This document shows, piece after piece, positions 1-64,000 of a DNA stretch of 64,000 bases. The position numbers were made by a program, and so were the translations under genes. Position 1 is the first letter of the stretch; the number at the start of each line of letters is the position of its first letter. Below the pieces are notes generated by a model, which saw only the letters and a list, made by a program, of their open reading frames with translations, was not told the DNA's origin and did not search any database. The stretch is from positions 1 to 64,000 of the forward strand of contig CAJXMH010000010.1 in assembly GCA_913056345.1 (NCBI GenBank). The letters are read 5' to 3'. This DNA comes from an uncultured Flavobacteriales bacterium. Its GTDB lineage: Bacteria; Bacteroidota; Bacteroidia; Flavobacteriales_E; Vicingaceae.

Positions 1-138
1 AAAGGCTGTTTTCGAGAAGAATTTATCTTCAAAACAATAAAAGGGAATGACTTGATCGTGATTTTTAAGGGCCTTGTGCAAAGGCTCGTGATCATGCAGG
101 CGTAAGTCGTTTCTAAACCAAACTAGGGCGGTACTCAT
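1..138 (-). CDS. Cryptochrome/photolyase family protein, N-terminal fragment (cut by window edge)
   Basis: Only the first 46 codons are inside the window; the gene continues to the left. The translated start contains TALVWFRNDLRLHDHEPL, the hallmark opening of the photolyase/cryptochrome antenna-binding Rossmann domain. The preceding DUF2256 gene overlaps its ATG by one base (TGATG), so the two are translationally coupled. DUF2256 proteins are commonly encoded beside cryptochrome-DASH or photolyase genes, and the DASH subfamily is therefore my best guess, but the diagnostic C-terminal FAD domain is not visible. A second photolyase-family gene lies at 31487-32797, so this genome has at least two. 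Confidence 0.85.
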   Translation of the reverse strand, partial: MSTALVWFRNDLRLHDHEPLHKALKNHDQVIPFYCFEDKFFSKTAF

Positions 139-275
139 CAGGATTTGTTTTTGTTTCGGCGGCAGCGTTCGCTGCAATACTTCACCTCCTCCCAAGTCTT
201 TTCCCATTTCTTCCGCCACTTAAAGGGCAGGCCGCAAACAGGGCAAATCTTCTCGGGAAGGTGTTCTTTTTTCAT
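138..275 (-). CDS. DUF2256 small zinc-ribbon-like protein
   Basis: A 45-residue protein not resolved by long-ORF searches. It starts [18 protein letters not shown] and has a second pair in YCSERCRRN, giving a C-x2-C...C-x3-C arrangement that should bind one metal ion. A central W-rich basic segment ([16 protein letters not shown]) fits DUF2256. The family has no established biochemical function, but it is repeatedly found beside photolyase/cryptochrome genes. Its stop codon overlaps the start of the downstream photolyase gene by one base, which supports a shared transcript and a role linked to photorepair or flavoprotein maturation (inference). Confidence 0.85.
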
Positions 276-328
276 ACTGCCTTTAAAACAGCAGAACACC
301 AAAATTGATTTAAAACCAAGATAGAGAA

Positions 329-595
329 CTAGGCTGCCTTATAAATAATGTGCACTTTTTGCGGTACGAGCTCACAGCTTTTCCCCTCAATCACCACATG
401 CCAAGAGCCGTCGATTGGTTTTTCGAAGTGACAATACTGATCACGCACTTCTAGCGAGATGCCGTTGTACTTTTCGTTTTTTCGGTAAGCATTGAAATTA
501 TCCTCATCCAGTAGAATTACTTGATATTCATTGGGCAGTTCAATGCCAATAAATCCCGGATAACTGCCTCTGATCTTATGATGAATTCCGTTCAT
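329..595 (-). CDS. DUF1883-like small protein
   Basis: An 88-residue soluble protein with no signal peptide. The segment [20 protein letters not shown] followed by a terminal GSWHVVIEG resembles DUF1883, a small beta-rich domain of unknown function. It is divergent from the XRE/S24 repressor gene at 675. The two start codons face each other across 79 bp of A+T-rich DNA with an inverted TTTGCTAA/TTAGCAAA pair that abuts both start codons. That arrangement suggests the repressor controls this gene (inference). Family assignment is by pattern only. Confidence 0.6.
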
Positions 596-675
596 TTTGC
601 TAATTTTTTTAGGAATGACTAATTTTACCCTTCAAATATACTATTATTTTTAGTTTTACTAATATTTTTAGCAAA
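596..675. promoter_or_regulatory. Divergent promoter/operator between DUF1883-like gene and XRE/S24 repressor
   Basis: TTTGCTA at 596-602 and TAGCAAA at 669-675 form an inverted pair placed symmetrically at the two divergent starts. Between them ACTAAT recurs (near 618 and 658) within very A/T-rich sequence. An XRE repressor typically binds a dyad in such a shared promoter. The operator itself is inferred; only the repeats are seen. Confidence 0.45.
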
Positions 676-1454
676 TGAGTCAGTTTAGTGAAAACTTAAA
701 AGCCTTGCGAAAAAAGAAGGGCCTTACGCAGAATGAAATGGCTCAAAAATTAGGCTTAAACCGTCCACAACTAGGCTCTTACGAGGAAGGCCGCGCTGAG
801 CCAAAGTTAGAGGTGCTGCAAAATATGGCGCATTATTTTAAATTGAGCATTGATGATTTAGTGAATCATGACCTAGGCGAGGAAGCGGAAAACAAGCAGG
901 ACTATAAAGGAAACAAACTGCGCATTTTACCCATAGTTACCGATGCTGAAGACAAGGAGAAAGTCAGTTTGATTCCAGCCAAAGCAGCTGCCGGCTATTT
1001 AAACGGTTATGCAGACCCAGAATTCTTAGAAAAACTCCCAGCTTTTGACCTACCCATGCAAGAATTAGCGCCCGGCACTTACCGCCTTTTCCAAATTGAG
1101 GGCGATAGCATGGAACCCATTCCTTCTGGCAGCTATATTATCGGGCAATACCAAGCCGATTGGACACAGCTGAAAGATGGTGAAGCGTGCATTGTTTTAA
1201 GCCAGAGTGAAGGAATTGTGTATAAGCGAGTTTACAATCACTTGGCTGAAAAAGAATCAGTAGAACTACATTCAGACAATCCGGCCTATGAGCCTTATGA
1301 GGTAAAAGGGGAAGACTTGCTTGAAGTTTGGAAAGCCAAAGGTTACCTGAGTTTTGATTTGCCGGCTAAGCAAATAGATCAAAATATGGGGCAGCTTTCT
1401 CATGCCTTACTACAATTAAAAGCGGAAGTAGAGGCGCTGAAGGGAAAAAAGTAA
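675..1454 (+). CDS. XRE-family transcriptional regulator with S24 LexA/CI-type peptidase domain
   Basis: This is a DNA-binding repressor of the self-cleaving CI/LexA type. Residues 1-62 are a helix-turn-helix (LKALRKKKGLTQNEMAQKLG, then RPQLGSYEEGRAEP). A candidate Ala-Gly cleavage site is A106-G107 in KAAAGYLNG. The S24 domain has the nucleophile S145 in IEGDSMEP and the general base K184 in GIVYKRV. The last 40 residues form a helical tail rich in L and K that could dimerise. Length (259 aa) is normal for Bacteroidota members of this group. No prophage genes are nearby, so it is probably a chromosomal stress regulator rather than a phage repressor. It may repress itself and the divergent gene through the shared 79-bp gap. 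Confidence 0.88.
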   Translation: MSQFSENLKALRKKKGLTQNEMAQKLGLNRPQLGSYEEGRAEPKLEVLQNMAHYFKLSIDDLVNHDLGEEAENKQDYKGNKLRILPIVTDAEDKEKVSLIPAKAAAGYLNGYADPEFLEKLPAFDLPMQELAPGTYRLFQIEGDSMEPIPSGSYIIGQYQADWTQLKDGEACIVLSQSEGIVYKRVYNHLAEKESVELHSDNPAYEPYEVKGEDLLEVWKAKGYLSFDLPAKQIDQNMGQLSHALLQLKAEVEALKGKK

Positions 1455-1465
1455 TCGCTTTCCCC

Positions 1466-1473
1466 TATCTTCG
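1466..1473 (+). promoter_or_regulatory. Putative -7 promoter box (TATCTTCG) for the membrane LytTR gene
   Basis: TATCTTCG lies 5 bp before the ATG at 1479 and resembles the Bacteroidota -7 element TAnnTTTG. The same octamer sits 5 bp before the start at 43683. No convincing -33 TTTG is seen. Confidence 0.4.
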
Positions 1474-1478
1474 TGTGC

Positions 1479-2336
1479 ATGAACTTAGGTGTACTCAATC
1501 AACCTTACCCTTTAGACCTTAACTGGAAGAAAGAGATTACCTCTGCCATCTTGTACGGTCTTTTTATTTTCTCTTTTCTCCATTTTTTTCAACCATTTGG
1601 CCTTTCATTTTATGAAGATGAGCACAAAACCCTTCACTTACTTGGCTACGGTTTAGTAACCACCGGAGTGCTATTGTTGGTTAATACAGCTAGTCGCCTT
1701 CTCTTACCTAATTGGTATGCTGAAAAAAGTTGGACTGTTGGTAAAAACATTCTCTATACCACCTTAATCTTGTTTTTGATCGGCACAGCCAATCTACTTT
1801 ATTCGGTATGGTTAGAGTTTTTGAATCTAAATTTTAAAGGGTTTCTTTTTTACCAAGGAGTTACCCTGGCGGTAGGCTTTTTCCCAGTTACCATTGGTAC
1901 TTTAATCAGCTATAGTAAGCAGCTGAAAAGATCAGTAAAAGCAGCTAAACAATTAAACAGCCAACTGAAGCCGCACGTCAAAAAGCAAGATCTACTCAAG
2001 ATCCCTTCGCGCAACAAATCCGAGAATTTGGAATTGCCGCTAACTGATCTGCTTTTAATTAAGTCAGTAGAAAACTATGTTGAAGTCTATCGCTTGAAAG
2101 AGGAAGAAAAACAAAAGGAAGTACTTCGCAATACTTTAAGCGATATCGAAGAATTCCTCAAGCCTTATCCTTCAGTAAAGCGCTGTCACCGCAGCTACTT
2201 GGTGAACCTAGATCAGGTAAGTAGCTTTTCGGGAAATGCGCAAGGCTTAAAGCTAAAGTTTAGCGAGGCAGATGGTGCAGAGGTTCCGGTTTCTAGAAAG
2301 TACGTAAAGCCAATTAAAGCTTTTCTCTCAACTTAA
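1479..2336 (+). CDS. Membrane-anchored LytTR-domain DNA-binding regulator
   Basis: The N-terminal half has about four hydrophobic membrane segments (roughly residues 23-43, 51-73, 88-110 and 120-146). The C-terminal ~105 residues are a LytTR DNA-binding domain, with the typical LLLIKSVENYVEVY and KRCHRSYLVNLDQV motifs. There is no receiver domain, so this is a one-component, membrane-tethered regulator and not a standard response regulator. I take ATG 1479 rather than GTG 1473 because a -7-like box overlaps the GTG. The next gene, an outer-membrane-type protein, is preceded by direct and inverted repeats that are candidate targets. The inducing signal is unknown. Confidence 0.82.
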   Translation: MNLGVLNQPYPLDLNWKKEITSAILYGLFIFSFLHFFQPFGLSFYEDEHKTLHLLGYGLVTTGVLLLVNTASRLLLPNWYAEKSWTVGKNILYTTLILFLIGTANLLYSVWLEFLNLNFKGFLFYQGVTLAVGFFPVTIGTLISYSKQLKRSVKAAKQLNSQLKPHVKKQDLLKIPSRNKSENLELPLTDLLLIKSVENYVEVYRLKEEEKQKEVLRNTLSDIEEFLKPYPSVKRCHRSYLVNLDQVSSFSGNAQGLKLKFSEADGAEVPVSRKYVKPIKAFLST

Positions 2337-2369
2337 TTCAGCCTGTAAAGCAATTTAAGCATTAATGAG

Positions 2370-2440
2370 CCTTGTCATTCGTCACAAAATGCTGTGACGA
2401 ACGGCATTTTCCTTGTCATTCACCACAATTGCTTGTCAGT
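2370..2440. repeat. Direct and inverted repeats upstream of the 2505 gene (candidate regulator target)
   Basis: CCTTGTCATTC occurs at 2370-2380 and again at 2411-2421, each followed by a CACAA and TGC element, a spacing of 41 bp. Between them TTCGTCACA (2378-2386) and TGTGACGAA (2393-2401) form a perfect 9-bp inverted repeat with a 6-bp centre. LytTR proteins usually bind paired direct repeats, so the membrane LytTR gene just upstream is the obvious candidate binder (inference). Confidence 0.5.
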
Positions 2441-2504
2441 TACCAAAGCTTTTTGCATGCTACTTACGAACTGGGTTTTCTTTGTGGCATCAATTCAAAA
2501 TGCC

Positions 2505-3752
2505 ATGCAAAAACTTATTTTATTTATCCTGATCGTTTTGCTTCAAAATAGCTTATTCGCTCAAAAAAGAGACCGTTACCGTTTTGCAGAAACCTACTTT
2601 GGATTAGAAGCTGAATTCAACCCTCAGCAGAATTCTTTTCAATCGTTTAAGAACGGGGAATTAAATTCAAAACAAATCCCCACAACCTTCAGCCCAAGGG
2701 TGCTGATTGGCGGCACCCATTTCTGGGGCCATGCAGACTTCTATATTTCGCTGCCTTTGGCCAACATTCGTATAAACGGTAATAATGGCGTTTTCCATAC
2801 TAATAGTGTAATGACAGGTTTTCGCTGTTTCCCCTTTAAATTAGAAGCCACTTCCATAAAACCATATGTTGGTTTTGGTTTTCACAGCAAAACCCTTCGT
2901 ATAAAAGAAAGTGCACTTTATACCAATTGGCAATGGTATTACGAAGGTGGGTTGAGCTATCGTAATGCCAAGAATCGAATTTTTGGATTAGAATTACGAT
3001 ACTTTCCGCAGACTAAGTTTAGCACTTACATTGATCGTGAATACCTTACTCAAACTGAATTAAGTCCCTTAAGCGTATCCTTGACTTACAAGAAAGCCAT
3101 TGATTTTTCTCGGAGTTCAGGAACTGAACGATATCAACGATTTTACCAAAGGATGAAAGAAGACTTAAAAGAACGCAATAAGCTGAATACCTATTCTGTA
3201 GGTGTTGGTGCTAGTGCGTTAATCCCCTTAGAGAAAACTGAGCATGCAAGTCGTCTAGCGTTTTTTAATGATGAAATTGAAGGAAAAATCACGGTTGACT
3301 TAAGTTTGGGATACTATCACCATGATTGGGATGCCGCTGCTAGACTTAGTTATCGTCCTTTGCGGCAAGCAGAAGAAGCGCACGATTATTCTTACAGCCT
3401 AAATCGACACTCTCTAGCCTTAGAAGCTTTTAAATTTATTGGCGATTACCATGGTTTTGTTCCTTTTGTAGGCTCTTATGTTTCTGCCGACTATTATCAT
3501 TTGCAAGAGAAAGACCAAGGTCAGCAGCTTACTGACCTGCATCGCCGAAACTTGGGTTATGGAATTGTTTTTGGTTGGGACATCCGTTTTTCCGAAACAG
3601 ATCCTCTTATTTTACGCACCAATTTGCGCTATAATCCAGATTACGATCTAACCAAAGGCGGGCTCAGCTTTACCGCTAAAAACCTTGAGTTCAATTTTAT
3701 TCAAGTAGTTATTTATCCGGAGCGATTTAAGACACAAAAAAAATTAAACTAA
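2505..3752 (+). CDS. Predicted outer-membrane or secreted protein, function unknown
   Basis: From ATG 2505 the protein is 415 aa and begins with a clear signal peptide (MQKLILFILIVLLQNSLFAQ). The reading frame stays open upstream to GTG 2394, but that extension would bury the signal peptide and cover the repeats at 2370-2440, so I reject it. The body is rich in alternating aromatic/polar strands (for example YKPYVGFGFHSKTL-like stretches) and glycine/tyrosine-rich segments typical of beta-barrel proteins. I do not recognise the family. It follows the membrane LytTR regulator by 168 bp and is followed after 6 bp by the DUF2306-like gene. Confidence 0.6.
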   Translation: MQKLILFILIVLLQNSLFAQKRDRYRFAETYFGLEAEFNPQQNSFQSFKNGELNSKQIPTTFSPRVLIGGTHFWGHADFYISLPLANIRINGNNGVFHTNSVMTGFRCFPFKLEATSIKPYVGFGFHSKTLRIKESALYTNWQWYYEGGLSYRNAKNRIFGLELRYFPQTKFSTYIDREYLTQTELSPLSVSLTYKKAIDFSRSSGTERYQRFYQRMKEDLKERNKLNTYSVGVGASALIPLEKTEHASRLAFFNDEIEGKITVDLSLGYYHHDWDAAARLSYRPLRQAEEAHDYSYSLNRHSLALEAFKFIGDYHGFVPFVGSYVSADYYHLQEKDQGQQLTDLHRRNLGYGIVFGWDIRFSETDPLILRTNLRYNPDYDLTKGGLSFTAKNLEFNFIQVVIYPERFKTQKKLN

Positions 3753-3758
3753 AAAATC

Positions 3759-4421
3759 ATGGAAAAATTCATCGACATCACCTTGATCATTCATGCCACT
3801 TCAGGAGGCTTTGCGCTATTGGCAGGCCTGCTGGCAATAGCTACCAAAAAAGGAAGTAAAAGGCACATCTTAAGTGGGCAAGTCTATTTTTGGAGCATGT
3901 TATCCGTTATTGTTACAGGCTTGATAGTAGGATGGTATCGCGACAATATTTTCCTTCAAACCATTGCCGTTTTTAGTTTTTACCTGGCATTTACCGGAAA
4001 GCGCGTGCTGCGCTACAAAAAAGAAGTAAATCCAGCATTGATCGATTGGTTTGCAAGCACACTAGCCCTAATGGTTTCGCTGTTTATGCTTTACTTAGTG
4101 GCCAATAACATTATGAGAATTGGTTTTGCCGGTGCAATTCCTATGCTGCTAGTTTTTGGTGGCCTCTTATTAAGCATGGCAGCAGGTGATCTAAAAAAAA
4201 TGGTGAAAAGAAACTTCGTTCGTAACGCCTGGCTCTACGACCATATCAGTCGAATGGGCGGTTCATTTATCGCTACTTCTACAGCTTTTCTCTTAGTAAA
4301 TACTAGTGTAGAGCCTGTTTGGGTGATGTGGCTATTACCCACTGTGGTGGGAACACCAATGATCATAATTTCTAATCGAAAATGGAAAGAAAAGCTTGAA
4401 GGAAAAAGAAGTAAAGCTTAA
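3759..4421 (+). CDS. DUF2306-like integral membrane protein
   Basis: A 220-residue protein with about seven hydrophobic helices and no signal peptide. The opening IIHATSGGFALLAGLLAI followed by KGSKRHILSGQVYFWSML matches the H...G...L.G...KG..H...G.iy...m pattern of DUF2306 membrane proteins, whose conserved histidines could bind haem or metal. Function is unknown. It begins 6 bp after the upstream outer-membrane-type gene, so the two are probably co-transcribed. Its stop codon directly abuts the stop of the convergent haem-binding protein gene with no visible terminator. Confidence 0.65.
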   Translation: MEKFIDITLIIHATSGGFALLAGLLAIATKKGSKRHILSGQVYFWSMLSVIVTGLIVGWYRDNIFLQTIAVFSFYLAFTGKRVLRYKKEVNPALIDWFASTLALMVSLFMLYLVANNIMRIGFAGAIPMLLVFGGLLLSMAAGDLKKMVKRNFVRNAWLYDHISRMGGSFIATSTAFLLVNTSVEPVWVMWLLPTVVGTPMIIISNRKWKEKLEGKRSKA

Positions 4422-4877
4422 TTAGTGGGTTTCATATTTAAGTTGAAGACTTTTGAACCAATCCATTAAAGCGATTTTCTCACCTTCTTCTAAAATAGCT
4501 TCACGATGTATGATGGTGTAAGAAGGCAAAGGCATTTCATCTTCTTCTACTTCTTCAACAGCTTCCTCCATCTTATGGGCTTTTTTCTTAGCAGAGTAAC
4601 TGCCCCAGTTGGAAAAGTTTAAGTGTTCGCTACCTTCTTCTATGTGGTCTTGAATCCACCAAGAAACAGGTGAAATTTCAGAATACCAAGGATACTTTGG
4701 TTGATTTGAATGACAGTCATAGCAGTTGCTTTCAAGGTAAACCTTCAGTTCGTTAGGTGGTTTCTCAATTTGTAAAAAATCGTTTTCATCTACTTGCTGC
4801 TGCTCGGTTTGAGTTGGCTGAAACAACTGAGCTAGGGCAAAAACAAGTAGCACAGTCAGTGCAATTTTACTTTTCAT
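4422..4877 (-). CDS. Haem-binding domain protein (single CxxCH c-type haem site)
   Basis: A 151-residue exported protein. Residues 1-19 are a hydrophobic signal or anchor. The c-type haem motif C52-x-x-C55-H56 (NCYDCHSNQPKYPWYSEISP) is the conserved core of the Haem_bd family common in Bacteroidota. A strongly acidic E-rich stretch sits around residues 105-117. A later MPLPSYTIIHREA segment may supply the distal ligand region. It is probably periplasmic and membrane-attached, acting in electron transfer or redox sensing (family-level inference). It lies downstream of the LytTR two-component pair but 32 bp separate it from that pair. Confidence 0.85.
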   Translation of the reverse strand: MKSKIALTVLLVFALAQLFQPTQTEQQQVDENDFLQIEKPPNELKVYLESNCYDCHSNQPKYPWYSEISPVSWWIQDHIEEGSEHLNFSNWGSYSAKKKAHKMEEAVEEVEEDEMPLPSYTIIHREAILEEGEKIALMDWFKSLQLKYETH

Positions 4878-4909
4878 TTGATAAGAACATTAAGACAATT
4901 TCAGGAACA

Positions 4910-5629
4910 CTAAAGTCCTAATAAATCTTCTAAAAGTGGCTTTTTATTCGCTGATAAGGGAATAGTTGCCTCATCTGCCATAATCAGATAACTTGACTTT
5001 CCCTTACCCACCTTTTCCAAATGACTAAGGTTAACCAAATGTGAATTATGACACCTAAAGAAACCTGAATCAGCTAATCTCTCTTCATAAAATCCTAAGC
5101 GTTTTGAAGAAACTAACTGCCGATCTTTTAAATAAATTTTTGTGTAGCTACCGTCTGCTTCAAGTCGAATAACTTGTTCAGCTTTTATGATCTCATATTC
5201 GTCGCCATCATAAACCGAAATACTGCGAGCTTTTGGCTTTGTCCCTTTTTCGTTTTTATTAGCGTTTCTACTTATCTGGCGCACGGCCTTTCTAACTGAC
5301 TTCACTAGATCTTCTGCCAAAACAGGTTTCAAAATGTAGTGGGTGGCATTTGCCTTGAAAGCATCAACTGCATATTGGGAATAAGCAGTTACGAAAATAA
5401 CCACTGTATCAGGCCCTAAGTCTGCCTTTTCTAAAAAGTCAAAAGCGTCCATTTTGGGCATTTCAACATCAAGAAAGAGTATTTCAAACCGCTCAACCTT
5501 AAGCAATTCCAAACCCTCTTCAGGGGCAAAACAAAGCTTGGTTTCCAATATTTCATAACAATGCTTTTTGACCATTTCTTGAAGATGCTTGGCCGGCATT
5601 GGTTCATCATCAATAATTAATGCTTTCAT
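4910..5629 (-). CDS. LytTR-family response regulator
   Basis: A two-domain response regulator of 239 aa. The receiver domain covers residues 1-~120 with acidic pocket D7-D8, phosphoacceptor D54 in LFLDVEMP, and conserved T/Y-K positions (FVTAYSQYA, YILKPV). The LytTR DNA-binding domain follows a basic linker and contains QVIRLEADGSYTKIYL and RCHNSHLVNLSHLEK. Its start overlaps the end of the sensor kinase gene by 20 bp, so the pair is translationally coupled and clearly cognate. LytTR regulators bind paired direct repeats; the target genes are not identifiable from this window. Confidence 0.93.
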   Translation of the reverse strand: MKALIIDDEPMPAKHLQEMVKKHCYEILETKLCFAPEEGLELLKVERFEILFLDVEMPKMDAFDFLEKADLGPDTVVIFVTAYSQYAVDAFKANATHYILKPVLAEDLVKSVRKAVRQISRNANKNEKGTKPKARSISVYDGDEYEIIKAEQVIRLEADGSYTKIYLKDRQLVSSKRLGFYEERLADSGFFRCHNSHLVNLSHLEKVGKGKSSYLIMADEATIPLSANKKPLLEDLLGL

Positions 5630-8594
5630 CTTTGGCGGTTTTAATTCTAACTTTTGACGTTGTTCCTACAGGCTTGCCTTTTTGATCTTTAAGGTCTTCT
5701 ATAATAATGTTGCCATGGCTCTTTTTATTATGCAAACTCAACCTTTCAGCTATGATTCTTATTGCATGTGATTTCCGCTTTTTTCGCGAAGCACTTTGAT
5801 AGGCAGCAGCAGCTTCTCTACCAACCCCATTATCAGTTATTTCTACCCATAAAAATTCCTTTTCGATCCAGAAAGACACCTTTAGCCTTTTCACGCCATC
5901 TTTGTTTTTTAACCCATGGTGTAAAGCGTTTTCTAAAAAAGGTTGAACTAAAAAGGGTGGGATCATACTGTCCGACATTTGCTCCTTATGCTTAACCTCA
6001 AAAGTATAATCAAAGCTATTTTCCATTCTTAACTTTTCTAATTCCAAATAGTCTTTTAAAACAGTTTGCTCCTCTGCTACGCTAATTAAATTAGTATTAG
6101 AGTAATCCAATATTTTACGCATAAGTCCCGCAAACAAGTTTAAAAAGTTGGAAGCTCTTTGGTTGTCATTTTTCAATACCAAATACTGCACTGACGAAAG
6201 AATATTGAAAACAAAGTGAGGATTCATTTGCGCCCTCAGGGCATTTTGCTCTGCCTTCAACCGTTGAATCACTAAGTCTTTCTCCCGTCTCATGATTTTA
6301 AAACGATAAGCCACTGCGGCATAAGTCAAGGAAGCTAGCAGAAGAATTGCTGATAATATAAACCACCATCTTTTCCAAATTGGCGGAAGAATTATAAAGT
6401 CAAGCTTAATGGGATCTGACCACAGTTGTTCGCCCTTTCGAGCTTGTAATTCAAATTGATATTTCCCGGGTGGCAAGGTGGTGTATTGTAGTGACCGTTC
6501 TTTTGTCTCATTCCAGCTCTTACTTAAACCTATTAAACGATGACGGTAACTAACCTCCCAGTTTTGATAAGTCACAGCCTTATATTTTAGTTGCAAATAA
6601 GATTGATTGTGATCTAGCGTGTAGGTTTGGTCATTAATTAGCTGTTTTTTTCCATCAATTATAAGTTCATCTAGCTTTAAAGGGACTGCCTTAAGTTTCT
6701 TATTCCTAAGGGCCTCAAAAGGTGTCATGAAAAGTCCCTGATTCCAGGTTCCCCAGAAAATAGCCTCTCGATTGGCACTAATCTGGCCTGCAACTGTTTG
6801 TGGTAAACGGGCGTAAGCTTTTAATTGAAAGCTATCCCCTTCTGCTATAAGTTCAAATGTAGCTTGCCGTGCCACTATCCAAATATTTTGATCTGACACT
6901 TTTATCACTGCACCTTTTTTTAAGGTTTCCCCTTGATACTGAACAGCTACTAAAGTTTTCCCGTCAAAATAATGAACTCCTTTGTTACGAATAGAAATCC
7001 ACAACTTCCCCAAAAATGATGTTATGCTGTAAGCCCTTTGAGCTAAAAGCGGATAATCATCTCCCAAGTAAATAAATATCGAATCTCTTAGGTAATAGAT
7101 ACCTTGGTCGGTGTTGAAGTAATAAGTAGAATCGTGAGCTATTATCTCATAAATTCTAGAGCCTATTGGCTTTGAAACATAATGAATTGAGTCATTATTA
7201 ATCTTAAAGTAACGCTGGTCATAAAACACTGTAAGCCAGTCTGATTGAGGATCATCTTTAACAAAACGATAAATTGTTCCAGGATTAGATTTTGGTAATT
7301 TTTCTAATTTAAGAGACTTCCAACTTCCCTTTTTGAACCGACTAATAGCGCCTCTTTGAGTAGACCATAAAGAATTGTTGTATTGATCAAAGTAAAGATC
7401 AAGTATATTGCCCCCTTTTTCAAACGGACCGATCATGGAGTCAGTTGCCCATTTTGAGTCCCTCTTTTTTAAAATGGACAATTGATTATTTTCTCCACCA
7501 AGATATAGTGTAGTATCTTTTATGTGAATGGCGGAAACATGTTTTTGACCTATCGTTCCGTTTTCATTATTAAAGTACAACAAATTGGGGTAAGGGATGT
7601 AGATCAAGCCCTTCTCAGCACTGTATACCCATACCCCTCCTTCTGTATCTTGGCAGCTTGCTATAGCGGTTGCGTTTGGAAAAAGCTGGTACTTTTCATC
7701 TTTAAACCCTTGAGCTTGGAAAAGTTTTAAACCATCTCCAAGGGTGCCAACCCACAATTGATCTTGATCATCATAAAAAACATTAACCACTCCAAGCGCC
7801 AAATTGAACACTTGCTTAAATTCATTAGAATCGAAAGTAAACAGTAGCCCTTGACCATTCGAAAAACAATGGACTCCTTCTGAGTTCGTGCTTATTGAAT
7901 TTGGTAGCGTAAATCCACCTCTTTCATAAAAGGTAGAATCGACCTTTTTTAACTGTTCGTTTAAAAGGTAAACCAAAGGCTTACTTTTTTTATTTCCCTC
8001 AATGGAGTTTGATGGTACGTTTGCCATAAAAGGGGAAGCGTTCTTTCGTAAAAGGCAAACTTGCCCTTGAGAAGAAAAGGTTAGATGAGCTAAAGGTCGG
8101 CTAACCTTACCGTGATTATCAATAACAAAATATCCTTCTTTCTTAAATGAAATATGCAAAGAACGTTTTGCATCAAAATAAAAATCAATGAAACTATTGC
8201 CCTTAGCCAAATCCACTATTTTATCGTTAAATGGATAAGCACTTAAAGTATCTGCTTGAACCAGAAATATCTTGGACTGGTAATCGATCAGATAATGAAA
8301 TTTAGCTGCTGCTTCTTTTATGCGCAAAAAGTTAGCGTGCGATACAGTTTCTGTATTAATTTGATGGAACTCCTTGCCGTCGTAACGCATTAAACCGCTA
8401 AAGTTTACTATCCAAATCGAGCCTTCTCGGTCGCAATGTATGTCGGTAATGTAGTTGGTGTTTTGAAAACCCAAGGACTCATTAAAAACCTTATAGTTGG
8501 GTAGCTGAGAAAAAGAATTGATGTGCAAAAACAAGCTAACCAACAAGCCTATTGAAAAGTATAGTTTCTTCTTCACACCTTCGAAATTAGACAA
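5610..8594 (-). CDS. Sensor histidine kinase with two-component beta-propeller (reg_prop) sensor
   Basis: A 994-residue membrane sensor. A signal peptide/anchor at residues ~9-30 is followed by a long periplasmic beta-propeller of reg_prop-type repeats (for example ITDIHCDREGSIWIVNFSGL, YDDQDQLWVGTLGDGLKLF), then a Y_Y_Y-type domain (PPGKYQFELQARKG) at ~660-725. One transmembrane helix lies at ~735-757. The cytoplasmic kinase is the His_kinase (LytS-like) type with the phosphoacceptor H793 in LRAQMNPHFVFNIL and an ATPase N/G-box (ITDNGVGREAA). It lacks the fused AraC and receiver domains of classic hybrid systems. It signals to the overlapping LytTR regulator. The ligand is unknown. Confidence 0.92.
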   Translation of the reverse strand: MSNFEGVKKKLYFSIGLLVSLFLHINSFSQLPNYKVFNESLGFQNTNYITDIHCDREGSIWIVNFSGLMRYDGKEFHQINTETVSHANFLRIKEAAAKFHYLIDYQSKIFLVQADTLSAYPFNDKIVDLAKGNSFIDFYFDAKRSLHISFKKEGYFVIDNHGKVSRPLAHLTFSSQGQVCLLRKNASPFMANVPSNSIEGNKKSKPLVYLLNEQLKKVDSTFYERGGFTLPNSISTNSEGVHCFSNGQGLLFTFDSNEFKQVFNLALGVVNVFYDDQDQLWVGTLGDGLKLFQAQGFKDEKYQLFPNATAIASCQDTEGGVWVYSAEKGLIYIPYPNLLYFNNENGTIGQKHVSAIHIKDTTLYLGGENNQLSILKKRDSKWATDSMIGPFEKGGNILDLYFDQYNNSLWSTQRGAISRFKKGSWKSLKLEKLPKSNPGTIYRFVKDDPQSDWLTVFYDQRYFKINNDSIHYVSKPIGSRIYEIIAHDSTYYFNTDQGIYYLRDSIFIYLGDDYPLLAQRAYSITSFLGKLWISIRNKGVHYFDGKTLVAVQYQGETLKKGAVIKVSDQNIWIVARQATFELIAEGDSFQLKAYARLPQTVAGQISANREAIFWGTWNQGLFMTPFEALRNKKLKAVPLKLDELIIDGKKQLINDQTYTLDHNQSYLQLKYKAVTYQNWEVSYRHRLIGLSKSWNETKERSLQYTTLPPGKYQFELQARKGEQLWSDPIKLDFIILPPIWKRWWFILSAILLLASLTYAAVAYRFKIMRREKDLVIQRLKAEQNALRAQMNPHFVFNILSSVQYLVLKNDNQRASNFLNLFAGLMRKILDYSNTNLISVAEEQTVLKDYLELEKLRMENSFDYTFEVKHKEQMSDSMIPPFLVQPFLENALHHGLKNKDGVKRLKVSFWIEKEFLWVEITDNGVGREAAAAYQSASRKKRKSHAIRIIAERLSLHNKKSHGNIIIEDLKDQKGKPVGTTSKVRIKTAKDESINY

Positions 8595-8632
8595 TGTCGT
8601 ATTTTCAATTTCTTCTTCTTTTCTAGAAAGTT

Positions 8633-8670
8633 GTAGTCGATTCTTTCAACTAATTAAAAGAATCGACTAC
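8633..8670. repeat. Perfect 14-bp inverted repeat (strong hairpin)
   Basis: GTAGTCGATTCTTT (8633-8646) and AAAGAATCGACTAC (8657-8670) pair perfectly around a 10-nt loop. It lies between the fructosamine kinase 3' end and the sensor kinase start, both on the minus strand, and could act as a terminator or as an operator. There is no long T-run directly after it on the minus strand. Confidence 0.6.
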
Positions 8671-8687
8671 TAACAGACTCTAAATAC

Positions 8688-8820
8688 ATGAGAAAATTAA
8701 CCGATTGCAAAGCCTGTTTCTATTAAACAACGCTTCAAACCTAAGCAGAATATAAACTGAAACAACTTACCACTTCATGAACGAGGCATTTTGTTTCATA
8801 GATCGGTTAATTCAACTCAT
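8688..8820. repeat. Long-range inverted repeat, possible MITE-like element or degenerate insertion
   Basis: AATTAACCGAT (8695-8705) and ATCGGTTAATT (8802-8812) are perfect inverted repeats separated by 96 bp. Pairing resumes outward with ATGAG (8688-8692) and CTCAT (8816-8820). The interior contains no ORF. The right arm touches the stop codon of the fructosamine kinase gene. A small non-autonomous element or a long 3' UTR hairpin are both possible. Confidence 0.45.
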
Positions 8821-9698
8821 AAAAACCTTTTCAATGCACTTTTTACCCTATTGGAATAGGCCTCTCCAAAAAGGTTAACATGCACGAGCAAAGGGTATAA
8901 ATTGCATAGTTCAATACGTTCTTCCCAACCTTCTTTTAAAGGGTAGCTCTCGTTATAAGCATTGTAAAAGTCAGCGTGAAAGCCACCAAACAAATGTGAC
9001 ATCGCAATATCCATTTCTCGGTTGCCAAAATATACGGCAGGGTCTAGTAGCGCTGCCACTCCCTTAATTGAGCACAAAAAATTACCCGACCACAAGTCGC
9101 CGTGCAACAATGAAGCATTTTCTTTCGGGAATAAAGCTCCTAACTTTGAGCAAAGCTGCTCGATTTGGGTCATAGTCTGCTTGCTAAGTAAACCTGCATC
9201 AAAAGCCATTTTTGCCTGAAAGAGTAAACGGTTTTGGGCAAAAAAATCTGGCCAGTTATCCTTACTGTCATTTGGCTGAACCAAAGAACCAATATAGTTT
9301 TGGTAATCTAGTCCGTGTTGGTCAGATTTAAACTTATGCAATTCTGCTAATCCCCTTCCAAAGCTCTTCCAAAAAGCTTTAGATTCTCTCCCTTGCTCCA
9401 AAAATTCTAGCAATATAAAAGCCTGATCTTCATGGTGTCCTAACCCAATCACTTGAGGAACTTTTAAGGAAGTATGTTTTCTCAAAAGATCCAAGCCCAG
9501 CTGTTCTAACTCAAACATTTTCGGAAAAGCAGTTTTTCGATTTAGCTTGATGAAAACGCTCTGCTTCTGCAGTTTGAGCTTGAACGTTTGATTAATGGAT
9601 CCCCCTGAAACAGCCTTAACGTTCTCTATTTTGTCAGCTGTTATGCTTGATTCATTTAGGGTAGCTATAATAGAAGATTCAACCTCAGGATTAAACAT
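8817..9698 (-). CDS. Fructosamine kinase / ketosamine-3-kinase family protein
   Basis: A 293-residue soluble kinase of the aminoglycoside-phosphotransferase fold. Early motifs KAVSGGSINQTFKLKL and VFIKLNRKTAFPKMF match the nucleotide-binding N-lobe with its lysine. The catalytic loop LLHGDLWSGNF has H199 and the Brenner-type HGDLWSGN motif, and the DFG-like metal site is ALLDPAVYFGNREMD. Family members phosphorylate ketosamines on glycated proteins or small molecules, leading to deglycation. Length is normal for bacterial members. It stands alone: minus strand, with its own -7-like box just upstream, and repeats downstream. Confidence 0.92.
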   Translation of the reverse strand: MFNPEVESSIIATLNESSITADKIENVKAVSGGSINQTFKLKLQKQSVFIKLNRKTAFPKMFELEQLGLDLLRKHTSLKVPQVIGLGHHEDQAFILLEFLEQGRESKAFWKSFGRGLAELHKFKSDQHGLDYQNYIGSLVQPNDSKDNWPDFFAQNRLLFQAKMAFDAGLLSKQTMTQIEQLCSKLGALFPKENASLLHGDLWSGNFLCSIKGVAALLDPAVYFGNREMDIAMSHLFGGFHADFYNAYNESYPLKEGWEERIELCNLYPLLVHVNLFGEAYSNRVKSALKRFL

Positions 9699-9713
9699 TT
9701 TTTACTTTTTTGG

Positions 9714-9721
9714 CAAAAGTA
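9714..9721 (-). promoter_or_regulatory. Putative -7 promoter box for fructosamine kinase gene
   Basis: On the minus strand this reads TACTTTTG, a full match to TAnnTTTG, 15 bp before the ATG at 9698. The -33 element is not convincing at the usual spacing. Confidence 0.45.
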
Positions 9722-9821
9722 AGCTTAGGCTTAACAATAAGAAGCAATGGAATTTATTTACTTTTGACACCGCAATCAGTCGCCTGATAAGTTAATAAAA
9801 AGCAAGATTAGCTTCTGCCAA

Positions 9822-9925
9822 GGTTTTGCTATTAATCATACAGGCACTTTGCTAAACCCTAAAATGGGGAAATAGCTTCCGCCAACGCTTCGCTAAAGAG
9901 CGGACAGGCGCTTCGCGAATGCCCA
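9822..9925. repeat. Two degenerate copies of a dispersed GCAGGCGCTTCGC-type intergenic repeat
   Basis: The second copy, about 9868-9920, holds GCCAACGCTTCGCT and then GCGGACAGGCGCTTCGC. The first, about 9822-9858, is a decayed version (GCCAAGGTTTTGCT ... ACAGGCACTTTGCT). The same core recurs twice at 43450-43520. This explains most of the gene-free stretch between the fructosamine kinase promoter and tRNA-Ala. Confidence 0.55.
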
Positions 9926-9934
9926 AACAAAAAT

Positions 9935-10008
9935 GGGGAATTAGCTCAGCTGGCTAGAGCGCTACGCTGGCAGCGTAGAGGTCATCGGTTCGACTCCGAT
10001 ATTCTCCA
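9935..10008 (+). tRNA. tRNA-Ala (anticodon GGC)
   Basis: A complete cloverleaf of 74 nt. Acceptor GGGGAAT pairs with ATTCTCC (one G-T pair), the D arm is GCTCAGCTGGCTAGAGC, the anticodon stem CTACG/CGTAG encloses the loop CTGGCAG with anticodon GGC at 9969-9971, and the T arm contains GGTTCGACTCC. The discriminator is A and no CCA is encoded. GGC reads Ala codon GCC (and GCU by wobble only weakly). An intrinsic terminator follows immediately. Confidence 0.96.
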
Positions 10009-10009
10009 C

Positions 10010-10038
10010 AAAGCCCTGCATTTTGCAGGGCTTTTTTT
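10010..10038 (+). terminator. Intrinsic terminator after tRNA-Ala
   Basis: AAAGCCCTGCA and TGCAGGGCTTT form an 11-bp stem with a 3-nt loop, followed by a run of T. It starts two bases after the mature tRNA end. Confidence 0.92.
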
Positions 10039-10129
10039 CTTACTTTATAGTACTCGCTTATTGATTTTATACTAAACTTGACTGCTGATAATTAAAGTCC
10101 TATTTTTAAAGGCTATAAAATCATGAACT

Positions 10130-11056
10130 ATGAACATTAAACGTTTTTTATTTCTATCAGCAGTTGTAGGTCTCTTGCTTACCTCTTGTGGAGAAGATAC
10201 CGCATTCGAAGAAAACCCCTTTTACGATGAAGAAGCTACGGGGGAAGATCCAAAAATTCCTGCAGGAGGACTTAATGATACCCTAGGTGGAAGTGGTGGC
10301 TCTGGAGGAAATGGAAGTGCCTCGACTTTAGTAGTTGATCAAATTCAGAGAGCTACTGTCACTTATATAGGTGCAACTTGGTGCCCACCCTGCGGTGCTA
10401 ATGGAGATCCTGCAAAAATTTACATGGAGGATACCTATGGCGATAATGTGGTTATTCTTAATGTACAATATAGAGATGCAATTAGTCCAAGAGGTTCGTT
10501 TGGTTTCAATTTTGGTACTAAATTCCAAGACTTTGTTGGAAGCAATAGTATACCTCATGCTTATTGGTCAGGCTCTAACTTCAACATGAAGAATAGAGGT
10601 TTTTACAATGATGCTAATGCAAACAATTCTGAATCTCAAATTGACATTGATGCAATTTTGAGAAACATTCCTGAGGTCGGAGTTGCCGCAAAAGCATCCT
10701 TGAGTAATGGTGTAGTCAGTGTTGAAACCAAAACCAAGTTTTTCAATAGTCTTAATCAAGCCTACCTAGGAGTTTATTTATTAGAAGACGCTGTAATGGC
10801 CATGCAAAAAGTTGGGACAAAAGATTCTCTAACTTCTCATGAAAATGTAATGAGGGCTTCTGCTTTTAATTCTGACACTTTAGGAATTGATTTGATTGGA
10901 ACCTCTCTTGCTGCGGATGATGAGTTAGTTGGCAACTACCAAATTACTGTACCTGGTTCAGTAGTTGATCCTACAAACTTGCAAGTCGCAGTGGTTGTAT
11001 GGGAATCTGATCAAGTAAATGGTATTGCTAATTCTATCATTGTTGATGTAGAATAA
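10130..11056 (+). CDS. Omp28-related outer-membrane lipoprotein with thioredoxin-like CPPC motif
   Basis: A 308-residue exported protein. The signal peptide ends in a lipobox (LLLTSC, lipidated C20). A Gly/Ser-rich linker (residues ~51-65) leads to a thioredoxin-like domain with C85-P-P-C88 in YIGATWCPPCGANGDPA. The later IPHAYWSG segment is the cis-Pro region typical of the Omp28-related family. These proteins are surface or periplasmic lipoproteins of unclear function, some carrying T9SS tails; none is present here. The gene is monocistronic, after the tRNA terminator and before a bidirectional terminator. Confidence 0.85.
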   Translation: MNIKRFLFLSAVVGLLLTSCGEDTAFEENPFYDEEATGEDPKIPAGGLNDTLGGSGGSGGNGSASTLVVDQIQRATVTYIGATWCPPCGANGDPAKIYMEDTYGDNVVILNVQYRDAISPRGSFGFNFGTKFQDFVGSNSIPHAYWSGSNFNMKNRGFYNDANANNSESQIDIDAILRNIPEVGVAAKASLSNGVVSVETKTKFFNSLNQAYLGVYLLEDAVMAMQKVGTKDSLTSHENVMRASAFNSDTLGIDLIGTSLAADDELVGNYQITVPGSVVDPTNLQVAVVVWESDQVNGIANSIIVDVE

Positions 11057-11074
11057 TAACAAATTAGAATTCAT

Positions 11075-11106
11075 AAAAAACCACCTGAGTTCAGGTGGTT
11101 TTTTTA
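11075..11106. terminator. Bidirectional intrinsic terminator
   Basis: AACCACCTGA and TCAGGTGGTT form a perfect 10-bp stem around GT, flanked by A6 on the left and T7 on the right. It serves both the Omp28-like gene (plus) and the SpoIIE phosphatase gene (minus), overlapping the 3' end of the latter by a few bases. Confidence 0.92.
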
Positions 11107-12597
11107 TAACTTAAATCCAATAACTAGTATATCGTCAACCTGATCTCGGGATCCTTTCCAACGGTCTAACTCATCTTGAAGTTCTACTTTTTGCTCTTGC
11201 GGTTCTAAGGCGTGCAAACTAAGCAGAAGTTCCCTAAACCGGCGGGTCATGTATTTCTTATTTTTATCTCCGCCAAATTGATCAGGATAACCATCAGTAT
11301 AAATGTAAAATACATCTCCTGCTTTATACTTGATATGATGCGTATGATAGCTTGGATCTTCGCCTCTAAAACCACCAATGGGAGCGGCATCTGACTTTAT
11401 TCTATTTAGTTTGCCGTCACGAATATGCACTAAAGGCCTAAATGCACCTGCAAATTGCAATTTTTCTGCTGCTTTGTCAATGATGCACAAAGCAATATCC
11501 ATCCCGTCTTGAGAAGCTTTAGAACGCTTATTTTGTTTAAGCGATTTCACCACCCCAAGGTGCAATTCATTTAAGATCTCATCAGCCTGATCTAAGCCCT
11601 TTTTCTCTATAATATCGTCAAGTAAAATTGTTCCGATCATAGACATAAATGCTCCAGGAACACCATGGCCGGTGCAATCTACACAGGCAATAAAGATTTT
11701 ACCATTAATCCTTTTAAACCAATAAAAGTCACCGCTAACAATATCGCGAGGCAGGTGAAAAACAAAAGATTGGGGCAACCATTGTTTCAGTCTTGAATGT
11801 AAAGGAAGGATGGCATCTTGTATTTTCTTTGCATATAAGATACTATCAAGCGTATCTTGATTTTGTTGCTCTAGTTTGAATTTTGATTGAATCAAATTAG
11901 CCGTCAATTCATCCTCTTTGCGTAAAATCCCTTTCATTGCTCTTAACAGCAAGATTAGAAGCACTAAGGCAAATATTAACGAGATCCCGATATTGGTGAA
12001 AATTTCTTTTTGGGCTTCCAATAAAAAGTCGTCAAACCGCTGATCAGCTACCACTATAGCAATGGTTTCTCCCGACGAGTTTTTTATTGCGCTAAAGGCA
12101 GAAAGCCAATGTCCATTTTCATCTTCATAAACGTCCACTTCCCCCCCCTGTTCATATCCTTCAAAAAACTGCTTAGGGAAGTCTTTATACGTTTTTCTTA
12201 AGAGTGGTTTGGCAGAAGATGTTACACCGAAGATAAAGTGTTTGTTAGTGCTATCATAAGTTAAGGTATAGATCGGACTATTCAGTTGATTTTGCTTCTT
12301 TACCTGTATTAGCTTTTCATGTAACAACTGATAAACCCGGTCTTGATATGACGTTCTTAGTTTTTTCTCTTCCTCGTAAACGTCAAAAAGATAATCAAGC
12401 TGATTAGCATCAAGTTGTGTTGCCGCTGTATTGGTTACAGCACTTAAACTTGATAGAATTCTACTCTTGTGAATATTTAGCTGCACATAATAGCTATGCA
12501 GCAAAAAATATGCGATAAGAATAAATATTGAACCAAAGAGCAAGACAAGTACTCTTGTGCTATGATTCTGAAATATTTTCTTAAGTAAGTTATCCAC
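11104..12597 (-). CDS. Membrane PP2C-type (SpoIIE) serine phosphatase
   Basis: A 497-residue signalling phosphatase. TM helices at residues ~17-36 and ~203-222 flank an extracytoplasmic sensor domain of ~165 aa. A short coiled-coil linker leads to a SpoIIE/RsbU-type PP2C domain from ~255 to the end. Metal-binding motifs are VSGDFYWFKR, ACVDCTGHGVPGAFMS, DGMDIALC, YIYTDGYPDQFGG and VDDILVIG. It ends the operon behind two tandem TPR/SPOR genes (9-bp gap). It resembles the phosphatase at 22305-24092 in the catalytic domain but not in the sensor. The phosphoprotein substrate, perhaps an anti-sigma-antagonist, is not encoded nearby. Confidence 0.92.
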   Translation of the reverse strand: MDNLLKKIFQNHSTRVLVLLFGSIFILIAYFLLHSYYVQLNIHKSRILSSLSAVTNTAATQLDANQLDYLFDVYEEEKKLRTSYQDRVYQLLHEKLIQVKKQNQLNSPIYTLTYDSTNKHFIFGVTSSAKPLLRKTYKDFPKQFFEGYEQGGEVDVYEDENGHWLSAFSAIKNSSGETIAIVVADQRFDDFLLEAQKEIFTNIGISLIFALVLLILLLRAMKGILRKEDELTANLIQSKFKLEQQNQDTLDSILYAKKIQDAILPLHSRLKQWLPQSFVFHLPRDIVSGDFYWFKRINGKIFIACVDCTGHGVPGAFMSMIGTILLDDIIEKKGLDQADEILNELHLGVVKSLKQNKRSKASQDGMDIALCIIDKAAEKLQFAGAFRPLVHIRDGKLNRIKSDAAPIGGFRGEDPSYHTHHIKYKAGDVFYIYTDGYPDQFGGDKNKKYMTRRFRELLLSLHALEPQEQKVELQDELDRWKGSRDQVDDILVIGFKL

Positions 12598-12606
12598 TTT
12601 CTAGTT

Positions 12607-13773
12607 TTATCGCGTGTATTTTATCGCTTCATCAAGCGGGATTTTATTCCCTTTATTAAAAGCTACCACAAAGGAGTCTTCAAATCCTTTTGCTGCAATA
12701 TCAATTTGCTTCTGATCAGCTTCTTTAAACTCTGCAAAAGGCCCAACCACCATAACCGTTAATCCCTGATAATTTATTTCCTCTACTCCCTCCACCTTGA
12801 GATAAGCATCCATAAAAGCTGCAGGAATCTTTTCCTCAAAAGCACCCAGTTGCACAAAATACTCAACTTTCCCAACTATACCGGCTTTTAAGTTAATGTT
12901 TCGGTAGCTAACCAATTCATTTGTATACTTTCTTTCATCATTTACGTTAACAATAAAAGCATCATTGTACCCTTCTTCTTTTAGCTTTTTAAGCAAGCTT
13001 TCTGCTTGAGAATAATATGAAAAGTGACCCACTACGTAGCGGATCATTCCCTTGTTATCTACAAAGGCGTCAACATTCTTCAACTTACCATAGCTGCTAA
13101 TCGGGCTAGGATTAATGTTACTGCCAATTTGCACCCCATAAAGCGGGGCGTTTGTGGTATACTCTAGCTTTTTGATCAGCATCCCTCTTTCAGCAAGGGC
13201 AGCAGAATCTAGCACCTCCTCTTTGGGCTTTGTTGGTAATTGAGTTGGCAGGTAATTAGCAGGAGCAGCAGCTACCTTATTCCACTCTGCAATAGGCTCT
13301 GATGGATCAAAAGGGCACTTTTGCAAATGGCGATCGGCTTCTGCAATGTAATATTCATCAACTTTAGATTTATATTTCGCAAACTGCTTAAACGCCTGAT
13401 TCGCAAGTGCACACTGATCATTTTCTACATATGCAACCGTAAGGTAATAGTAAACATGTAGTGGAGCACCTCGCTCTTTGAAACTTCCAACTTTATAAAC
13501 CGGATTAACTTCTTGTACCGCCTTCTTTAGATGGTACAAAGCTTGTTCCTGATGCCCACTCATCTCAGTGTAAGCTGCTCCCATCAAAAAATTTATGTTA
13601 GCATGGTTTGTATCTTCAACGTAAACTATCCTGAGGCTTTCAATTGCTTGGGAAACCTCTCTTTTAGCTAACAAAGCCCTTGCTTGGTCAAAATGAAACT
13701 CTAAGTTGTTTTGACTGAAGCCTGAAAAGGCAATTATTAGCAAACTGCTTAATACAATGTTTTTAATTTTCAT
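12607..13773 (-). CDS. TPR- and SPOR-like repeat protein (paralogue B)
   Basis: A 388-residue exported protein with a signal peptide (SSLLIIAFSGFSQ). An N-terminal TPR-like helical region (~25-150) contains INFLMGAAYTEMSG. The C-terminal half holds two SPOR-like repeats: one around YVVGHFSYYSQAESLLKKL and another around YFVQLGAFEEKIPAAFM. SPOR domains bind denuded peptidoglycan glycans. It is a tandem paralogue of the upstream gene, overlapping it by 4 bp (ATGA-type), and is followed after 9 bp by the SpoIIE phosphatase gene. Together they may form a cell-envelope sensing unit (inference). Confidence 0.78.
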   Translation of the reverse strand: MKIKNIVLSSLLIIAFSGFSQNNLEFHFDQARALLAKREVSQAIESLRIVYVEDTNHANINFLMGAAYTEMSGHQEQALYHLKKAVQEVNPVYKVGSFKERGAPLHVYYYLTVAYVENDQCALANQAFKQFAKYKSKVDEYYIAEADRHLQKCPFDPSEPIAEWNKVAAAPANYLPTQLPTKPKEEVLDSAALAERGMLIKKLEYTTNAPLYGVQIGSNINPSPISSYGKLKNVDAFVDNKGMIRYVVGHFSYYSQAESLLKKLKEEGYNDAFIVNVNDERKYTNELVSYRNINLKAGIVGKVEYFVQLGAFEEKIPAAFMDAYLKVEGVEEINYQGLTVMVVGPFAEFKEADQKQIDIAAKGFEDSFVVAFNKGNKIPLDEAIKYTR

Positions 13774-14966
13774 GGTTTAACTTCTAATGCTCTTTTTAAA
13801 GGAATTTTTTTTCCTTGATTAATGGCAATGACAAAAGCATCATTTATGCCACTTTTCTCAATCATGGGTAGATTCTTTTTAGCATGGTCATAGGACTTAT
13901 AGTTGCCAACAGACAGGTAGGTTAAACTATCCCCCCTAATTTCTTGTATTCCTTCAATATCCAAATAATACCGAGCAACCTTTGGTGGAAGCTGCTCTTT
14001 GAAGGCTCCTATTTGTATGGCATAGCTAATTTTGCCTTGCAATCTGGCTTTAATGTTGATTTGATTCACACTAACTACAGCCTCAGAGTATTTTTTATTG
14101 TCATTGACATTTACCACAAAGGCGTCATGATAACCTTTTTGTCTAATAGCCTCAAGCAAAGACATCGCCTGACTGTGAATTGAAAATCGACCTATTACAT
14201 AACGGATCAAACCTTGTTTATCCATGAATGCGTCTATATTACTGAGGTCTCTGAACCGGCTAACTGGAAAAGCTTCATTGTATGCCCCTAATTGAACACC
14301 GTAGAGTGGATAATCTGTAGAATAGTCAACACTTTTGGTTAAGATGTCTTTTGTTTCTGCATCAACTGTGCTTACAGGCTTTGCTTTTTCTTCAGCAGCA
14401 TCAATGTTTTTTACTTCAGTAGCGTTCTGTTTTCTAGATGAAAAGGGGATAAACTGATCAAATTGAGGCAGTGAATCCTCTCTTGCAGGAACATTGCCTT
14501 TTTCACATCGCTTTATCCACCTGTTTGCTTCATCGATATAGTAATCATCATTATGCGGGTAAACCTCAACAAACTTATTTCGAGCCATTTTCGCCTTTTC
14601 GCACTTTCCTCTCTGTGCATAGGCTACACTTAAATAAAAGTAAACGTAAACAGGCACCCTTTCTTCCTCAAGACTATTCGGATCATATTCTAATGAAACC
14701 CTTTGTGTTGCTTCCTCTAAAAGCTTCACAGTATAGGGGTGCATGATTTCAGCTTCAGTATAACAGACCCCTAGCAAATACTTTAAGTTAGCATGTTCAG
14801 GGCTTTGCTTCAATAAATAATCAAGGTAGGGTGCGGCTTTCATAACCCTTCTGTGCGATAGGTGCTGTTTAGCAATGTTAAAGTTTTGCTGAAAGTCGCT
14901 AGTTTGCTCTTGAGCTATCCCTCCAAAAAGAGTTTGGATGAAAACTAAGATCAATAATTGTCCCAT
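13770..14966 (-). CDS. TPR- and SPOR-like repeat protein (paralogue A)
   Basis: A 398-residue exported protein with a signal peptide (LLILVFIQTLFGGIAQ). Its layout matches the downstream gene: TPR-like helices (LKYLLGVCYTEAEI), a variable linker, YPLYGVQLGA, YVIGRFSIHSQAMSLLEAI, and a last SPOR-like unit YAIQIGAFKEQLPPKVARYY. Both paralogues keep the DAFVVNVNDNKKYSEAVVS-type segment, so they arose by duplication. It is the first gene of a three-gene operon ending with the SpoIIE phosphatase. The ligand is unknown. Confidence 0.78.
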   Translation of the reverse strand: MGQLLILVFIQTLFGGIAQEQTSDFQQNFNIAKQHLSHRRVMKAAPYLDYLLKQSPEHANLKYLLGVCYTEAEIMHPYTVKLLEEATQRVSLEYDPNSLEEERVPVYVYFYLSVAYAQRGKCEKAKMARNKFVEVYPHNDDYYIDEANRWIKRCEKGNVPAREDSLPQFDQFIPFSSRKQNATEVKNIDAAEEKAKPVSTVDAETKDILTKSVDYSTDYPLYGVQLGAYNEAFPVSRFRDLSNIDAFMDKQGLIRYVIGRFSIHSQAMSLLEAIRQKGYHDAFVVNVNDNKKYSEAVVSVNQINIKARLQGKISYAIQIGAFKEQLPPKVARYYLDIEGIQEIRGDSLTYLSVGNYKSYDHAKKNLPMIEKSGINDAFVIAINQGKKIPLKRALEVKP

Positions 14967-15044
14967 TAAAGCAAAGGTAAAAGCACTGCTTGAGCAAACG
15001 GAGAGAGCATTTAATTACTATTAACAGAATAGGTGTTTAAAAAC

Positions 15045-15536
15045 CTAGATCGAAATATCTAGGACTCGTAAGTTACGACTGTCATTCATTCGATAAGAGC
15101 GGTTTCCAATAATAGACATGAATGTAGCTGCACCAAATAAGATAGAACTGGTGCGTATATTACCTCTTCTAACTACGGGGTTTTCAGTATTTATGATTCG
15201 ATTAAAACTATCTATGGTGAAAAATGCAGCAGAAGCTGTATAAAAGACCCCTGAAAAAAGACGAAATCCTTCATGCTTGTGGGTTTTCTTGATGGACTTG
15301 ATCTCGCTAAGTAAGACTTTTTCACCTAAAACCACGATGAAACTATCCTGCATTGACTGTATTGGTCCCGAAATTAAGATTCCATCACTTTTCTTAAAAC
15401 TAATGAAGCTTCCTTTGTAATAACGAACACGCTTTTCCTTGCCTCCCTTATCAAAAACTAAGATTTTTTGAGCATGAAGCGCGCCGCAAAAAAGCAGAAG
15501 AAGCAGGGTCGAAAGAAAATGCTTTAGCCGAAACAT
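15045..15536 (-). CDS. Exported hypothetical protein
   Basis: A 163-residue protein with a signal peptide (FLSTLLLLLFCGALHAQ). The mature part has a beta-rich N-terminal half (KGSFISFKKSDGILISGPI) and a second hydrophobic segment (FSGVFYTASAAFFTIDSF and SSILFGAATFMSIIG) that could be a hairpin membrane anchor. I do not recognise the family. It sits 12 bp downstream of the aldehyde dehydrogenase gene on the same strand, so the two may be co-transcribed. Confidence 0.6.
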   Translation of the reverse strand: MFRLKHFLSTLLLLLFCGALHAQKILVFDKGGKEKRVRYYKGSFISFKKSDGILISGPIQSMQDSFIVVLGEKVLLSEIKSIKKTHKHEGFRLFSGVFYTASAAFFTIDSFNRIINTENPVVRRGNIRTSSILFGAATFMSIIGNRSYRMNDSRNLRVLDISI

Positions 15537-15548
15537 TTTTAAGGATGT

Positions 15549-16997
15549 TTACTTGTCATATTTTATACAAACGTTTTTGGGCTCAGTGAAAAACTGCAGA
15601 ACCTCAAATCCTCCTTCACGCCCAACTCCACTTTGTTTTACCCCTCCAAAGGGTGTTCTTAGGTCGCGCAGCAACCAGCAATTTACCCATACAATTCCAG
15701 CATGGATCTGCTCTGCCATTCTTTGAGAACGGCTAAGGTTTTCAGTCCATACCGTAGCTGCTAGACCATATTTGGTGCTATTTGCTTTAGCAATCGCCTC
15801 ACCCTCATCTTTGAATGGGCTAATGGTAACCACAGGGCCAAAGATCTCTTCTTGATTTGTTCTACAATTTTGATCTAAGCCTTCAATAACGGTGGGCTGT
15901 ACAAACCATCCATTCAGTCCATCAGCTGAAAGATCAACTTGATGCCCTCCACATAATACTTGACCACCTTCTTCTTTAGCAAGTTTTACGTAAGCAAGCA
16001 CTTTTTGCATGTGTGCCTCAGAAACAAGAGCTCCTTGCTTAGTGGTTTTAGCTTTTGGGTCTCCCGGATTTAATTGCTTAACCGCAGCGACGAAATCATT
16101 TTTAAAGCGCTCATAAATTGATTCTTGAACAAGTATTCTAGATCCGCATAAACAGATTTGACCTTGATTGGCAAAGGAAGAACGCAGTGTGGTTTCAAGC
16201 ATTTTATCATAGTCACAATCTTCAAAAATAATAGCAGGATTCTTTCCTCCTAATTCAAGAGAAAGCTTTTTAAACATTGGTGCTGCTACTTTTGCAATGG
16301 TTTGGCCGGTTTGGGTTCCACCAGTAAAAGATATAATTGGAATTTCTGGATGTTCGGTTATTGCTGATCCAACCTTATGGCCGTAACCATGTACTATGTT
16401 CAACACTCCTTTCGGTAGCCCAATATCCACGCAAACTTCTGACAATAAATAAGCCGTGTAAGGCGTGATTTCTGACGGTTTAGCCACAACGCAATTCCCT
16501 GCTGCAAGCGCAGGTGCTATTTTCCAGCTAAACAAATAGAGTGGCAGGTTCCATGGTGATATGCAGCCTGCAATACCTATTGGTTGACGTAGGGTATAAT
16601 TGATCGCGCCCAATTCCATTTGATGAGACTCAGAAGCAAAGTGAATAATGGCTGAGGAATAAAAACTAAAGTTATGCGATGCTCTTGGTATATCTACTTT
16701 GCTTGCTAAAGACAAAGGCTTACCATTATCTCTCGACTCTGCCGTTGCAAACTCTTCTTGTCGGTCTTTGATCTTTTCGGCAATCTTCCTCAAATAGCTA
16801 GATCGAACCTCTTTATTGGTTTGAGACCAAGAGGAGAAAGCTTCCTTTGCTGCCTTTACAGCTAATTCAACATCTTTATGATCGGAATCAGGAATTAAGG
16901 AGTAAACCTCTCCTGTAGCAGGCTCATAGTTGTCAATGTATTTTTGACCTTGTGGTTCAATTAACTCCCCGTTAATGTAATTGAGAATTTTCTTCAT
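15549..16997 (-). CDS. Aldehyde dehydrogenase, aminomuconate/hydroxymuconate-semialdehyde type
   Basis: A 482-residue NAD(P)-dependent aldehyde dehydrogenase. It has ISPWNLPLYLFSWKIAPALA, the cofactor motif SFTGGTQTGQTI, the general-base motif LELGGKNPA, the catalytic cysteine in NQGQICLCGSRI, and EEIFGPVV. The CLCGSRILVQESIYERF and WVNCWLLRDLRTPFGG segments are close to the ALDH8/2-aminomuconic semialdehyde dehydrogenase group, which works in kynurenine or catechol meta-cleavage pathways. No other pathway genes are in the window, so the substrate is not settled. It is divergent from the sensor kinase gene at 17166. Confidence 0.88.
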   Translation of the reverse strand: MKKILNYINGELIEPQGQKYIDNYEPATGEVYSLIPDSDHKDVELAVKAAKEAFSSWSQTNKEVRSSYLRKIAEKIKDRQEEFATAESRDNGKPLSLASKVDIPRASHNFSFYSSAIIHFASESHQMELGAINYTLRQPIGIAGCISPWNLPLYLFSWKIAPALAAGNCVVAKPSEITPYTAYLLSEVCVDIGLPKGVLNIVHGYGHKVGSAITEHPEIPIISFTGGTQTGQTIAKVAAPMFKKLSLELGGKNPAIIFEDCDYDKMLETTLRSSFANQGQICLCGSRILVQESIYERFKNDFVAAVKQLNPGDPKAKTTKQGALVSEAHMQKVLAYVKLAKEEGGQVLCGGHQVDLSADGLNGWFVQPTVIEGLDQNCRTNQEEIFGPVVTISPFKDEGEAIAKANSTKYGLAATVWTENLSRSQRMAEQIHAGIVWVNCWLLRDLRTPFGGVKQSGVGREGGFEVLQFFTEPKNVCIKYDK

Positions 16998-17150
16998 GCT
17001 CTAAAATTAGAGAAATAGGCTAAACCAGCTACCAAATTTAAAGGTGATTTATTCGCCTAATCTGTTTCGTTCACTTTACTTAATACCTTGCTAATCTGTT
17101 GGTTTGCTGTTAATTTGTGTTAAGCTTGACCAGTCTTGATTTCTTTGGCT

Positions 17151-17158
17151 TATTTTCG
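17151..17158 (+). promoter_or_regulatory. Putative -7 promoter box (TATTTTCG) for the HisKA kinase gene
   Basis: TATTTTCG resembles TAnnTTTG and ends 7 bp before ATG 17166. It lies inside the alternative TTG-started extension at 17136, which argues for the ATG. Confidence 0.4.
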
Positions 17159-17165
17159 AATTGCC

Positions 17166-18719
17166 ATGAACAACAAAAAACTTCCTTTTCTAGCTGTGGC
17201 GGCTTCATTAAGCATGATTGCATTAATTGCTATTCAAGTATACTGGATCAAAACTTCTGCTGACACCCAGCAAAAAAAGTTTAAGCAAAAGGCCATGGAA
17301 GTGATGAAAAAAGTCACCACAAAGCTTGAAAGAGAGGAAGCTATAACAACCGTTACGAGCAAGTTATTCAAAGGAATGGGAAACTTTCCTGATGATTCAA
17401 CTTTTACTCTTGATCAATTCCCCCTTAACGACCCATTTAGAAAACAATTGATAAAGAAAAAGGGTGATGGAATTAAAAATCAGGTATCGAAAGAACTTTA
17501 CAATATACAGTATGAGCCCCCAAGACAAGACTCAACCCTCTTTATCATAAAGAAAACCCAAAAGCGAATACTTAGCAGCAAAATTGACTTAAGAAGCCAA
17601 TTGCAAAACAAAGCAACGCTAGTAAACGAAATTGTAAATGAACTAGCGCTGATCAGTATTAACTACCAAGACTTTGACGAACGAGTAACCTATCAACAGA
17701 TTGACTCTTTATTTAAGCAAGAGCTAAAGCAAAATGGCTTAGAAACCGATTATGTATTTGATATTCTAGATGCAGAAACAGAGTCATTAAGCTTCATTCA
17801 AGATGAAGAAATGCAAAAGAATTTGCTGGCCTCCCCTTTTCGCCTAACACTTTTCCCTAACGATTTTGCCCAGAGTGATTCGTTGATCCTCTACTTTCCT
17901 AACCAACAGGGATTTATACTTAAAAATAGCTGGAAGGTGCTGAGTCTATCTCTTCTGCTTGTTCTCATTATCATTTTACTTTTCTACAGTTCGCTTTCTA
18001 CTATTTTTAAACAAAAGCAACTTTCTCAAGTAAAAAATGATTTTATAAACAACATGACCCATGAGCTTAAAACTCCCATTTCAACCATTGGATTAGCTTG
18101 CGAAGCACTAAGTGATCAAAGCATCTCGATCGAGGAAAGTCTGCGGTCTAACTATGTGAGAATGATTAGCCAAGAAAACAAGAGGTTAAGCGTTCTAGTA
18201 GACAATGTGCTTAAAAGCGCAGTCTGGGATTCTGCTAGACTAAAACTTGACTTTCAAAAGGTTAACCTGAAACAACTAGCCAAAAAAGCAAGCGAAAGTT
18301 TAGATATACAAGTTAAACAAAATGGTGGAAGTATTAATTTATCATTTGAGGCAGAAAACTCTTATGTAGAAGGAGATAAGGTGCACCTTACCAACGTAAT
18401 CTACAACCTACTTGATAATGCCATTAAGTACTCTGAGGACACTCCAAAGGTAAATGTGAACTTATTTGAAGAAAGCCATAACTTATGCTTAGAAGTAATT
18501 GATCACGGTATTGGAATTTCAAAAGAAAATCAAAAGAAAATATTTGAGAAATTTTACCGCGTTTCTACAGGAAACATTCACGATGTAAAAGGCTTTGGAT
18601 TAGGGCTTAGTTACGTGAAAAGAGTGGTAGAAATGCATGGTGGCTCATTAGAGCTTAAAAGTCAACTTGGTAAAGGAACTAGAGTAATTATTAAATTTAA
18701 ACCCTATGGAAGAGAATAA
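17166..18719 (+). CDS. Sensor histidine kinase (HisKA/HATPase)
   Basis: A 517-residue membrane kinase from ATG 17166; a TTG at 17136 would add ten residues and is unlikely. TM helices are at ~8-28 and ~257-277, with a ~225-residue periplasmic sensor of unknown fold between them. The phosphoacceptor H299 lies in FINNMTHELKTPIS, followed by N-box NVIYNLLDNAIKYS, G1 DHGIGI, F-box and G2 GFGLGLSYVKRVV. It overlaps the following response regulator gene by 14 bp, so they form a cognate pair. The signal is unknown; similar Bacteroidota kinases respond to envelope or nutrient stress. Confidence 0.92.
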   Translation: MNNKKLPFLAVAASLSMIALIAIQVYWIKTSADTQQKKFKQKAMEVMKKVTTKLEREEAITTVTSKLFKGMGNFPDDSTFTLDQFPLNDPFRKQLIKKKGDGIKNQVSKELYNIQYEPPRQDSTLFIIKKTQKRILSSKIDLRSQLQNKATLVNEIVNELALISINYQDFDERVTYQQIDSLFKQELKQNGLETDYVFDILDAETESLSFIQDEEMQKNLLASPFRLTLFPNDFAQSDSLILYFPNQQGFILKNSWKVLSLSLLLVLIIILLFYSSLSTIFKQKQLSQVKNDFINNMTHELKTPISTIGLACEALSDQSISIEESLRSNYVRMISQENKRLSVLVDNVLKSAVWDSARLKLDFQKVNLKQLAKKASESLDIQVKQNGGSINLSFEAENSYVEGDKVHLTNVIYNLLDNAIKYSEDTPKVNVNLFEESHNLCLEVIDHGIGISKENQKKIFEKFYRVSTGNIHDVKGFGLGLSYVKRVVEMHGGSLELKSQLGKGTRVIIKFKPYGRE

Positions 18720-19404
18720 AACACGCCTGCTAATTGCAGAAGATGACCAAAATTTAGGTCAAATGTTGTCTGATTATTTAAAAGTAAAAGGTTTTGAAAC
18801 CCGTCTTGAACGAGATGGGGAAGCTGCTTTTAAAGCCTTTATAGACGATCAATTTGATCTTTGCCTGCTTGATGTAATGATGCCTAAGAAAGATGGTTTT
18901 GCATTAGCTCGTGAAATAAGACAACTCAAAGCAAAAATGCCCATCATATTTCTAACTGCTAAAAGCATGGAAGAAGATGTTAAGGAAGGCTTTAAGTCAG
19001 GAGCAGATGATTACATCACCAAGCCGTTTAGCATGGAAGTACTGCTTATGAGAATTGAAGCAGTAATGCGCAGAGTACACAACTTAAAGGCTGAGCTTGA
19101 GCAGAAAAAAGAGTTTAAGCTACTCGACTATTCTTTTTATCCAGATAAGAGAGTAATCGAAAAGCCAGGTTTTGAACGTAAATTGACCTCAAAAGAGAAT
19201 GAACTGCTCCGTTTGTTATGCATGTATCAGGGAGAGGTAGTTGACCGGAACGATGCATTAAATATGATTTGGGGAGAAGATAGCTATTACAACTCGAGAA
19301 GCATGGATGTGTACATTACAAAACTTAGAAAGATTTTTGCTGAGGATGATAAAATTCAAATCATAAACAGCCACGGAAAAGGATTTAAACTGTTAGTTGA
19401 GTAA
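18706..19404 (+). CDS. OmpR-family response regulator
   Basis: A 232-residue regulator with a receiver domain (acidic pair D13-D14 region in IAEDDQ, phosphoacceptor D56 in LCLLDVMMPKKDG, K in DYITKPF) and a C-terminal winged helix (LTSKENELLRLLCMYQGEVV, then SRSMDVYITKLRKIF). It overlaps the kinase gene by 14 bp, so the pair is translationally coupled. The target promoter is not evident from the sequence. Confidence 0.95.
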   Translation: MEENKTRLLIAEDDQNLGQMLSDYLKVKGFETRLERDGEAAFKAFIDDQFDLCLLDVMMPKKDGFALAREIRQLKAKMPIIFLTAKSMEEDVKEGFKSGADDYITKPFSMEVLLMRIEAVMRRVHNLKAELEQKKEFKLLDYSFYPDKRVIEKPGFERKLTSKENELLRLLCMYQGEVVDRNDALNMIWGEDSYYNSRSMDVYITKLRKIFAEDDKIQIINSHGKGFKLLVE

Positions 19405-19453
19405 AAATGACCGGTATCATAATTTGAAAATAAGTCGTTTTAGGATTATGTGC

Positions 19454-19461
19454 TATATTTG
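19454..19461 (+). promoter_or_regulatory. Putative -7 promoter box (TATATTTG) for the universal stress protein gene
   Basis: TATATTTG is an exact TAnnTTTG match, 17 bp before ATG 19479. The same octamer precedes uvrC at 37445. Confidence 0.5.
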
Positions 19462-19478
19462 AGGGTAAGCTGTTAACC

Positions 19479-20312
19479 ATGAAGAACATTATTTACCCTA
19501 CCGACTTTTCAGAAAACTCAGAACAGGCTTTTGATTACGCCTTAGAGCTCGCAAGAATTTTTGACGCTAAAGTCACTCTATTTAATAGTTATCAGCTGCC
19601 CTACTCAAAGTCCAACCTGCTTGTTTCCATGACAGAAAGAATGCAGGCAGATTCGAAAGAAGGTTTAGAAAACTTGGAACAAAAGGCACTTAAGCATGAG
19701 GATTACAAAAACCTTCAGTTCGATTTAGAGTCGCGCTCAGGTGGCTTTGTATCACTTATTCCAAAAGTTGCTAAAGACCGTGAAGGGAACCTGATCGTAA
19801 TGGGAACTAAAGGAGCTAGTGGTTTAAAGGAGATGTTTATCGGTAGCAACACCCTTGAAGTAATTCAGACATCTCACTGTCCTGTTTTAGCAATTCCTGA
19901 AAATGCCTTGCCTGCAACTAAGCGTAAGTTTGATAAAATTGCAATGGCCACTGATTTAAAGAAAATTAAAAACCCTGAGCAGTTGAGCCCCTTAATTGAA
20001 ATTGCCAAAGCTTGCAGGGCCAGTGTGGAATTTGTAAACATCATTAGGCCTGATGATCCAATTAGTGATGATGAGAGAGCTAAACAAGTTTTATTTTTAG
20101 AAAAGCTATGCGGAGATATAAAGACTTCTATTCATTTTGCGACCAATTCTGACATTATTGATGGGTTAAGCGATTATATCAACCACAAAAAACCAGATCT
20201 TTTTGTCATGTTGTCGAGAAAACATAGTCTATTTGAAAGATTATTCACCAAATCAATTACTAGTAAGTTGTCTTTCAGAGCAGAAGTTCCACTCTTAGTT
20301 ATGGATGAATAA
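19479..20312 (+). CDS. Universal stress protein, tandem UspA domains
   Basis: A 277-residue cytoplasmic protein with two UspA-like domains. The first begins MKNIIYPTDFSENSEQAFDY and carries the nucleotide-binding-like GTKGASGLKEMFIGSN. The second (from about residue 148, KIAMATDLKKI) is more divergent and lacks a clear G-x2-G-x9-G(S/T) motif, so it is probably non-binding. Such tandem USPs are common in Bacteroidota and help survival under stress. It has its own promoter-like box and is separate from the OmpR pair by 74 bp. Confidence 0.9.
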   Translation: MKNIIYPTDFSENSEQAFDYALELARIFDAKVTLFNSYQLPYSKSNLLVSMTERMQADSKEGLENLEQKALKHEDYKNLQFDLESRSGGFVSLIPKVAKDREGNLIVMGTKGASGLKEMFIGSNTLEVIQTSHCPVLAIPENALPATKRKFDKIAMATDLKKIKNPEQLSPLIEIAKACRASVEFVNIIRPDDPISDDERAKQVLFLEKLCGDIKTSIHFATNSDIIDGLSDYINHKKPDLFVMLSRKHSLFERLFTKSITSKLSFRAEVPLLVMDE

Positions 20313-20337
20313 GCCATCAGTCTTGGCATGCTTTTGG

Positions 20338-20345
20338 TAATTTTG
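20338..20345 (+). promoter_or_regulatory. Putative -7 promoter box (TAATTTTG)
   Basis: An exact TAnnTTTG match 25 bp before the TTG start of the basic lipoprotein gene. Confidence 0.4.
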
Positions 20346-20370
20346 TAAGCCAATTAATTGATGGGAATTC

Positions 20371-20757
20371 TTGAGCAAACCGCTAATTTATCTTCTTTTT
20401 TTGATCTCCGTTTTTGTAGGCTGCAACAACAGCTACAATGGTGCATTTAAAAAAAATAGTCCCCGAAAAACAGCACCAAGCGGTAAATATAGAAATCCAA
20501 CTATATTTAGCAGGGTAAACCCCTTTCAAGGAAAAGCTAAATCAAGGCTATCAAAGAGCAAGCGAAAGAAACTGAAATTATTCAAGAAACGACACCGCCA
20601 AAACGGTAGAGCCAGAAAAGGCAGAAAGCCAGGTGCAAGCTTTAAAATGAAACGAACGATCTCAAGGGGCAGACTTAAAAGTTCAGGTAGCAGGATAAAC
20701 CGCGGTGGTGGCGGTGGTAAACGCAAAAAGAATCTATTTAACACACGTAAGAAATAG
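20371..20757 (+). CDS. Small, highly basic lipoprotein
   Basis: A 128-residue protein starting at TTG; no in-frame ATG is available because a stop lies at 20359. The N-terminus is a good lipoprotein signal (LIYLLFLISVFVGC, lipidated C18). The mature chain is extraordinarily rich in Lys, Arg, Ser and Gly, for example KSRLSKSKRKKLKLFKKRHR and a GGGGGKRKKN tail, with no Asp or Glu visible after the signal. It looks disordered and could bind polyanions such as LPS, nucleic acid or teichoic-like polymers, or a phosphorylated envelope component (inference). I do not recognise a family. Confidence 0.65.
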   Translation: MSKPLIYLLFLISVFVGCNNSYNGAFKKNSPRKTAPSGKYRNPTIFSRVNPFQGKAKSRLSKSKRKKLKLFKKRHRQNGRARKGRKPGASFKMKRTISRGRLKSSGSRINRGGGGGKRKKNLFNTRKK

Positions 20758-20824
20758 CCTGAATTATGTTATTTCGTTGTACTGAAAAGTTTATTATCTT
20801 TATCACCTTAGTAAAAATGCCTTT

Positions 20825-21361
20825 GTGAAAAGACACCTAATCATATCATTGTTCTTCGTATTCTGCGGACTTACTGCATTTTCTCCAGCAAATAAGGCCC
20901 CAAATGTTGATACCAATGCCAAAATCAAGGCTGTCTTTCTGTACAACTTTACCAAATATATAGAATGGCCCGAAGCATCCAAAAGTGGAGAATTTACCAT
21001 TGGTATACTTGGGGAAAATGAAACGCTTTACAAGGAATTGGAAAAAATGTCCAAGGTTAAAAAAGTTGCAAATCAGACTTTTTCAATCAAGAACTATGAG
21101 TCGATCAGCGATTTAAATGTTCCTCATATTTTATATATCCCAGCAGATAGCACTGAAATTTTAAGCAAAGCGGTTGAAAGATTGAAAGGCAAGAGCACCT
21201 TGATCGTTACTGAAAAACCAGGTATGGCTAAGAAAGGCTCCACCATCAATTTCGTAATTGTTGGTAGCAGGCAAAAGTTTGAACTTAACAAGGCAAATGC
21301 CAAAAAGCATAATTTGAAAGTTGCTTCAACTTTAGAAAAATTAGCCGTATTAGTGAATTAA
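20825..21361 (+). CDS. YfiR-family periplasmic protein (DUF4154)
   Basis: A 178-residue exported protein starting at GTG, with a signal peptide (LIISLFFVFCGLTAFS). The core segments IKAVFLYNFTKYIEWPE, FTIGILGENETLYKELE, HILYIPADST and FVIVGSRQKFELN match YfiR. In Pseudomonas YfiR is a periplasmic repressor of the diguanylate cyclase YfiN. Here it is the first gene of a set with a TPR protein (1-bp gap) and a SpoIIE phosphatase (18-bp gap), so it may instead gate that phosphatase (inference). No GGDEF protein is encoded in the window. Confidence 0.85.
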   Translation: MKRHLIISLFFVFCGLTAFSPANKAPNVDTNAKIKAVFLYNFTKYIEWPEASKSGEFTIGILGENETLYKELEKMSKVKKVANQTFSIKNYESISDLNVPHILYIPADSTEILSKAVERLKGKSTLIVTEKPGMAKKGSTINFVIVGSRQKFELNKANAKKHNLKVASTLEKLAVLVN

Positions 21362-21362
21362 G

Positions 21363-22286
21363 ATGAAAAAACTCAGTTACATAGCGTTTTTACTGTTGTT
21401 TTCAGCTAGTTTATTTGGCCAAAACAAATTAACAAACGCTTTATATGCGCTTAAAAACAATGAGCTCGACAAGGCTAAAGAGCTGATTGATGCGGCCATG
21501 GATGACTCGCTTTTTAACGAAAAGCCTGCCACATGGTACTATGCAGGAAATGTTTATAAAGAATTGTTCAAGAAACATGAACTGAAAGATAAGCAGTCTG
21601 CTTATAGACTGCAATCTGCTAATTATTTCAAAAAATCTATTGATTTAGATACTGCAGGAACCTACAAAAAAAGCTCAAAACAAAATTTAAAATATATTGC
21701 TGAAACAATCTACAACCATGCTGCTAGCTCATTTGATGTGCAGCAATATCCAATAGCAATCAGCAATTACGAAAAGTATAAGTCCCTGCTCTCTTTTGCT
21801 TATCCAGAAACTGATTTCACTGAAAAAGACATCATGTTTAAGTTAGCATTAGCTACAACTTACAGTCGAATAGCAGATAAAGACTCTGCTAACGGAGACA
21901 TGTACCTAGAAAAAGCTAAAAAAGTTTACGAAGAAGTACTTGAACTAGACTCCAATAATGTAAGCGCTAACTACAACATTGGGATTATCTATTACAATCA
22001 AGGCGTAGAGATTGTAAACAACATGGACTACAGTCTTGATCTTGAGCAGTTAAACAATGTTCAAGATAGAATAATTGAACTTTTCAAAAAGTCCTTGCCC
22101 TACATGAAAAAGGCATATGATTTGAATCCTAAAAGAAAAGAAACTTTAATTGGTCTTCAGGGGATTTATTTTAGCCTTAATGACATTCCCAAATCTGAAG
22201 CTTACAAAAAAGAACTTGAGGAATTAGAAGAAGAAGAGTCCATGAAGCAAACATCCCCTCAAGATGTTGAAATGCAAGAGGAGTAA
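21363..22286 (+). CDS. TPR-repeat exported protein
   Basis: A 307-residue exported protein with a signal peptide (LSYIAFLLLFSASLFGQ). The mature protein is helical with TPR-like units (TWYYAGNVYKELFKK, VSANYNIGIIYYNQGVEI) and an acidic tail (EELEEEESMKQ...EMQEE). It lies between the YfiR and SpoIIE genes and probably acts as a periplasmic scaffold. It has no SPOR domain, unlike the TPR/SPOR pair at 12.6-15 kb. Confidence 0.8.
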   Translation: MKKLSYIAFLLLFSASLFGQNKLTNALYALKNNELDKAKELIDAAMDDSLFNEKPATWYYAGNVYKELFKKHELKDKQSAYRLQSANYFKKSIDLDTAGTYKKSSKQNLKYIAETIYNHAASSFDVQQYPIAISNYEKYKSLLSFAYPETDFTEKDIMFKLALATTYSRIADKDSANGDMYLEKAKKVYEEVLELDSNNVSANYNIGIIYYNQGVEIVNNMDYSLDLEQLNNVQDRIIELFKKSLPYMKKAYDLNPKRKETLIGLQGIYFSLNDIPKSEAYKKELEELEEEESMKQTSPQDVEMQEE

Positions 22287-22304
22287 AAGCACGTAACTAC
22301 TTGC

Positions 22305-24092
22305 ATGAAAGGCAAATTCACCATAGGAAAAAAGATTGGGACTGGTTTTGGGATATTAATCTTGATGACCTTAATTGTTTTTGTATGGACTTACATTACA
22401 TTACAAGACAGTAGGCAAATAAACGACCGAATCAATAGTGTAAATACCCCCTCCATTAAGGTCTTACAAGAATTAAAAACCTCTGTGCTTGAAACGAGAC
22501 TTTTTCTAGTAACCTGGTTAAAAGAACAAAAAGAGAATGTTGACAAAGTAAGACTTGTAGAGTATCAAGATAAAAAGATACCAGACTATGAAAATGAACT
22601 AAAAGTGCTATCTAAGCAATGGTCTGACAGTCAACAAGACTCCTTACTGAGTCTGTTTAAGACTATCGATGTTTACTTTGCGTACATTGATTCAGATATT
22701 ATGAGTCCATTAAACTCATTTGAAGCTTACGATGATCCAATGAACACTTTTTTGGCTCAAAATAGTTTTGAGGCAGGAGGTAGTGTACATGAATACTACA
22801 TGAAAATAATGGGTCAATTGAATAGCTTGATTGATAGTCAGAAGAAAATTGCCAATCAGGCAAATGTTAACATGTTTGACTCATTTGAAACCCTTAAGTT
22901 CTTAGTAAGAAACCTAGGAGTTGCCTTGATTATTATTGGTATTGTGATTGCTGTTTACACAACGAAAACCATTGTTGACCCGATCCAAAGATTGAAAGTT
23001 GTTGCTGTAAAATTAGGACGTGGGGTATTTCCGAAAGGAAAGATGAAAGTTGGTAATGACGAAATAGGCGAAATGACTGCTGCTATGAATAATGTAGTGG
23101 ATGGCCTAAAACGAACCAAGGACTTTGCAACAGAGGTGGGTTCGGGCAACTTTGATATTAACTACGAACCACTTAGCAGTAAAGACACCTTAGGAAAGGC
23201 TTTACTTAAAATGCGTGACGATCTTGCTGAAAATGAAAGATTCCTAGAAGACAAAGTGAAGCAGCGAACTGCTGAAGTTGTGAAACAGAAAGAAGAAATT
23301 GACAAGCAGCGTTCGCAAATAGAAGAATACTTTGTACAAGTTACTGACAGTATCAAATACGCCAAGAAAATTCAAGAAGCAATTTTACCCCCTGAACGAA
23401 TCGTTAAAAAATTGCTCCCGGAATCTTTTATTCTTTACCGACCAAAAGATATTGTGAGTGGTGACTTTTACTGGCTAGGAGAAGCACAAGACAAAGTGTT
23501 TTTTGCTGCAGTAGACTGCACAGGTCATGGTGTTCCAGGCGCATTCATGTCGATTGTTGGCTATAACCAACTTCGTCAAGCCATTATTACTACAGGTGGG
23601 TCTGATCCTGCTTCAATTTTAGATCATCTGAATAGAGGTGTATCTGAAACACTTCATCAAAATGACAAAGATTCTACCAGTAAAGATGGTATGGACATCG
23701 CGATTTGCTCGCTCGACTACAAAACATTAGAACTCGAATATGCAGGGGCTTTTAACCCTCTTTACTTGTTAAGAGACAATGAAATTATTCAGACCAAAGC
23801 AGATAAATTCCCAATCGGATCATTTTTAGATGGTGAAACCCCAAACTTTACCAATCATACCCTTCAACTTCAAAAAGGAGATCAGCTTTACATATTCTCT
23901 GATGGTTACCCCGACCAGTTTGGCGGTCCAAAGGGCAAAAAGTTTATGTATCGCCGATTTAGAGAACTGATTGTAGAGCACTCAGATAAATCTCCTGAAA
24001 ATCAAAAACAAGCCCTACAAGAGTCTTTATTTGATTGGATGAGGGATGAAGAGCAAGTTGACGACATTTTGGTTATTGGCGTAAGAGTTTAA
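22305..24092 (+). CDS. HAMP-containing SpoIIE-type PP2C serine phosphatase
   Basis: A 595-residue membrane phosphatase. TM helices at ~14-31 and ~203-222 enclose a four-helix-bundle-like periplasmic sensor. A HAMP domain (~223-275, TIVDPIQRLKVVAVKLG), a coiled coil, and the PP2C domain (~350-595) follow. Metal motifs are IVSGDFYWLGE, AAVDCTGHGVPGAFMS, DGMDIAIC, YIFSDGYPDQFGG and VDDILVIG. The catalytic domain is a close relative of the one at 11104-12597. It is the third gene after YfiR and TPR genes, 18 bp downstream. Periplasmic cues sensed by YfiR/TPR may set its activity (inference). Confidence 0.92.
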   Translation: MKGKFTIGKKIGTGFGILILMTLIVFVWTYITLQDSRQINDRINSVNTPSIKVLQELKTSVLETRLFLVTWLKEQKENVDKVRLVEYQDKKIPDYENELKVLSKQWSDSQQDSLLSLFKTIDVYFAYIDSDIMSPLNSFEAYDDPMNTFLAQNSFEAGGSVHEYYMKIMGQLNSLIDSQKKIANQANVNMFDSFETLKFLVRNLGVALIIIGIVIAVYTTKTIVDPIQRLKVVAVKLGRGVFPKGKMKVGNDEIGEMTAAMNNVVDGLKRTKDFATEVGSGNFDINYEPLSSKDTLGKALLKMRDDLAENERFLEDKVKQRTAEVVKQKEEIDKQRSQIEEYFVQVTDSIKYAKKIQEAILPPERIVKKLLPESFILYRPKDIVSGDFYWLGEAQDKVFFAAVDCTGHGVPGAFMSIVGYNQLRQAIITTGGSDPASILDHLNRGVSETLHQNDKDSTSKDGMDIAICSLDYKTLELEYAGAFNPLYLLRDNEIIQTKADKFPIGSFLDGETPNFTNHTLQLQKGDQLYIFSDGYPDQFGGPKGKKFMYRRFRELIVEHSDKSPENQKQALQESLFDWMRDEEQVDDILVIGVRV

Positions 24093-24125
24093 AGCTTATC
24101 TTAGCTTGAATCAAAACCCAATATT

Positions 24126-24845
24126 ATGCTAGATAGTCTTAAGCTAGATCATGTGGTGTTTATCGACATTGAAACCGTTTCTCAAAAAGAAAGCTACCAA
24201 AAGCTAGAGCCTGAGTGGAAAAAACTATGGGACAGAAAGGCTGCTTTCATTAGAAAACAGGAAGAAAACGAAGAGGATGTTTATCAAAGAGCAGGTATTT
24301 ATGCCGAATTTGGTAAAGTCATCTGTATCTCAGTTGGTGTTTATAGAGAAGTTGAAGGGCAGAGGCAATTCAGAATCAAATCTTTCTATGGGAAAGATGA
24401 AAAAAAACTACTCACCGACTTTAGTAACTTGTTGAAGAAACACTTCAATACTGATGATTACTTACTTTGTGCACACAACGGTAAAGAGTTTGACTTTCCC
24501 TTTCTTGCACGTCGCATGTTGATCAACCATATAAAACTCCCATATCTGCTTGATACAGCAGGCAGAAAGCCATGGGAAGTACAACACCTAGATACCCTTC
24601 AATTGTGGAAGTTTGGCGATTATAAACACTACACATCGCTTGACTTATTGAGCCAATTATTCGGGATTCCAAGTCCGAAAAACAACATGACTGGGGCAGA
24701 TGTTGGCAAGGTCTTTTGGGAAGAAGATAAGCTCGAAAAAATTGTGGCATACTGTCAAAGTGATACCTTAACTGTAGCACAATTGCTTTTAGCCTATAAA
24801 GGCCTAAGCCCCATTAAAGATAAAGAAGTAACCATAGCATCATGA
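24126..24845 (+). CDS. 3'-5' exonuclease of the PolB-like DEDDy superfamily
   Basis: A 239-residue RNase H-fold nuclease. Motif I is FIDIET, motif II lies in CAHNGKEFDFPFLARR, and motif III is YCQSD, a YxxxD form, so this is a DEDDy-type enzyme. It resembles predicted exonucleases related to the PolB proofreading domain. Stand-alone members may act in DNA or RNA processing. Its stop overlaps the ATG of the ABC ATPase gene by 4 bp (ATGA), which couples two genes with no obvious functional link. Confidence 0.85.
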   Translation: MLDSLKLDHVVFIDIETVSQKESYQKLEPEWKKLWDRKAAFIRKQEENEEDVYQRAGIYAEFGKVICISVGVYREVEGQRQFRIKSFYGKDEKKLLTDFSNLLKKHFNTDDYLLCAHNGKEFDFPFLARRMLINHIKLPYLLDTAGRKPWEVQHLDTLQLWKFGDYKHYTSLDLLSQLFGIPSPKNNMTGADVGKVFWEEDKLEKIVAYCQSDTLTVAQLLLAYKGLSPIKDKEVTIAS

Positions 24846-26572
24846 AGGAGGCGGTTCTAAGCTTAAAAAATCTATCCATTCGCTTTGGTGAACAAAAAGC
24901 AGTAGTGAAAGGTGTTCACTATGACCTTAAAAAAGGCGAAACCCTTGGTATTGTTGGCGAAAGCGGGTCAGGTAAATCATTAAGCTCCTTAAGCATTATG
25001 GGGCTTTTGCATCCAGGTGCAAGCATAGAAAGTGGTTCAATTCTATTTCAAAAAGCTGAGAACGAAAAGCCAATTGATCTATTAAGCCTGACGAAAAGTG
25101 AAATGCGCAGCTATAGGGGAAAAGAAGTTGCCATGATCTTCCAAGAGCCTATGACTTCATTAAACCCTGTAATGCCATGTGGAGAGCAGGTTGCAGAAGC
25201 CATTAAATTACATTTTGGCAAATCAAATAAGGAAGCTAAAAAGGAAGTGATCGAGTGGTTCAAAGAAGTAAAACTTCCTCGTCCTGAGCAACTGTATAAG
25301 GCCTATCCTCATGAACTTTCCGGCGGTCAAAAACAAAGGGTTATGATAGCCATGGCTATGTGCTGCAAACCTAAAGTATTGATAGCAGACGAACCCACAA
25401 CAGCTCTAGACGTAACTGTACAAAAATTTATTCTTGAATTAATCAAAAAGCTACAAGATAAATACGGCATGAGTGTGATCTTCATAACTCACGACTTGGG
25501 AGTAGTGGCTGAAATTGCTGACCGTGTAATTGTTATGAAAAATGGAGAGGTTGTAGAAGAGGGCAACAGCAAAGAAATTTTTATTCAGGCAAAGCACCCT
25601 TACACCAAAGGTTTAATTGCTTGCCGCCCACCAGTCGACTACCGATTGAAAAGACTTCCTACGGTTCAAGACTTCTTAAAAGCAGGTTCAAATGAAAAAG
25701 CATTAAGCGACCTTTCTATTAAGCAGACTAAAGAAGAAAGAAAAGCACAGTTAACTGAGCTTTTTCAAAGGCCAAAACTCATAGAAGTCAAAGACCTTAA
25801 AACCTATTTCCCTATTAGAAAAGGGATTTTTAGAAAGGTAGTAGACCACATTAAAGCAGTTGATACGGTGAGCTTTGATATTTACCAAGGAGAAACCTTA
25901 GGTTTAGTTGGGGAGTCGGGTTGCGGAAAGACAAGCTTAGGAAGAAGTTTACTTCAGCTAATCCCTCCAAGCTCAGGGGAAGTGTGGTATAATGGACAAG
26001 ATATTTGCAAAATGAATGAGTCGAGCTTTCAACCGTTTCGAAAAGAGTTGCAAATCATCTTCCAAGACCCCTATTCTTCTCTAAACCCTAGAATGAAGGT
26101 TGGCAAGGCTATTCAAGAACCAATGGAGGTGCATAAAATTGGAGGAAATAGAAAGCAGCAAAAAGATAAGGTTATTGAGCTAATGGAGACAGTTGGTCTC
26201 AAAGCAGAGCAATACCATCGTTACCCTCATGAGTTCTCAGGTGGACAAAGACAACGAATTTGTATTGCTCGAGCGTTAGCCTTGTCTCCGAAATTTATCG
26301 TCTGTGATGAGTCTGTCTCAGCTTTGGACGTATCGGTTCAGGCTCAGGTTCTCAACTTACTAAATGACCTTAAACAGCAGTTTAATTTCACTTATCTCTT
26401 CATTTCTCACGACCTCTCTGTAGTAAAATACATGTCTGACCGTTTAATTGTAATGAAAGACGGAAAAATTGAAGAGTCTGGTGTTGCGGAAGAAGTTTAT
26501 GCAAACCCACAATCTAGTTACACAAAAGAGTTGATCAGTGCCATTCCTTTGGTTGAAAATAGCTTTGTATGA
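24842..26572 (+). CDS. Peptide/nickel-type ABC transporter ATP-binding protein, fused double NBD
   Basis: A 576-residue fusion of two Opp/Dpp-type ATPase domains. The first has Walker A GESGSGKS, signature LSGGQKQR and Walker B VLIADEPT. The second has GESGCGKT, FSGGQRQR and Walker B FIVCDES, in which the catalytic Glu is kept but followed by Ser. Both end in oligopeptide-type C-terminal motifs (KHPYTKGLIA and SSYTKELISAIP). GsiA- and YejF-like proteins share this layout. Permease and binding-protein genes are absent from the window, so the partner subunits must be elsewhere. It overlaps both flanking genes by 4 bp. Confidence 0.92.
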   Translation: MKEAVLSLKNLSIRFGEQKAVVKGVHYDLKKGETLGIVGESGSGKSLSSLSIMGLLHPGASIESGSILFQKAENEKPIDLLSLTKSEMRSYRGKEVAMIFQEPMTSLNPVMPCGEQVAEAIKLHFGKSNKEAKKEVIEWFKEVKLPRPEQLYKAYPHELSGGQKQRVMIAMAMCCKPKVLIADEPTTALDVTVQKFILELIKKLQDKYGMSVIFITHDLGVVAEIADRVIVMKNGEVVEEGNSKEIFIQAKHPYTKGLIACRPPVDYRLKRLPTVQDFLKAGSNEKALSDLSIKQTKEERKAQLTELFQRPKLIEVKDLKTYFPIRKGIFRKVVDHIKAVDTVSFDIYQGETLGLVGESGCGKTSLGRSLLQLIPPSSGEVWYNGQDICKMNESSFQPFRKELQIIFQDPYSSLNPRMKVGKAIQEPMEVHKIGGNRKQQKDKVIELMETVGLKAEQYHRYPHEFSGGQRQRICIARALALSPKFIVCDESVSALDVSVQAQVLNLLNDLKQQFNFTYLFISHDLSVVKYMSDRLIVMKDGKIEESGVAEEVYANPQSSYTKELISAIPLVENSFV

Positions 26573-27687
26573 AAAAATTAGTACTTGCCACTTCAGTCTT
26601 GTTCTTATTTTTCAGCGGCAGCTGTAAAGCACAAAGTGCTGAAGAAATCTGTAAAAAGATCGAACTTCCTGAAGGTTTTAAAATAAGTGTATACGCTGAG
26701 GGAGTTGAAAATGCTCGCTCCCTAGCTATTGGTGATAAAGGAACTGTGTTTGTTGGCAACCGCACTGAAGATCGTGTTTACGCCTTAGTTGATACGGATC
26801 AAGATTTTAAGGCTGAACGGAAAATAGTGATTGCTGATGACCTAGAAATGCCAAATGGGGTTGCATTTCATAAGGGTGATTTATATGTGGCAGAAGTTGA
26901 TAAGATATGGAAGTACACGAACATAGAAGAAAACCTTAATAATGTTCCCGAAGCTGAGCTAGTTTCTGATGCCTTTCCTTCAGATCGCCATCACGGTTGG
27001 AAGTACATTGCAATTGGCCCAGATGAAAAACTTTATGTGCCGGTAGGAGCACCCTGCAATGTATGCTTGGAAGAAAATGAGCTATACAGCACCATTTGCC
27101 GCATGGACTTAGACGGGAAGAACTTGGAAGTTTACGCCGAGGGGGTTAGAAATTCTGTTGGTTTTGATTGGCATCCTATAACAAATGAGCTTTGGTTTAC
27201 TGACAATGGACGAGATATGATGGGAGATGACATTCCCGCTGACGAACTAAATAGAACTACAACTAAAGGGCAACACTTTGGCTTTCCTTTTTGTCACCAG
27301 GGTGATTTGAGTGATCCGCAATATGGTTCTCAAAGAAGCTGTGAAGAATTTATACCACCTGTTCAGAAATTAGGCCCACATGTAGCTGGGCTAGGAGTTA
27401 TTTTTTATCAAGGCAATCAATTTCCTGAAGAGTACCACAATCAGGTTTTTATTGCTGAGCATGGTTCATGGAATAGAAGTACAAAGATCGGCTATAGAAT
27501 CAGTCTGGTAAAGTTGGATGGAAATAATAGCCTAGGCTATGAAACCTTTGCCTCGGGTTGGTTGGCAGATAATAAAGAAGAAGTTTATGGGCGACCAGTC
27601 TCTTTATTGGAATTAAAAGATGGTTCTTTATTGGTCTCTGATGATTATAGTGATCTTATATATAGAATCAGCTATGAAGGAGAATAG
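26569..27687 (+). CDS. Sorbosone/PQQ-dependent sugar dehydrogenase-like protein
   Basis: A 372-residue exported beta-propeller. The signal peptide ends near FSGSCKAQ, with a weak lipobox. The chain follows the soluble glucose/sorbosone dehydrogenase pattern: KISVYAEGVENARSLAIGDKGTVFVGNR, DRHHGWKYIAIGPDEKLYVPVGAPCNVC, VEGVRNSVGFDWHP-like and IAEHGSWNRS. It probably oxidises a sugar or alcohol in the periplasm, with PQQ as cofactor if truly of this family; no PQQ-synthesis genes are here. Start overlaps the ABC gene by 4 bp. Its 3' end overlaps the convergent SDR gene by 16 bp. Confidence 0.88.
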   Translation: MKKLVLATSVLFLFFSGSCKAQSAEEICKKIELPEGFKISVYAEGVENARSLAIGDKGTVFVGNRTEDRVYALVDTDQDFKAERKIVIADDLEMPNGVAFHKGDLYVAEVDKIWKYTNIEENLNNVPEAELVSDAFPSDRHHGWKYIAIGPDEKLYVPVGAPCNVCLEENELYSTICRMDLDGKNLEVYAEGVRNSVGFDWHPITNELWFTDNGRDMMGDDIPADELNRTTTKGQHFGFPFCHQGDLSDPQYGSQRSCEEFIPPVQKLGPHVAGLGVIFYQGNQFPEEYHNQVFIAEHGSWNRSTKIGYRISLVKLDGNNSLGYETFASGWLADNKEEVYGRPVSLLELKDGSLLVSDDYSDLIYRISYEGE

Positions 27688-29123
27688 TGTACTATGTTTT
27701 TCGCCATATTTTTAAATATGAAAAAGTGAAACGGCACTACCGAAAACCAATAAACCCTACCCCAAACACCTTTAGGTCTAAAAGTGGCTGTTTGAACTAA
27801 TCTTCTTTTGTTTTCGCCTTGCTCTTCTAGTTTAAATTCAAGCCAAGCATCGCCTGGTAACTTCATTTCAGCGTGCAATAATAGTCGCTTGTTGTTTTTG
27901 TCTGCTAGCAGGACTCTCCAGAAGTCTAAAGAATCACCTGAAAAAATATCACTGGGGCTTCTTCTTCCTCTTCTGAGCCCAACACCTCCGAAGAGTTTAT
28001 CCATATAGCCCCTCATCTTCCATAGCCAATTACCATAATACCAACCCCTGTCACCACCTATAGCCCAAATATTATTCAATATCTGTTCTTCATTCTCGGC
28101 CTCGAAAATCACAGTTTTCTTATCGCTGAATGTGCCATTTTGAGGAACTTGTACAAATTCATTCAAGGCTTTTCCTTTGCTGGAAGGCAACTGCGTGTCT
28201 GTCCAAGAGGATACCACCATATTCTGTTCTATTCGCTTAAAAGCAAGGCTAACAGATTCTTTGTACGAAAGCAGGTTTAAAGGAACTAGTTGGTCAAGTC
28301 CTGTTTTTTTTACCACCACTTCATTTTTCATGCTATCCACTAAATTAACTGCTATTCGGTAAGAGGTAGCAGTAACAAAGTATAACCAATAAGATGATAA
28401 ACGAGGAGTCATTACCGGAACCGTGTAGATGTATCGTTTAATTCTTCTGACCTGTGCAAACTGTATCAGCATTTGCTTATAGGTGAGTATTTCAGGGCCA
28501 CCAACATCAAAAGTTTTTCCGTAGGCTGCTTCTAAACCAATTATTTGTGTTAAGTATTGGATCACGTTCCTAATCCCTATTGGTTGGCATTTAGTGTTCA
28601 ACCATTTCGGGGCTACCATAATGGGAAGTTTTTCAACCAAGTCTCTAATGATCTCAAAAGATGCGCCTCCTGAGCCAATTATTATTGCGGCTCTTAAGCT
28701 TGTAAGCGGGACTTTTGATTTTTTTAATATTCGCTCCGTTTGGCGTCTTGACTTAAGGTGTTTAGATAGGTCATCTGCATTGCTTATCCCACCAAGGTAA
28801 ATCAGCTGTTTTGCAGTTGTAGAGTCAATGTAGTCTACAAAATTCTGCGCCATTTCTTTCTCAAGGTCCGCAAACTTTTTACTGTTGGAGTTTAAAGAAT
28901 GGATGAGATAAAATGCTACATCAACCTCTTGTGGAAGATTAGATAGCGATTCAGGCTTTAAAAAATCAGCCTCACAAATTGTGATCTGTTCAGCGTATTT
29001 TTTGGGAAGATGAAGTGTGTTTAGGTCCCTCACGCAGGCAATCAATTCATGACCATTTTCTACCAATACGGGTAGAAGTCTTCTTCCGATATAACCATTA
29101 GCTCCTGTTAATAAAATGCGCAT
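27672..29123 (-). CDS. NAD(P)-binding SDR/DUF2867 oxidoreductase
   Basis: From ATG 29123 the protein is 483 aa and opens with the Rossmann motif MRILLTGANGYIGRRLLPVL; the longer frame to 29138 adds only five residues. The first ~300 residues are an atypical extended SDR (FYLIHSLNSNSKKF, GGISNADDLSKH). The C-terminal ~150 residues (GGDRGWYYGNWLWKMRG, LRRGRRSPSDIFSGDSLDFWRV) are the DUF2867 domain. Such proteins are often beside photolyase and SRPBCC genes in Bacteroidota light-inducible clusters, and here an SRPBCC gene is divergent 52 bp away. The substrate is unknown. Confidence 0.88.
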   Translation of the reverse strand: MRILLTGANGYIGRRLLPVLVENGHELIACVRDLNTLHLPKKYAEQITICEADFLKPESLSNLPQEVDVAFYLIHSLNSNSKKFADLEKEMAQNFVDYIDSTTAKQLIYLGGISNADDLSKHLKSRRQTERILKKSKVPLTSLRAAIIIGSGGASFEIIRDLVEKLPIMVAPKWLNTKCQPIGIRNVIQYLTQIIGLEAAYGKTFDVGGPEILTYKQMLIQFAQVRRIKRYIYTVPVMTPRLSSYWLYFVTATSYRIAVNLVDSMKNEVVVKKTGLDQLVPLNLLSYKESVSLAFKRIEQNMVVSSWTDTQLPSSKGKALNEFVQVPQNGTFSDKKTVIFEAENEEQILNNIWAIGGDRGWYYGNWLWKMRGYMDKLFGGVGLRRGRRSPSDIFSGDSLDFWRVLLADKNNKRLLLHAEMKLPGDAWLEFKLEEQGENKRRLVQTATFRPKGVWGRVYWFSVVPFHFFIFKNMAKNIVHYSPS

Positions 29124-29175
29124 ATACTTAAAAAACAAAGCGGTTGTAGGCTTGTTTTCTGATTAAAACCAAACC

Positions 29176-29637
29176 ATGCATAACTTACAAAGTACAATAA
29201 AGCTTTCAATCTCGTTAGATGAAGCTTGGAATTTTTTTTCAGATCCTAGAAATCTACAAAAGATTACGCCCTCAGATATGGGCTTCACCATTACTTCAAA
29301 CTTCTTTAAAGATGAAATGTACGAAGGTATGATCATCACCTATAAAGTAAGTCCTCTTTTGGGAATCAAAATGGATTGGATGACAGAAATCACACACGTA
29401 AAACATAAGGAGTTCTTTGTTGATGAGCAACGAATTGGCCCTTATAAGATTTGGCATCATCAACATCATTTTAAGGCTATAGATGGTGGAGTTGAAATGA
29501 CCGATATAATTGATTATGCTGTTCCCTTGGGTCCTCTAGGTAAAATGGTAGAACCCTTTTTAGTGAGGCCTAAACTCAAAGAGATCTTTGACTTTAGAAC
29601 CAAAAAAATGGAAGAACTTTTTGGTTTATTAAAATAA
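29176..29637 (+). CDS. SRPBCC-family (START-like) ligand-binding protein
   Basis: A 153-residue soluble protein. IKLSISLDEAWNFFSDPRNLQKITP is the typical helix-grip fold opening, and PYKIWHHQHHFKAIDGGVEMTD and PLGKMVEPFLVRPKL complete it. Members bind hydrophobic ligands. The family is recurrent next to DUF2867 SDR and photolyase genes in light-response clusters, so a carotenoid or flavin-related ligand is possible (inference). It shares a 52-bp divergent intergenic region with the SDR gene. Confidence 0.85.
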   Translation: MHNLQSTIKLSISLDEAWNFFSDPRNLQKITPSDMGFTITSNFFKDEMYEGMIITYKVSPLLGIKMDWMTEITHVKHKEFFVDEQRIGPYKIWHHQHHFKAIDGGVEMTDIIDYAVPLGPLGKMVEPFLVRPKLKEIFDFRTKKMEELFGLLK

Positions 29638-29676
29638 AAAAAGCGGTGTTTAATAAACACCGCTTTTCTTTTTAGA
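29636..29676. terminator. Bidirectional intrinsic terminator
   Basis: AAGCGGTGTTT (29641-29651) and AAACACCGCTT (29655-29665) form an 11-bp stem around AAT, flanked by A-rich DNA on the left and T-rich DNA on the right. It lies between the convergent SRPBCC and T9SS-cargo genes. Confidence 0.92.
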
Positions 29677-29690
29677 TAAAGTATCAAGCT

Positions 29691-31382
29691 TTATTTGATG
29701 ATCAACTTTTTAGTGAATTGTTCTATGCCGTTATCAACTCGCATAAAATAAATTCCGTTACTTAAGTTACTTAGGTCGATTTGGCGGTTAACCAAACTGT
29801 TTGCATTAAATTGCTCTCTATACACAACTTTTCCACTTAGATCCTGCACTTGCAAGTCAACCGAAACTGCTTGCTTTGATTGAATCATATCAAGTGTAAA
29901 GAATCCATTACTTGGGTTAGGATATACTGATAATCCTGTTACTTCTTCTTTACCTAAGTCAGCTATTGAAGTAATTACATTCGGTATGCCGAGGTTAGGT
30001 CTTACAAAGTAAGCTACCTGAAAATTAAAGGCTTCAGAATTACTCCATGTTCCTCCAAATTGCACCCAAGTTGCCCCAGGCGTGAATTCCGAATTCGAAT
30101 AGGCCAAAGTCAAAGCAGAATCACCTTCAACCACTCCGATCATGAAGGTATCAGCAGGAAGTGGCACATAACCACCGGCATTGTTAAATGTTAGGTTTAG
30201 GGCAGCAGCTCCTGTAGCCGTGTAAATCACTGTATCGGAAGAGGCGATAATTGGTCCGGGAGAGCCGTTATGGCTCCTCACGTTTAAGCTCAATGGCTGA
30301 CCAGTCATTGCTCCATTATTATTTTGAATCACAACTGTTACTGAAGTCAAGGTATCAGCTTGGTCTATGTAAAACTCTTGTCCAATTTCACCTGTACTTC
30401 CTGCTCCAATACTCAAGGAGCCAACCAATTGTCCGTTGTCACGTGCAAAAGTGCTATCGGTAACAATAATACTATCGGTAACAATTGTATTGTTTGAAGG
30501 GTCTGTATCAGTCCCATCATAGGCTGTAATATACTCCACATAGTAAGTCCCTGTCTGTGTTAATGGGTAATTAGCCGTGCTCAGCAGAATTGCTGTATCA
30601 CCCGGAAAAGTAGTGGGTCTGCTAGCCGTACTGTCTGTAAATACTACAGCATTGTTGCGATAGACATTAAACCTATACCTTAAATTGGTGATCGTGTCAA
30701 TACCTGAGTTAAGCGCAAAACCTGCAAACCTCAATGTGTCTGCATATGGTAGTGGCACCTGTGGATATTCTCCAACAGGGTCAACCACCGCTAGTGCTGA
30801 AGCATCTGATGCAGGAGTAAAAACAACCACATCATCTAAGTCTAAAATAAACTTATCAATTGAATTATTTCTCCAGCCAAAATGAACGGTTTGATTGCTA
30901 TAACCTGCGGCTTGCAGGTCAATTGTAACCGTAGCCCAAGCGTTAGAAGATGTATCTATCACTAAAGGTGTATTAGCCTGTAGGCCTGCAATTGTAGGAG
31001 TTGTGGTAGAAATGTAAAGCTCGTAACGATCCAAAAAAGCTGCATCTCTTCCTCTAACCTGAAACTCAAGTATGTTATTGGTAGTCAACGCAATGGCAGG
31101 AGTAATGAGATAATCATCTGCTGTGTCTCCCGGTGTGTACCATGAGGTACTAGAAGCTACTGAGTCCACACCTCCGGTTCCTTGAATGTCATTTAAAACA
31201 GTCCAAGCAGTAGGAAATAAACCTGCCACTGCAGTATTTACCGTATTGCCATCATTATCGATCACGGTCCAGTTTGACAAAGCATTTCCGCCGTTAAAGT
31301 TTTCAGAAAAAATAATTTGCGCATTTGTGCTCAGAATTAGAGCAAAAAAGGCAAATGTTAGCATTTGTAATTTTTTTAACAT
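29691..31382 (-). CDS. T9SS cargo protein with choice-of-anchor-J-like domain and type A sorting tail
   Basis: From ATG 31382 the protein is 563 aa; the frame extends to 31424 but the signal peptide starts here (MLTFAFFALILSTNAQ just after a basic MLKKLQ). An N-terminal jelly-roll-like domain opens FSENFNGGNALSNWTVIDND, resembling a MAM or choice-of-anchor J domain. The middle has Ig-like repeats. The C-terminus VYPNPSNGFFTLDM ... LSNGIYFMRVDNG ... TKKLIIK is a type A T9SS sorting signal. It is therefore secreted and probably surface-anchored. The gene has its own promoter-like box after the photolyase gene. Confidence 0.92.
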   Translation of the reverse strand: MLKKLQMLTFAFFALILSTNAQIIFSENFNGGNALSNWTVIDNDGNTVNTAVAGLFPTAWTVLNDIQGTGGVDSVASSTSWYTPGDTADDYLITPAIALTTNNILEFQVRGRDAAFLDRYELYISTTTPTIAGLQANTPLVIDTSSNAWATVTIDLQAAGYSNQTVHFGWRNNSIDKFILDLDDVVVFTPASDASALAVVDPVGEYPQVPLPYADTLRFAGFALNSGIDTITNLRYRFNVYRNNAVVFTDSTASRPTTFPGDTAILLSTANYPLTQTGTYYVEYITAYDGTDTDPSNNTIVTDSIIVTDSTFARDNGQLVGSLSIGAGSTGEIGQEFYIDQADTLTSVTVVIQNNNGAMTGQPLSLNVRSHNGSPGPIIASSDTVIYTATGAAALNLTFNNAGGYVPLPADTFMIGVVEGDSALTLAYSNSEFTPGATWVQFGGTWSNSEAFNFQVAYFVRPNLGIPNVITSIADLGKEEVTGLSVYPNPSNGFFTLDMIQSKQAVSVDLQVQDLSGKVVYREQFNANSLVNRQIDLSNLSNGIYFMRVDNGIEQFTKKLIIK

Positions 31383-31435
31383 AAAGTTTATTTTTGATTT
31401 ATTGTAAGACCCGAATAAGGTCAATTTAGTTGCCT

Positions 31436-31443
31436 CAAAGTTA
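31436..31443 (-). promoter_or_regulatory. Putative -7 promoter box (TAACTTTG) for the T9SS cargo gene
   Basis: Minus-strand TAACTTTG is an exact match, with 53 bp of leader before ATG 31382. It implies transcription separate from the photolyase operon upstream. Confidence 0.5.
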
Positions 31444-31486
31444 AGATTCCACTTAGGGCTGACCGGCTATCTATGATAAACGGTTG

Positions 31487-32797
31487 TTATGTTTTGTTAA
31501 TCGCGGTTTTATAGGTATCAAGAGCTCTTTCTCTGGCAAACTTGTGTTCAACCATTTTTTCAGGATAAGTTGACTTATCGTAATCCACAATCCAACGTTT
31601 GATATAGGTGTGGTTTTTATCAAATTTATCAACTTGAGTGATGGGGTTAAATACCCTAAAGTATGGTGCTGCATCAACACCGGTTCCGGCAGCCCATTGC
31701 CAGTTTCCATTATTGGATGACAATTCATAATCAAGCAACTTTTGGGCAAAGTACGCTTCTCCCCAACGCCAATCGATTAAAAGATGCTTGGTTAAGAAAC
31801 TTGCTACAAGCATGCGCACCCTGTTGTGCATAAATCCTGTTTTATTAAGTTCTCGCATTCCAGCGTCAACTAAAAGATATCCCGTTTCTCCCTTGCACCA
31901 TTTCTCAAAATCTTTTTCATCATTTCTCCACTCTATTGCATCATACTTGGCATTAAAGTTATGATCTACCACTTTGGGATAGTGATACAAAATGGTCATA
32001 AAGAACTCTCTCCAAATTAATTCCTTTAGAAAGGTGAGACTTTTACCTTTTGCTTGTTTTGCAACTTCTCTAACGCTTACCGTTCCAAACCTCAAATGAA
32101 CTCCCAATCGAGAAGTACTGTCTTTAGGGGGAGAGTCTCTTTCATCCTCATAAACCTCAAGTGTATGATCAGTTAGATTAGCATTGGGAATGGTCAAGCT
32201 AGATTTCTTGAAACCCATTTCTTTAAGCGGAATAAGGGCCTCAGCTTGATGCTTTTTCCAATTGTCGAACATTAATCCTGAAGTGTATGAATCAAGATCT
32301 GAATCTTTTAAAGTGTCTAACCACTTCTTACTATATGGTGTGTAAACTAAATAGGGTTCGCCATTATCCTTTACTACCTCATCTTTTTCAAATATAACTT
32401 GATCTTTAAAGGTGTTGAAAGCAATACCTTGTTCTTTCAGAAGCTGTTGAACTTGCTCATCCCTTTCTTTAGCGTATGGCTCATAATCATGATTGGCGTA
32501 GATGGCTTTTACATCATATTCTTCACACAGCTTTTTTATCTCATCCACAGCATGACCATACCTACTTAAAAGAGTGCTCCCTTTAGATTGTTGCAACGTC
32601 TGATTTATATCACGCAGCTCTTGGTGAATAAAACTAAGGCGAGCATCGTTTCGGTCTTTAAGGTCATCCAAGATTTGACGATCGAAAATAAAAAAAGGCA
32701 AGACCTCTTCATCTCCTTTAAGGGCATGATAGAGGCCACAATTATCTTGAAGCCTTAAATCTCTTCTAAACCAGAAAAGGTTAATCTTTTTACTCAT
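31487..32797 (-). CDS. phrB: Deoxyribodipyrimidine photolyase (class I-like)
   Basis: A 436-residue flavoprotein that repairs UV-induced pyrimidine dimers using blue light. The antenna domain opens INLFWFRRDLRLQDNCGLYH. The FAD domain has RFGTVSVREVA, ELIWREFFMTILYHYP, and the very conserved run GFMHNRVRMLVASFL, DWRWGEAYFAQKLLDYELSSNNGNWQW, and APYFRVFNP. The NGNWQW segment includes the Asn/Trp residues typical of CPD photolyases. It is the last gene of the light cluster, 3 bp after the SDR gene. Regulation is therefore probably through the MerR photoreceptor and ECF sigma factor upstream. A blue-light receptor role cannot be excluded. Confidence 0.93.
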   Translation of the reverse strand: MSKKINLFWFRRDLRLQDNCGLYHALKGDEEVLPFFIFDRQILDDLKDRNDARLSFIHQELRDINQTLQQSKGSTLLSRYGHAVDEIKKLCEEYDVKAIYANHDYEPYAKERDEQVQQLLKEQGIAFNTFKDQVIFEKDEVVKDNGEPYLVYTPYSKKWLDTLKDSDLDSYTSGLMFDNWKKHQAEALIPLKEMGFKKSSLTIPNANLTDHTLEVYEDERDSPPKDSTSRLGVHLRFGTVSVREVAKQAKGKSLTFLKELIWREFFMTILYHYPKVVDHNFNAKYDAIEWRNDEKDFEKWCKGETGYLLVDAGMRELNKTGFMHNRVRMLVASFLTKHLLIDWRWGEAYFAQKLLDYELSSNNGNWQWAAGTGVDAAPYFRVFNPITQVDKFDKNHTYIKRWIVDYDKSTYPEKMVEHKFARERALDTYKTAINKT

Positions 32798-32800
32798 GGT

Positions 32801-33493
32801 TTAGCGAAGGGTACTTAAACCACCATCTACTTTTAAAATTTGCCCACTAACCCATCCTGAATCATCAGAAAGTAAGTAATGAGCAGCATTGGCCATATCT
32901 TCTGGAGTTCCTAACTTCTTTAAGGGATGACGTTTAGCATTAGCCTCTCTTTTATCGTCTGAAGACAATAGGTTTTCGGCCATTGGTGTATCTGTTAAAG
33001 AAGGTGCAATCGCATTAACCCTAACCTTAGGGGCTAATTCACAAGCTAGTGAACGTGTTAATCCCTCTATGGCTCCTTTAGCTGAAGCAACACTTGCATG
33101 AAAGCTAAGACCAGTTTGAACCGCAACAGTGCTAAACAATACAACGGATGCAGAACCTGACTTTTTAAGCGGTTTAAATGCTTGCTGTAATACCTTAACT
33201 GCGCCTAGATGATTGATCTTGAAGTCATTTAAAAAATCCTCTTCTTTTAAACGATTAAAAGGCTTCAAGTTTATTGTACCCGGACAATAAACCACACCGT
33301 GAAGTTCATCTGGCAAATCCAATTCAAAATCTTTGGTAATATCTATTTCTTGAAAGTTTACCTTATCAGAGGTTTGTATGTTTCCTTGTGTTCTTGAGGC
33401 TAGATATAGTGTTGCTCCAGTTTCTTTGAGTTTATCTGCGATTACTTCACCAATGCCACTGCTGGCACCGATTATTAAATAGTTCTTTGACAT
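32801..33493 (-). CDS. Atypical SDR-family protein lacking the catalytic tyrosine
   Basis: A 230-residue classical-SDR-size protein. The cofactor site GASSGIG (residues 9-15) is intact. The usual NNAG is replaced by YCPG around 69-72. The YxxxK motif reads V135-A-S-A-K139, so K139 is kept but the catalytic Tyr is Val, and the preceding Ser region reads LFSTVAV. The C-terminal KVDGG is present. It binds NAD(P) but may not catalyse normal carbonyl reduction. It lies between crtB and phrB (3 bp before phrB). From memory this replacement recurs in homologues beside Bacteroidota photolyases, which I have not tested. Confidence 0.82.
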   Translation of the reverse strand: MSKNYLIIGASSGIGEVIADKLKETGATLYLASRTQGNIQTSDKVNFQEIDITKDFELDLPDELHGVVYCPGTINLKPFNRLKEEDFLNDFKINHLGAVKVLQQAFKPLKKSGSASVVLFSTVAVQTGLSFHASVASAKGAIEGLTRSLACELAPKVRVNAIAPSLTDTPMAENLLSSDDKREANAKRHPLKKLGTPEDMANAAHYLLSDDSGWVSGQILKVDGGLSTLR

Positions 33494-33544
33494 AATTTGG
33501 TTTTTTTATTGAAACAAGCACCTATGGGCTTTGTTTCTGCCTGC

Positions 33545-34381
33545 TTACAAAATACCGGCTTTGTAAAACAAAAAGCTTCTGAGGAGTAAATAGTATTTCT
33601 GAATATTAGGGATCCTAATTCGCTCTCTTAAAACTCTACTTGCTTCTACTGTTTTTATTTTTTTGTGCAAGGCATAATAATAGATGTAAGCAGTATAAAC
33701 TCCAAACCTAGCGTTTGATGGAAGCTGCTTTATGCCTTCGTAGCCTGCTTGGAAGTCTCGCTCGATCTCTTCTTCAATGGCACACTTATCTTTTTCGGTA
33801 AAGTTTTCTAGGTCTACTTTCGGGAAATATGAACGTCCCTTTTCCTCAAAGTCTGCCTTTAAATCTCTAAGGAAATTAATTTTTTGAAAAGCTGCACCAA
33901 GCTTTCTTGCGGGTTCTACGAGCTTTTGATATTGTGATTCATCTCCCTTACAAAAAACCTTGAGACACATTAAGCCCACTACTTCAGCCGACCCATAGAC
34001 GTACTCCTCAAAACCTGCTCGATCATAATCCTTTTTAAAGAGGTCATATTCCATGCTTTTAATAAAGGCATCTATGAGATCTTGGTCGATGTTGTATTTA
34101 TTCACCGTTAGTTGAAAGCTATGCAAGATCGGGTTCAAACTAAACTCTCTGCTAATAGCTTGATTGGTGGCTTCAACAAATTCGTTTAAAAGTCTTTTTT
34201 TGTCCTGATCATGAAAGGTGTCAACAATTTCATCTGCTAAGCGAACAAAACCGTAGATCGCATAGATGGAATCATGAATGGAGCTATCGAGCATTTTAAT
34301 ACCAAGCGAAAAAGATGTACTATAGGTATTGGTAATAACCTTACTACTCTTCAAAGCAGACTCATGGTACAACTCCTTCAT
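33545..34381 (-). CDS. crtB: Phytoene synthase
   Basis: A 278-residue squalene/phytoene synthase-family enzyme that condenses two GGPP into phytoene, the first committed carotenoid step. The two aspartate-rich motifs are visible: RLADEIVDTFHD (DxxxD-type, near residue 50) and INFLRDLKADFEEKGR (near residue 165). SYSTSFSLG at the N-terminus fits the family (NTYSTSFSLGIKML). It is downstream of crtI by only 4 bp, so it is in the same operon. Cyclase and hydroxylase genes are absent from this window and must lie elsewhere. Confidence 0.94.
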   Translation of the reverse strand: MKELYHESALKSSKVITNTYSTSFSLGIKMLDSSIHDSIYAIYGFVRLADEIVDTFHDQDKKRLLNEFVEATNQAISREFSLNPILHSFQLTVNKYNIDQDLIDAFIKSMEYDLFKKDYDRAGFEEYVYGSAEVVGLMCLKVFCKGDESQYQKLVEPARKLGAAFQKINFLRDLKADFEEKGRSYFPKVDLENFTEKDKCAIEEEIERDFQAGYEGIKQLPSNARFGVYTAYIYYYALHKKIKTVEASRVLRERIRIPNIQKYYLLLRSFLFYKAGIL

Positions 34382-34385
34382 CCTA

Positions 34386-35858
34386 CTAAATTACCTTTTT
34401 CAATATTTCTTTGGCCACTACTTGACCTGAAATCAGAGAAGGTGGCACACCCGGTCCAGGGGTGGTTAATTGACCAGTGTAGTAAAGGTTTTTGAGCTTT
34501 TTATTGACGATACTTGGTTTTAAGATCGCAGTTTGTGTAAGCGTATTAGCCAAGCCATAGGCGTTACCTTTATAGGCGTGGTAATCTGAAATAAAATCGC
34601 TGTGAGCGTAAGACCGTTTATAAATCACATGCTCCCTAATCTTTTGACCAGTAAGTTTTTCTAAACGATCCATAATGAGGTGATAATACTTTTCTCTCAC
34701 TTCTTCCTCATCATTCAAATTAGGAGCAACTGGCATTAATAAAAATAGGTTTTCACAGCCTTCCGGGGCAACGCTATCGTCAGTTACAGATGGAACACAT
34801 GCATAAAATAAGGGTTTACTAGGCCATTGCGGGTTATCATAAATTTCCTGTGCATGCAATCCAAAATCCTCATCAAAGAACAGGTTATGATGCAGAAGAT
34901 TCTTTAATTTCTTATCAATTCCAAGGTAAAAAAGTAAACTGCTAGGAGCCATTTTTCGCTTGTCCCAGTATTCTTCAGAATAATTATGATGTTCGGCTTT
35001 TAAAATTTGCTTGTCGGTATGATGATAGTCAGCTCCGCTAATGAAAGCATCTGCGGAAAAGTTACCTTTTGTAGTTTCTGCAGCGACCACCCTTCCTCCT
35101 TCGGTAGTAAAGCCTTTTACTTCGCAATCAAACTCAAACTTTACGCCCTTTTCTTCGGCTAAAGCAACCATACCTTCTACAATTTTATGCATTCCTCCTT
35201 TGGGATACCAGGTGCCCAATTGTATGTCTGCATAATTCATTAGGCTGTATAGTGCAGGAGTTTCTTGTGGTTTTGCGCCTAGAAATAAGACTGGAAACTC
35301 CATCAACTTTAGCAGCTTCTCGTGAGAGAAATAATTCTTCAAATGAGCACTTAAAGATTGAAAAAGTTGCATTCGAAACACTCCTGAGATGACTCTCCAT
35401 TGAGCAAACTCAAAGATGGAACGGCTAGGCTTATGAACCAGATCGTTCATGCCAACCTCGTACTTATAGGCTGCTTCTTTCAAGAACTTTTCCAAACCTT
35501 TGGAACTTCCTTTTTCATAACTCTCAAAAAGGACCTTAAGCTCATCAAAGTTTGCAGGAATATCAACTCGATCGTCCTTACCAAAATAGACTGCATAAGA
35601 TGGATCGAGCCTTTCGAGCTGATAATAATCACTTACTTTTTTTCCGAATTTCTCGAAATAAGCTTCAAAAACATCGGGCATCCAATACCAACTTGGACCC
35701 ATATCAAAAGTGAAACCGGAGGCTACGAATGATCTCGCTCTACCTCCGGCTTGACTGTTTTTTTCAAGAACGGTAACGGTCTTTCCTTGATCTGCCAAGG
35801 TGGTGGCGGCTGCAAGAGATGCAAAACCAGAACCAACGACCACAATATGTTTACTCAT
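34386..35858 (-). CDS. crtI: Phytoene desaturase
   Basis: A 490-residue FAD-dependent desaturase that converts phytoene towards lycopene. The FAD-binding N-terminus is VVGSGFASLAAATTLADQGKTVTVLEKN followed by GGRARSFVASGFTFDMGPSW. The C-terminal GPGVPPSLISGQ, with an FAD/substrate-binding core, is characteristic of CrtI. It lies 9 bp after the ECF sigma gene and 4 bp before crtB. The usual GxGxxG dinucleotide motif reads GSGFAS, typical in this family. Confidence 0.94.
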   Translation of the reverse strand: MSKHIVVVGSGFASLAAATTLADQGKTVTVLEKNSQAGGRARSFVASGFTFDMGPSWYWMPDVFEAYFEKFGKKVSDYYQLERLDPSYAVYFGKDDRVDIPANFDELKVLFESYEKGSSKGLEKFLKEAAYKYEVGMNDLVHKPSRSIFEFAQWRVISGVFRMQLFQSLSAHLKNYFSHEKLLKLMEFPVLFLGAKPQETPALYSLMNYADIQLGTWYPKGGMHKIVEGMVALAEEKGVKFEFDCEVKGFTTEGGRVVAAETTKGNFSADAFISGADYHHTDKQILKAEHHNYSEEYWDKRKMAPSSLLFYLGIDKKLKNLLHHNLFFDEDFGLHAQEIYDNPQWPSKPLFYACVPSVTDDSVAPEGCENLFLLMPVAPNLNDEEEVREKYYHLIMDRLEKLTGQKIREHVIYKRSYAHSDFISDYHAYKGNAYGLANTLTQTAILKPSIVNKKLKNLYYTGQLTTPGPGVPPSLISGQVVAKEILKKVI

Positions 35859-35867
35859 TTACTAATT

Positions 35868-36362
35868 TTAAGCGTAATCTTTAAAAGCTTCGGTAAGCTT
35901 TTTACGAGCCAAAAATATACGACTTTTTACAGTTCCAATCGGCATTTCAAGCTCATCTGCAATTTCTTTGTACTTATATCCTTCATTATGCATTTGAAAG
36001 GGAATTCTGCACTCATCATTAAGTGCATTCACCGTTTTGGTAATCTCTTTATAATTGTACTCTGACTCAGGAGAGATAGGTGAACTTTGCTTAGTAGAAT
36101 TTACAAAATAGTCATCATCAGTGTTATCCATGATGGTTTTTCGTTTCACTTTCCTTCTGTAATTGTTAATGAAAGTATTCTTCATAATAGTATAAAGCCA
36201 TGCTTTCAAATTCGTTTTCTCTTGAAATTTATCTTTATACTTTAGGGCTTTTAAAAAAGTTTCTTGCAACAGATCTTCGGCATCCTCATTATCTGCTGTT
36301 AATTTTAAGGCGAAATATTTTAAGGGATTCTGGTAGGTTAATAACTCATCGTAAAATTCCAT
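35868..36362 (-). CDS. ECF-type RNA polymerase sigma factor
   Basis: A 164-residue sigma factor. Region 2 is visible as DAEDLLQETFLKALKYKDKF and LKAWLYTIMKNTFINNYRRK, and region 4 as YKYKEIADELEMPIGTVKSRIFLARKKL. No anti-sigma factor is encoded nearby, so control is probably at transcription. A TAACTTTG box and a palindrome just upstream fit repression by the neighbouring MerR regulator. The operon continues directly into crtI, crtB, the SDR and phrB genes, suggesting the sigma factor amplifies the light response, including genes outside this window (inference). Confidence 0.92.
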   Translation of the reverse strand: MEFYDELLTYQNPLKYFALKLTADNEDAEDLLQETFLKALKYKDKFQEKTNLKAWLYTIMKNTFINNYRRKVKRKTIMDNTDDDYFVNSTKQSSPISPESEYNYKEITKTVNALNDECRIPFQMHNEGYKYKEIADELEMPIGTVKSRIFLARKKLTEAFKDYA

Positions 36363-36483
36363 TGCTTTTTGTTTAATGTTTGTTGTCCAAAGTTAAACAA
36401 TTTGTTTATACACAGAAATTTTTGTTTACTTTTTTTAAAAAATGGTTAAACAGAAATTTTTGTGGTAATAATATAATAAGAAA
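36363..36483. promoter_or_regulatory. Operator/promoter region of the light-response operon
   Basis: The 121 bp carry TTGTTTA-type half-sites at 36369-36375, 36394-36400 (inverted), 36402-36408, 36422-36428 and 36447-36453 (inverted, one mismatch). TAAACAA-T-TTGTTTA (36394-36408) is a perfect 7-bp dyad that overlaps the minus-strand -7 box TAACTTTG at 36388-36395. ACAGAAATTTTTGT occurs twice, at 36412-36425 and 36450-36463. The layout fits several dimers of the adjacent MerR regulator binding over the promoter. Confidence 0.6.
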
Positions 36484-37350
36484 CTAGCCTACTTGAGCAA
36501 CCATATCTTCCTTGTCTGTAAATCTACTTACCCAAGAAGGATATTCGATTTTCCAACCATTTTGATACTTGTTCTCTAGAAAATAAACTCCGTCTGCCTT
36601 GATGTCTTCCATTCTGTTGAACAAACTCTCAATTTCACCTTTCTTCTTAATAATGCTATAAGAAATAACCCAATTGGGCTTTAATTTCTTTGAAAGAAGC
36701 GCTACTTGTTCAGCAGGAACAGATTGTCCAAGGTAAAAGACGTTAACACCTTTTTTCTTTATTAAGTAGTAGAAATACAATAATCCTAATTCATGAAACT
36801 CGTTTTCAGGCAAGAAAAGAATTGCTTTTTTATCACTTTCGGGTTTAGGCAGCTGTTCGATAGCTGAAATAATCTTATTTCTTACTATATGTGTTATGAA
36901 ATGCTCTTGCCCCGGCTCTACCTCGTCTGTAAGCCAAAGAATACCAACTCTTTCTAGAAAAGGATATATTACACTATTTAATGTTTCCTCAAAACCAAGT
37001 TCTTCAACATATTGATCAAATAAGTTTTGAAAAGCAAATCCATCAACACCAAGCATGCTTTCAACTAAGTCGGCAACTTTTTTCTTATTTTGAATGTCTT
37101 CATTTTCAATACTTCTTACTTTATTGACCAACTCGTTGTCGGAAAGCTCAGCAATCTTAGAAATCTTCATTCCATTGTTGCTTAACAAAGAAACATTTAA
37201 CAACCTCTTCAAATCCTCATCAGAATATAATCGAATATTTGTATCTGTTCGCTCAGGATCTAAAAGATTATATCTTTTTTCCCAAATCCTCAGAGTATGT
37301 GCTTTTATACCTGAAAGCTTTTCTAAATCTTTTATTGAATAGGTGGACAT
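36484..37350 (-). CDS. MerR-family cobalamin-dependent photoreceptor regulator (CarH/LitR-like)
   Basis: A 288-residue transcription regulator. Residues 1-70 are a MerR winged helix (YSIKDLEKLSGIKAHTLRIW). Residues ~85-165 form a helical domain with W139-x9-E149-H150 (WLTDEVEPGQEH), the signature of the CarH light-sensing cap. Residues ~175-288 are a B12-binding Rossmann domain with E184-x-H186-x2-G189 (EFHELG), which supplies the lower cobalt ligand. CarH-type proteins with adenosyl-B12 repress in the dark and release DNA on light. It is upstream of the ECF-crtI-crtB-SDR-phrB operon and 121 bp from it, and divergent from uvrC. A GxSxxG-like B12 tail motif is not obvious. Confidence 0.9.
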   Translation of the reverse strand: MSTYSIKDLEKLSGIKAHTLRIWEKRYNLLDPERTDTNIRLYSDEDLKRLLNVSLLSNNGMKISKIAELSDNELVNKVRSIENEDIQNKKKVADLVESMLGVDGFAFQNLFDQYVEELGFEETLNSVIYPFLERVGILWLTDEVEPGQEHFITHIVRNKIISAIEQLPKPESDKKAILFLPENEFHELGLLYFYYLIKKKGVNVFYLGQSVPAEQVALLSKKLKPNWVISYSIIKKKGEIESLFNRMEDIKADGVYFLENKYQNGWKIEYPSWVSRFTDKEDMVAQVG

Positions 37351-37360
37351 ATGATATTCC

Positions 37361-37368
37361 TAAATATA
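37361..37368 (-). promoter_or_regulatory. Putative -7 promoter box (TATATTTA) with upstream TTG for the MerR gene
   Basis: Minus-strand TATATTTA starts 18 bp after a TTG (37389-37387), a good Bacteroidota spacing, and ends 10 bp before the ATG at 37350. Confidence 0.45.
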
Positions 37369-37444
37369 CTTTGTACTAAAAACAAACAAGCTTGCAATAA
37401 ATTAGTTCAACTGAGAAACAATCAGGAAAAGTATCTCTTGATTT

Positions 37445-37452
37445 TATATTTG
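37445..37452 (+). promoter_or_regulatory. Putative -7 promoter box (TATATTTG) for uvrC
   Basis: Exact TAnnTTTG match only 4 bp before ATG 37457, implying a very short or absent leader. Confidence 0.5.
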
Positions 37453-37456
37453 CAAA

Positions 37457-39262
37457 ATGATTGGTGAAAAAAGTTTGCAAGAACAAGTTAAATCGGCGCC
37501 TAAAAAACCAGGTGTTTACCAATACTATGATAAGAAGGGAAAGCTGCTTTATGTGGGAAAGGCTAAGCTTTTAAAAAATCGCGTTGCCTCATACTTTAAC
37601 AACGATAAGCAGAAAAGTGGCCGTATTCGCTTATTGGTTAAGAAAATCGACTCTGTAAAGTACATCATTACAGAAAGCGAACTTGATGCTCTTCTACTTG
37701 AAAATAACCTGATCAAGAAGCATCAGCCCCGATACAATGTGATGCTAAAAGATGATAAGACTTATCCTTGGATCTGCATCAAAAAAGAACCCTTTCCTAG
37801 AGTGTTCAAAACTCGAACTGTAATTAAAGACGGGTCGGAATATTTTGGGCCTTATGCCTCAGTGAAAATGATGAATACCATTCTGGACTTGGTTCGAAAA
37901 AACTATAAGTTAAGAACCTGTGCCTATCACCTTAATCAAGAAAACATTGAAAAAGGAAAGTTTAAAAAGTGCCTAGAATATCACATTGGAAACTGCAAAG
38001 CTCCTTGCGTGGGTAAACAAACAGAAGCTGATTACGACCAAAGCATTGAGGAAATTCGAAACATTATCAAAGGAAATGTTGGGGAGGTTAAGCGTCAATT
38101 AAAACAAAGTATTAATAAGGCCGCAGAACAATTGGATTTTGAAAGAGCGGCAGACCTTAAACAAAAGTTAGATGCTTTTGAAAAGTTCCAAGCGAAGTCA
38201 ACCGTGGTTAACCCAAGCATTCACAATGTGGATGTATTCTCGATGGTAGAAGACAAGGATCTCGCTTATGTAAATTACATGAAAGTGAACAATGGTGCTA
38301 TTATTCAAAGTCACACCTTGGAGCTGAAGCGTAAATTGGAAGAAAGTAAAGAGGAGCTTTTAGAGCTTGCTGTTATCGAATTACGTGAGCGTTTTAGCAG
38401 TGTTTCAAAGGAAGTCTTGGTTCCCTTTATGCCTAGCTATGAAATTGAAGGCTTACAGTTTCATCGACCCCAAAGAGGTGACAAGAAAAAGCTGCTCGAG
38501 CTTTCAGAAAGAAATGCGAAGTACTTTATGCTAGAACGTAGAAAACAACAAGCCAAAACAGACCCTGAGCGACACACCAATCGCATTCTAGAAGGGATGA
38601 AGAAAGACCTTCGCCTTCAAGAGCTTCCACGACACATTGAGTGCTTTGACAATTCAAATATTCAGGGTACCAACCCCACAGCAGCATGCGTGGTGTTTAA
38701 AGATGCTAAACCTTCTAAAAGGGATTATCGGCACTTTAATATAAAAACTGTAGAAGGCCCGGATGACTTCGCTTCGATGGAAGAAGTTGTGCACCGCCGC
38801 TACCGCCATTTATTAGAAGAAGATGAGCCATTACCTCAGCTTATCGTGATCGACGGTGGTAAAGGACAATTAAGTTCTGCTTTAAAAAGTCTGGATCGTT
38901 TAGGCTTGAGAGGTAAAATAGCTATTGTAGGAATTGCCAAACGTTTAGAAGAGATCTTTTATCCGGGAGACAAATACCCCCTCTTTCTTGACAAAACCTC
39001 TGAAACCTTAAAAGTAATTCAGCACCTTCGTAATGAAGCGCATCGATTTGGTATTACTCACCACCGAAACAGAAGGTCTAAAGCTGGCATCCAATCAGAA
39101 CTTTCGAACATTAAAGGAATCGGTGAAAAGAGCGCAGAAGAACTATTGCGAAAATTCAAGTCAGTGAAGAGGGTGAAAGAAGCTAAACTAAAAGAGCTGG
39201 AAGAAGTATTGCCCTTAAGAAGAGCTAAAGTCGTTTATAAGTACTTTCAGGAAGAAGGATAA
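37457..39262 (+). CDS. uvrC: UvrABC excinuclease subunit C
   Basis: A 601-residue nucleotide-excision-repair nuclease, which makes both incisions at a DNA lesion with UvrB. The GIY-YIG nuclease opens KKPGVYQYYDKKGKLLYVGKAK. A UVR motif (LDFERAADLKQKLDAF) lies near residue 225. The C-terminal RNase H-like nuclease has CFDNSNIQGTNPTAACVVF and LPQLIVIDGGKGQL. The helix-hairpin-helix tail (IKGIGEKSAEELLRKF) is complete. Length is normal. It is divergent from the light regulator, which places a second DNA repair gene next to the photolyase operon; whether it is light-regulated is not shown. Confidence 0.97.
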   Translation: MIGEKSLQEQVKSAPKKPGVYQYYDKKGKLLYVGKAKLLKNRVASYFNNDKQKSGRIRLLVKKIDSVKYIITESELDALLLENNLIKKHQPRYNVMLKDDKTYPWICIKKEPFPRVFKTRTVIKDGSEYFGPYASVKMMNTILDLVRKNYKLRTCAYHLNQENIEKGKFKKCLEYHIGNCKAPCVGKQTEADYDQSIEEIRNIIKGNVGEVKRQLKQSINKAAEQLDFERAADLKQKLDAFEKFQAKSTVVNPSIHNVDVFSMVEDKDLAYVNYMKVNNGAIIQSHTLELKRKLEESKEELLELAVIELRERFSSVSKEVLVPFMPSYEIEGLQFHRPQRGDKKKLLELSERNAKYFMLERRKQQAKTDPERHTNRILEGMKKDLRLQELPRHIECFDNSNIQGTNPTAACVVFKDAKPSKRDYRHFNIKTVEGPDDFASMEEVVHRRYRHLLEEDEPLPQLIVIDGGKGQLSSALKSLDRLGLRGKIAIVGIAKRLEEIFYPGDKYPLFLDKTSETLKVIQHLRNEAHRFGITHHRNRRSKAGIQSELSNIKGIGEKSAEELLRKFKSVKRVKEAKLKELEEVLPLRRAKVVYKYFQEEG

Positions 39263-39332
39263 AGGATGTAGGATCAAGGCGAGGACAAAAGGTTGGGTTT
39301 CCTTAATCCTTTGACCTTTCTCTTTAGTCCAA

Positions 39333-40328
39333 CTAAGTAAGCTTATCAGCTAAGATCCTCATCTCAACGGCAGGCGAGATCTTTTCATACAAAATGCGGT
39401 ATACCGCCGTAGCAATGGGAATATCAACTTCAAACTTTTCATTGATCTTGATGATGCTCTTTGCTGCATAATAACCTTCTGCGGTCATGTTCATTTCCAT
39501 TTGAGCCGACATTACCGAATAGCCCTTTCCTACCATATTGCCAAAGGTGCGGTTTCTTGAAAATTGCGAATAGGCAGTCACCAATAAATCTCCTAAGTAA
39601 GCGGAAGATTTAACGTCACGGTGGATGGGATTTACCGCATCTACGAATCGCTCGATTTCTTGCACTGCATTAGAAATTAAAACAGCTTGAAAGTTATCTC
39701 CGTAGCTTAAGCCATGGTAGATCCCCGAGGCAACAGCATAAATGTTTTTCAAGATAGCCGAGAGCTCAGTACCAAATAAGTCGTCTGAAACTGAAGTTTT
39801 TATGTACCGACACTCAAGCAAGGCTGCAAACTCTTGTGCTTTTGATTCATCTTGACAGGCAATAGTGAGGTATGATAGCCTTTCTAAAGCAACCTCTTCG
39901 GCATGACAAGGGCCGCTAATAATGCCTATTTGATCGTAAGAAGCACCAAACTGTTTGTGAAAAAACCGAGCGGGAATTTGATGGACTTCAGGAACGATTC
40001 CTTTCACCGCAGAAAAGATCACTTTATCTTTCAGATCGTCATTCTTCCGATTTCCAAATACATCCATTAAAAAAGCCGATGGAGTGGCAATCACAATGGT
40101 ATCAGAGGCTTTAATTACAGCACTTAGATCGGTGCTAACGCTAATTTTATCACGTTCAAACTGAACGGAAGAGAGATAGCGAGGATTGTGGAGGTATTTG
40201 TTTAAATAGTTTGCCTTGTCAGGATCCCGCATCCACCAATGCACCTGGTCTGCATGATTACAAAGCATTTTTACAATAGCTGTAGCCCAACTTCCTCCTC
40301 CTATAACCGAAACTTCTTTCTTTTCCAC
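39333..40328 (-). CDS. gpsA: NAD(P)-dependent glycerol-3-phosphate dehydrogenase
   Basis: A 331-residue enzyme that makes sn-glycerol-3-phosphate from dihydroxyacetone phosphate for phospholipids. It starts at GTG. The Rossmann motif is SVIGGGSWATAIVKML, and the active-site segments AVKGIVPEVHQIP (Lys), ISGPCHAEEVA, and LSAILKNIYAVASGIYHGL are present. The familiar GNGG/GxGxxG first glycine pattern reads GGGSWATA, common in this enzyme. A TATTTTCG-type box lies at 40347-40354 (minus). It is separated from lysS by 263 bp holding structured repeats. Confidence 0.94.
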   Translation of the reverse strand: MEKKEVSVIGGGSWATAIVKMLCNHADQVHWWMRDPDKANYLNKYLHNPRYLSSVQFERDKISVSTDLSAVIKASDTIVIATPSAFLMDVFGNRKNDDLKDKVIFSAVKGIVPEVHQIPARFFHKQFGASYDQIGIISGPCHAEEVALERLSYLTIACQDESKAQEFAALLECRYIKTSVSDDLFGTELSAILKNIYAVASGIYHGLSYGDNFQAVLISNAVQEIERFVDAVNPIHRDVKSSAYLGDLLVTAYSQFSRNRTFGNMVGKGYSVMSAQMEMNMTAEGYYAAKSIIKINEKFEVDIPIATAVYRILYEKISPAVEMRILADKLT

Positions 40329-40411
40329 GCTAGTTTAGTTGAATAACGAAAATACAAAATTTGACCTTTAGACTTTTATAATCACTACTTATTAAACTCT
40401 TTATCCATTCC

Positions 40412-40436
40412 ATTCTTTTTGTTGAGCAAAAAGAAT
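40412..40436. repeat. Perfect 10-bp inverted repeat (hairpin)
   Basis: ATTCTTTTTG and CAAAAAGAAT pair around the 5-nt loop TTGAG. It lies in the gap between gpsA and lysS. Arms rich in A/T make a weak terminator, but it may also be part of a repeat family. Confidence 0.5.
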
Positions 40437-40475
40437 CAAAAAGCTCAGCTTCTATCAAAAAAGAAAAATATCCTC

Positions 40476-40550
40476 GTCTTAACTAAGTGCAGCCGAATGA
40501 TTTCACCCCGAGTCCATCGGGGGAACTTTCCGGTTTTACTAAGTTAAGAC
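40476..40550. repeat. Nested inverted repeat downstream of lysS
   Basis: Outer arms GTCTTAACTAAGT (40476-40488) and ACTAAGTTAAGAC (40538-40550) match at 12 of 13 positions. Inside them CCCCGA (40506-40511) and TCGGGG (40517-40522) form a second stem with loop GTCCA. The G+C-rich core differs from the surrounding A+T-rich gap. No ORF covers it. Confidence 0.55.
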
Positions 40551-40591
40551 TTCAGCTATTTCCCCTTTTTGCTACAAAGCAAGAAACACCT

Positions 40592-42322
40592 CTATTCAGG
40601 TATTCTTATCTTAATATTCTCTCTATCAGAAGCGTCTATTTCAATTAACCCATGCTTAACTAATTCTTTTTTTACTTTGTCCCACTTTTTTTTACTAAGA
40701 TCTAAATCATGGATTACGTTGAGCTTAATCTGATCTAAATTAGCTTCGTGGTTTGGAATTATTGAAAGTCTTTTGCTAATATTTTCTAAAGCTCTTTTTG
40801 CTTCATCTGTCATTTCAGGCACCTTTTTCTCCGGCTTCATTTGCGGGAAGAAAAGCACTTCTTGAATGGACACATTATCGGTCAAAAACATGACCAAACG
40901 ATCAATTCCGATTCCCATACCTGAAGTGGGTGGCATACCGTATTCAAGCGCACGGACAAAATCTTGATCAATGAACATAGCTTCGTCATCTCCTTTCTCT
41001 GAAAGCTTTAGCTGATCCTGAAACCGCTCTAGCTGATCAATCGGATCGTTTAACTCTGAATACGCATTGGCAATTTCTTTACCATTTACCAAAAGCTCAA
41101 AACGCTCGGTTAGTGCAGGGTTATCTCGGTGCTTTTTACACAAGGGCGACATCTCAACCGGATAATCAATAATGAAAGTAGGTTGTACATAATGATGCTC
41201 ACACTTTTCCCCGAATAACTCATCGATCAGTTTAGCCTTGCCCATGGTCTCATCTACTTCTAAACCTAGTTCAGAGCACTTAGCCCTTAACTCGTTTTCG
41301 CTTAAAGCCGCAGCATCTACCCCTGTATGTTCTTTGATTGAATCTAAAATTGGGACTTTGGCATAAGGAGCTTTAAAGTTGATTTTCTCTCCTTGAAACT
41401 CCACTTCTGTGCTACCTAATACTTTGCTTGTTAAATCCTCTAGCATCTTCTCGGTAAAGTCCATCATCCAGTGGTAATCCTTGTAGGCCACGTAAATTTC
41501 CATTACCGTAAACTCCGGATTATGGGTGCGGTCCATACCCTCATTTCGGAAGTCTTTGGCAAACTCATAAACTCCCTCAAAACCACCTACGATCAGTCTT
41601 TTCAAATAAAGTTCGTTGGCAATTCTTAAGTATAATTCGGTGTTTAGAGCATTGTGATGCGTTATAAATGGCCTTGCTGCAGCCCCACCCGGAATAGGCT
41701 GTAAAATTGGGGTTTCTACTTCTAGGTAGTCGTGTTGATTGAAAAAATCGCGCATGGCGTTCATTACCTTCGTGCGGGTTCTAAAAGTCTCTTTCACTTT
41801 CGGGTTCACCACAAGGTCTACGTAACGTTGACGGTAACGCTGCTCAGGATCAGTGAAGGCATCGTGGGCCTTCCCTTCGCTATCAGTTTTTACAATTGGC
41901 AGGGGCTTCAAGGCTTTCGATAGCACAGTAAGCTCTTCCACTTGTATAGAAATTTCCCCCACTTGAGTTTTGAACTGCTTTCCTTTTACACCAATAAAGT
42001 CCCCGATGTCTAACAACTTTTTGAAAACATCATTATAAAGGGTTTTATCCTCTCCCGGACATAGTTCATCTCGATTAAAATAAAGTTGGATCTTGCCTTT
42101 ACTATCCTGCAATTCCGCAAAAGAAGCCTTTCCCATGATTCGACGACTCATTAGTCTACCGGCCAAAACCACTTCTTTTCCTTCTTCGTAATTCTCCTTG
42201 ATCTCTTCGCTGTAATGATCAACTGGAAAAAGATCAGCCGGGTAAGGGTCAATCCCCAACTTTCTCAACTTTTGTAAGGATTCTCTTCTCAACTGCTCTT
42301 GTTCGCTCAGGACTCTGCTCAT
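40592..42322 (-). CDS. lysS: Lysyl-tRNA synthetase, class II
   Basis: A 576-residue enzyme from ATG 42322; the frame extends to 42391, but a promoter-like box at 42342-42349 lies inside that extension. The OB-fold anticodon domain (VVLAGRLMSRRIMGKASFAEL) is followed by class II motifs 2 (FRNEGMDRTHNPEFTVMEIY) and 3 (GMGIGIDRLVMFL). The protein has about 80 residues after motif 3, ending in SKKKWDKVKKELVKHGLIEI, longer than the ~505-residue E. coli enzyme. This tail appears to be a Bacteroidota-type extension; its function is unknown to me. Confidence 0.95.
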   Translation of the reverse strand: MSRVLSEQEQLRRESLQKLRKLGIDPYPADLFPVDHYSEEIKENYEEGKEVVLAGRLMSRRIMGKASFAELQDSKGKIQLYFNRDELCPGEDKTLYNDVFKKLLDIGDFIGVKGKQFKTQVGEISIQVEELTVLSKALKPLPIVKTDSEGKAHDAFTDPEQRYRQRYVDLVVNPKVKETFRTRTKVMNAMRDFFNQHDYLEVETPILQPIPGGAAARPFITHHNALNTELYLRIANELYLKRLIVGGFEGVYEFAKDFRNEGMDRTHNPEFTVMEIYVAYKDYHWMMDFTEKMLEDLTSKVLGSTEVEFQGEKINFKAPYAKVPILDSIKEHTGVDAAALSENELRAKCSELGLEVDETMGKAKLIDELFGEKCEHHYVQPTFIIDYPVEMSPLCKKHRDNPALTERFELLVNGKEIANAYSELNDPIDQLERFQDQLKLSEKGDDEAMFIDQDFVRALEYGMPPTSGMGIGIDRLVMFLTDNVSIQEVLFFPQMKPEKKVPEMTDEAKRALENISKRLSIIPNHEANLDQIKLNVIHDLDLSKKKWDKVKKELVKHGLIEIDASDRENIKIRIPE

Positions 42323-42341
42323 AGGACTTAAATTTTGGCCG

Positions 42342-42349
42342 CAAAGGTA
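42342..42349 (-). promoter_or_regulatory. Putative promoter of lysS (-7 box TACCTTTG, -33 TTG)
   Basis: Minus-strand TACCTTTG is an exact TAnnTTTG match and lies 19 bp before ATG 42322. A TTG at 42369-42367 stands 17 bp upstream. It supports the shorter LysS start. Confidence 0.55.
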
Positions 42350-42439
42350 GTGATTCAGCTTTACTTCAAGAGGACTTAAAGCAAGCTTCATACGGCTGTC
42401 AGTAGTTTTTCTTTTATTTGCAAATTAAATATAACAGCT

Positions 42440-43429
42440 ATGATGAAAGAATTGATTCAGGATTTTGGAAAACACTTGACAGAAGCAATAAAAATTGCGG
42501 AAGAGACCAACTTTGAAAAAAAGGGCGGAAAAACTGATACGGTTTTAATCTGCGGCCTCGGTGGGTCAGGTATTGGAGGAACGATAATCAGCGAGATGCT
42601 TAGTGAAGAGTGTGCAGTGCCTATTATCGTTAATAAAGACTATCATATTCCTTCTTTTGTTAAGCAGGACACATTGGTAATTTGCTGTTCCTATTCTGGA
42701 AATACAGAAGAAACCTTGAAAATGTACGAAAGTGCAAAAGAAAAAGGGGCTGAGATCAGCATCATAACCTCAGGTGGGAAATTTGCTGAATTAGCAAAAC
42801 AAAATGGTCACAATATCTTACAAATTCCTGGAGGTTTACCTCCTAGAGCTGCTTTTGGCCTTGCCTTTCCTCAATTGTTGTATACGTTTAAAAAGTATGG
42901 CCTAATCTCAAATGAAAAAATCGAACAACTAAAATCTTCTGTTAAATTACTTAATGCAACGGAAAAAGAAGTTCAGCAAGAAGCAAAGTCATTAAGCGAA
43001 AAGCTTCACCAAAATATTCCTGTTATTTATAGTGAGGCTTCCTTAGGTGGAATTGGGGTTCGTTTTAGACAACAGCTAAACGAAAACTCAAAAATGCTTG
43101 CTTGGAGTCAGGTAATCCCTGAAATGAACCACAATGAGTTAGTAGGTTGGAGAACAAAGAATGAGGACCTTGCGGTTGTGATCTTTCGAACTGAAGGTGA
43201 CTATTACCGAAATCAAGAACGAATTGAATATTCGAAAAAAGTCTTCTCGAAGTATACCTCGAACATTAATGAAGTGTATGCCAAAGGTGAGAATGTAGTT
43301 GAAAGATCAATCTACTTGATTCATTTAGGCGACTGGGTTTCGTTCTATTTAGCTGAGGCCAAAGGTATCGATGTGGTAGAGGTGGATGTGATCACCGGCT
43401 TGAAGGATATGTTGGCGGGACTAGAGTAG
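42440..43429 (+). CDS. SIS-domain sugar isomerase (bifunctional phosphoglucose/phosphomannose isomerase type)
   Basis: A 329-residue soluble enzyme with two SIS domains. The opening LICGLGGSGIGGTIISEML and VICCSYSGNTEETLKMYE carry the sugar-phosphate-binding loops. PPRAAFGLAFPQLL and MLAWSQVIPEMNHNELVGW (with Glu-Met-Asn-His) match archaeal/bacterial PGI/PMI enzymes, which interconvert glucose-6-P, fructose-6-P and mannose-6-P. It is probably the main phosphoglucose isomerase or a mannose-route enzyme here. The ATG at 42440 is followed by a second ATG. Confidence 0.9.
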   Translation: MMKELIQDFGKHLTEAIKIAEETNFEKKGGKTDTVLICGLGGSGIGGTIISEMLSEECAVPIIVNKDYHIPSFVKQDTLVICCSYSGNTEETLKMYESAKEKGAEISIITSGGKFAELAKQNGHNILQIPGGLPPRAAFGLAFPQLLYTFKKYGLISNEKIEQLKSSVKLLNATEKEVQQEAKSLSEKLHQNIPVIYSEASLGGIGVRFRQQLNENSKMLAWSQVIPEMNHNELVGWRTKNEDLAVVIFRTEGDYYRNQERIEYSKKVFSKYTSNINEVYAKGENVVERSIYLIHLGDWVSFYLAEAKGIDVVEVDVITGLKDMLAGLE

Positions 43430-43444
43430 AGAGTTTAGACCCCT

Positions 43445-43525
43445 CCTTCGGCGGGCAGGCGCTTCGCTGCTAGAAGTAAGACCTTAGACTCCACCTTAGG
43501 CGAGCAGGCGCTTCGCTATTAGACT
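43445..43525. repeat. Two copies of a dispersed GCAGGCGCTTCGCT repeat
   Basis: GGCGGGCAGGCGCTTCGCT and then GGCGAGCAGGCGCTTCGCT are separated by about 45 bp, each preceded by a CTCC/CCTT-rich segment. Related copies occur near 9822-9920. They lie in the 253-bp gene-free gap with the hairpin at 43539-43606. Confidence 0.6.
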
Positions 43526-43538
43526 TTTTTAGACTTTA

Positions 43539-43606
43539 CAAGGTTTTGTCTTCTCGAGTGATCCCGAAACTTCGGGATAGTATCGAGAGGAGGCAAAAAT
43601 ACCTTG
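43539..43606. repeat. Long composite hairpin
   Basis: Three nested inverted pairs: CAAGGT/ACCTTG outermost, TCTCGA (43552-43557) with TCGAGA (43583-43588), and ATCCCGAA (43561-43568) with TTCGGGAT (43571-43578). The centre is G+C-rich. It lies after the isomerase gene and could act as a terminator or a mobile repeat. Confidence 0.6.
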
Positions 43607-43669
43607 AAATTGCAACTTTTAACTTCAAGTACTTAAAACTTCCAACTTAGATACTTCTAGCACTTTCCT

Positions 43670-43677
43670 TATCTTCG
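43670..43677 (+). promoter_or_regulatory. Putative -7 promoter box (TATCTTCG) for the serine hydrolase gene
   Basis: TATCTTCG, five bases before ATG 43683, identical in sequence and position to the box at 1466-1473. Confidence 0.4.
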
Positions 43678-43682
43678 TTGGG

Positions 43683-44855
43683 ATGAAGTTCATTCGTTTT
43701 CTTTTGCGGTTTCTTATTTCTCTTTTGATTGCTATTGTTTTGGTTGCTTTAGGCTTGTGGATCAGTGGTAATGGTCATGTGATCAAAGCAGTTAGAAGCA
43801 CTTATTTGGTGGGCGAGACGGGCCCAACTATTGACGATTACCCTAAGTTTGAAAACCGGAGGGTTGAAGCTGGAACACCTCAACTTTGGGAGTTTTCAGA
43901 AAACTATCAGAGCAATAGCTTGAGTAAAGAGCTAGTTAAAGAAATTGAAAGCTGGGAAACCACAAGCCTGCTCATTCTTCACCGTGACTCTATTGCCTAT
44001 GAAAGATACTGGAACGGCTATTCAGAAAAAAGCTTGACCAATACCTTTTCCATGGCCAAAAGCTTCACCTCACTTGCCATTGGTATAGCCATAGAAGAAG
44101 GACGCATTAAAAGTATCGATCAAAAAGCAGGAGATTTTCTACCAGAGTTTGCGGAAGGGGAAAAAGCCAAAATCACCATTAAGCATTTACTTCAAATGGC
44201 CTCTGGCATTGATTTCGGCGAAAGCTATGGAAACCCTTTTGGTTATATGGCTAAAACCTATTACGGCAGTGATCTTTACGATTTAACCGTAAGCAAGCCT
44301 ATGAAGTACGAACCGGGAACGGTTTGGAAATACCAAGGAGGTAACACACTTTTGCTTTCCTTTATTTTAGAGAAAGCCACCGGCCAAAACTTATCTGATT
44401 ATTTCAGCAAGCACTTTTGGAAACCGCTTGGCGCAACTGAAGATGCGCTTTGGAGTATTAGTGAAGAGGGCGGCAGAGAGCGATCTTATTGCTGCTTTTA
44501 CAGCAATGCTAGAGACTTTGCGCGTATTGGTCAAATGATGTTAGATTCCGGCAAATGGAATGGAAGACAGCTGATCAATCAAGCTTACATTGAAAAATCC
44601 ATAAGTCCGGTAAATATTAAAAATGAAGCAGCTAAACTAATTGACTATTACGGTTTGCAATGGTGGATGGGTGAATACCAAGGGGCTGATTTTTATTACG
44701 CTCGTGGTATTCAAGGGCAATACATCGTAGCCATTCCGGCTTGGGATGCAGTGGTGGTCCGTTTAGGACACAAACGCGACCCTAATGTGGGAGCGGAAGT
44801 GCCGAAAGATTTATTTGTTTATTTGGAGGCGGCAGTAATTATTACGAATCAGTAG
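43683..44855 (+). CDS. Beta-lactamase-fold serine hydrolase (class C-like)
   Basis: A 390-residue membrane-anchored hydrolase. The N-terminal helix at ~12-30 (LISLLIAIVLVALGLWI) is a signal or anchor. The active-site S-x-x-K is S123-M-A-K126 in TFSMAKSFTS. A Y-x-N-like YSN follows in CCFYSNARDF. The third motif appears as the HKRDPN region, not a clean KTG. Such enzymes include peptidases and esterases, not necessarily beta-lactamases. It is preceded by its own -7 box and by repeats, and followed 7 bp later by an orphan gene. Confidence 0.88.
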   Translation: MKFIRFLLRFLISLLIAIVLVALGLWISGNGHVIKAVRSTYLVGETGPTIDDYPKFENRRVEAGTPQLWEFSENYQSNSLSKELVKEIESWETTSLLILHRDSIAYERYWNGYSEKSLTNTFSMAKSFTSLAIGIAIEEGRIKSIDQKAGDFLPEFAEGEKAKITIKHLLQMASGIDFGESYGNPFGYMAKTYYGSDLYDLTVSKPMKYEPGTVWKYQGGNTLLLSFILEKATGQNLSDYFSKHFWKPLGATEDALWSISEEGGRERSYCCFYSNARDFARIGQMMLDSGKWNGRQLINQAYIEKSISPVNIKNEAAKLIDYYGLQWWMGEYQGADFYYARGIQGQYIVAIPAWDAVVVRLGHKRDPNVGAEVPKDLFVYLEAAVIITNQ

Positions 44856-44862
44856 TAATTAG

Positions 44863-45537
44863 ATGGACAAAAAAAGGTTTCATTATTATTTCTTAAATAT
44901 TAATCTTAGTTCTACAAACTCTCAGGACTTAAAGCCCGGTCCAAGAATCCTAAAAGTTAAAAAAGGTTTGCAATTTCCTGTTTTAGAAGACGCTGAAGGT
45001 CCTTTTTACTCACTTAGAAACCTTAAAAGAAACTCGATAAAATTAAAGCTGCTCAAATCAACGAATAGTAAAAGAGCAAGCACCATACTGAAAGATAAGT
45101 GGATAGTTGAAATCAACAATAATGGCGTCTTTGCCAATAGTGAAAAAGGCTTTCCTCTAGGGTTTATTAAAATGATTGAGCATTCAATAAAGGGAGAAAT
45201 TAAAAAAGGAAAAGTAAATGGTGTTCATTACTACAATGAAGATAAAGTGGAAATAATTAAAATAATTAACGAAAACAAACTTGGTGTATTTGAGGCAAAA
45301 ATCAAAGTTCTAGATTCAATTAACAATAAATGGATTATAAAAGATTCTTCTAGCTTTTTCCCTAAAGAATGGGATCTACACAGAGTATTTCATGAATGTA
45401 AGTATGCTTATTACAGCCATAAGCATACTTTGATTGAAGGTAAACAAAACTCATATTTGTCCTACACAGAATCGGGCGTTAAAGTTGTAATTGTCAAGAT
45501 AGAGGAGGAAATAAAAACCATATATCCTGTAGTTTAA
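44863..45537 (+). CDS. Hypothetical protein, no recognised family
   Basis: A 224-residue protein with no signal peptide or TM segment. It is Lys/Asn/Ile-rich and its sequence is more A+T-rich than its neighbours. Segments include LKLLKSTNSKRASTILKDKW and EWDLHRVFHECKYAYYSHKH. The terminal domain begins near residue 165 with histidines and an SxxHK-type run. Similar small proteins are sometimes EndoU/CdiA-type toxin or immunity modules, but I see no supporting motif. It starts 7 bp after the serine hydrolase stop. Confidence 0.55.
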   Translation: MDKKRFHYYFLNINLSSTNSQDLKPGPRILKVKKGLQFPVLEDAEGPFYSLRNLKRNSIKLKLLKSTNSKRASTILKDKWIVEINNNGVFANSEKGFPLGFIKMIEHSIKGEIKKGKVNGVHYYNEDKVEIIKIINENKLGVFEAKIKVLDSINNKWIIKDSSSFFPKEWDLHRVFHECKYAYYSHKHTLIEGKQNSYLSYTESGVKVVIVKIEEEIKTIYPVV

Positions 45538-45598
45538 ATACCCTATCAATACATAACTTTTCCTCTTTAATTGCGCGAAGCTTTTCAACTTGGAGCTA

Positions 45599-48010
45599 TT
45601 AAAACTTAGCCGTCACCGCCATTAAAAAGTTTCTGCCGGGCCCTGAGATTCCTGAGCTATACGGTCGGTATCGCTGATCGCTGATGTTTTCAATTCCGGC
45701 ACTAATATTAAATTGTTCAGAAAGCTCGTAAAGGGCTTTTAAATTTAGCGTGTACCAAGCAGGAGCATAAGTTTCACCTTGGCTATTTAGAGCATAGATT
45801 TCTTCTTTTCTCCGCTCACTTATAGCAAGTTCATTATGCGTTCGCTCTCCTTGGTAAAGCAAATAAGCCTGTAGGTTCAACTTTTTGGCTCGATAGCTTA
45901 ACCGACTGCTACCAAAAATAGGAGCAGCATGCCTTGAAGGGCCGGTAGTTCCATCGTTCAGCTCTTCTTCGCCAAACTGATAATTAAAGTCTGATGAAAA
46001 AGTAAAGCCCTTCGGTAGTTTCACTTCTAAGCCTGCTTGAATTCCATAAACGGTAGCTTCTGCGGCATTCTGTAAAGCCTGAACCTGACTCAAGCTACCA
46101 TCATAAGTTATTGAATCTTTTCCGTTGAGTTGAAAATCTCTGCGCACCAAAGCATTTTGTAAAATGGTATAGTAGCCGGTCAAATCAATTTTCACTCGAT
46201 CACCAATTACTTTAGCCACACCCAAGTCAAGGTTGTAAGCGTACTCAGCTTCCAAATCAGGATTCGGAACCACCACGGCACCTGGCTCAGAATCAAATAC
46301 CTTCCCTATGTCATCTACATTAGGCGAACGAAAAGCGGTTCCAAAATTGGTCTTGATCACCCAGCTTTCAGTTGGCCGATAAACTCCTCCAATGCTGCCT
46401 GTTAAGGCTCCGTTTTCTAGCTTTGCTTCTGCAAAAGGAAAGGGGTAAAAAGCCTCATTATCAGTAAAGTCAGCATCCAAGGCGAAGAGATTATAACGAA
46501 TACCTCCCTGTATCACAAATTTCTCAGAGAGGTCGTACTCATCATTCACATAAATCCCAAAGGACTGCCAAGTGGCATCTGGGTAGCGGCTTGCACCAAG
46601 CGACTTTTCATTTGAAATGATATTGGTGGTCAATCCACTTGAGAAGACATTGTTTTGAACTACTTCTGCACCGTAAAATAACTTATTAGTAGAACCAGTA
46701 GCTTTTACAAAGTCGAGGTTGGCTGAATAAGCGTATACTTCCTCTTCCCTGCTTTCTCGAATGGGGTCGTTCAAGTCGCGGCTGATCCTACTTTCACCAA
46801 ATGTTTGCTGTGCTAAGCGCAAAGTCATTTGGTCGTAGTATTTATTCTTAGCGGCATGAGTAATGTTTAAATTATGCATCAGCCAGCTTTGTGGACCATA
46901 TTCCCATTCCGCATAACGGGGCATACCATTTCTTCTTCGGTTATGCCGATCGTAACGACCATAAGGAGAAGTTTGAGAATAATGAAAGCCATATTCAATA
47001 TCCCAAGCTTGATTTGGTTTAAAACGCACCTTTTGCATCATATTGAGTTGAGAATAAGCCGAAGGACGTTGTAATAGCTGGTCATCCTGTTGGATCACTA
47101 CATCCTTTCCATTTTGACGTTCTACGTAATAGTCTTTCAAGTAATCGTCAGGACCGTTGCTTCCTTGTCTCAAATGGTCATAATCCCAATGAGAGAAACT
47201 ACTCACCAAGGCCCACTTTTTCCAACCGATATTCACATCAAAGTGTCCGGTTTTTTCTTGATTGGCAGAAGCGTAACGCGCTACCGCCTTGCCACTTATT
47301 AAAGGTTTTTCTTCCAGTGAAAACTGAGGGCGTAAGGTTTGGAAACTCATTACCCCACCAATGGCATCACTGCCGTAAATCACTGATCCCGGTCCAAACA
47401 TAACTTCGGTATTCGATACGGCAAAGGGGTCCAGATTGATCACATTTTGAATGTTTCCCCCTCTAAAGATTGCTGTATTCATGCGGACACCATCTACGGT
47501 GTAGATCAATCGGTTTGTAGCAAAGCCTCGAATCATGGGGCTGCCTCCCCCCTGCTGGCTTTTTTGAATAAAAACCTTGTTTGAGATACCCAAGAGGTCG
47601 GCCGCGGTTTGCGGGTTTTGTAAGGCCACCTCTTTAGGTCCTATGCTTACGATCTTAGCCGGTATTTCCGTGTTATTTTGTCGCCAACGGCTAGCAGAAA
47701 TTACTACTTCGTCTAAATTTAAATTCGAGGGGATCATATACACCGTAAAGTCCTGTGCCTTTAGTTCTGCAAAACTGAAAACTTGACTTTTATACCCTAA
47801 GGATCGAATTTGAATCTCTTCAAACCCTCGAAATTGTGATATCTCTGCTTTTCCCTCTGAATTGGTTATTGCAGTAATATTAAGGTGTTCACTGACTATG
47901 GTTGCAAACTCCATGGCTTGCCCGCTTTCTTTTTCCAATACTGTTAGCGTTTGAGCATGAGAAAATAAAACACAGCACAAGCCAATACTCAAAAGAGTAA
48001 GGTGCTTCAT
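45599..48010 (-). CDS. TonB-dependent receptor, haem/haemoglobin-receptor-like
   Basis: An 803-residue outer-membrane transporter. Signal peptide (LLSIGLCCVLFSHAQ), then a carboxypeptidase-like N-terminal domain (~20-100), a plug domain with GGGSPMIRGFATNRLIYTVDG and FGPGSVIYGSDAIGGVMSF, and a 22-strand barrel ending in RNFLMAVTAKF. The plug motifs resemble the haemoglobin/haem receptor group, and a PNPDLEAE element resembles the NPDL box of haem receptors, but the ligand is not proven. It is followed on the 5' side by an apparently linked small protein gene (53-bp gap). Confidence 0.9.
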   Translation of the reverse strand: MKHLTLLSIGLCCVLFSHAQTLTVLEKESGQAMEFATIVSEHLNITAITNSEGKAEISQFRGFEEIQIRSLGYKSQVFSFAELKAQDFTVYMIPSNLNLDEVVISASRWRQNNTEIPAKIVSIGPKEVALQNPQTAADLLGISNKVFIQKSQQGGGSPMIRGFATNRLIYTVDGVRMNTAIFRGGNIQNVINLDPFAVSNTEVMFGPGSVIYGSDAIGGVMSFQTLRPQFSLEEKPLISGKAVARYASANQEKTGHFDVNIGWKKWALVSSFSHWDYDHLRQGSNGPDDYLKDYYVERQNGKDVVIQQDDQLLQRPSAYSQLNMMQKVRFKPNQAWDIEYGFHYSQTSPYGRYDRHNRRRNGMPRYAEWEYGPQSWLMHNLNITHAAKNKYYDQMTLRLAQQTFGESRISRDLNDPIRESREEEVYAYSANLDFVKATGSTNKLFYGAEVVQNNVFSSGLTTNIISNEKSLGASRYPDATWQSFGIYVNDEYDLSEKFVIQGGIRYNLFALDADFTDNEAFYPFPFAEAKLENGALTGSIGGVYRPTESWVIKTNFGTAFRSPNVDDIGKVFDSEPGAVVVPNPDLEAEYAYNLDLGVAKVIGDRVKIDLTGYYTILQNALVRRDFQLNGKDSITYDGSLSQVQALQNAAEATVYGIQAGLEVKLPKGFTFSSDFNYQFGEEELNDGTTGPSRHAAPIFGSSRLSYRAKKLNLQAYLLYQGERTHNELAISERRKEEIYALNSQGETYAPAWYTLNLKALYELSEQFNISAGIENISDQRYRPYSSGISGPGRNFLMAVTAKF

Positions 48011-48063
48011 TTTGATTGTTTTTTAGTTCATTCAAATAAACTTTTCCCTTTGTTGGAAAGGTT

Positions 48064-48612
48064 TTAAGAAAGGCTTGAACTGACTTTTGGAGGTGGGCTT
48101 GGCGTTTCTAGGTATTCTTTCTGAGTAGATTCCACATAAGGTGCAATAAATTCTATTTTACTGCAGCTTTGAAAAGCATTCCAGTTGCGATTTGAAAGAG
48201 AAAACAAGCTTTTATAGTACTGTAAAATTCGCTGCTCGTTTTTCTGTTTATCGGGGTTCTGTTGAAATATAAGAGTAGTTAAGTCCTCTAACTTTTTATT
48301 GAGCTTGGTTTCTTTTTTATCCCACCAACAGTAAAAAAATAAGGTGTCCCCATCTGTTTCTTTTTTCACCACATCATACATTTCTCCTTGGTACTCAAAT
48401 TCTTTTTCATGCTCCCACTCTAATTGTTTGTTGGCTTCTGCTTGTGTTAGTTTAATCAGCACCAAATCAGAAGGGTGAACAGCTTCTGCAAGTTTCCACT
48501 TAAGCTGTTTTTTAGTTTCATATAACTTCACTTTATGCCAGCTCACAAGCACTAGAGCTGGTGCAAGAAAAGTCAATAAAAGTATACTTGCTATGGTCTT
48601 TCTATTTCTCAC
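48064..48612 (-). CDS. Predicted exported/membrane-anchored protein linked to the TonB receptor
   Basis: From GTG 48612 this is 182 aa; the open frame to 48738 would add 42 residues and overlap the divergent YjbR gene, so the GTG start is preferred. A hydrophobic N-terminal helix (IASILLLTFLAPALVLVSW) precedes a mature part with KWKLAEAVHPSDLVLIKLTQ, FEYQGEMYDVVKKETDGD and LFFYCWWDKKET. Its location directly upstream of the TonB receptor gene suggests an uptake-related periplasmic accessory. I do not recognise the family. Confidence 0.6.
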   Translation of the reverse strand: MRNRKTIASILLLTFLAPALVLVSWHKVKLYETKKQLKWKLAEAVHPSDLVLIKLTQAEANKQLEWEHEKEFEYQGEMYDVVKKETDGDTLFFYCWWDKKETKLNKKLEDLTTLIFQQNPDKQKNEQRILQYYKSLFSLSNRNWNAFQSCSKIEFIAPYVESTQKEYLETPSPPPKVSSSLS

Positions 48613-48701
48613 GATTAACTGCAAAGTTGCGTTTTTCTGCTTAAATGAAAGATTGGTTCTGATGATCCATAACTTCTTGCTGTGAATCGTAACTTTAAAG
48701 C

Positions 48702-49061
48702 GTGAACATTGAACAGTTTCGAACATATTGTCTGGCAAAAATGGGGGTAACTGAAGGTTTTCCTTTTAATGAAACCACCCTTGTCTTTAAAGTCGGGGAA
48801 AAAATGTTTGCTTTGTGCGGTATAGAGCCTTTTGAAAAGGTTAATTTAAAGTGTGATCCAGAGGAAGCGATTCTTTTGAGGGAGAAGTATCAAGCAGTGG
48901 AGCCTGGCTATCACATGAATAAGCAGCATTGGAATACAGTGGCTGTCAATGAAGATGTTTCAGAAAAGCTCTTGCTAGCAATGACTGATAAAAGTTATGA
49001 ACTCATCTATAACTCTTTGAGTAAAAAAATAAAAGATGGACTTGGAACCAAAGAAGGATAG
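48702..49061 (+). CDS. MmcQ/YjbR-family protein
   Basis: A 119-residue protein starting at GTG. It has the family pattern: NIEQFRTYCLAKMGVTEGFPF, LVFKVGEKMFALCGI, LKCDPEEAILLREKYQAVEPGYHMNKQHWNTV, and LLLAMTDKSYELI. The fold is a double-stranded-DNA-binding-like CyaY fold; its exact role is unclear. A TAACTTTA box at 48690-48697 may be its promoter. Its stop overlaps the next gene by 26 bp. Confidence 0.9.
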   Translation: MNIEQFRTYCLAKMGVTEGFPFNETTLVFKVGEKMFALCGIEPFEKVNLKCDPEEAILLREKYQAVEPGYHMNKQHWNTVAVNEDVSEKLLLAMTDKSYELIYNSLSKKIKDGLGTKEG

Positions 49062-49659
49062 CAGTCTGGTAAAGACTTTGATCAAATACTTTTTACAGGG
49101 GCTTTTTTATATTGTTCCAGTAGCAGCTACATTGTATGTGATTGTTTACGGGGTAATCATGCTCGATAGCTTGATTGATTTGGATATTCCTGGCTTGGGT
49201 ATTGCGGTCATTTTAGTTGCCGTAACCCTGATCGGTTATTTAGGCACCCATTTCTTCATTAATTATTTTAAACCCTTTGAACGAGCAATCGAGAACACTC
49301 CACTGATCAAGATTATATATACTTCTATGAAAGATATGATGAATGCTTTTGTGGGGAAAAAAAAACAGTTTAAACAAGCTGTTTTGGTAAAAATGGGAGG
49401 GGAAATAGAAGTGGAAAGGCTTGGTTTTATTACTAAAGAAGACTTGAGTGATATGGGAATTAGTAAAGAAAAAGTGGCGGTTTATTTGCCTTTTTCTTAT
49501 GCCATAAGCGGACAAGTTATTATAGTACCTCGAAAAAATATTAGTCGAATTGACGCTTCTTCTTCAGATGTTATGAAAATGATCATATCAGGAGGTGTAA
49601 CTTCCATCGACCAAAGTAAAAATCAACAGAAATATGAAAATGAAAGTACTCTTAGTTAG
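49036..49659 (+). CDS. DUF502 integral membrane protein
   Basis: A 207-residue protein with two TM helices (~15-45 and ~55-75) and a soluble C-terminal part. The family segments YFLQGLFYIVPVAATLYVIVYG, PLIKIIYTSMKDMMNAF and FITKEDLSDMGIS are typical of DUF502. It is widespread in bacteria with no confirmed function. It overlaps the YjbR gene upstream and the coiled-coil gene downstream by 26 bp each. Confidence 0.9.
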   Translation: MDLEPKKDSSLVKTLIKYFLQGLFYIVPVAATLYVIVYGVIMLDSLIDLDIPGLGIAVILVAVTLIGYLGTHFFINYFKPFERAIENTPLIKIIYTSMKDMMNAFVGKKKQFKQAVLVKMGGEIEVERLGFITKEDLSDMGISKEKVAVYLPFSYAISGQVIIVPRKNISRIDASSSDVMKMIISGGVTSIDQSKNQQKYENESTLS

Positions 49660-50506
49660 CCTTTTGGCTTTTTCTATTACGGGTTTAAACGCCCAAGTTT
49701 TAAACAAAGCTGAAATTGTAAATGCAAGCATTGATGGTGCTTCAGGGGATGCAGTGAAAGTATTGGTTAATCGGGCAGAAGATAAAGACCTTATGGACGC
49801 TTGGAGGTCACTAATGAAAGCATACGATGCAGAAGACCTTAAAACCAGAAGAAAAAAAGGGAGTGCAACTAATATTTTAATTCCCACTATTTCTACCAAT
49901 AAAATCAATGTTTACGTTGAAGTTGAAGAAGAATCAAAAACAGCACTCAGTTTAAGCTCTATTTTCGTGGAAGGTGAGCTAAATCTTTCTGCTAGTGAAG
50001 CAGCCAAAAATATGATGACTGTATTGGCTCGCGAAGTATCGCTTGAAGCAACAGAAGATCATTTAAAAGAGCAAGAGAAAGCGCTTTCTGCTTTAAAAAG
50101 TGACTTAAAAGACCTAAAACGCGATAAAGAAAAAGCTGAGAGATCTATTGAAAAATGTGAAAAGACCATCAAAGAGAGTGAAAAGCAACTTAAAAAGAAT
50201 GACAAAGAGCAAGTGGAGGTACAAGGTAATGTTGAAAAACTAAGTGAAGACCTTGCAAAAACAACTGATAACGAGGAGATGAAGAAGCAAGAAAAAAAGC
50301 TATTTTCAGCTCAGAAAGATTTGAAAAACCTTCGTAGAAGCAATGAAAAGTCAACTAAAAACATAGAAAAATGCAAAGCGGAAATAAAAGAAAATCAATA
50401 TGAGCTTAAGCAAAATGAGAAGGATACAAAAAAGACAGAAAAACAAATTAAAGAACAAGAAAAGATGGTTGAGGCTGCTAAAGAAGAGCTTAGTTTTTAC
50501 CGTTAG
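49634..50506 (+). CDS. Exported coiled-coil protein
   Basis: A 290-residue protein with signal peptide (LLVSLLAFSITGLNAQ). Residues ~30-130 are a mixed domain (VLNKAEIVNASIDGASGDAVKVLV). The rest, ~135-285, is a long, Lys/Glu-rich coiled coil with repeats such as KEQEKALSALKSDLKDLKRDKEKAERS. It probably dimerises in the periplasm. I do not recognise the family. It overlaps the DUF502 gene at its start, and its 3' end is overlapped by the thioredoxin-fold lipoprotein gene. Confidence 0.7.
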   Translation: MKMKVLLVSLLAFSITGLNAQVLNKAEIVNASIDGASGDAVKVLVNRAEDKDLMDAWRSLMKAYDAEDLKTRRKKGSATNILIPTISTNKINVYVEVEEESKTALSLSSIFVEGELNLSASEAAKNMMTVLAREVSLEATEDHLKEQEKALSALKSDLKDLKRDKEKAERSIEKCEKTIKESEKQLKKNDKEQVEVQGNVEKLSEDLAKTTDNEEMKKQEKKLFSAQKDLKNLRRSNEKSTKNIEKCKAEIKENQYELKQNEKDTKKTEKQIKEQEKMVEAAKEELSFYR

Positions 50507-51716
50507 TGTTCTATTAATTCAGGCATGTAGCCAACCCAAACTAAATGGAAGTAAAGAGGCTTCCATAAAGCTGGGAATTTGGCGGATGCAAATGGATTTG
50601 GGAGAACAGAAGCTACCTTTCAACTTTACTTTGGAAGAGAAGGATGGCAAGCTTAAAATGCAGATTTTAAATGGGGAAGAGAAAATTGAGGTTGAAGGCC
50701 TTCGACAAACTGAAGATTCTCTTTTTATTCAACTTCCAATTTTTGAGTCAGTTTTTAAACTTAAGGTTATTGATGATAGTGAACTAGAAGGCATTTGGGT
50801 TAACTACTACAAAAGCCCTGATTATAAATTAAAGGTAAAAGCGAAGTACGGAGACTCTTTTCGTTTTAAACCCAAGCAAGCAACTCAACCAAACCCTCTA
50901 GCGAACAAATACGAAGTGCTTTTTACAGAAGATGACAGCAGCAGTTTTCCTGCTATTGGAATATTTAAACAGGAGGGTGACCAGCTCATTGGAACATTTG
51001 CGACAGAAACAGGCGACTACCGCCATTTAGCAGGTCAATCCATCAATGATTCTATTTTTCTATCCACTTTTGATGGATCTCACGCTTTTCTCTTCAAAGG
51101 AGAACATCAAGACAGTGTTATAAAAGGAGCTTTCTGGAGCGGAAATCACTACAAAGCCAATTGGACTGCTAAGCCAAATGCAAACGCCAAGTTGAGAGAT
51201 CCTGATTCTTTAACTTTTTTGAAAGAAGGCTACGATTCTTTTGAATTTTCTCTACCTAATGCTAATGGAAAAATGGTTTCTCTAACCGATTCTCTGCACA
51301 AAAATAAAGTAGTTATTGTTCAAGTCATGGGCTCTTGGTGCCCCAATTGTTTAGATGAAACACGTTTTTTAACTCAACTTTACAAGGAATATCATCAAGA
51401 AGGTTTAGCGGTAATTGCTTTGGCTTTTGAACGCACAACTTCAAAAGAAAAGGCCCTAGAAAACCTTGCTGAACTGCAGCAAGAAACAAAAGCACCTTAC
51501 CCCTTTTTATTAGGAGGGTGGAATAGAGATTCACAACCAACCGAAGTGCTACCCATGTTGAATAAAATCATGTCTTATCCTACAGCCATTTTCATTGACC
51601 GGAAAGGAAATGTTCGAAAAATACACACTGGTTTTTACGGCCCGGGAACAGGAAGTTATTACCAAGAATTTGTTTCTGATACGGAACAATTCGTTGACTC
51701 TCTTTTAGCTGAGTAA
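50469..51716 (+). CDS. TlpA-like thioredoxin-fold lipoprotein
   Basis: From TTG 50469 this is 415 aa with a good lipobox (LKKSLVFTVSVLLIQAC). The ATG at 50400 opens an improbable 23-residue lysine-rich extension inside the coiled-coil gene, so I prefer TTG. The N-terminal part (~25-250) is beta-rich. The C-terminal redoxin has W-C291-P-N-C294 (GSWCPNCLDETRF) and the cis-Pro site MSYPTAIFIDRKGNV. It probably reduces periplasmic disulfides, possibly of haem proteins. Convergent with the M28 peptidase. Confidence 0.85.
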   Translation: MRLLKKSLVFTVSVLLIQACSQPKLNGSKEASIKLGIWRMQMDLGEQKLPFNFTLEEKDGKLKMQILNGEEKIEVEGLRQTEDSLFIQLPIFESVFKLKVIDDSELEGIWVNYYKSPDYKLKVKAKYGDSFRFKPKQATQPNPLANKYEVLFTEDDSSSFPAIGIFKQEGDQLIGTFATETGDYRHLAGQSINDSIFLSTFDGSHAFLFKGEHQDSVIKGAFWSGNHYKANWTAKPNANAKLRDPDSLTFLKEGYDSFEFSLPNANGKMVSLTDSLHKNKVVIVQVMGSWCPNCLDETRFLTQLYKEYHQEGLAVIALAFERTTSKEKALENLAELQQETKAPYPFLLGGWNRDSQPTEVLPMLNKIMSYPTAIFIDRKGNVRKIHTGFYGPGTGSYYQEFVSDTEQFVDSLLAE

Positions 51717-51719
51717 TTC

Positions 51720-53234
51720 TCACTCTTGAGCCTGCTCGTTCAACTGTATCCTATCTTCTGCATTTGCAAGGTGCCAAGCTGTAAGAAAAACTAATCGTCC
51801 AATTTTGGCAGTTTTTTCAAAGTCTATCTTTTCTATGGTATCAGTTGCTTTGTGATAATCTTCGTGAACGCCGCTGAAATAAAAGATAACAGGAACATTG
51901 TTTTTTGCAAAATTGTAATGGTCTGAGCGGTAATAAAAACGATTTGGATCGTCATCTGCGTTAAAAGTATAGTCCAAATTGAAATGCGTGTAGTTTTTAT
52001 TTACCTGCTCACTCAAGTCATGTAAATCTTGACTCAGTTTGTCAGAGCCAATCAAATAAACGTAATTGCTATCATTTTTATGTGCTTCATCATACCTTCC
52101 AATCATGTCAATGTTGAGATTAGCTACCGTATTTTCTAATGGAAAAACAGGGTTTTCGGTGTAATACCTAGAGCCTAATAAGCCTTTTTCTTCACCAGAA
52201 ACTGGCATAATTAAGATGCTCCTTTTATTTTGAAAACCATCCTTTTTCGCTTGCATGAAAGCCTCTGCAATTTCAATTAAGGCAGTAGTTCCTGTCCCAT
52301 CATCGTCAGCACCATTATAAATTAACGAATCTTCTCTTCCAAGGTGATCATAGTGTGCGGTTAAAATGATTAGTTCTTCTTTTTTCTCAACACCTGGTAT
52401 GTAAGCTATTACATTTTCACCTTGTAGTTTTTCTGTAGGTCTATCAATCTGTAAACTTAAACTAAGCTCGAATTTGTCTTTTTTAGCTGGTCCCTTCTTC
52501 CAAAGCTTTGATGCTTTTAAACCCCCTTTTTTCAAAATAGATTCGCCCATTTTTTTGCTAAGCCTCATAGTAAAAAATTGCGCTGTTTTATCCGTTGCTA
52601 AGGTCATTTTAGGTTTGGTAAAGTAGTGATGATATTTTTCTAGTAAACTCTCAACTTTTTTATCTATCAAAAAAACACCTAGTGCACCATGATTTTTTAA
52701 GTTTTCAACTTTGCGCTTGTTTGTCCACTCACTAGAAAGCTCAGCTTTTTTTGGTTCTCCATTCCACAGCAGGACCATTTTATTGTTTACATCAATGTTT
52801 TTAAAATCATTGTAGCTTTCTTCTTCTATTCCATAACCTACAAATACAAGCTGAGTACTTAATTTTTGATTCTCCGTAATTGGTAAGCTAAAAAGAAAAT
52901 CTTCATTCACCTTGAAAGTATCCTCTTCAATCACCACAGAAATACCGGTGTTTTCCTGTTGCACCAAATCAAATTCCTGCCGATAGTTCATGTTATTATG
53001 ATCATTTACACCAAATGATTTGAATTGCTTAATAAGGTATTCCATGGCTAGCTTTTGGCCTTTTCTTCCTGTAGCACGTCCTTCAAATTCATCTGATGCA
53101 ATAATGCTCAAGTGTTTTTTTACATCTGCACGCTTTATGCCTCTTGCGTAATGATTGGCAAGAGAATCAAAATCTTGAGCAGTAGAAGTAAAAACAACTA
53201 TTACAACTAATATACTTAGCGCTATACTCTTCAT
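51720..53234 (-). CDS. M28-family zinc metallopeptidase
   Basis: A 504-residue exported peptidase from ATG 53234 (signal MKSIALSILVVIVVFTSTAQ). The frame extends to 53255, but that adds only a few residues before the signal. Metal ligands are visible: H in LTAHYDHLGRE, D in NGADDDGTGT, the catalytic E and ligand in VSGEEKGLLGSRYY, D in NIDMIGRYDE, and H in RSDHYNFAKN. A PA-type domain lies at ~110-260. It is an aminopeptidase or dipeptidase of the secreted type. It is 1 bp downstream of rpiB. Confidence 0.93.
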   Translation of the reverse strand: MKSIALSILVVIVVFTSTAQDFDSLANHYARGIKRADVKKHLSIIASDEFEGRATGRKGQKLAMEYLIKQFKSFGVNDHNNMNYRQEFDLVQQENTGISVVIEEDTFKVNEDFLFSLPITENQKLSTQLVFVGYGIEEESYNDFKNIDVNNKMVLLWNGEPKKAELSSEWTNKRKVENLKNHGALGVFLIDKKVESLLEKYHHYFTKPKMTLATDKTAQFFTMRLSKKMGESILKKGGLKASKLWKKGPAKKDKFELSLSLQIDRPTEKLQGENVIAYIPGVEKKEELIILTAHYDHLGREDSLIYNGADDDGTGTTALIEIAEAFMQAKKDGFQNKRSILIMPVSGEEKGLLGSRYYTENPVFPLENTVANLNIDMIGRYDEAHKNDSNYVYLIGSDKLSQDLHDLSEQVNKNYTHFNLDYTFNADDDPNRFYYRSDHYNFAKNNVPVIFYFSGVHEDYHKATDTIEKIDFEKTAKIGRLVFLTAWHLANAEDRIQLNEQAQE

Positions 53235-53235
53235 C

Positions 53236-53676
53236 TTATCCATTATTAATAGCAATTTTTTCTACCCTCCTTTGATGTCTTCCACCTTCAAAATCAGTTT
53301 TTAAGAAAATTTCAACACAGCTCAAGGCTTCGTCTTCTTCAATAAATCTGGCAGGTAAAACCAATACATTAGCGTTATTATGCTGTCTTGCTAATTCAGC
53401 TAATTCTTTTTTCCAACATAAAGCTGCCCGAATAGATTCGTGCTTGTTTAATGTCATATTGATTCCATTTCCACTTCCACACAAAGCTATTCCCAATTGG
53501 CAATCCTTTGCAGCTACACTTTTAGCTAATGGGTGAGCAATATCTGGATAATCACAACTTTCTTCAGAATGGGTCCCAAAATCTTCTGGAATATAATTCA
53601 TCTGCTTAAGATGTTTCTTTATCTTTTCTTTTAGTTGGAAGGCTGCATGATCTGCACCTAAAGCAATTTTCATCAT
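53236..53676 (-). CDS. rpiB: Ribose 5-phosphate isomerase B
   Basis: A 146-residue isomerase of the pentose phosphate pathway. It has KIALGADHAAFQLKEKIKKHL with the phosphate-binding His, the catalytic Cys in LGIALCGSGNGINMTLNK, and HNNANVLVLPARF. It interconverts ribose-5-phosphate and ribulose-5-phosphate. The start may be the second Met. It overlaps or abuts the M28 peptidase gene on the same strand; the link is positional rather than functional. Confidence 0.95.
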   Translation of the reverse strand: MMKIALGADHAAFQLKEKIKKHLKQMNYIPEDFGTHSEESCDYPDIAHPLAKSVAAKDCQLGIALCGSGNGINMTLNKHESIRAALCWKKELAELARQHNNANVLVLPARFIEEDEALSCVEIFLKTDFEGGRHQRRVEKIAINNG

Positions 53677-54095
53677 AAAGTTTATGTTAGTTAAATGTTA
53701 ACATCTCTTGTTAAATCGAATTTAAAAGACTCAAAAGTATTTGAAAGTAAATTTTGTCAATTCAGTGGTTATTAGAAAAGAAAAACAAATCGAAGTTACC
53801 AAGTCTTTTATTAGTTTATTCATCTCGATTTATAAACAGCAAATGAATACTATATTTTGGTTGATTTAGAATTACTTTTAAGCATAGGTATAAAATCAAC
53901 AGTTTGTTAAATAACTAGCAGAAGTATTGATTTTGAGTTCTTTCTTATCCACTGTAATGTTCATAAAGTGTTACTTTTATTTAATAACTGAAGTAAACAA
54001 CAAATTCATCGTTTTTATTTTAACAGTATTAACTTGCTAATAGTAGTAGTAGATTTTTTTAAAATTTTAATTTCTCTTATTTATAGTTTTATATA
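53677..54095. other. A+T-rich gene-free region
   Basis: A 419-bp stretch with no credible ORF. It holds a palindromic GTTAAATGTTAAC-like element near 53690 (TGTTAACA core), repeated GTTAAAT/TGTTAA motifs near 53712, 53908 and 54030, an AGTAGTAGTAG run near 54043, and very T-rich DNA before the MORN gene. It probably carries divergent promoters for rpiB and the MORN-kinase operon. No strong hairpin or tRNA-like structure is seen. Confidence 0.5.
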
Positions 54096-55631
54096 ATGTT
54101 GAAAACCTTTTTGTTTTTTATTTTTTCGCTGCCCATCATTGGGTTTGCTCAATGGGTTGATTCTACTCATGAAAACTATCAGGCATATTATTACCAAGAT
54201 GGAACTTTATCGAGCGAAGGATTGATGCAAAATGGAAAGCCAAACGGTTATTGGATCACCTATTATCCCAATTCGTTGAGAAAATCTGAAGGGAATCGAA
54301 AAGATTTCTTGCTTGATAGTACCTGGAGGTTTTACCGTGAAAATGGTAATTTAAAGAACATTATTAATTACAAAGAAGATAAAAAACATGGAAAATCCTA
54401 CTATTACAATGATGAATGCCAGTTAATTGCGGAGGAAATTTATGAGAATGGAAAACTTGAGGGAGATAAAAAAATATACTTTCCTAGTGAAGATTCTCTC
54501 CTGCTATTAAAAGAGTTGATTCCTTATGAGGCTGATCTTAAAAATGGCTATTCCTTTCAATATGCTAAAGATGGAAGGATCATTAGTATTGTGCAATACA
54601 AAAATGGGTTCGTTAAAAAAAGGGAAAAGATCAACAGGAAGGACAAAGAGGGCAGAAAACAAGGGCTGTGGAAGACTTATTACTCGAATTATCGCCTAAA
54701 AAAAGAAGAGCGTTATCAAAATAATTTATTAAACGGTTATGTGAAGCGCTATAATAAAGAAGGAAAACTTGAAAGTGCAAGCCTTTATATTAAAGGAGTA
54801 AAGCAATCTGAAGAGGAGAACATTGCCGATTTTAACATAGAAGCAACTTATTACGCTGATGGCTCAAAAAAGAGCGAAATAACCTACAATTTAGCTGGGA
54901 AAAAAGATGGAATTGCAAAATACTACACTGAAAATGGAGAAGTGGAAAAGACTGAAATATACCGTAATGACTATCTTCTTGCCAAAGGAATTATTGATAA
55001 AGAAGGCTTGTATCAAGGTGTTTGGGAAAATTATTACCTAAGTGGAAAATTGAAAAGCAAGGGAAGTTATTTAGATGGAAAGAAGTACAATAAGTGGGAG
55101 TATTTCTATCAGAATGGGCAGTTAGAACAACTTGGATTTTATGATAAAAATGGAAAATATACTGGTGAATGGAAGTGGTATTATGACAACGGACAATTGC
55201 TCAGAGAAGAAGAATTTAGAAGAGGTTTAGAGGATGGATATTTAAAGGAATTTGATCGGGAAGGAAATTTAATAACGGAAGGAGAATTTATAGATGGTGA
55301 AAGAGAAGGAGAATGGTTTTACGAATTAAACGACCATAAAGAAGAAGGAAAGTATCGCTATGGTGAGCGAAATGGTATTTGGAAACACTATTATCCTAAT
55401 GGAAAACTATCTTTTGAAGGAAATTATGCAGAGGGTAGAGAAGAAGGGAAACATTTGTATTATTATCCTAGTGGTTCATTAAAAAAACGTGAAGAATACA
55501 GTTATGGTGAGAAAGTTGGAAAATGGAAATGGTTTAATGAAGATGGATTTGAAACTATGGAAATTATTTACAAGAACGACCAACCAAAACGTATAAATGG
55601 AACCAAAGTGAAGTTTTCTGAAAGTGATTAA
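54096..55631 (+). CDS. MORN-repeat exported protein
   Basis: A 511-residue protein with a signal peptide (FLFFIFSLPIIGFAQ). The body is built of about 20 MORN-type units (for example GYWITYYPNSLRKSEG, GVWENYYLSGKLKSKGSYLD, GEWKWYYDNGQLLREEEF, GIWKHYYPNGKLSFEG). Similar proteins are automatically named YwqK-family antitoxins, but here there is no toxin neighbour. It is more likely an extracytoplasmic scaffold or sensor component for the PAS kinase encoded 14 bp downstream (inference). Confidence 0.85.
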   Translation: MLKTFLFFIFSLPIIGFAQWVDSTHENYQAYYYQDGTLSSEGLMQNGKPNGYWITYYPNSLRKSEGNRKDFLLDSTWRFYRENGNLKNIINYKEDKKHGKSYYYNDECQLIAEEIYENGKLEGDKKIYFPSEDSLLLLKELIPYEADLKNGYSFQYAKDGRIISIVQYKNGFVKKREKINRKDKEGRKQGLWKTYYSNYRLKKEERYQNNLLNGYVKRYNKEGKLESASLYIKGVKQSEEENIADFNIEATYYADGSKKSEITYNLAGKKDGIAKYYTENGEVEKTEIYRNDYLLAKGIIDKEGLYQGVWENYYLSGKLKSKGSYLDGKKYNKWEYFYQNGQLEQLGFYDKNGKYTGEWKWYYDNGQLLREEEFRRGLEDGYLKEFDREGNLITEGEFIDGEREGEWFYELNDHKEEGKYRYGERNGIWKHYYPNGKLSFEGNYAEGREEGKHLYYYPSGSLKKREEYSYGEKVGKWKWFNEDGFETMEIIYKNDQPKRINGTKVKFSESD

Positions 55632-55645
55632 GTAAAATAAAGTAA

Positions 55646-58600
55646 TTGAGAAATAAGTTTAATTTAAGTGGAATTGTACCCCTTTGGCTTTTAAGGTTAG
55701 AGATTTTTCTTGCTGCAATTATCTCTTTACTTTATTCCTATTTTTTAGACTTTTTTGAAGTTGAAGGATATAGTTTTTACAGCGGGATTTATGCTGCATC
55801 ATTTTTCATTTTAATCGCGATAAGCACATTTTTATTTAAACTAAAAAATAGTTTAGTTAGGTATTTGATCAGTACACTTTATTTAGGAATTGTTTGTGGT
55901 ATTATATATAAATCAACTCAATATGGTTTTTCATTAGCCCATTATTTTACCTTTCTTTTAATCTATCTTTTCATTTCATACACGCAAGACCGATTAAAAG
56001 TTTATCTAATCTATAATGTAGCAATTTTTGGAATTGTAATTCTCGTATACATAATCAATCCTAGTATAAGTATAGAAGAAGGGTTAATTTACTTTTTGAC
56101 CTTCATTTTGGTATTCTTAATTGGATTAGTTTCTACCTATTCAAGGGCTTTTTCAAAATCAAGGTTATCAAGTAGAAAAAATTTATTGGATTACATCTTC
56201 AACCATGTTTCAGATGGTTTAATTCTAGTGAATAAAAATAATTTACAAATAGTAGAGTGTAATGATATTGCATTAAAAGTTTTGGACCTTGAGAGGGAGA
56301 ATGCTGTTGGAAAAATGATTGACGAAATTGAGGTCGGCGATCAAAAGATATTCAAAGAAAAACTAATTCAAGATCGCTTACATACAATTAAATTAGGGAA
56401 GGTAGAATTGATCAATTTTTCAGTTAAAAATATCGAGTTTTCTAATGAAGCTTACTTTTTAATTGATCTTCGTTCTTATCAGAATCAAAAGGAATTTGAA
56501 CTTTCAAAAGAGTATCAGTCACTATTGGTTAACATAAAGGAAAATTACCGCTATCTTTTTAACGAAAGTTCATCCTTGATCTGTGTTTTTGATCAAGCAG
56601 GTTATATTTTAGATGTTAATGAAACGTTATTGCAAAAACTTGGATACGGTAAAGAAGAAATGCTTGGTAAACGATTTGATTTTATCGATGCCGAAGAGTA
56701 CCCCAATAGGAATGAACAAAACCAACAAGCTCTTGGTGGAATTAGTCAACATATTGAGAAAAAAGTATTCCATAAGGATGGTCATATAATTGATATGGAA
56801 CTGATTATACGCAAAGCAAAATACTTTGGGGAGGATGTAATTATTACGAATGGAAGAGATATTTCTAGCCGAAAAAAGTTAGAAAGAGAAGCCAGTCATA
56901 ACCTTAAAAGGTATAAAGATCTTTATAAAAATTCTCCAAACGGAATAGCAGTTGCCGATTTTAATGGAAACATAATAAACTGCAACTCTGCCTTTTCTAA
57001 ATTACTTGATTACACCGAAGAAGAACTAAAAAAATTAACTGTAAAGGACATCACCCACAAGGATGACTATCAAACTACTCTAGCACACAGAAAAAAACTA
57101 TTAGAGGGCAAAACAAAAGTTATGAACCTGCAGAAAAGGTTTATAAGTAAATCAGGACATAATGTTGAAACGCTTTTAAAGACAGTTATTATTGATGATG
57201 ATGAAGGATATCCAAAAAACCTATTAGTTCAAATAGTTGATATTTCTGAAATTAAAGAAGCACAAAAAAAGTTGGAAATTTCAGAGAAAAGTTATCGCGA
57301 ACTTTTCGATTCGTCTCATGATCTCTTATACATTTTAAACGAAAGAAATGAGTTTATAGACTTTAATCACGCAGTATTAGAAAAATACGGTTATAAAAAA
57401 GAAGAAATAATAGGAAAGACTCCTGAAATTTTCTCGGCTCCTGATCTAAATGATATTGAAAAAGTTAATCAAATAATCAAGCATGCCTGGGATGGAGAGG
57501 AGCAGGATCTGCTTTGGTGGAGTATAAAAAAGGATGGTTCCATTTTTCCTAAAGAATTGAACCTAAAGAAAGTAACTTATAAACAGCAAAAGGTGCTTTT
57601 GGCTTCTGGGCGGGATATTTCTGAAGCTTACAATTATGAGAAAAAACTAAAACAAAAAGAAATACGCTACAGGCAGCTTTTTGAGAGAAATCTAGCTGGG
57701 ATTTACAGAACCTCTAAAGAAGGTGTTATATTAGAATGCAATCAATCTTTTGCAAATATTATTGGATACGATACTCCTCAAGAAATTAAGGATAAACTGA
57801 ATGTAAATGACTTATATGTAGAAAAAGAAGTTAGAAAGAAACTCATTGATAATATACTTGAATCAAAGCTAGTTAAGGCAGAGAAAATTAATCTAATAGA
57901 TAAGAAAGGTAATGAGATAACAGTATTGTTGAACGTATCATCTATTTTCGATGAGCAGGGAAAATTTAATTATTATGAGGGTAGTATTATAGATATAACA
58001 GACTTGGATAGAGCTCAAAAGCTATTACTTGAGTCGCAAGAAAAATATCAAAGCTTAATCGATGAATCTCCATTTGGTATTTTGATTATTTATGAAAACA
58101 AGGTTTTATTTTCAAATTCAGAAGCAGTTAAAACACTTAAAGCAAAGAGTGTTGAACAATTGAAAGGAAAGCCAATAGACTATTTTTTGAAAGGAATAAA
58201 TCAATCCCAATTACTCAAAGAGTTGAATCAACGAAACTATTATGAAACAAAGGCAAAGGACTTAGAAAAAAACACTATTCAACTTGAGTTAAAGGCTTCG
58301 TCAATTCATTTTGAGAACAAAGATTGTCATTTAATTAGTATAGTTGATATAACCGAAAAAAAGAAAATTGAAAGAGAGAACAAGAGAATCAAAGGTGTAG
58401 AAACGTTTAATAAGATCCTACAAGCTGAATTAGAAGAAAGGGAAAAAATACAGGAGAATTTACTCAATGCTAAATCATACACTGAAGGAATAATTGAGAG
58501 TTCCCTCGATATGATTTTTACAGCAGGCAATAACGGCAAGATAAATAAACTGAATTCTGCTGCTCAAACTGAACTTAAAGGCAACAGCAGCTTAGTGAAA

Positions 58601-59854
58601 AAGCCGCTTGAAGTTCTTTTTTACAAGAAAAAACAAGCTGAAGAGGTAATGGACAGCATGCGTGATCAGAAGAGTTTTACAGGTGAGGTTTTATTAAAGC
58701 GGACTAATAATTCTGTTTTTCCTGCCTACTTATCATTGAGCTATCTCTATAACACTGATGATGTGGTAATGGGTATTATGGGGGTAAGTCGAAACATCAG
58801 CGATCTTAAAGCAAAAGAGATTGAAATTAAAAATCAAGCTGCTAAGTTGAGTTCGATAATTGAAACAAGTTCTCATTTTTTCTTTACTGTTGATCATAAC
58901 TACTGTATTTCATCTTTTAATCAAGGGTTTAAAGATGAAGTGATGCAGAACTCAGGCATAAAAATTAAAGTAGGCACACACTTTTATGACATTATTCCCA
59001 AGCATTTAGAGAAAGCTAAAATAGAGACATTTTGGGAGGAAAAATTTCGAACGGTTTTCAATAAGAAAGCCATAAATTTTGAATTTGATCGAATAAGCGA
59101 AGAGGGAATTCTATATTATCGTGAAATATTCTTGAATCCAATCTATGACCAAGAAGGAGAAGTTATCGAGGTGTCTGCCATTGCGCATGATATAACAGAT
59201 AAAAAGCTTTCAGAGGAAAACCTAAAAAGATCACTCAATGAAAAAGAAATACTACTGCAAGAGGTGCATCACCGAGTAAAAAACAACATGCAGGTGATTA
59301 ATAGTATTTTGAGCTTACAAAGTGCTTACACCAAGGACAATTCTGTATTGAAGATTCTAAGGGAAAGCCAGAATCGAATAAAGTCAATGTCATACATTCA
59401 TGAGAAACTTTATCAGACCAAAGATTTCTCAAAAATTAATTTTGGTGACTATATAGCAGAACTTAGTCATAACCTGCTTAAATCCTATGAAAACCCTCTT
59501 AATCAGGTCAATTTAATTACTAAATGTGAAGAAGTTTACCTTGATTTAGATAAGGCAATACCGAGTGGTTTAATTGTAAATGAACTTATTTCAAATACGT
59601 TGAAGTATGCTTTCACAGGTGAAAGTAAAAACTGTGAATTATTTGTGGGAATTAAAGTAAAAGACTCTACAGTTATGCTCACTATTGCTGACAATGGAAT
59701 TGGGATTCAAAACATTGATATTCACAATTCGGAAAGCCTAGGACTGCAGCTAGTAGATACATTAACTGAACAATTAGAAGGGAGATTGGAGTTAGATGTT
59801 TCGTCAGGAACTAAATTTAACATTATATTTGAACTACCCGAAGAAGGACATTAA
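55646..59854 (+). CDS. Multi-PAS sensor histidine kinase (HisKA_2 type)
   Basis: A 1402-residue membrane kinase starting at TTG, with no in-frame ATG nearby. The N-terminal ~170 residues have several TM helices. About eight PAS domains follow, opening near 183, 305, 425, 548, 675, 798, 945 and 1065 (for example YKDLYKNSPNGIAVADFNGN, YRELFDSSHDLLYILNERN). The kinase core is HisKA_2 with the phosphoacceptor in LLQEVHHRVKNNMQVINSIL (near 1210) and HATPase motifs IVNELISNTLKYAF and ADNGIGI. There is no receiver. Its cognate regulator starts one base after its stop codon. Confidence 0.92.
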   Translation: MRNKFNLSGIVPLWLLRLEIFLAAIISLLYSYFLDFFEVEGYSFYSGIYAASFFILIAISTFLFKLKNSLVRYLISTLYLGIVCGIIYKSTQYGFSLAHYFTFLLIYLFISYTQDRLKVYLIYNVAIFGIVILVYIINPSISIEEGLIYFLTFILVFLIGLVSTYSRAFSKSRLSSRKNLLDYIFNHVSDGLILVNKNNLQIVECNDIALKVLDLERENAVGKMIDEIEVGDQKIFKEKLIQDRLHTIKLGKVELINFSVKNIEFSNEAYFLIDLRSYQNQKEFELSKEYQSLLVNIKENYRYLFNESSSLICVFDQAGYILDVNETLLQKLGYGKEEMLGKRFDFIDAEEYPNRNEQNQQALGGISQHIEKKVFHKDGHIIDMELIIRKAKYFGEDVIITNGRDISSRKKLEREASHNLKRYKDLYKNSPNGIAVADFNGNIINCNSAFSKLLDYTEEELKKLTVKDITHKDDYQTTLAHRKKLLEGKTKVMNLQKRFISKSGHNVETLLKTVIIDDDEGYPKNLLVQIVDISEIKEAQKKLEISEKSYRELFDSSHDLLYILNERNEFIDFNHAVLEKYGYKKEEIIGKTPEIFSAPDLNDIEKVNQIIKHAWDGEEQDLLWWSIKKDGSIFPKELNLKKVTYKQQKVLLASGRDISEAYNYEKKLKQKEIRYRQLFERNLAGIYRTSKEGVILECNQSFANIIGYDTPQEIKDKLNVNDLYVEKEVRKKLIDNILESKLVKAEKINLIDKKGNEITVLLNVSSIFDEQGKFNYYEGSIIDITDLDRAQKLLLESQEKYQSLIDESPFGILIIYENKVLFSNSEAVKTLKAKSVEQLKGKPIDYFLKGINQSQLLKELNQRNYYETKAKDLEKNTIQLELKASSIHFENKDCHLISIVDITEKKKIERENKRIKGVETFNKILQAELEEREKIQENLLNAKSYTEGIIESSLDMIFTAGNNGKINKLNSAAQTELKGNSSLVKKPLEVLFYKKKQAEEVMDSMRDQKSFTGEVLLKRTNNSVFPAYLSLSYLYNTDDVVMGIMGVSRNISDLKAKEIEIKNQAAKLSSIIETSSHFFFTVDHNYCISSFNQGFKDEVMQNSGIKIKVGTHFYDIIPKHLEKAKIETFWEEKFRTVFNKKAINFEFDRISEEGILYYREIFLNPIYDQEGEVIEVSAIAHDITDKKLSEENLKRSLNEKEILLQEVHHRVKNNMQVINSILSLQSAYTKDNSVLKILRESQNRIKSMSYIHEKLYQTKDFSKINFGDYIAELSHNLLKSYENPLNQVNLITKCEEVYLDLDKAIPSGLIVNELISNTLKYAFTGESKNCELFVGIKVKDSTVMLTIADNGIGIQNIDIHNSESLGLQLVDTLTEQLEGRLELDVSSGTKFNIIFELPEEGH

Positions 59855-59855
59855 A

Positions 59856-60608
59856 ATGCAAAAAAAGAAAATTTTAATCGTTGAAGATGAGGCTATTGTA
59901 GCAAAAGACATTTCAGTATGTCTAAATAAGATCGGTTATGAAGTATTGGATACTTTCTCTAGAGCTGAAAAAGCGTTAGATTTTATAAATGAGAATAAGC
60001 CAGACCTAGTGTTGATGGATATCATGCTAGCAGGCAACCTTTCAGGTATTGATGCTTCTGCAAAAATTAAGGAAGAGCACGACATTCCGGTGGTTTTTTT
60101 AACAGCCTATGCTGATGAAAAAACGATAAGCAAAGCCAAAGTAACTGAGCCCTACGGCTACATTATTAAACCATTTAAAGAGATTGATCTTCGCACGAGC
60201 ATTGAAATGGCCCTTTACAAGTTCAAGAAAGAAAAAGAGAAATTAGAAGGATTAGACCAATCAAGAATTACCAAAGATTCGATTGTTGCAAAAGAGTTTA
60301 TATACGTTAAGTCTAATTCAAAACTTGTTAAGGTTCAAAACGACAATATCCTTTTTATTGAAGCATTAAAAGACTACGTAATCATCCACACCGCAGAAGA
60401 GCGATTCACTATTCATTCTACCATGAAAGATATTGAAAAGAAGCTACCTTCAGAAGTTTTTATGCGGGTGCATCGTTCTTTCATATTGAATTTAAAGAAA
60501 ATAAAATCCATAGAGAGTTCGATCGTAATCTTAGAACAGACAAACAAAAAAGTACCAATTGGAGGATCCTATAAAGATTCTCTTTTCAAGAGGCTAAACT
60601 TAGCATAA
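59856..60608 (+). CDS. LytTR-family response regulator
   Basis: A 250-residue regulator from ATG 59856, one base after the kinase stop; the open frame to 59796 is an artefact inside the kinase gene. The receiver (1-~125) has D11/E10 region, D55 in LVLMDIMLAG and K in YIIKPFKEID. The LytTR domain is ~150-250 with ILFIEALKDYVIIH and MRVHRSFILNLKKIKSIE. It is the output of the multi-PAS kinase and the MORN protein operon. Targets are not visible. Confidence 0.92.
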   Translation: MQKKKILIVEDEAIVAKDISVCLNKIGYEVLDTFSRAEKALDFINENKPDLVLMDIMLAGNLSGIDASAKIKEEHDIPVVFLTAYADEKTISKAKVTEPYGYIIKPFKEIDLRTSIEMALYKFKKEKEKLEGLDQSRITKDSIVAKEFIYVKSNSKLVKVQNDNILFIEALKDYVIIHTAEERFTIHSTMKDIEKKLPSEVFMRVHRSFILNLKKIKSIESSIVILEQTNKKVPIGGSYKDSLFKRLNLA

Positions 60609-60609
60609 A

Positions 60610-61653
60610 TTACTTTCTGAATCGACTCAAGTCTGCTTCAGGGTGCAAGGGCTCGTTAGTTAAAATATACCGCATCATTTCTTTGCTTAAAAGAGGAGCC
60701 ATAAAACACCCTCTAGAGCCCAAACCATTAAATAAAAAATATCCGCTATCTGGGTCCTTTCCCATTAAGGGTCTTCTATCCTTTACGGCAGGCCTTATTC
60801 CTGCTTCTTGTTTTACAACTGTATAAGGAACATCAATAATTTCATCTAGAAACTCTTTTAGTAAAGTCAATTTGTCTTGGCTTATTTCATTGTTTTTACA
60901 ATCTCTTGAATAGGTTGCTCCGACTTTATATTCATGATTTCCAACAGGAAGAATAAAAACTTTTTTCTTTACCATTTTCTTCAGCCTCAACTTTTCTGCC
61001 TTAATGGTAATCAGCTCTCCTTTATTCCATTGAAAAGGAAGATCCTTAAAAAAAGGGTTCTGCTTTACACCATGTCCTTGACAGAAAACAAGGTGATCAA
61101 ACTCCAACTTTTTATACGACTTCTTATTTAGGGCCTTATAATCAAATTCCTCTTCGATTAGCATACCATTCTTTTGAAGATAGGAGTTGAAGTGACTTAA
61201 AAAACCTTTCAAATCAAACCAGGCGCAATTTTTAACCAAGCCTTTCTTAAAATCTTTTAAACCGGTAATTTCATAGCCCTCATTAAGGTCCATTAGCTCT
61301 TTCTCTAGGTAGCGTTCTAGTTTAGCTTTTTCAAACCGGTGCTGCCAAAACGCGCTTTCATCTTTTGAGCTGATAAGTTTATAAAGGATTTCTGGGTGGT
61401 AATAATTTTCGGATAGTCGTGCATTCATTTCACCATAAAAAGGGGGTATTGCTTTAAGAAATTCATCTGCCCTCCAACTCAAAGTATAACGTTTCAAAAC
61501 AAGTGGGTTGATCACTCCCGCTGCCACCCAAGAAGAGGAAGATTTTATTCCGCTGGCTACTACCTTTATGCGATACCCCTGATTTAAAAACTGTTGTGAA
61601 AGAAAACTTCCTGCAATGCCCTGTCCAACAATTAAACAGTCAACTTTTTCCAT
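60610..61653 (-). CDS. FAD-dependent oxidoreductase (DAO family)
   Basis: A 347-residue flavoprotein. The dinucleotide motif is CLIVGQGIAGSFLSQQFLNQ near the N-terminus. The C-terminal RPAVKDRRPLMGKDPDSGYFLFNGLGSRG resembles DAO-type amine or amino-acid oxidases. A MnmC-C-like or thiamine-oxidase-like role is possible. It is convergent with the LytTR regulator, and the stops touch. Family-level call only. Confidence 0.82.
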   Translation of the reverse strand: MEKVDCLIVGQGIAGSFLSQQFLNQGYRIKVVASGIKSSSSWVAAGVINPLVLKRYTLSWRADEFLKAIPPFYGEMNARLSENYYHPEILYKLISSKDESAFWQHRFEKAKLERYLEKELMDLNEGYEITGLKDFKKGLVKNCAWFDLKGFLSHFNSYLQKNGMLIEEEFDYKALNKKSYKKLEFDHLVFCQGHGVKQNPFFKDLPFQWNKGELITIKAEKLRLKKMVKKKVFILPVGNHEYKVGATYSRDCKNNEISQDKLTLLKEFLDEIIDVPYTVVKQEAGIRPAVKDRRPLMGKDPDSGYFLFNGLGSRGCFMAPLLSKEMMRYILTNEPLHPEADLSRFRK

Positions 61654-61697
61654 TTTTCAAATGTATTTAATCTAGGGTTTAAAGATTTTAAAATGAC

Positions 61698-61705
61698 TAA
61701 CTTTG
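61698..61705 (+). promoter_or_regulatory. Putative -7 promoter box (TAACTTTG) for tatA
   Basis: Exact TAnnTTTG match 16 bp before ATG 61722, in the divergent gap with the DAO gene. Confidence 0.5.
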
Positions 61706-61721
61706 ATGCAAATTATCCATT

Positions 61722-61922
61722 ATGGAAGAAAGCGTAATACAAGCAGGAATGATAGGCCCACAGCAGATAATTTTAATTGCTGTGTTGCTTATATTACTTT
61801 TTGGTGCTAAAAAAATTCCTGAACTAATGAAAGGTGTAGGCAAAGGAATCAAAGAGTTTAAGGACGCAACCAATGAGGATGCGGAAGAGAAGAAGAAAGA
61901 CCAAGACAATAAAAAAGCCTAA
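61722..61922 (+). CDS. tatA: Twin-arginine translocase subunit TatA
   Basis: A 66-residue membrane protein of the Tat pathway, which exports folded proteins. One N-terminal TM helix (IGPQQIILIAVLLILLFGAKKIPEL) is followed by an amphipathic helix (MKGVGKGIKEFKDATNED) and a charged tail. The conserved FGAKKIPEL motif is diagnostic. It lies in the same orientation as gatA with an 11-bp gap. TatC is not in the window. Confidence 0.95.
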   Translation: MEESVIQAGMIGPQQIILIAVLLILLFGAKKIPELMKGVGKGIKEFKDATNEDAEEKKKDQDNKKA

Positions 61923-61933
61923 AACCAATACGC

Positions 61934-63361
61934 TTGGATACATCCAAACTGTCTTTTAGTTCTGCTAGAGAAAACTTGCTTAGTAAGCAAATTACTGCTG
62001 TTGAGCTTTATCATGCTTTTTTAAAGAAAATTAAAGACTCTGCAGATCTCAATATTTTTTTAGAAGTTTTTGAGGAATCCGCTTTGGCCAAAGCTCAAGA
62101 AGTTGACCAAAAAGTCAAAGCAGGAACAGCAGGAAAGCTTGCTGGCATGGTAATTAGCATCAAGGATAATATATGCTATGCAGGACACTCAGTTTCTGCT
62201 TCATCAAGAATATTAGAAAAGTTTGAAAGTTTATACTCTGCCACTGTGGTGGACAGGCTTTTGGGAGAAGATGCGATTATCATAGGACGCACCAACTGTG
62301 ATGAATTTGCTATGGGTAGTTCCAATGAAAATTCATTTTTTGGTGCGGTCAAAAATCCTATCGATCAAGAATATGTTCCCGGTGGTTCAAGCGGAGGAGC
62401 AGCAGCTTCTGTGGCAGCGAATTTATGCATGGCAGCATTAGGATCTGATACAGGCGGCTCAATACGCCAGCCTGCAAGCTTTACTGGAACGCTTGGTTTA
62501 AAACCAACATATGGAAGGGTGTCAAGACATGGGTTAATTGCTTATGCCTCTTCTTTTGATCAGATAGGTCCTATTTGTAAATCAGTTGAAGAAGCAGCTC
62601 TGATTCTTGAGGTAATTGCCGGTTCAGATGAATACGATAGTACTCTGAGCAATAGGGAAGTTCCTTCATACAGTAAAAAGCTTAATCAGGAAGGAAAAAA
62701 GAAAATAGCATATTTAGATTGCTACGTAGAGCACGAAGGAATCAATGCTGAGGTTAAAAACCGAACCTTAGAAATAATTGAGAAGCTAAAAGAAGATGGA
62801 CATCAAGTAGACCGAATAGAGTTTGACCTATTAGATCAACTTGTTCCGATTTATTACATACTTACTACTGCTGAAGCTTCTTCTAACTTAGCACGTTATG
62901 ATGGGATTCATTTTGGATATAGAAGTGAAAACGCCCATGATCTAAAAAGCACTTACGTTAAATCTAGAACAGAAGGCTTCGGTCCTGAAGTAAAAAGAAG
63001 AATTATGCTGGGAACCTATGTACTTAGCGCAGGCTATTATGATTCCTATTACGGAAAGGCTCAGAAACTTCGCAGAATGGTAAGGGAAAAAACCCGCTCA
63101 ATTTTAGCGGACTATGATTTTATTCTGTCTCCCACCACCCCTCATGGAGCCTTTAAGTTAGAGGAACAAGTTGACGATCCGATCAAAATGTATCTCGAAG
63201 ACATTTTTACTGTACAAGCCAATATTGTTGGTATTCCTGCCATCTCTCTTCCATTAGGAAAACTAAGCAATGGTTTGCCTTTCGGAATACAGTTTATGGC
63301 AGATTTATTTAAAGAGCAAGAACTGCTCGCTTTTTCTACTGAAGTCGTTAACAAAGGCTAG
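61934..63361 (+). CDS. gatA: Asp-tRNA(Asn)/Glu-tRNA(Gln) amidotransferase subunit A
   Basis: A 475-residue amidase that, with GatB and GatC, converts mischarged Glu-tRNA(Gln) or Asp-tRNA(Asn). It starts at TTG, 11 bp after tatA. The amidase signature is GGSSGGAAASVAANLCMAAL, followed by GSDTGGSIRQPASFTG with the cis-Ser and nucleophile Ser; the catalytic Lys is in VISIKDNICYAG. The C-terminus is complete. Coupling with tatA is by position only. Confidence 0.95.
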   Translation: MDTSKLSFSSARENLLSKQITAVELYHAFLKKIKDSADLNIFLEVFEESALAKAQEVDQKVKAGTAGKLAGMVISIKDNICYAGHSVSASSRILEKFESLYSATVVDRLLGEDAIIIGRTNCDEFAMGSSNENSFFGAVKNPIDQEYVPGGSSGGAAASVAANLCMAALGSDTGGSIRQPASFTGTLGLKPTYGRVSRHGLIAYASSFDQIGPICKSVEEAALILEVIAGSDEYDSTLSNREVPSYSKKLNQEGKKKIAYLDCYVEHEGINAEVKNRTLEIIEKLKEDGHQVDRIEFDLLDQLVPIYYILTTAEASSNLARYDGIHFGYRSENAHDLKSTYVKSRTEGFGPEVKRRIMLGTYVLSAGYYDSYYGKAQKLRRMVREKTRSILADYDFILSPTTPHGAFKLEEQVDDPIKMYLEDIFTVQANIVGIPAISLPLGKLSNGLPFGIQFMADLFKEQELLAFSTEVVNKG

Positions 63362-63391
63362 TTAAAAAAAGCCTAAGCTTACAACACAGAG

Positions 63392-63421
63392 GCTCTAAAT
63401 TTTAAAGAATTTAGAGCATTT
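63392..63421 (+). terminator. Intrinsic terminator after gatA
   Basis: GCTCTAAATT (63392-63401) and AATTTAGAGC (63408-63417) form a perfect 10-bp stem with a 6-nt loop, followed by a short T run. Confidence 0.8.
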
Positions 63422-63453
63422 TGCAACACCGCATACTTTTTCTCGTTTACTAG

Positions 63454-64000
63454 ATGATGACCTTTATGAAAAGAATATTTTTTGCTCTGATTTTTTGCTT
63501 TACTACTGTCTCTCTTTCAGCAGACTCTGAAACCAAAGAGAGTGATTCAAGCTATACCATCGCTCCTGATGATCGTGTTCTTGCTGCCATTGATAGCGCA
63601 ATAGCGCATTGGAGATTAGAAGCAGTAAATGCCGATTTTTCCTACGCCACGGCCGATACACAAACTATAGGTCAAGCTATTCCCATACCATTGAATGATA
63701 GCTTATTTAATGTTCGCTTAGAGGAACTTAACCAGTCTAGCCCAATAGAGCTAGTATACAATGATAAAGTAAAGGCATTCATTAACCTTTACCTAAACAA
63801 AAAAAGAACACTTAGTACTTCTGTATTGGGTTTGGCTCCTCGGTATTATCCAATATTTGAAGAAATACTTGATCAATACGACCTCCCACTAGAGTTGAAG
63901 CATTTAGCCATTGTCGAATCAGCTTTAAACCCTTCTGCTAGGTCGTGGGTTGGAGCAAAGGGCCTTTGGCAATTTATGTATGCCACAGGAAAAATGTATG
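63454..64000 (+). CDS. Lytic transglycosylase, N-terminal part (cut by window edge)
   Basis: The gene runs off the right edge; 182 codons are visible. An N-terminal signal peptide (MKRIFFALIFCFTTVSLSA, from ATG 63466; ATGs also at 63454 and 63457) leads to a membrane-bound lytic transglycosylase of the MltD type. The visible catalytic segment is IVESALNPSARSWVGAKGLW, in which the Glu is the catalytic acid. Such enzymes cut peptidoglycan. LysM repeats expected at the C-terminus are outside the window. Confidence 0.88.
   Translation, partial: MMTFMKRIFFALIFCFTTVSLSADSETKESDSSYTIAPDDRVLAAIDSAIAHWRLEAVNADFSYATADTQTIGQAIPIPLNDSLFNVRLEELNQSSPIELVYNDKVKAFINLYLNKKRTLSTSVLGLAPRYYPIFEEILDQYDLPLELKHLAIVESALNPSARSWVGAKGLWQFMYATGKMY

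Follow-up and report, generated by a model that had tools for sequence, protein, structure and literature searches.

The carH-type gene and its neighbours

The window (the whole stretch of 64,000 nucleotides analysed here, from an uncultured Flavobacteriales bacterium) contains a carH-type gene that begins with ATG and reads from 37350 to 36484 on the minus strand, followed after a gap of 121 bp by genes for an ECF sigma factor, a phytoene desaturase, a phytoene synthase, an SDR oxidoreductase and a photolyase, all on the same strand (Table 1). The earlier note had placed carH directly upstream of an ECF sigma, carotenoid and photolyase operon, and this was confirmed: the nearest relatives repeat the gene order uvrC/carH-sigma-crtI-crtB-SDR-photolyase, other families do likewise without uvrC, and in some other loci carH is followed by crtI-crtB directly. 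A cobalamin riboswitch was rejected as a candidate, as Rfam found no element in the operon (only a tRNA elsewhere in the window).

Table 1. Genes and regulatory features around carH (window coordinates)
Feature	Position	Strand	Remarks
carH-type gene, 288 aa	36484..37350	-	MerR HTH, four-helix bundle, Rossmann B12 domain
ECF sigma factor, 164 aa	35868..36362	-	no anti-sigma gene seen adjacent
crtI/CrtID phytoene desaturase	34386..35858	-	NCBIfam NF058655, above cut-off
crtB-type phytoene synthase	33545..34381	-	SQS_PSY
SDR oxidoreductase	32801..33493	-	conserved operon member
DNA photolyase/cryptochrome family protein	31487..32797	-	last gene of operon
uvrC	37457..39262	+	divergent from carH; arrangement kept in nearest relatives
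Candidate operator O1, TGTTTAACTTTGGACAACAAACATTAAACA	36370..36399	-	inverted repeat TGTTTA-N18-TAAACA, overlaps -7 box
Candidate operator O2, TGTTTAACCATTTTTTAAAAAAAGTAAACA	36423..36452	-	same repeat; directly upstream of -33 element
Sigma-A -7 box, TAACTTTG	36388..36395	-	within O1; consensus TAnnTTTG
-33-like element TTTC	36415..36418	-	19 nt upstream of -7 box; assigned by inference
Predicted ECF-type promoter of carH, GAAC-N16-TGTT	37385..37408	-	RAAC-N16-YGTT in relatives

Pfam recognized MerR_1 and B12-binding_2 in the window CarH; the N-terminal MerR-type HTH matched PF13411 with an E value of 6.9e-18, and its RIWEKRY helix was invariant in 54 relatives. When PDB sequences were searched with phmmer, the CarH of Thermus thermophilus (TtCarH, a class I LitR/CarH protein; PDB 5c8a/5c8d/5c8e/5c8f) gave the top matches (5c8d/3whp, E about 1e-19) at an identity of about 22%, and the alignment paired W139, E149, H150 and H186 of the window CarH with W131, E141, H142 and H177 of TtCarH. 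The Wx9EH cap motif (W139-x9-E149-H150) lies in the four-helix bundle, both in this alignment and in the AF2 fold, and the D/ExHx2G lower-ligand motif (E184-x-H186-x2-G189) lies in the Rossmann B12 domain, where E184, H186 and G189 correspond to E175, H177 and G180. The AF2 model, made from the 54 relatives (mean pLDDT 89.5), had a MerR HTH, a four-helix bundle and a five-stranded Rossmann domain, and Foldseek ranked TtCarH chains at the top of the PDB, the best cobalamin-domain matches being at 2.6-2.8 A over about 200 columns. G136, W139, E149, H150, E184 and H186 were invariant across the 54 aligned relatives. Thus the residues that the earlier note had read as the cap Trp, Glu-His and lower-ligand motif were all numbered correctly in the 288-aa translation (W139, E149, H150, E184, H186, G189), with the cap Trp, Glu-His and lower-ligand His in register with TtCarH, and its remark that no GG tail motif is visible also proved right, as E259-N260 occupies that place. 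The NCBIfam CarH equivalog NF052513 scored 96.3 bits (E 1.9e-27), below its cut-off of at least 400 bits. No second CarH-like protein was found in the organism's own genome.

Departures from TtCarH and the light step

His132 serves TtCarH as upper ligand in the light state and is present in many, though not all, CarH proteins; its position, the residue after the cap Trp, is taken by Leu140 in the window CarH, and that of Gly174 by Asn183. The nucleotide-tail motif, given as SxT/V and GG (PMC9304148), is replaced by Y231-x-I233 and E259-N260, and most relatives keep the second Gly alone at the GG place. W131, E141, H142 and H177 (TtCarH numbering) were all kept in 166 of 175 Bacteroidota homologues, and none of these 166 intact homologues had His at position 132 (Gln in 98, Leu in 33, others in the remainder); Pro was found at position 138 in 150 Bacteroidota homologues, and several TtCarH interface residues were not conserved. 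By the four-element signature of light-responsive cobalamin-binding domains from the SignatureFinder work (GxxW, EH, GxxH, GxxxP; PMC11796333), the window CarH has GxxW, EH and GxxxP and departs at GxxH (NxxH, by Asn183); 53 of the 166 intact homologues carried all four elements and 113 did not. Since both His132 and GG fail, the protein was placed in the CarH/LitR superfamily as its Bacteroidota variant: the case that it works like CarH is strong, whereas the case that it is a CarH of the TtCarH type is weakened.

In TtCarH, His132 is needed for the light-driven dissociation of the tetramer, and the H132A protein stays largely tetrameric in light (PMC10442372). With Leu140 at this position, and the GG tail also lost, the textbook bis-His switch is impossible in the window CarH. 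The absence of His132 from all 166 intact homologues, together with the behaviour of H132A, would suit a protein that binds AdoCbl and senses B12 level or redox state, not light, the His132-dependent release being missing. However, CtMerR (PDB 8jbs/8jbt) and the photocobilins are light-responsive B12 domains that lack His132 as the window CarH does, the residue being Arg in CtMerR, Gln in SasPcob and Tyr in AbDPcob, and CtMerR still monomerises in light (PMC11796333); therefore light dissociation by another route would be possible in the window CarH, although, unlike these proteins, it fails the published GxxH element. The prediction of the earlier note, a dark repressor that falls apart in light, is thus well supported as to the CarH/LitR type (by fold, residues, synteny and operator) and needs amending as to dissociation in the manner of TtCarH.

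Another explanation is that the window CarH is a repressor like CarA or class II LitR that works at the same operators without B12, light being sensed by a partner (a blue-light receptor or singlet-oxygen path). CarA of Myxococcus and class II LitR/PplR of Pseudomonas belong to the same protein superfamily and are B12-independent precedents (PMC9304148, PMC9758184), the window CarH has lost the nucleotide-tail elements GG and SxV, and drift from B12 use has happened in some Bacteroidota paralogues that lost the lower His or key residues. CarA lacks the Trp and class II LitR lacks the B12-binding domain, both of which the window CarH has. Against this explanation, an unused pocket would not account for the joint retention of W, E, H and H in 166 of 175 homologues or for their invariance among the 54 relatives, and the own genome encodes a PduO-type adenosyltransferase. 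We consider this explanation unlikely. By sequence the genome also encodes MetH and methylmalonyl-CoA mutase, and because of these three enzymes AdoCbl is expected in the cell. Separately, a minority of Bacteroidota CarH paralogues lack the lower-ligand His or other key or cap residues (loci L066, L097, L136, L150, L167, L169, L175 and L176), apparently resembling independent CarA-like B12-independent forms.

A candidate operator and the genes behind it

The candidate operator was first recognised by side-by-side comparison of homologous carH-sigma gaps. The TGTTTA/TAAACA pair was present in 39 of 49 distinct gaps (0.7 in dinucleotide shuffles), and the spacer of 56 gap pairs was exactly 18 in 40 and 19 in 7. 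O1 and O2 of the window are 53 bp apart (about five helical turns), and a distance of 52-55 bp is common in the tandem pairs of relatives. The 2.9-Mb own genome has only three exact copies of the repeat TGTTTA-N18-TAAACA, of which two lie in the carH-sigma gap (reversed control, 0); because a one-mismatch search of the same genome found about as many control matches as real ones beyond the known sites, single-mismatch sites were used only if conserved in relatives. TAnnTTTG is the consensus of the flavobacterial sigma-A -7 box (PMC9723704), and its exact form lay inside 27 of 37 gap operators (1.1 expected), always at offset 4 or 14/15; the -33-like element is TTTG in relatives such as locus L184. 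An operator over the predicted -7 box is the layout of a housekeeping promoter under repression.

The N18/19 repeat was also looked for before carH itself and was found there in 6 of 49 loci with sigma next and in 11 of 67 with sigma not next; given these counts, autorepression by an operator upstream of carH was not adopted for this window. No CarH-type operator was present upstream of uvrC, whose co-regulation had been considered. Sites inside ORFs (loci L286, L289, L294 and L320) and upstream of SRP54 (L291) were put down to chance. Within an incomplete coverage of the literature, we found no published operator for a Bacteroidota CarH.

Across genomes the operator followed CarH. In an order-wide scan of 46 genomes with the 14-letter form TGTTTAA-N16-TTAAACA, 68 sites were found (5 in the reversed control), with 63 in 31 CarH-positive genomes versus 5 in 15 CarH-negative genomes (p 8e-5, kinship uncorrected); in a wider phylum sample, at the level of the class, 132 sites were found in 56 CarH-positive genomes (reversed control 9) versus 2 in 17 CarH-negative genomes (p about 1e-6, kinship uncorrected). 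This co-occurrence partly reflects shared ancestry. In one genome (G004) the sigma gene lies away from carH and the operator is still present.

From these sites we infer that the candidate operator is bound by CarH itself. As that binding is our reading of the sequence, and as the operator of TtCarH reportedly consists of direct repeats, unlike the inverted repeat here, TGTTTA-N18-TAAACA might belong to another regulator acting on the same light regulon, CarH binding elsewhere; yet two tandem copies adjoin carH, the own genome has a single CarH-like protein, and site presence and number follow CarH (a genome with three carH copies, G028, has ten sites), which makes a different owner of the sites quite unlikely.

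Every exact, retrievable site in the order was taken regardless of function, and the adjacent ORFs were read with Pfam. Behind these sites stood ECF sigma genes, proteorhodopsins, three glutathione peroxidases, three photolyases (with 2-7 bp between operator and start codon), GTP cyclohydrolase I (FolE) and two PTPS genes, two TetR_C_23 regulators and two DUF2867/NmrA proteins, as well as a conserved 155-aa protein in three genomes (L287:2497-2993, L288, L290), SRPBCC-like by eye and without a Pfam match at the cut-off used, whose operator lies 3 bp before the start codon. Fasciclin proteins carried the operator in three genomes (L309, L311 and the own genome, whose third exact site, G000:C16:16872-16901 or L227:9873-9902, lies immediately upstream of a gene for a fasciclin-domain lipoprotein, with a flavin-reductase-like gene next). 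On an Eleftheria plasmid (locus L181), a fasciclin gene adjoins a MerR/CarH-like gene. At least five secreted DUF4397 proteins had the operator (loci L293, L297, L307, L312, L313, L315 and L318), so that this function-unassigned family looks light-regulated; several of them have a C-terminal sorting domain. Photolyase (phrB) and folE are also found in the PplR/class II LitR light regulon of Pseudomonas (PMC9758184). The predicted targets (photolyase, carotenoid, rhodopsin and photo-oxidative genes) are thus light and photo-oxidative genes, not B12 genes, which speaks against the sensor of B12 level or redox state raised above and leaves it very unlikely.

The own rhodopsin gene (Bac_rhodopsin PF01036, E 1.5e-44) lies outside the window and is followed by a beta-carotene 15,15'-dioxygenase gene, blh; the two genes and the site before them are at G000:C4:56285-57200 (L229, L234). 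Read by eye, the rhodopsin has what we take to be the proton-pump pattern D-T-E and a Met at the colour-tuning place, fitting a green absorber. About 60 bp upstream is an operator site with one mismatch (G000:C4:56285-56314), and because one-mismatch control matches are comparably frequent genome-wide, the case for this target depends on how far the site is kept in relatives. Of 9 rhodopsin genes in the order, 6 had the operator at no more than one mismatch, at -77 to -91, three of them perfect (spacer 18 in two, 19 in one). Among named CarH-positive genomes of other families, 4 of 9 proteorhodopsin upstream regions had it within the same limit, exact in Robiginitalea sediminis and with one mismatch in Paucihalobacter ruber, Aureicoccus marinus and a Flavobacteriaceae MAG. 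In the phylum sample it was found within one mismatch in 7 of 9 rhodopsin genes of CarH-positive genomes versus 0 of 33 in CarH-negative ones, a distant rhodopsin locus (L356, CarH-positive, no site) having been excluded because its rhodopsin is of another type. Since the CarH-negative set is GC-richer and of other families, this is partly a phylogenetic contrast, and the significance is carried by shuffles of the same upstream regions, which gave a mean of at most 0.1 sites per set. Proteorhodopsin is reported to be expressed constitutively in Dokdonia PRO95 (PMC3587595), which counts against such control. In the literature, as far as our incomplete coverage goes, CarH and proteorhodopsin appear together in passing mentions at most.

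The carH promoter and the proposed regulon

Upstream of carH, the RAAC-N16-YGTT promoter was present in 12 of 14 uvrC-carH intergenic stretches (0.25 in shuffles) and, over all loci, before 33 of 52 carH genes with sigma next versus 19 of 68 otherwise (p 1e-5). The divergent carH-uvrC gap is 37351-37456 in the window, and the conserved ECF-type promoter in it faces carH in relatives. As this promoter has the ECF form, the sigma factor probably drives carH, which suggests, with CarH repressing sigma, a negative feedback loop.

The fold, the invariant cap and lower-ligand residues, the synteny and the repressor-like operator give good support to a CarH/LitR-type sensor as the likely controller of the carotenoid and photolyase operon. 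Read together with the overlap of operator and promoter, the targets and the co-occurrence with CarH, they make it probable, in our judgement, that the window CarH is a Bacteroidota-type AdoCbl-binding MerR repressor of a light regulon that includes proteorhodopsin, bound in the dark, released by light and subject to sigma feedback. In the dark, the AdoCbl-bound CarH oligomer would occupy the TGTTTA-N18-TAAACA operators overlapping the sigma-A -7 box, thereby blocking transcription of ECF sigma-crtI-crtB-SDR-phr; unlinked genes would be blocked too, namely the fasciclin lipoprotein and proteorhodopsin-blh in the own genome and photolyase, glutathione peroxidase, FolE, PTPS and DUF4397 genes in relatives. 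Green or near-UV light would break the Co-C bond and free CarH from DNA, a release that must go without bis-His ligation because the His132 equivalent is Leu or Gln. The ECF sigma made in light would then read the RAAC-N16-YGTT promoter of carH and restore the repressor. The earlier note did not mention Leu140, Asn183, the operator, the ECF-type carH promoter or the regulon beyond the operon, in which proteorhodopsin stands out.

Among known systems, TtCarH shares with the window CarH the MerR HTH, the four-helix cap and the Rossmann B12 domain, the Trp, Glu-His and lower His in register, and the linkage of carH to crtB and phr, as seen in T. brockianus; it differs in His132, Gly174 and the GG tail, in its operator, and in that here an ECF sigma gene follows carH. 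LitR-LitS of Streptomyces coelicolor, of a different phylum, pairs a CarH-type repressor with ECF sigma, crt and phr genes in the same way, and we know of no operator or sigma-to-carH feedback of this kind in that system.

We lean towards the view that a His132-less Bacteroidota CarH variant directly controls proteorhodopsin synthesis, so that B12-based perception of green or near-UV light would set the timing of proton-pump building along with the carotenoid, retinal and photorepair genes. Roughly two thirds of these Bacteroidota proteins escape the published four-element signature, and the clade-wide absence of His132 offers a large natural set for studying how a B12 photoreceptor releases DNA without bis-His ligation. 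The operator regulon suggests how these bacteria may turn on light harvesting in light, and a defined operator at proteorhodopsin promoters together with a B12 photoreceptor lends itself to direct tests and would tie the supply of vitamin B12 to photoheterotrophy.
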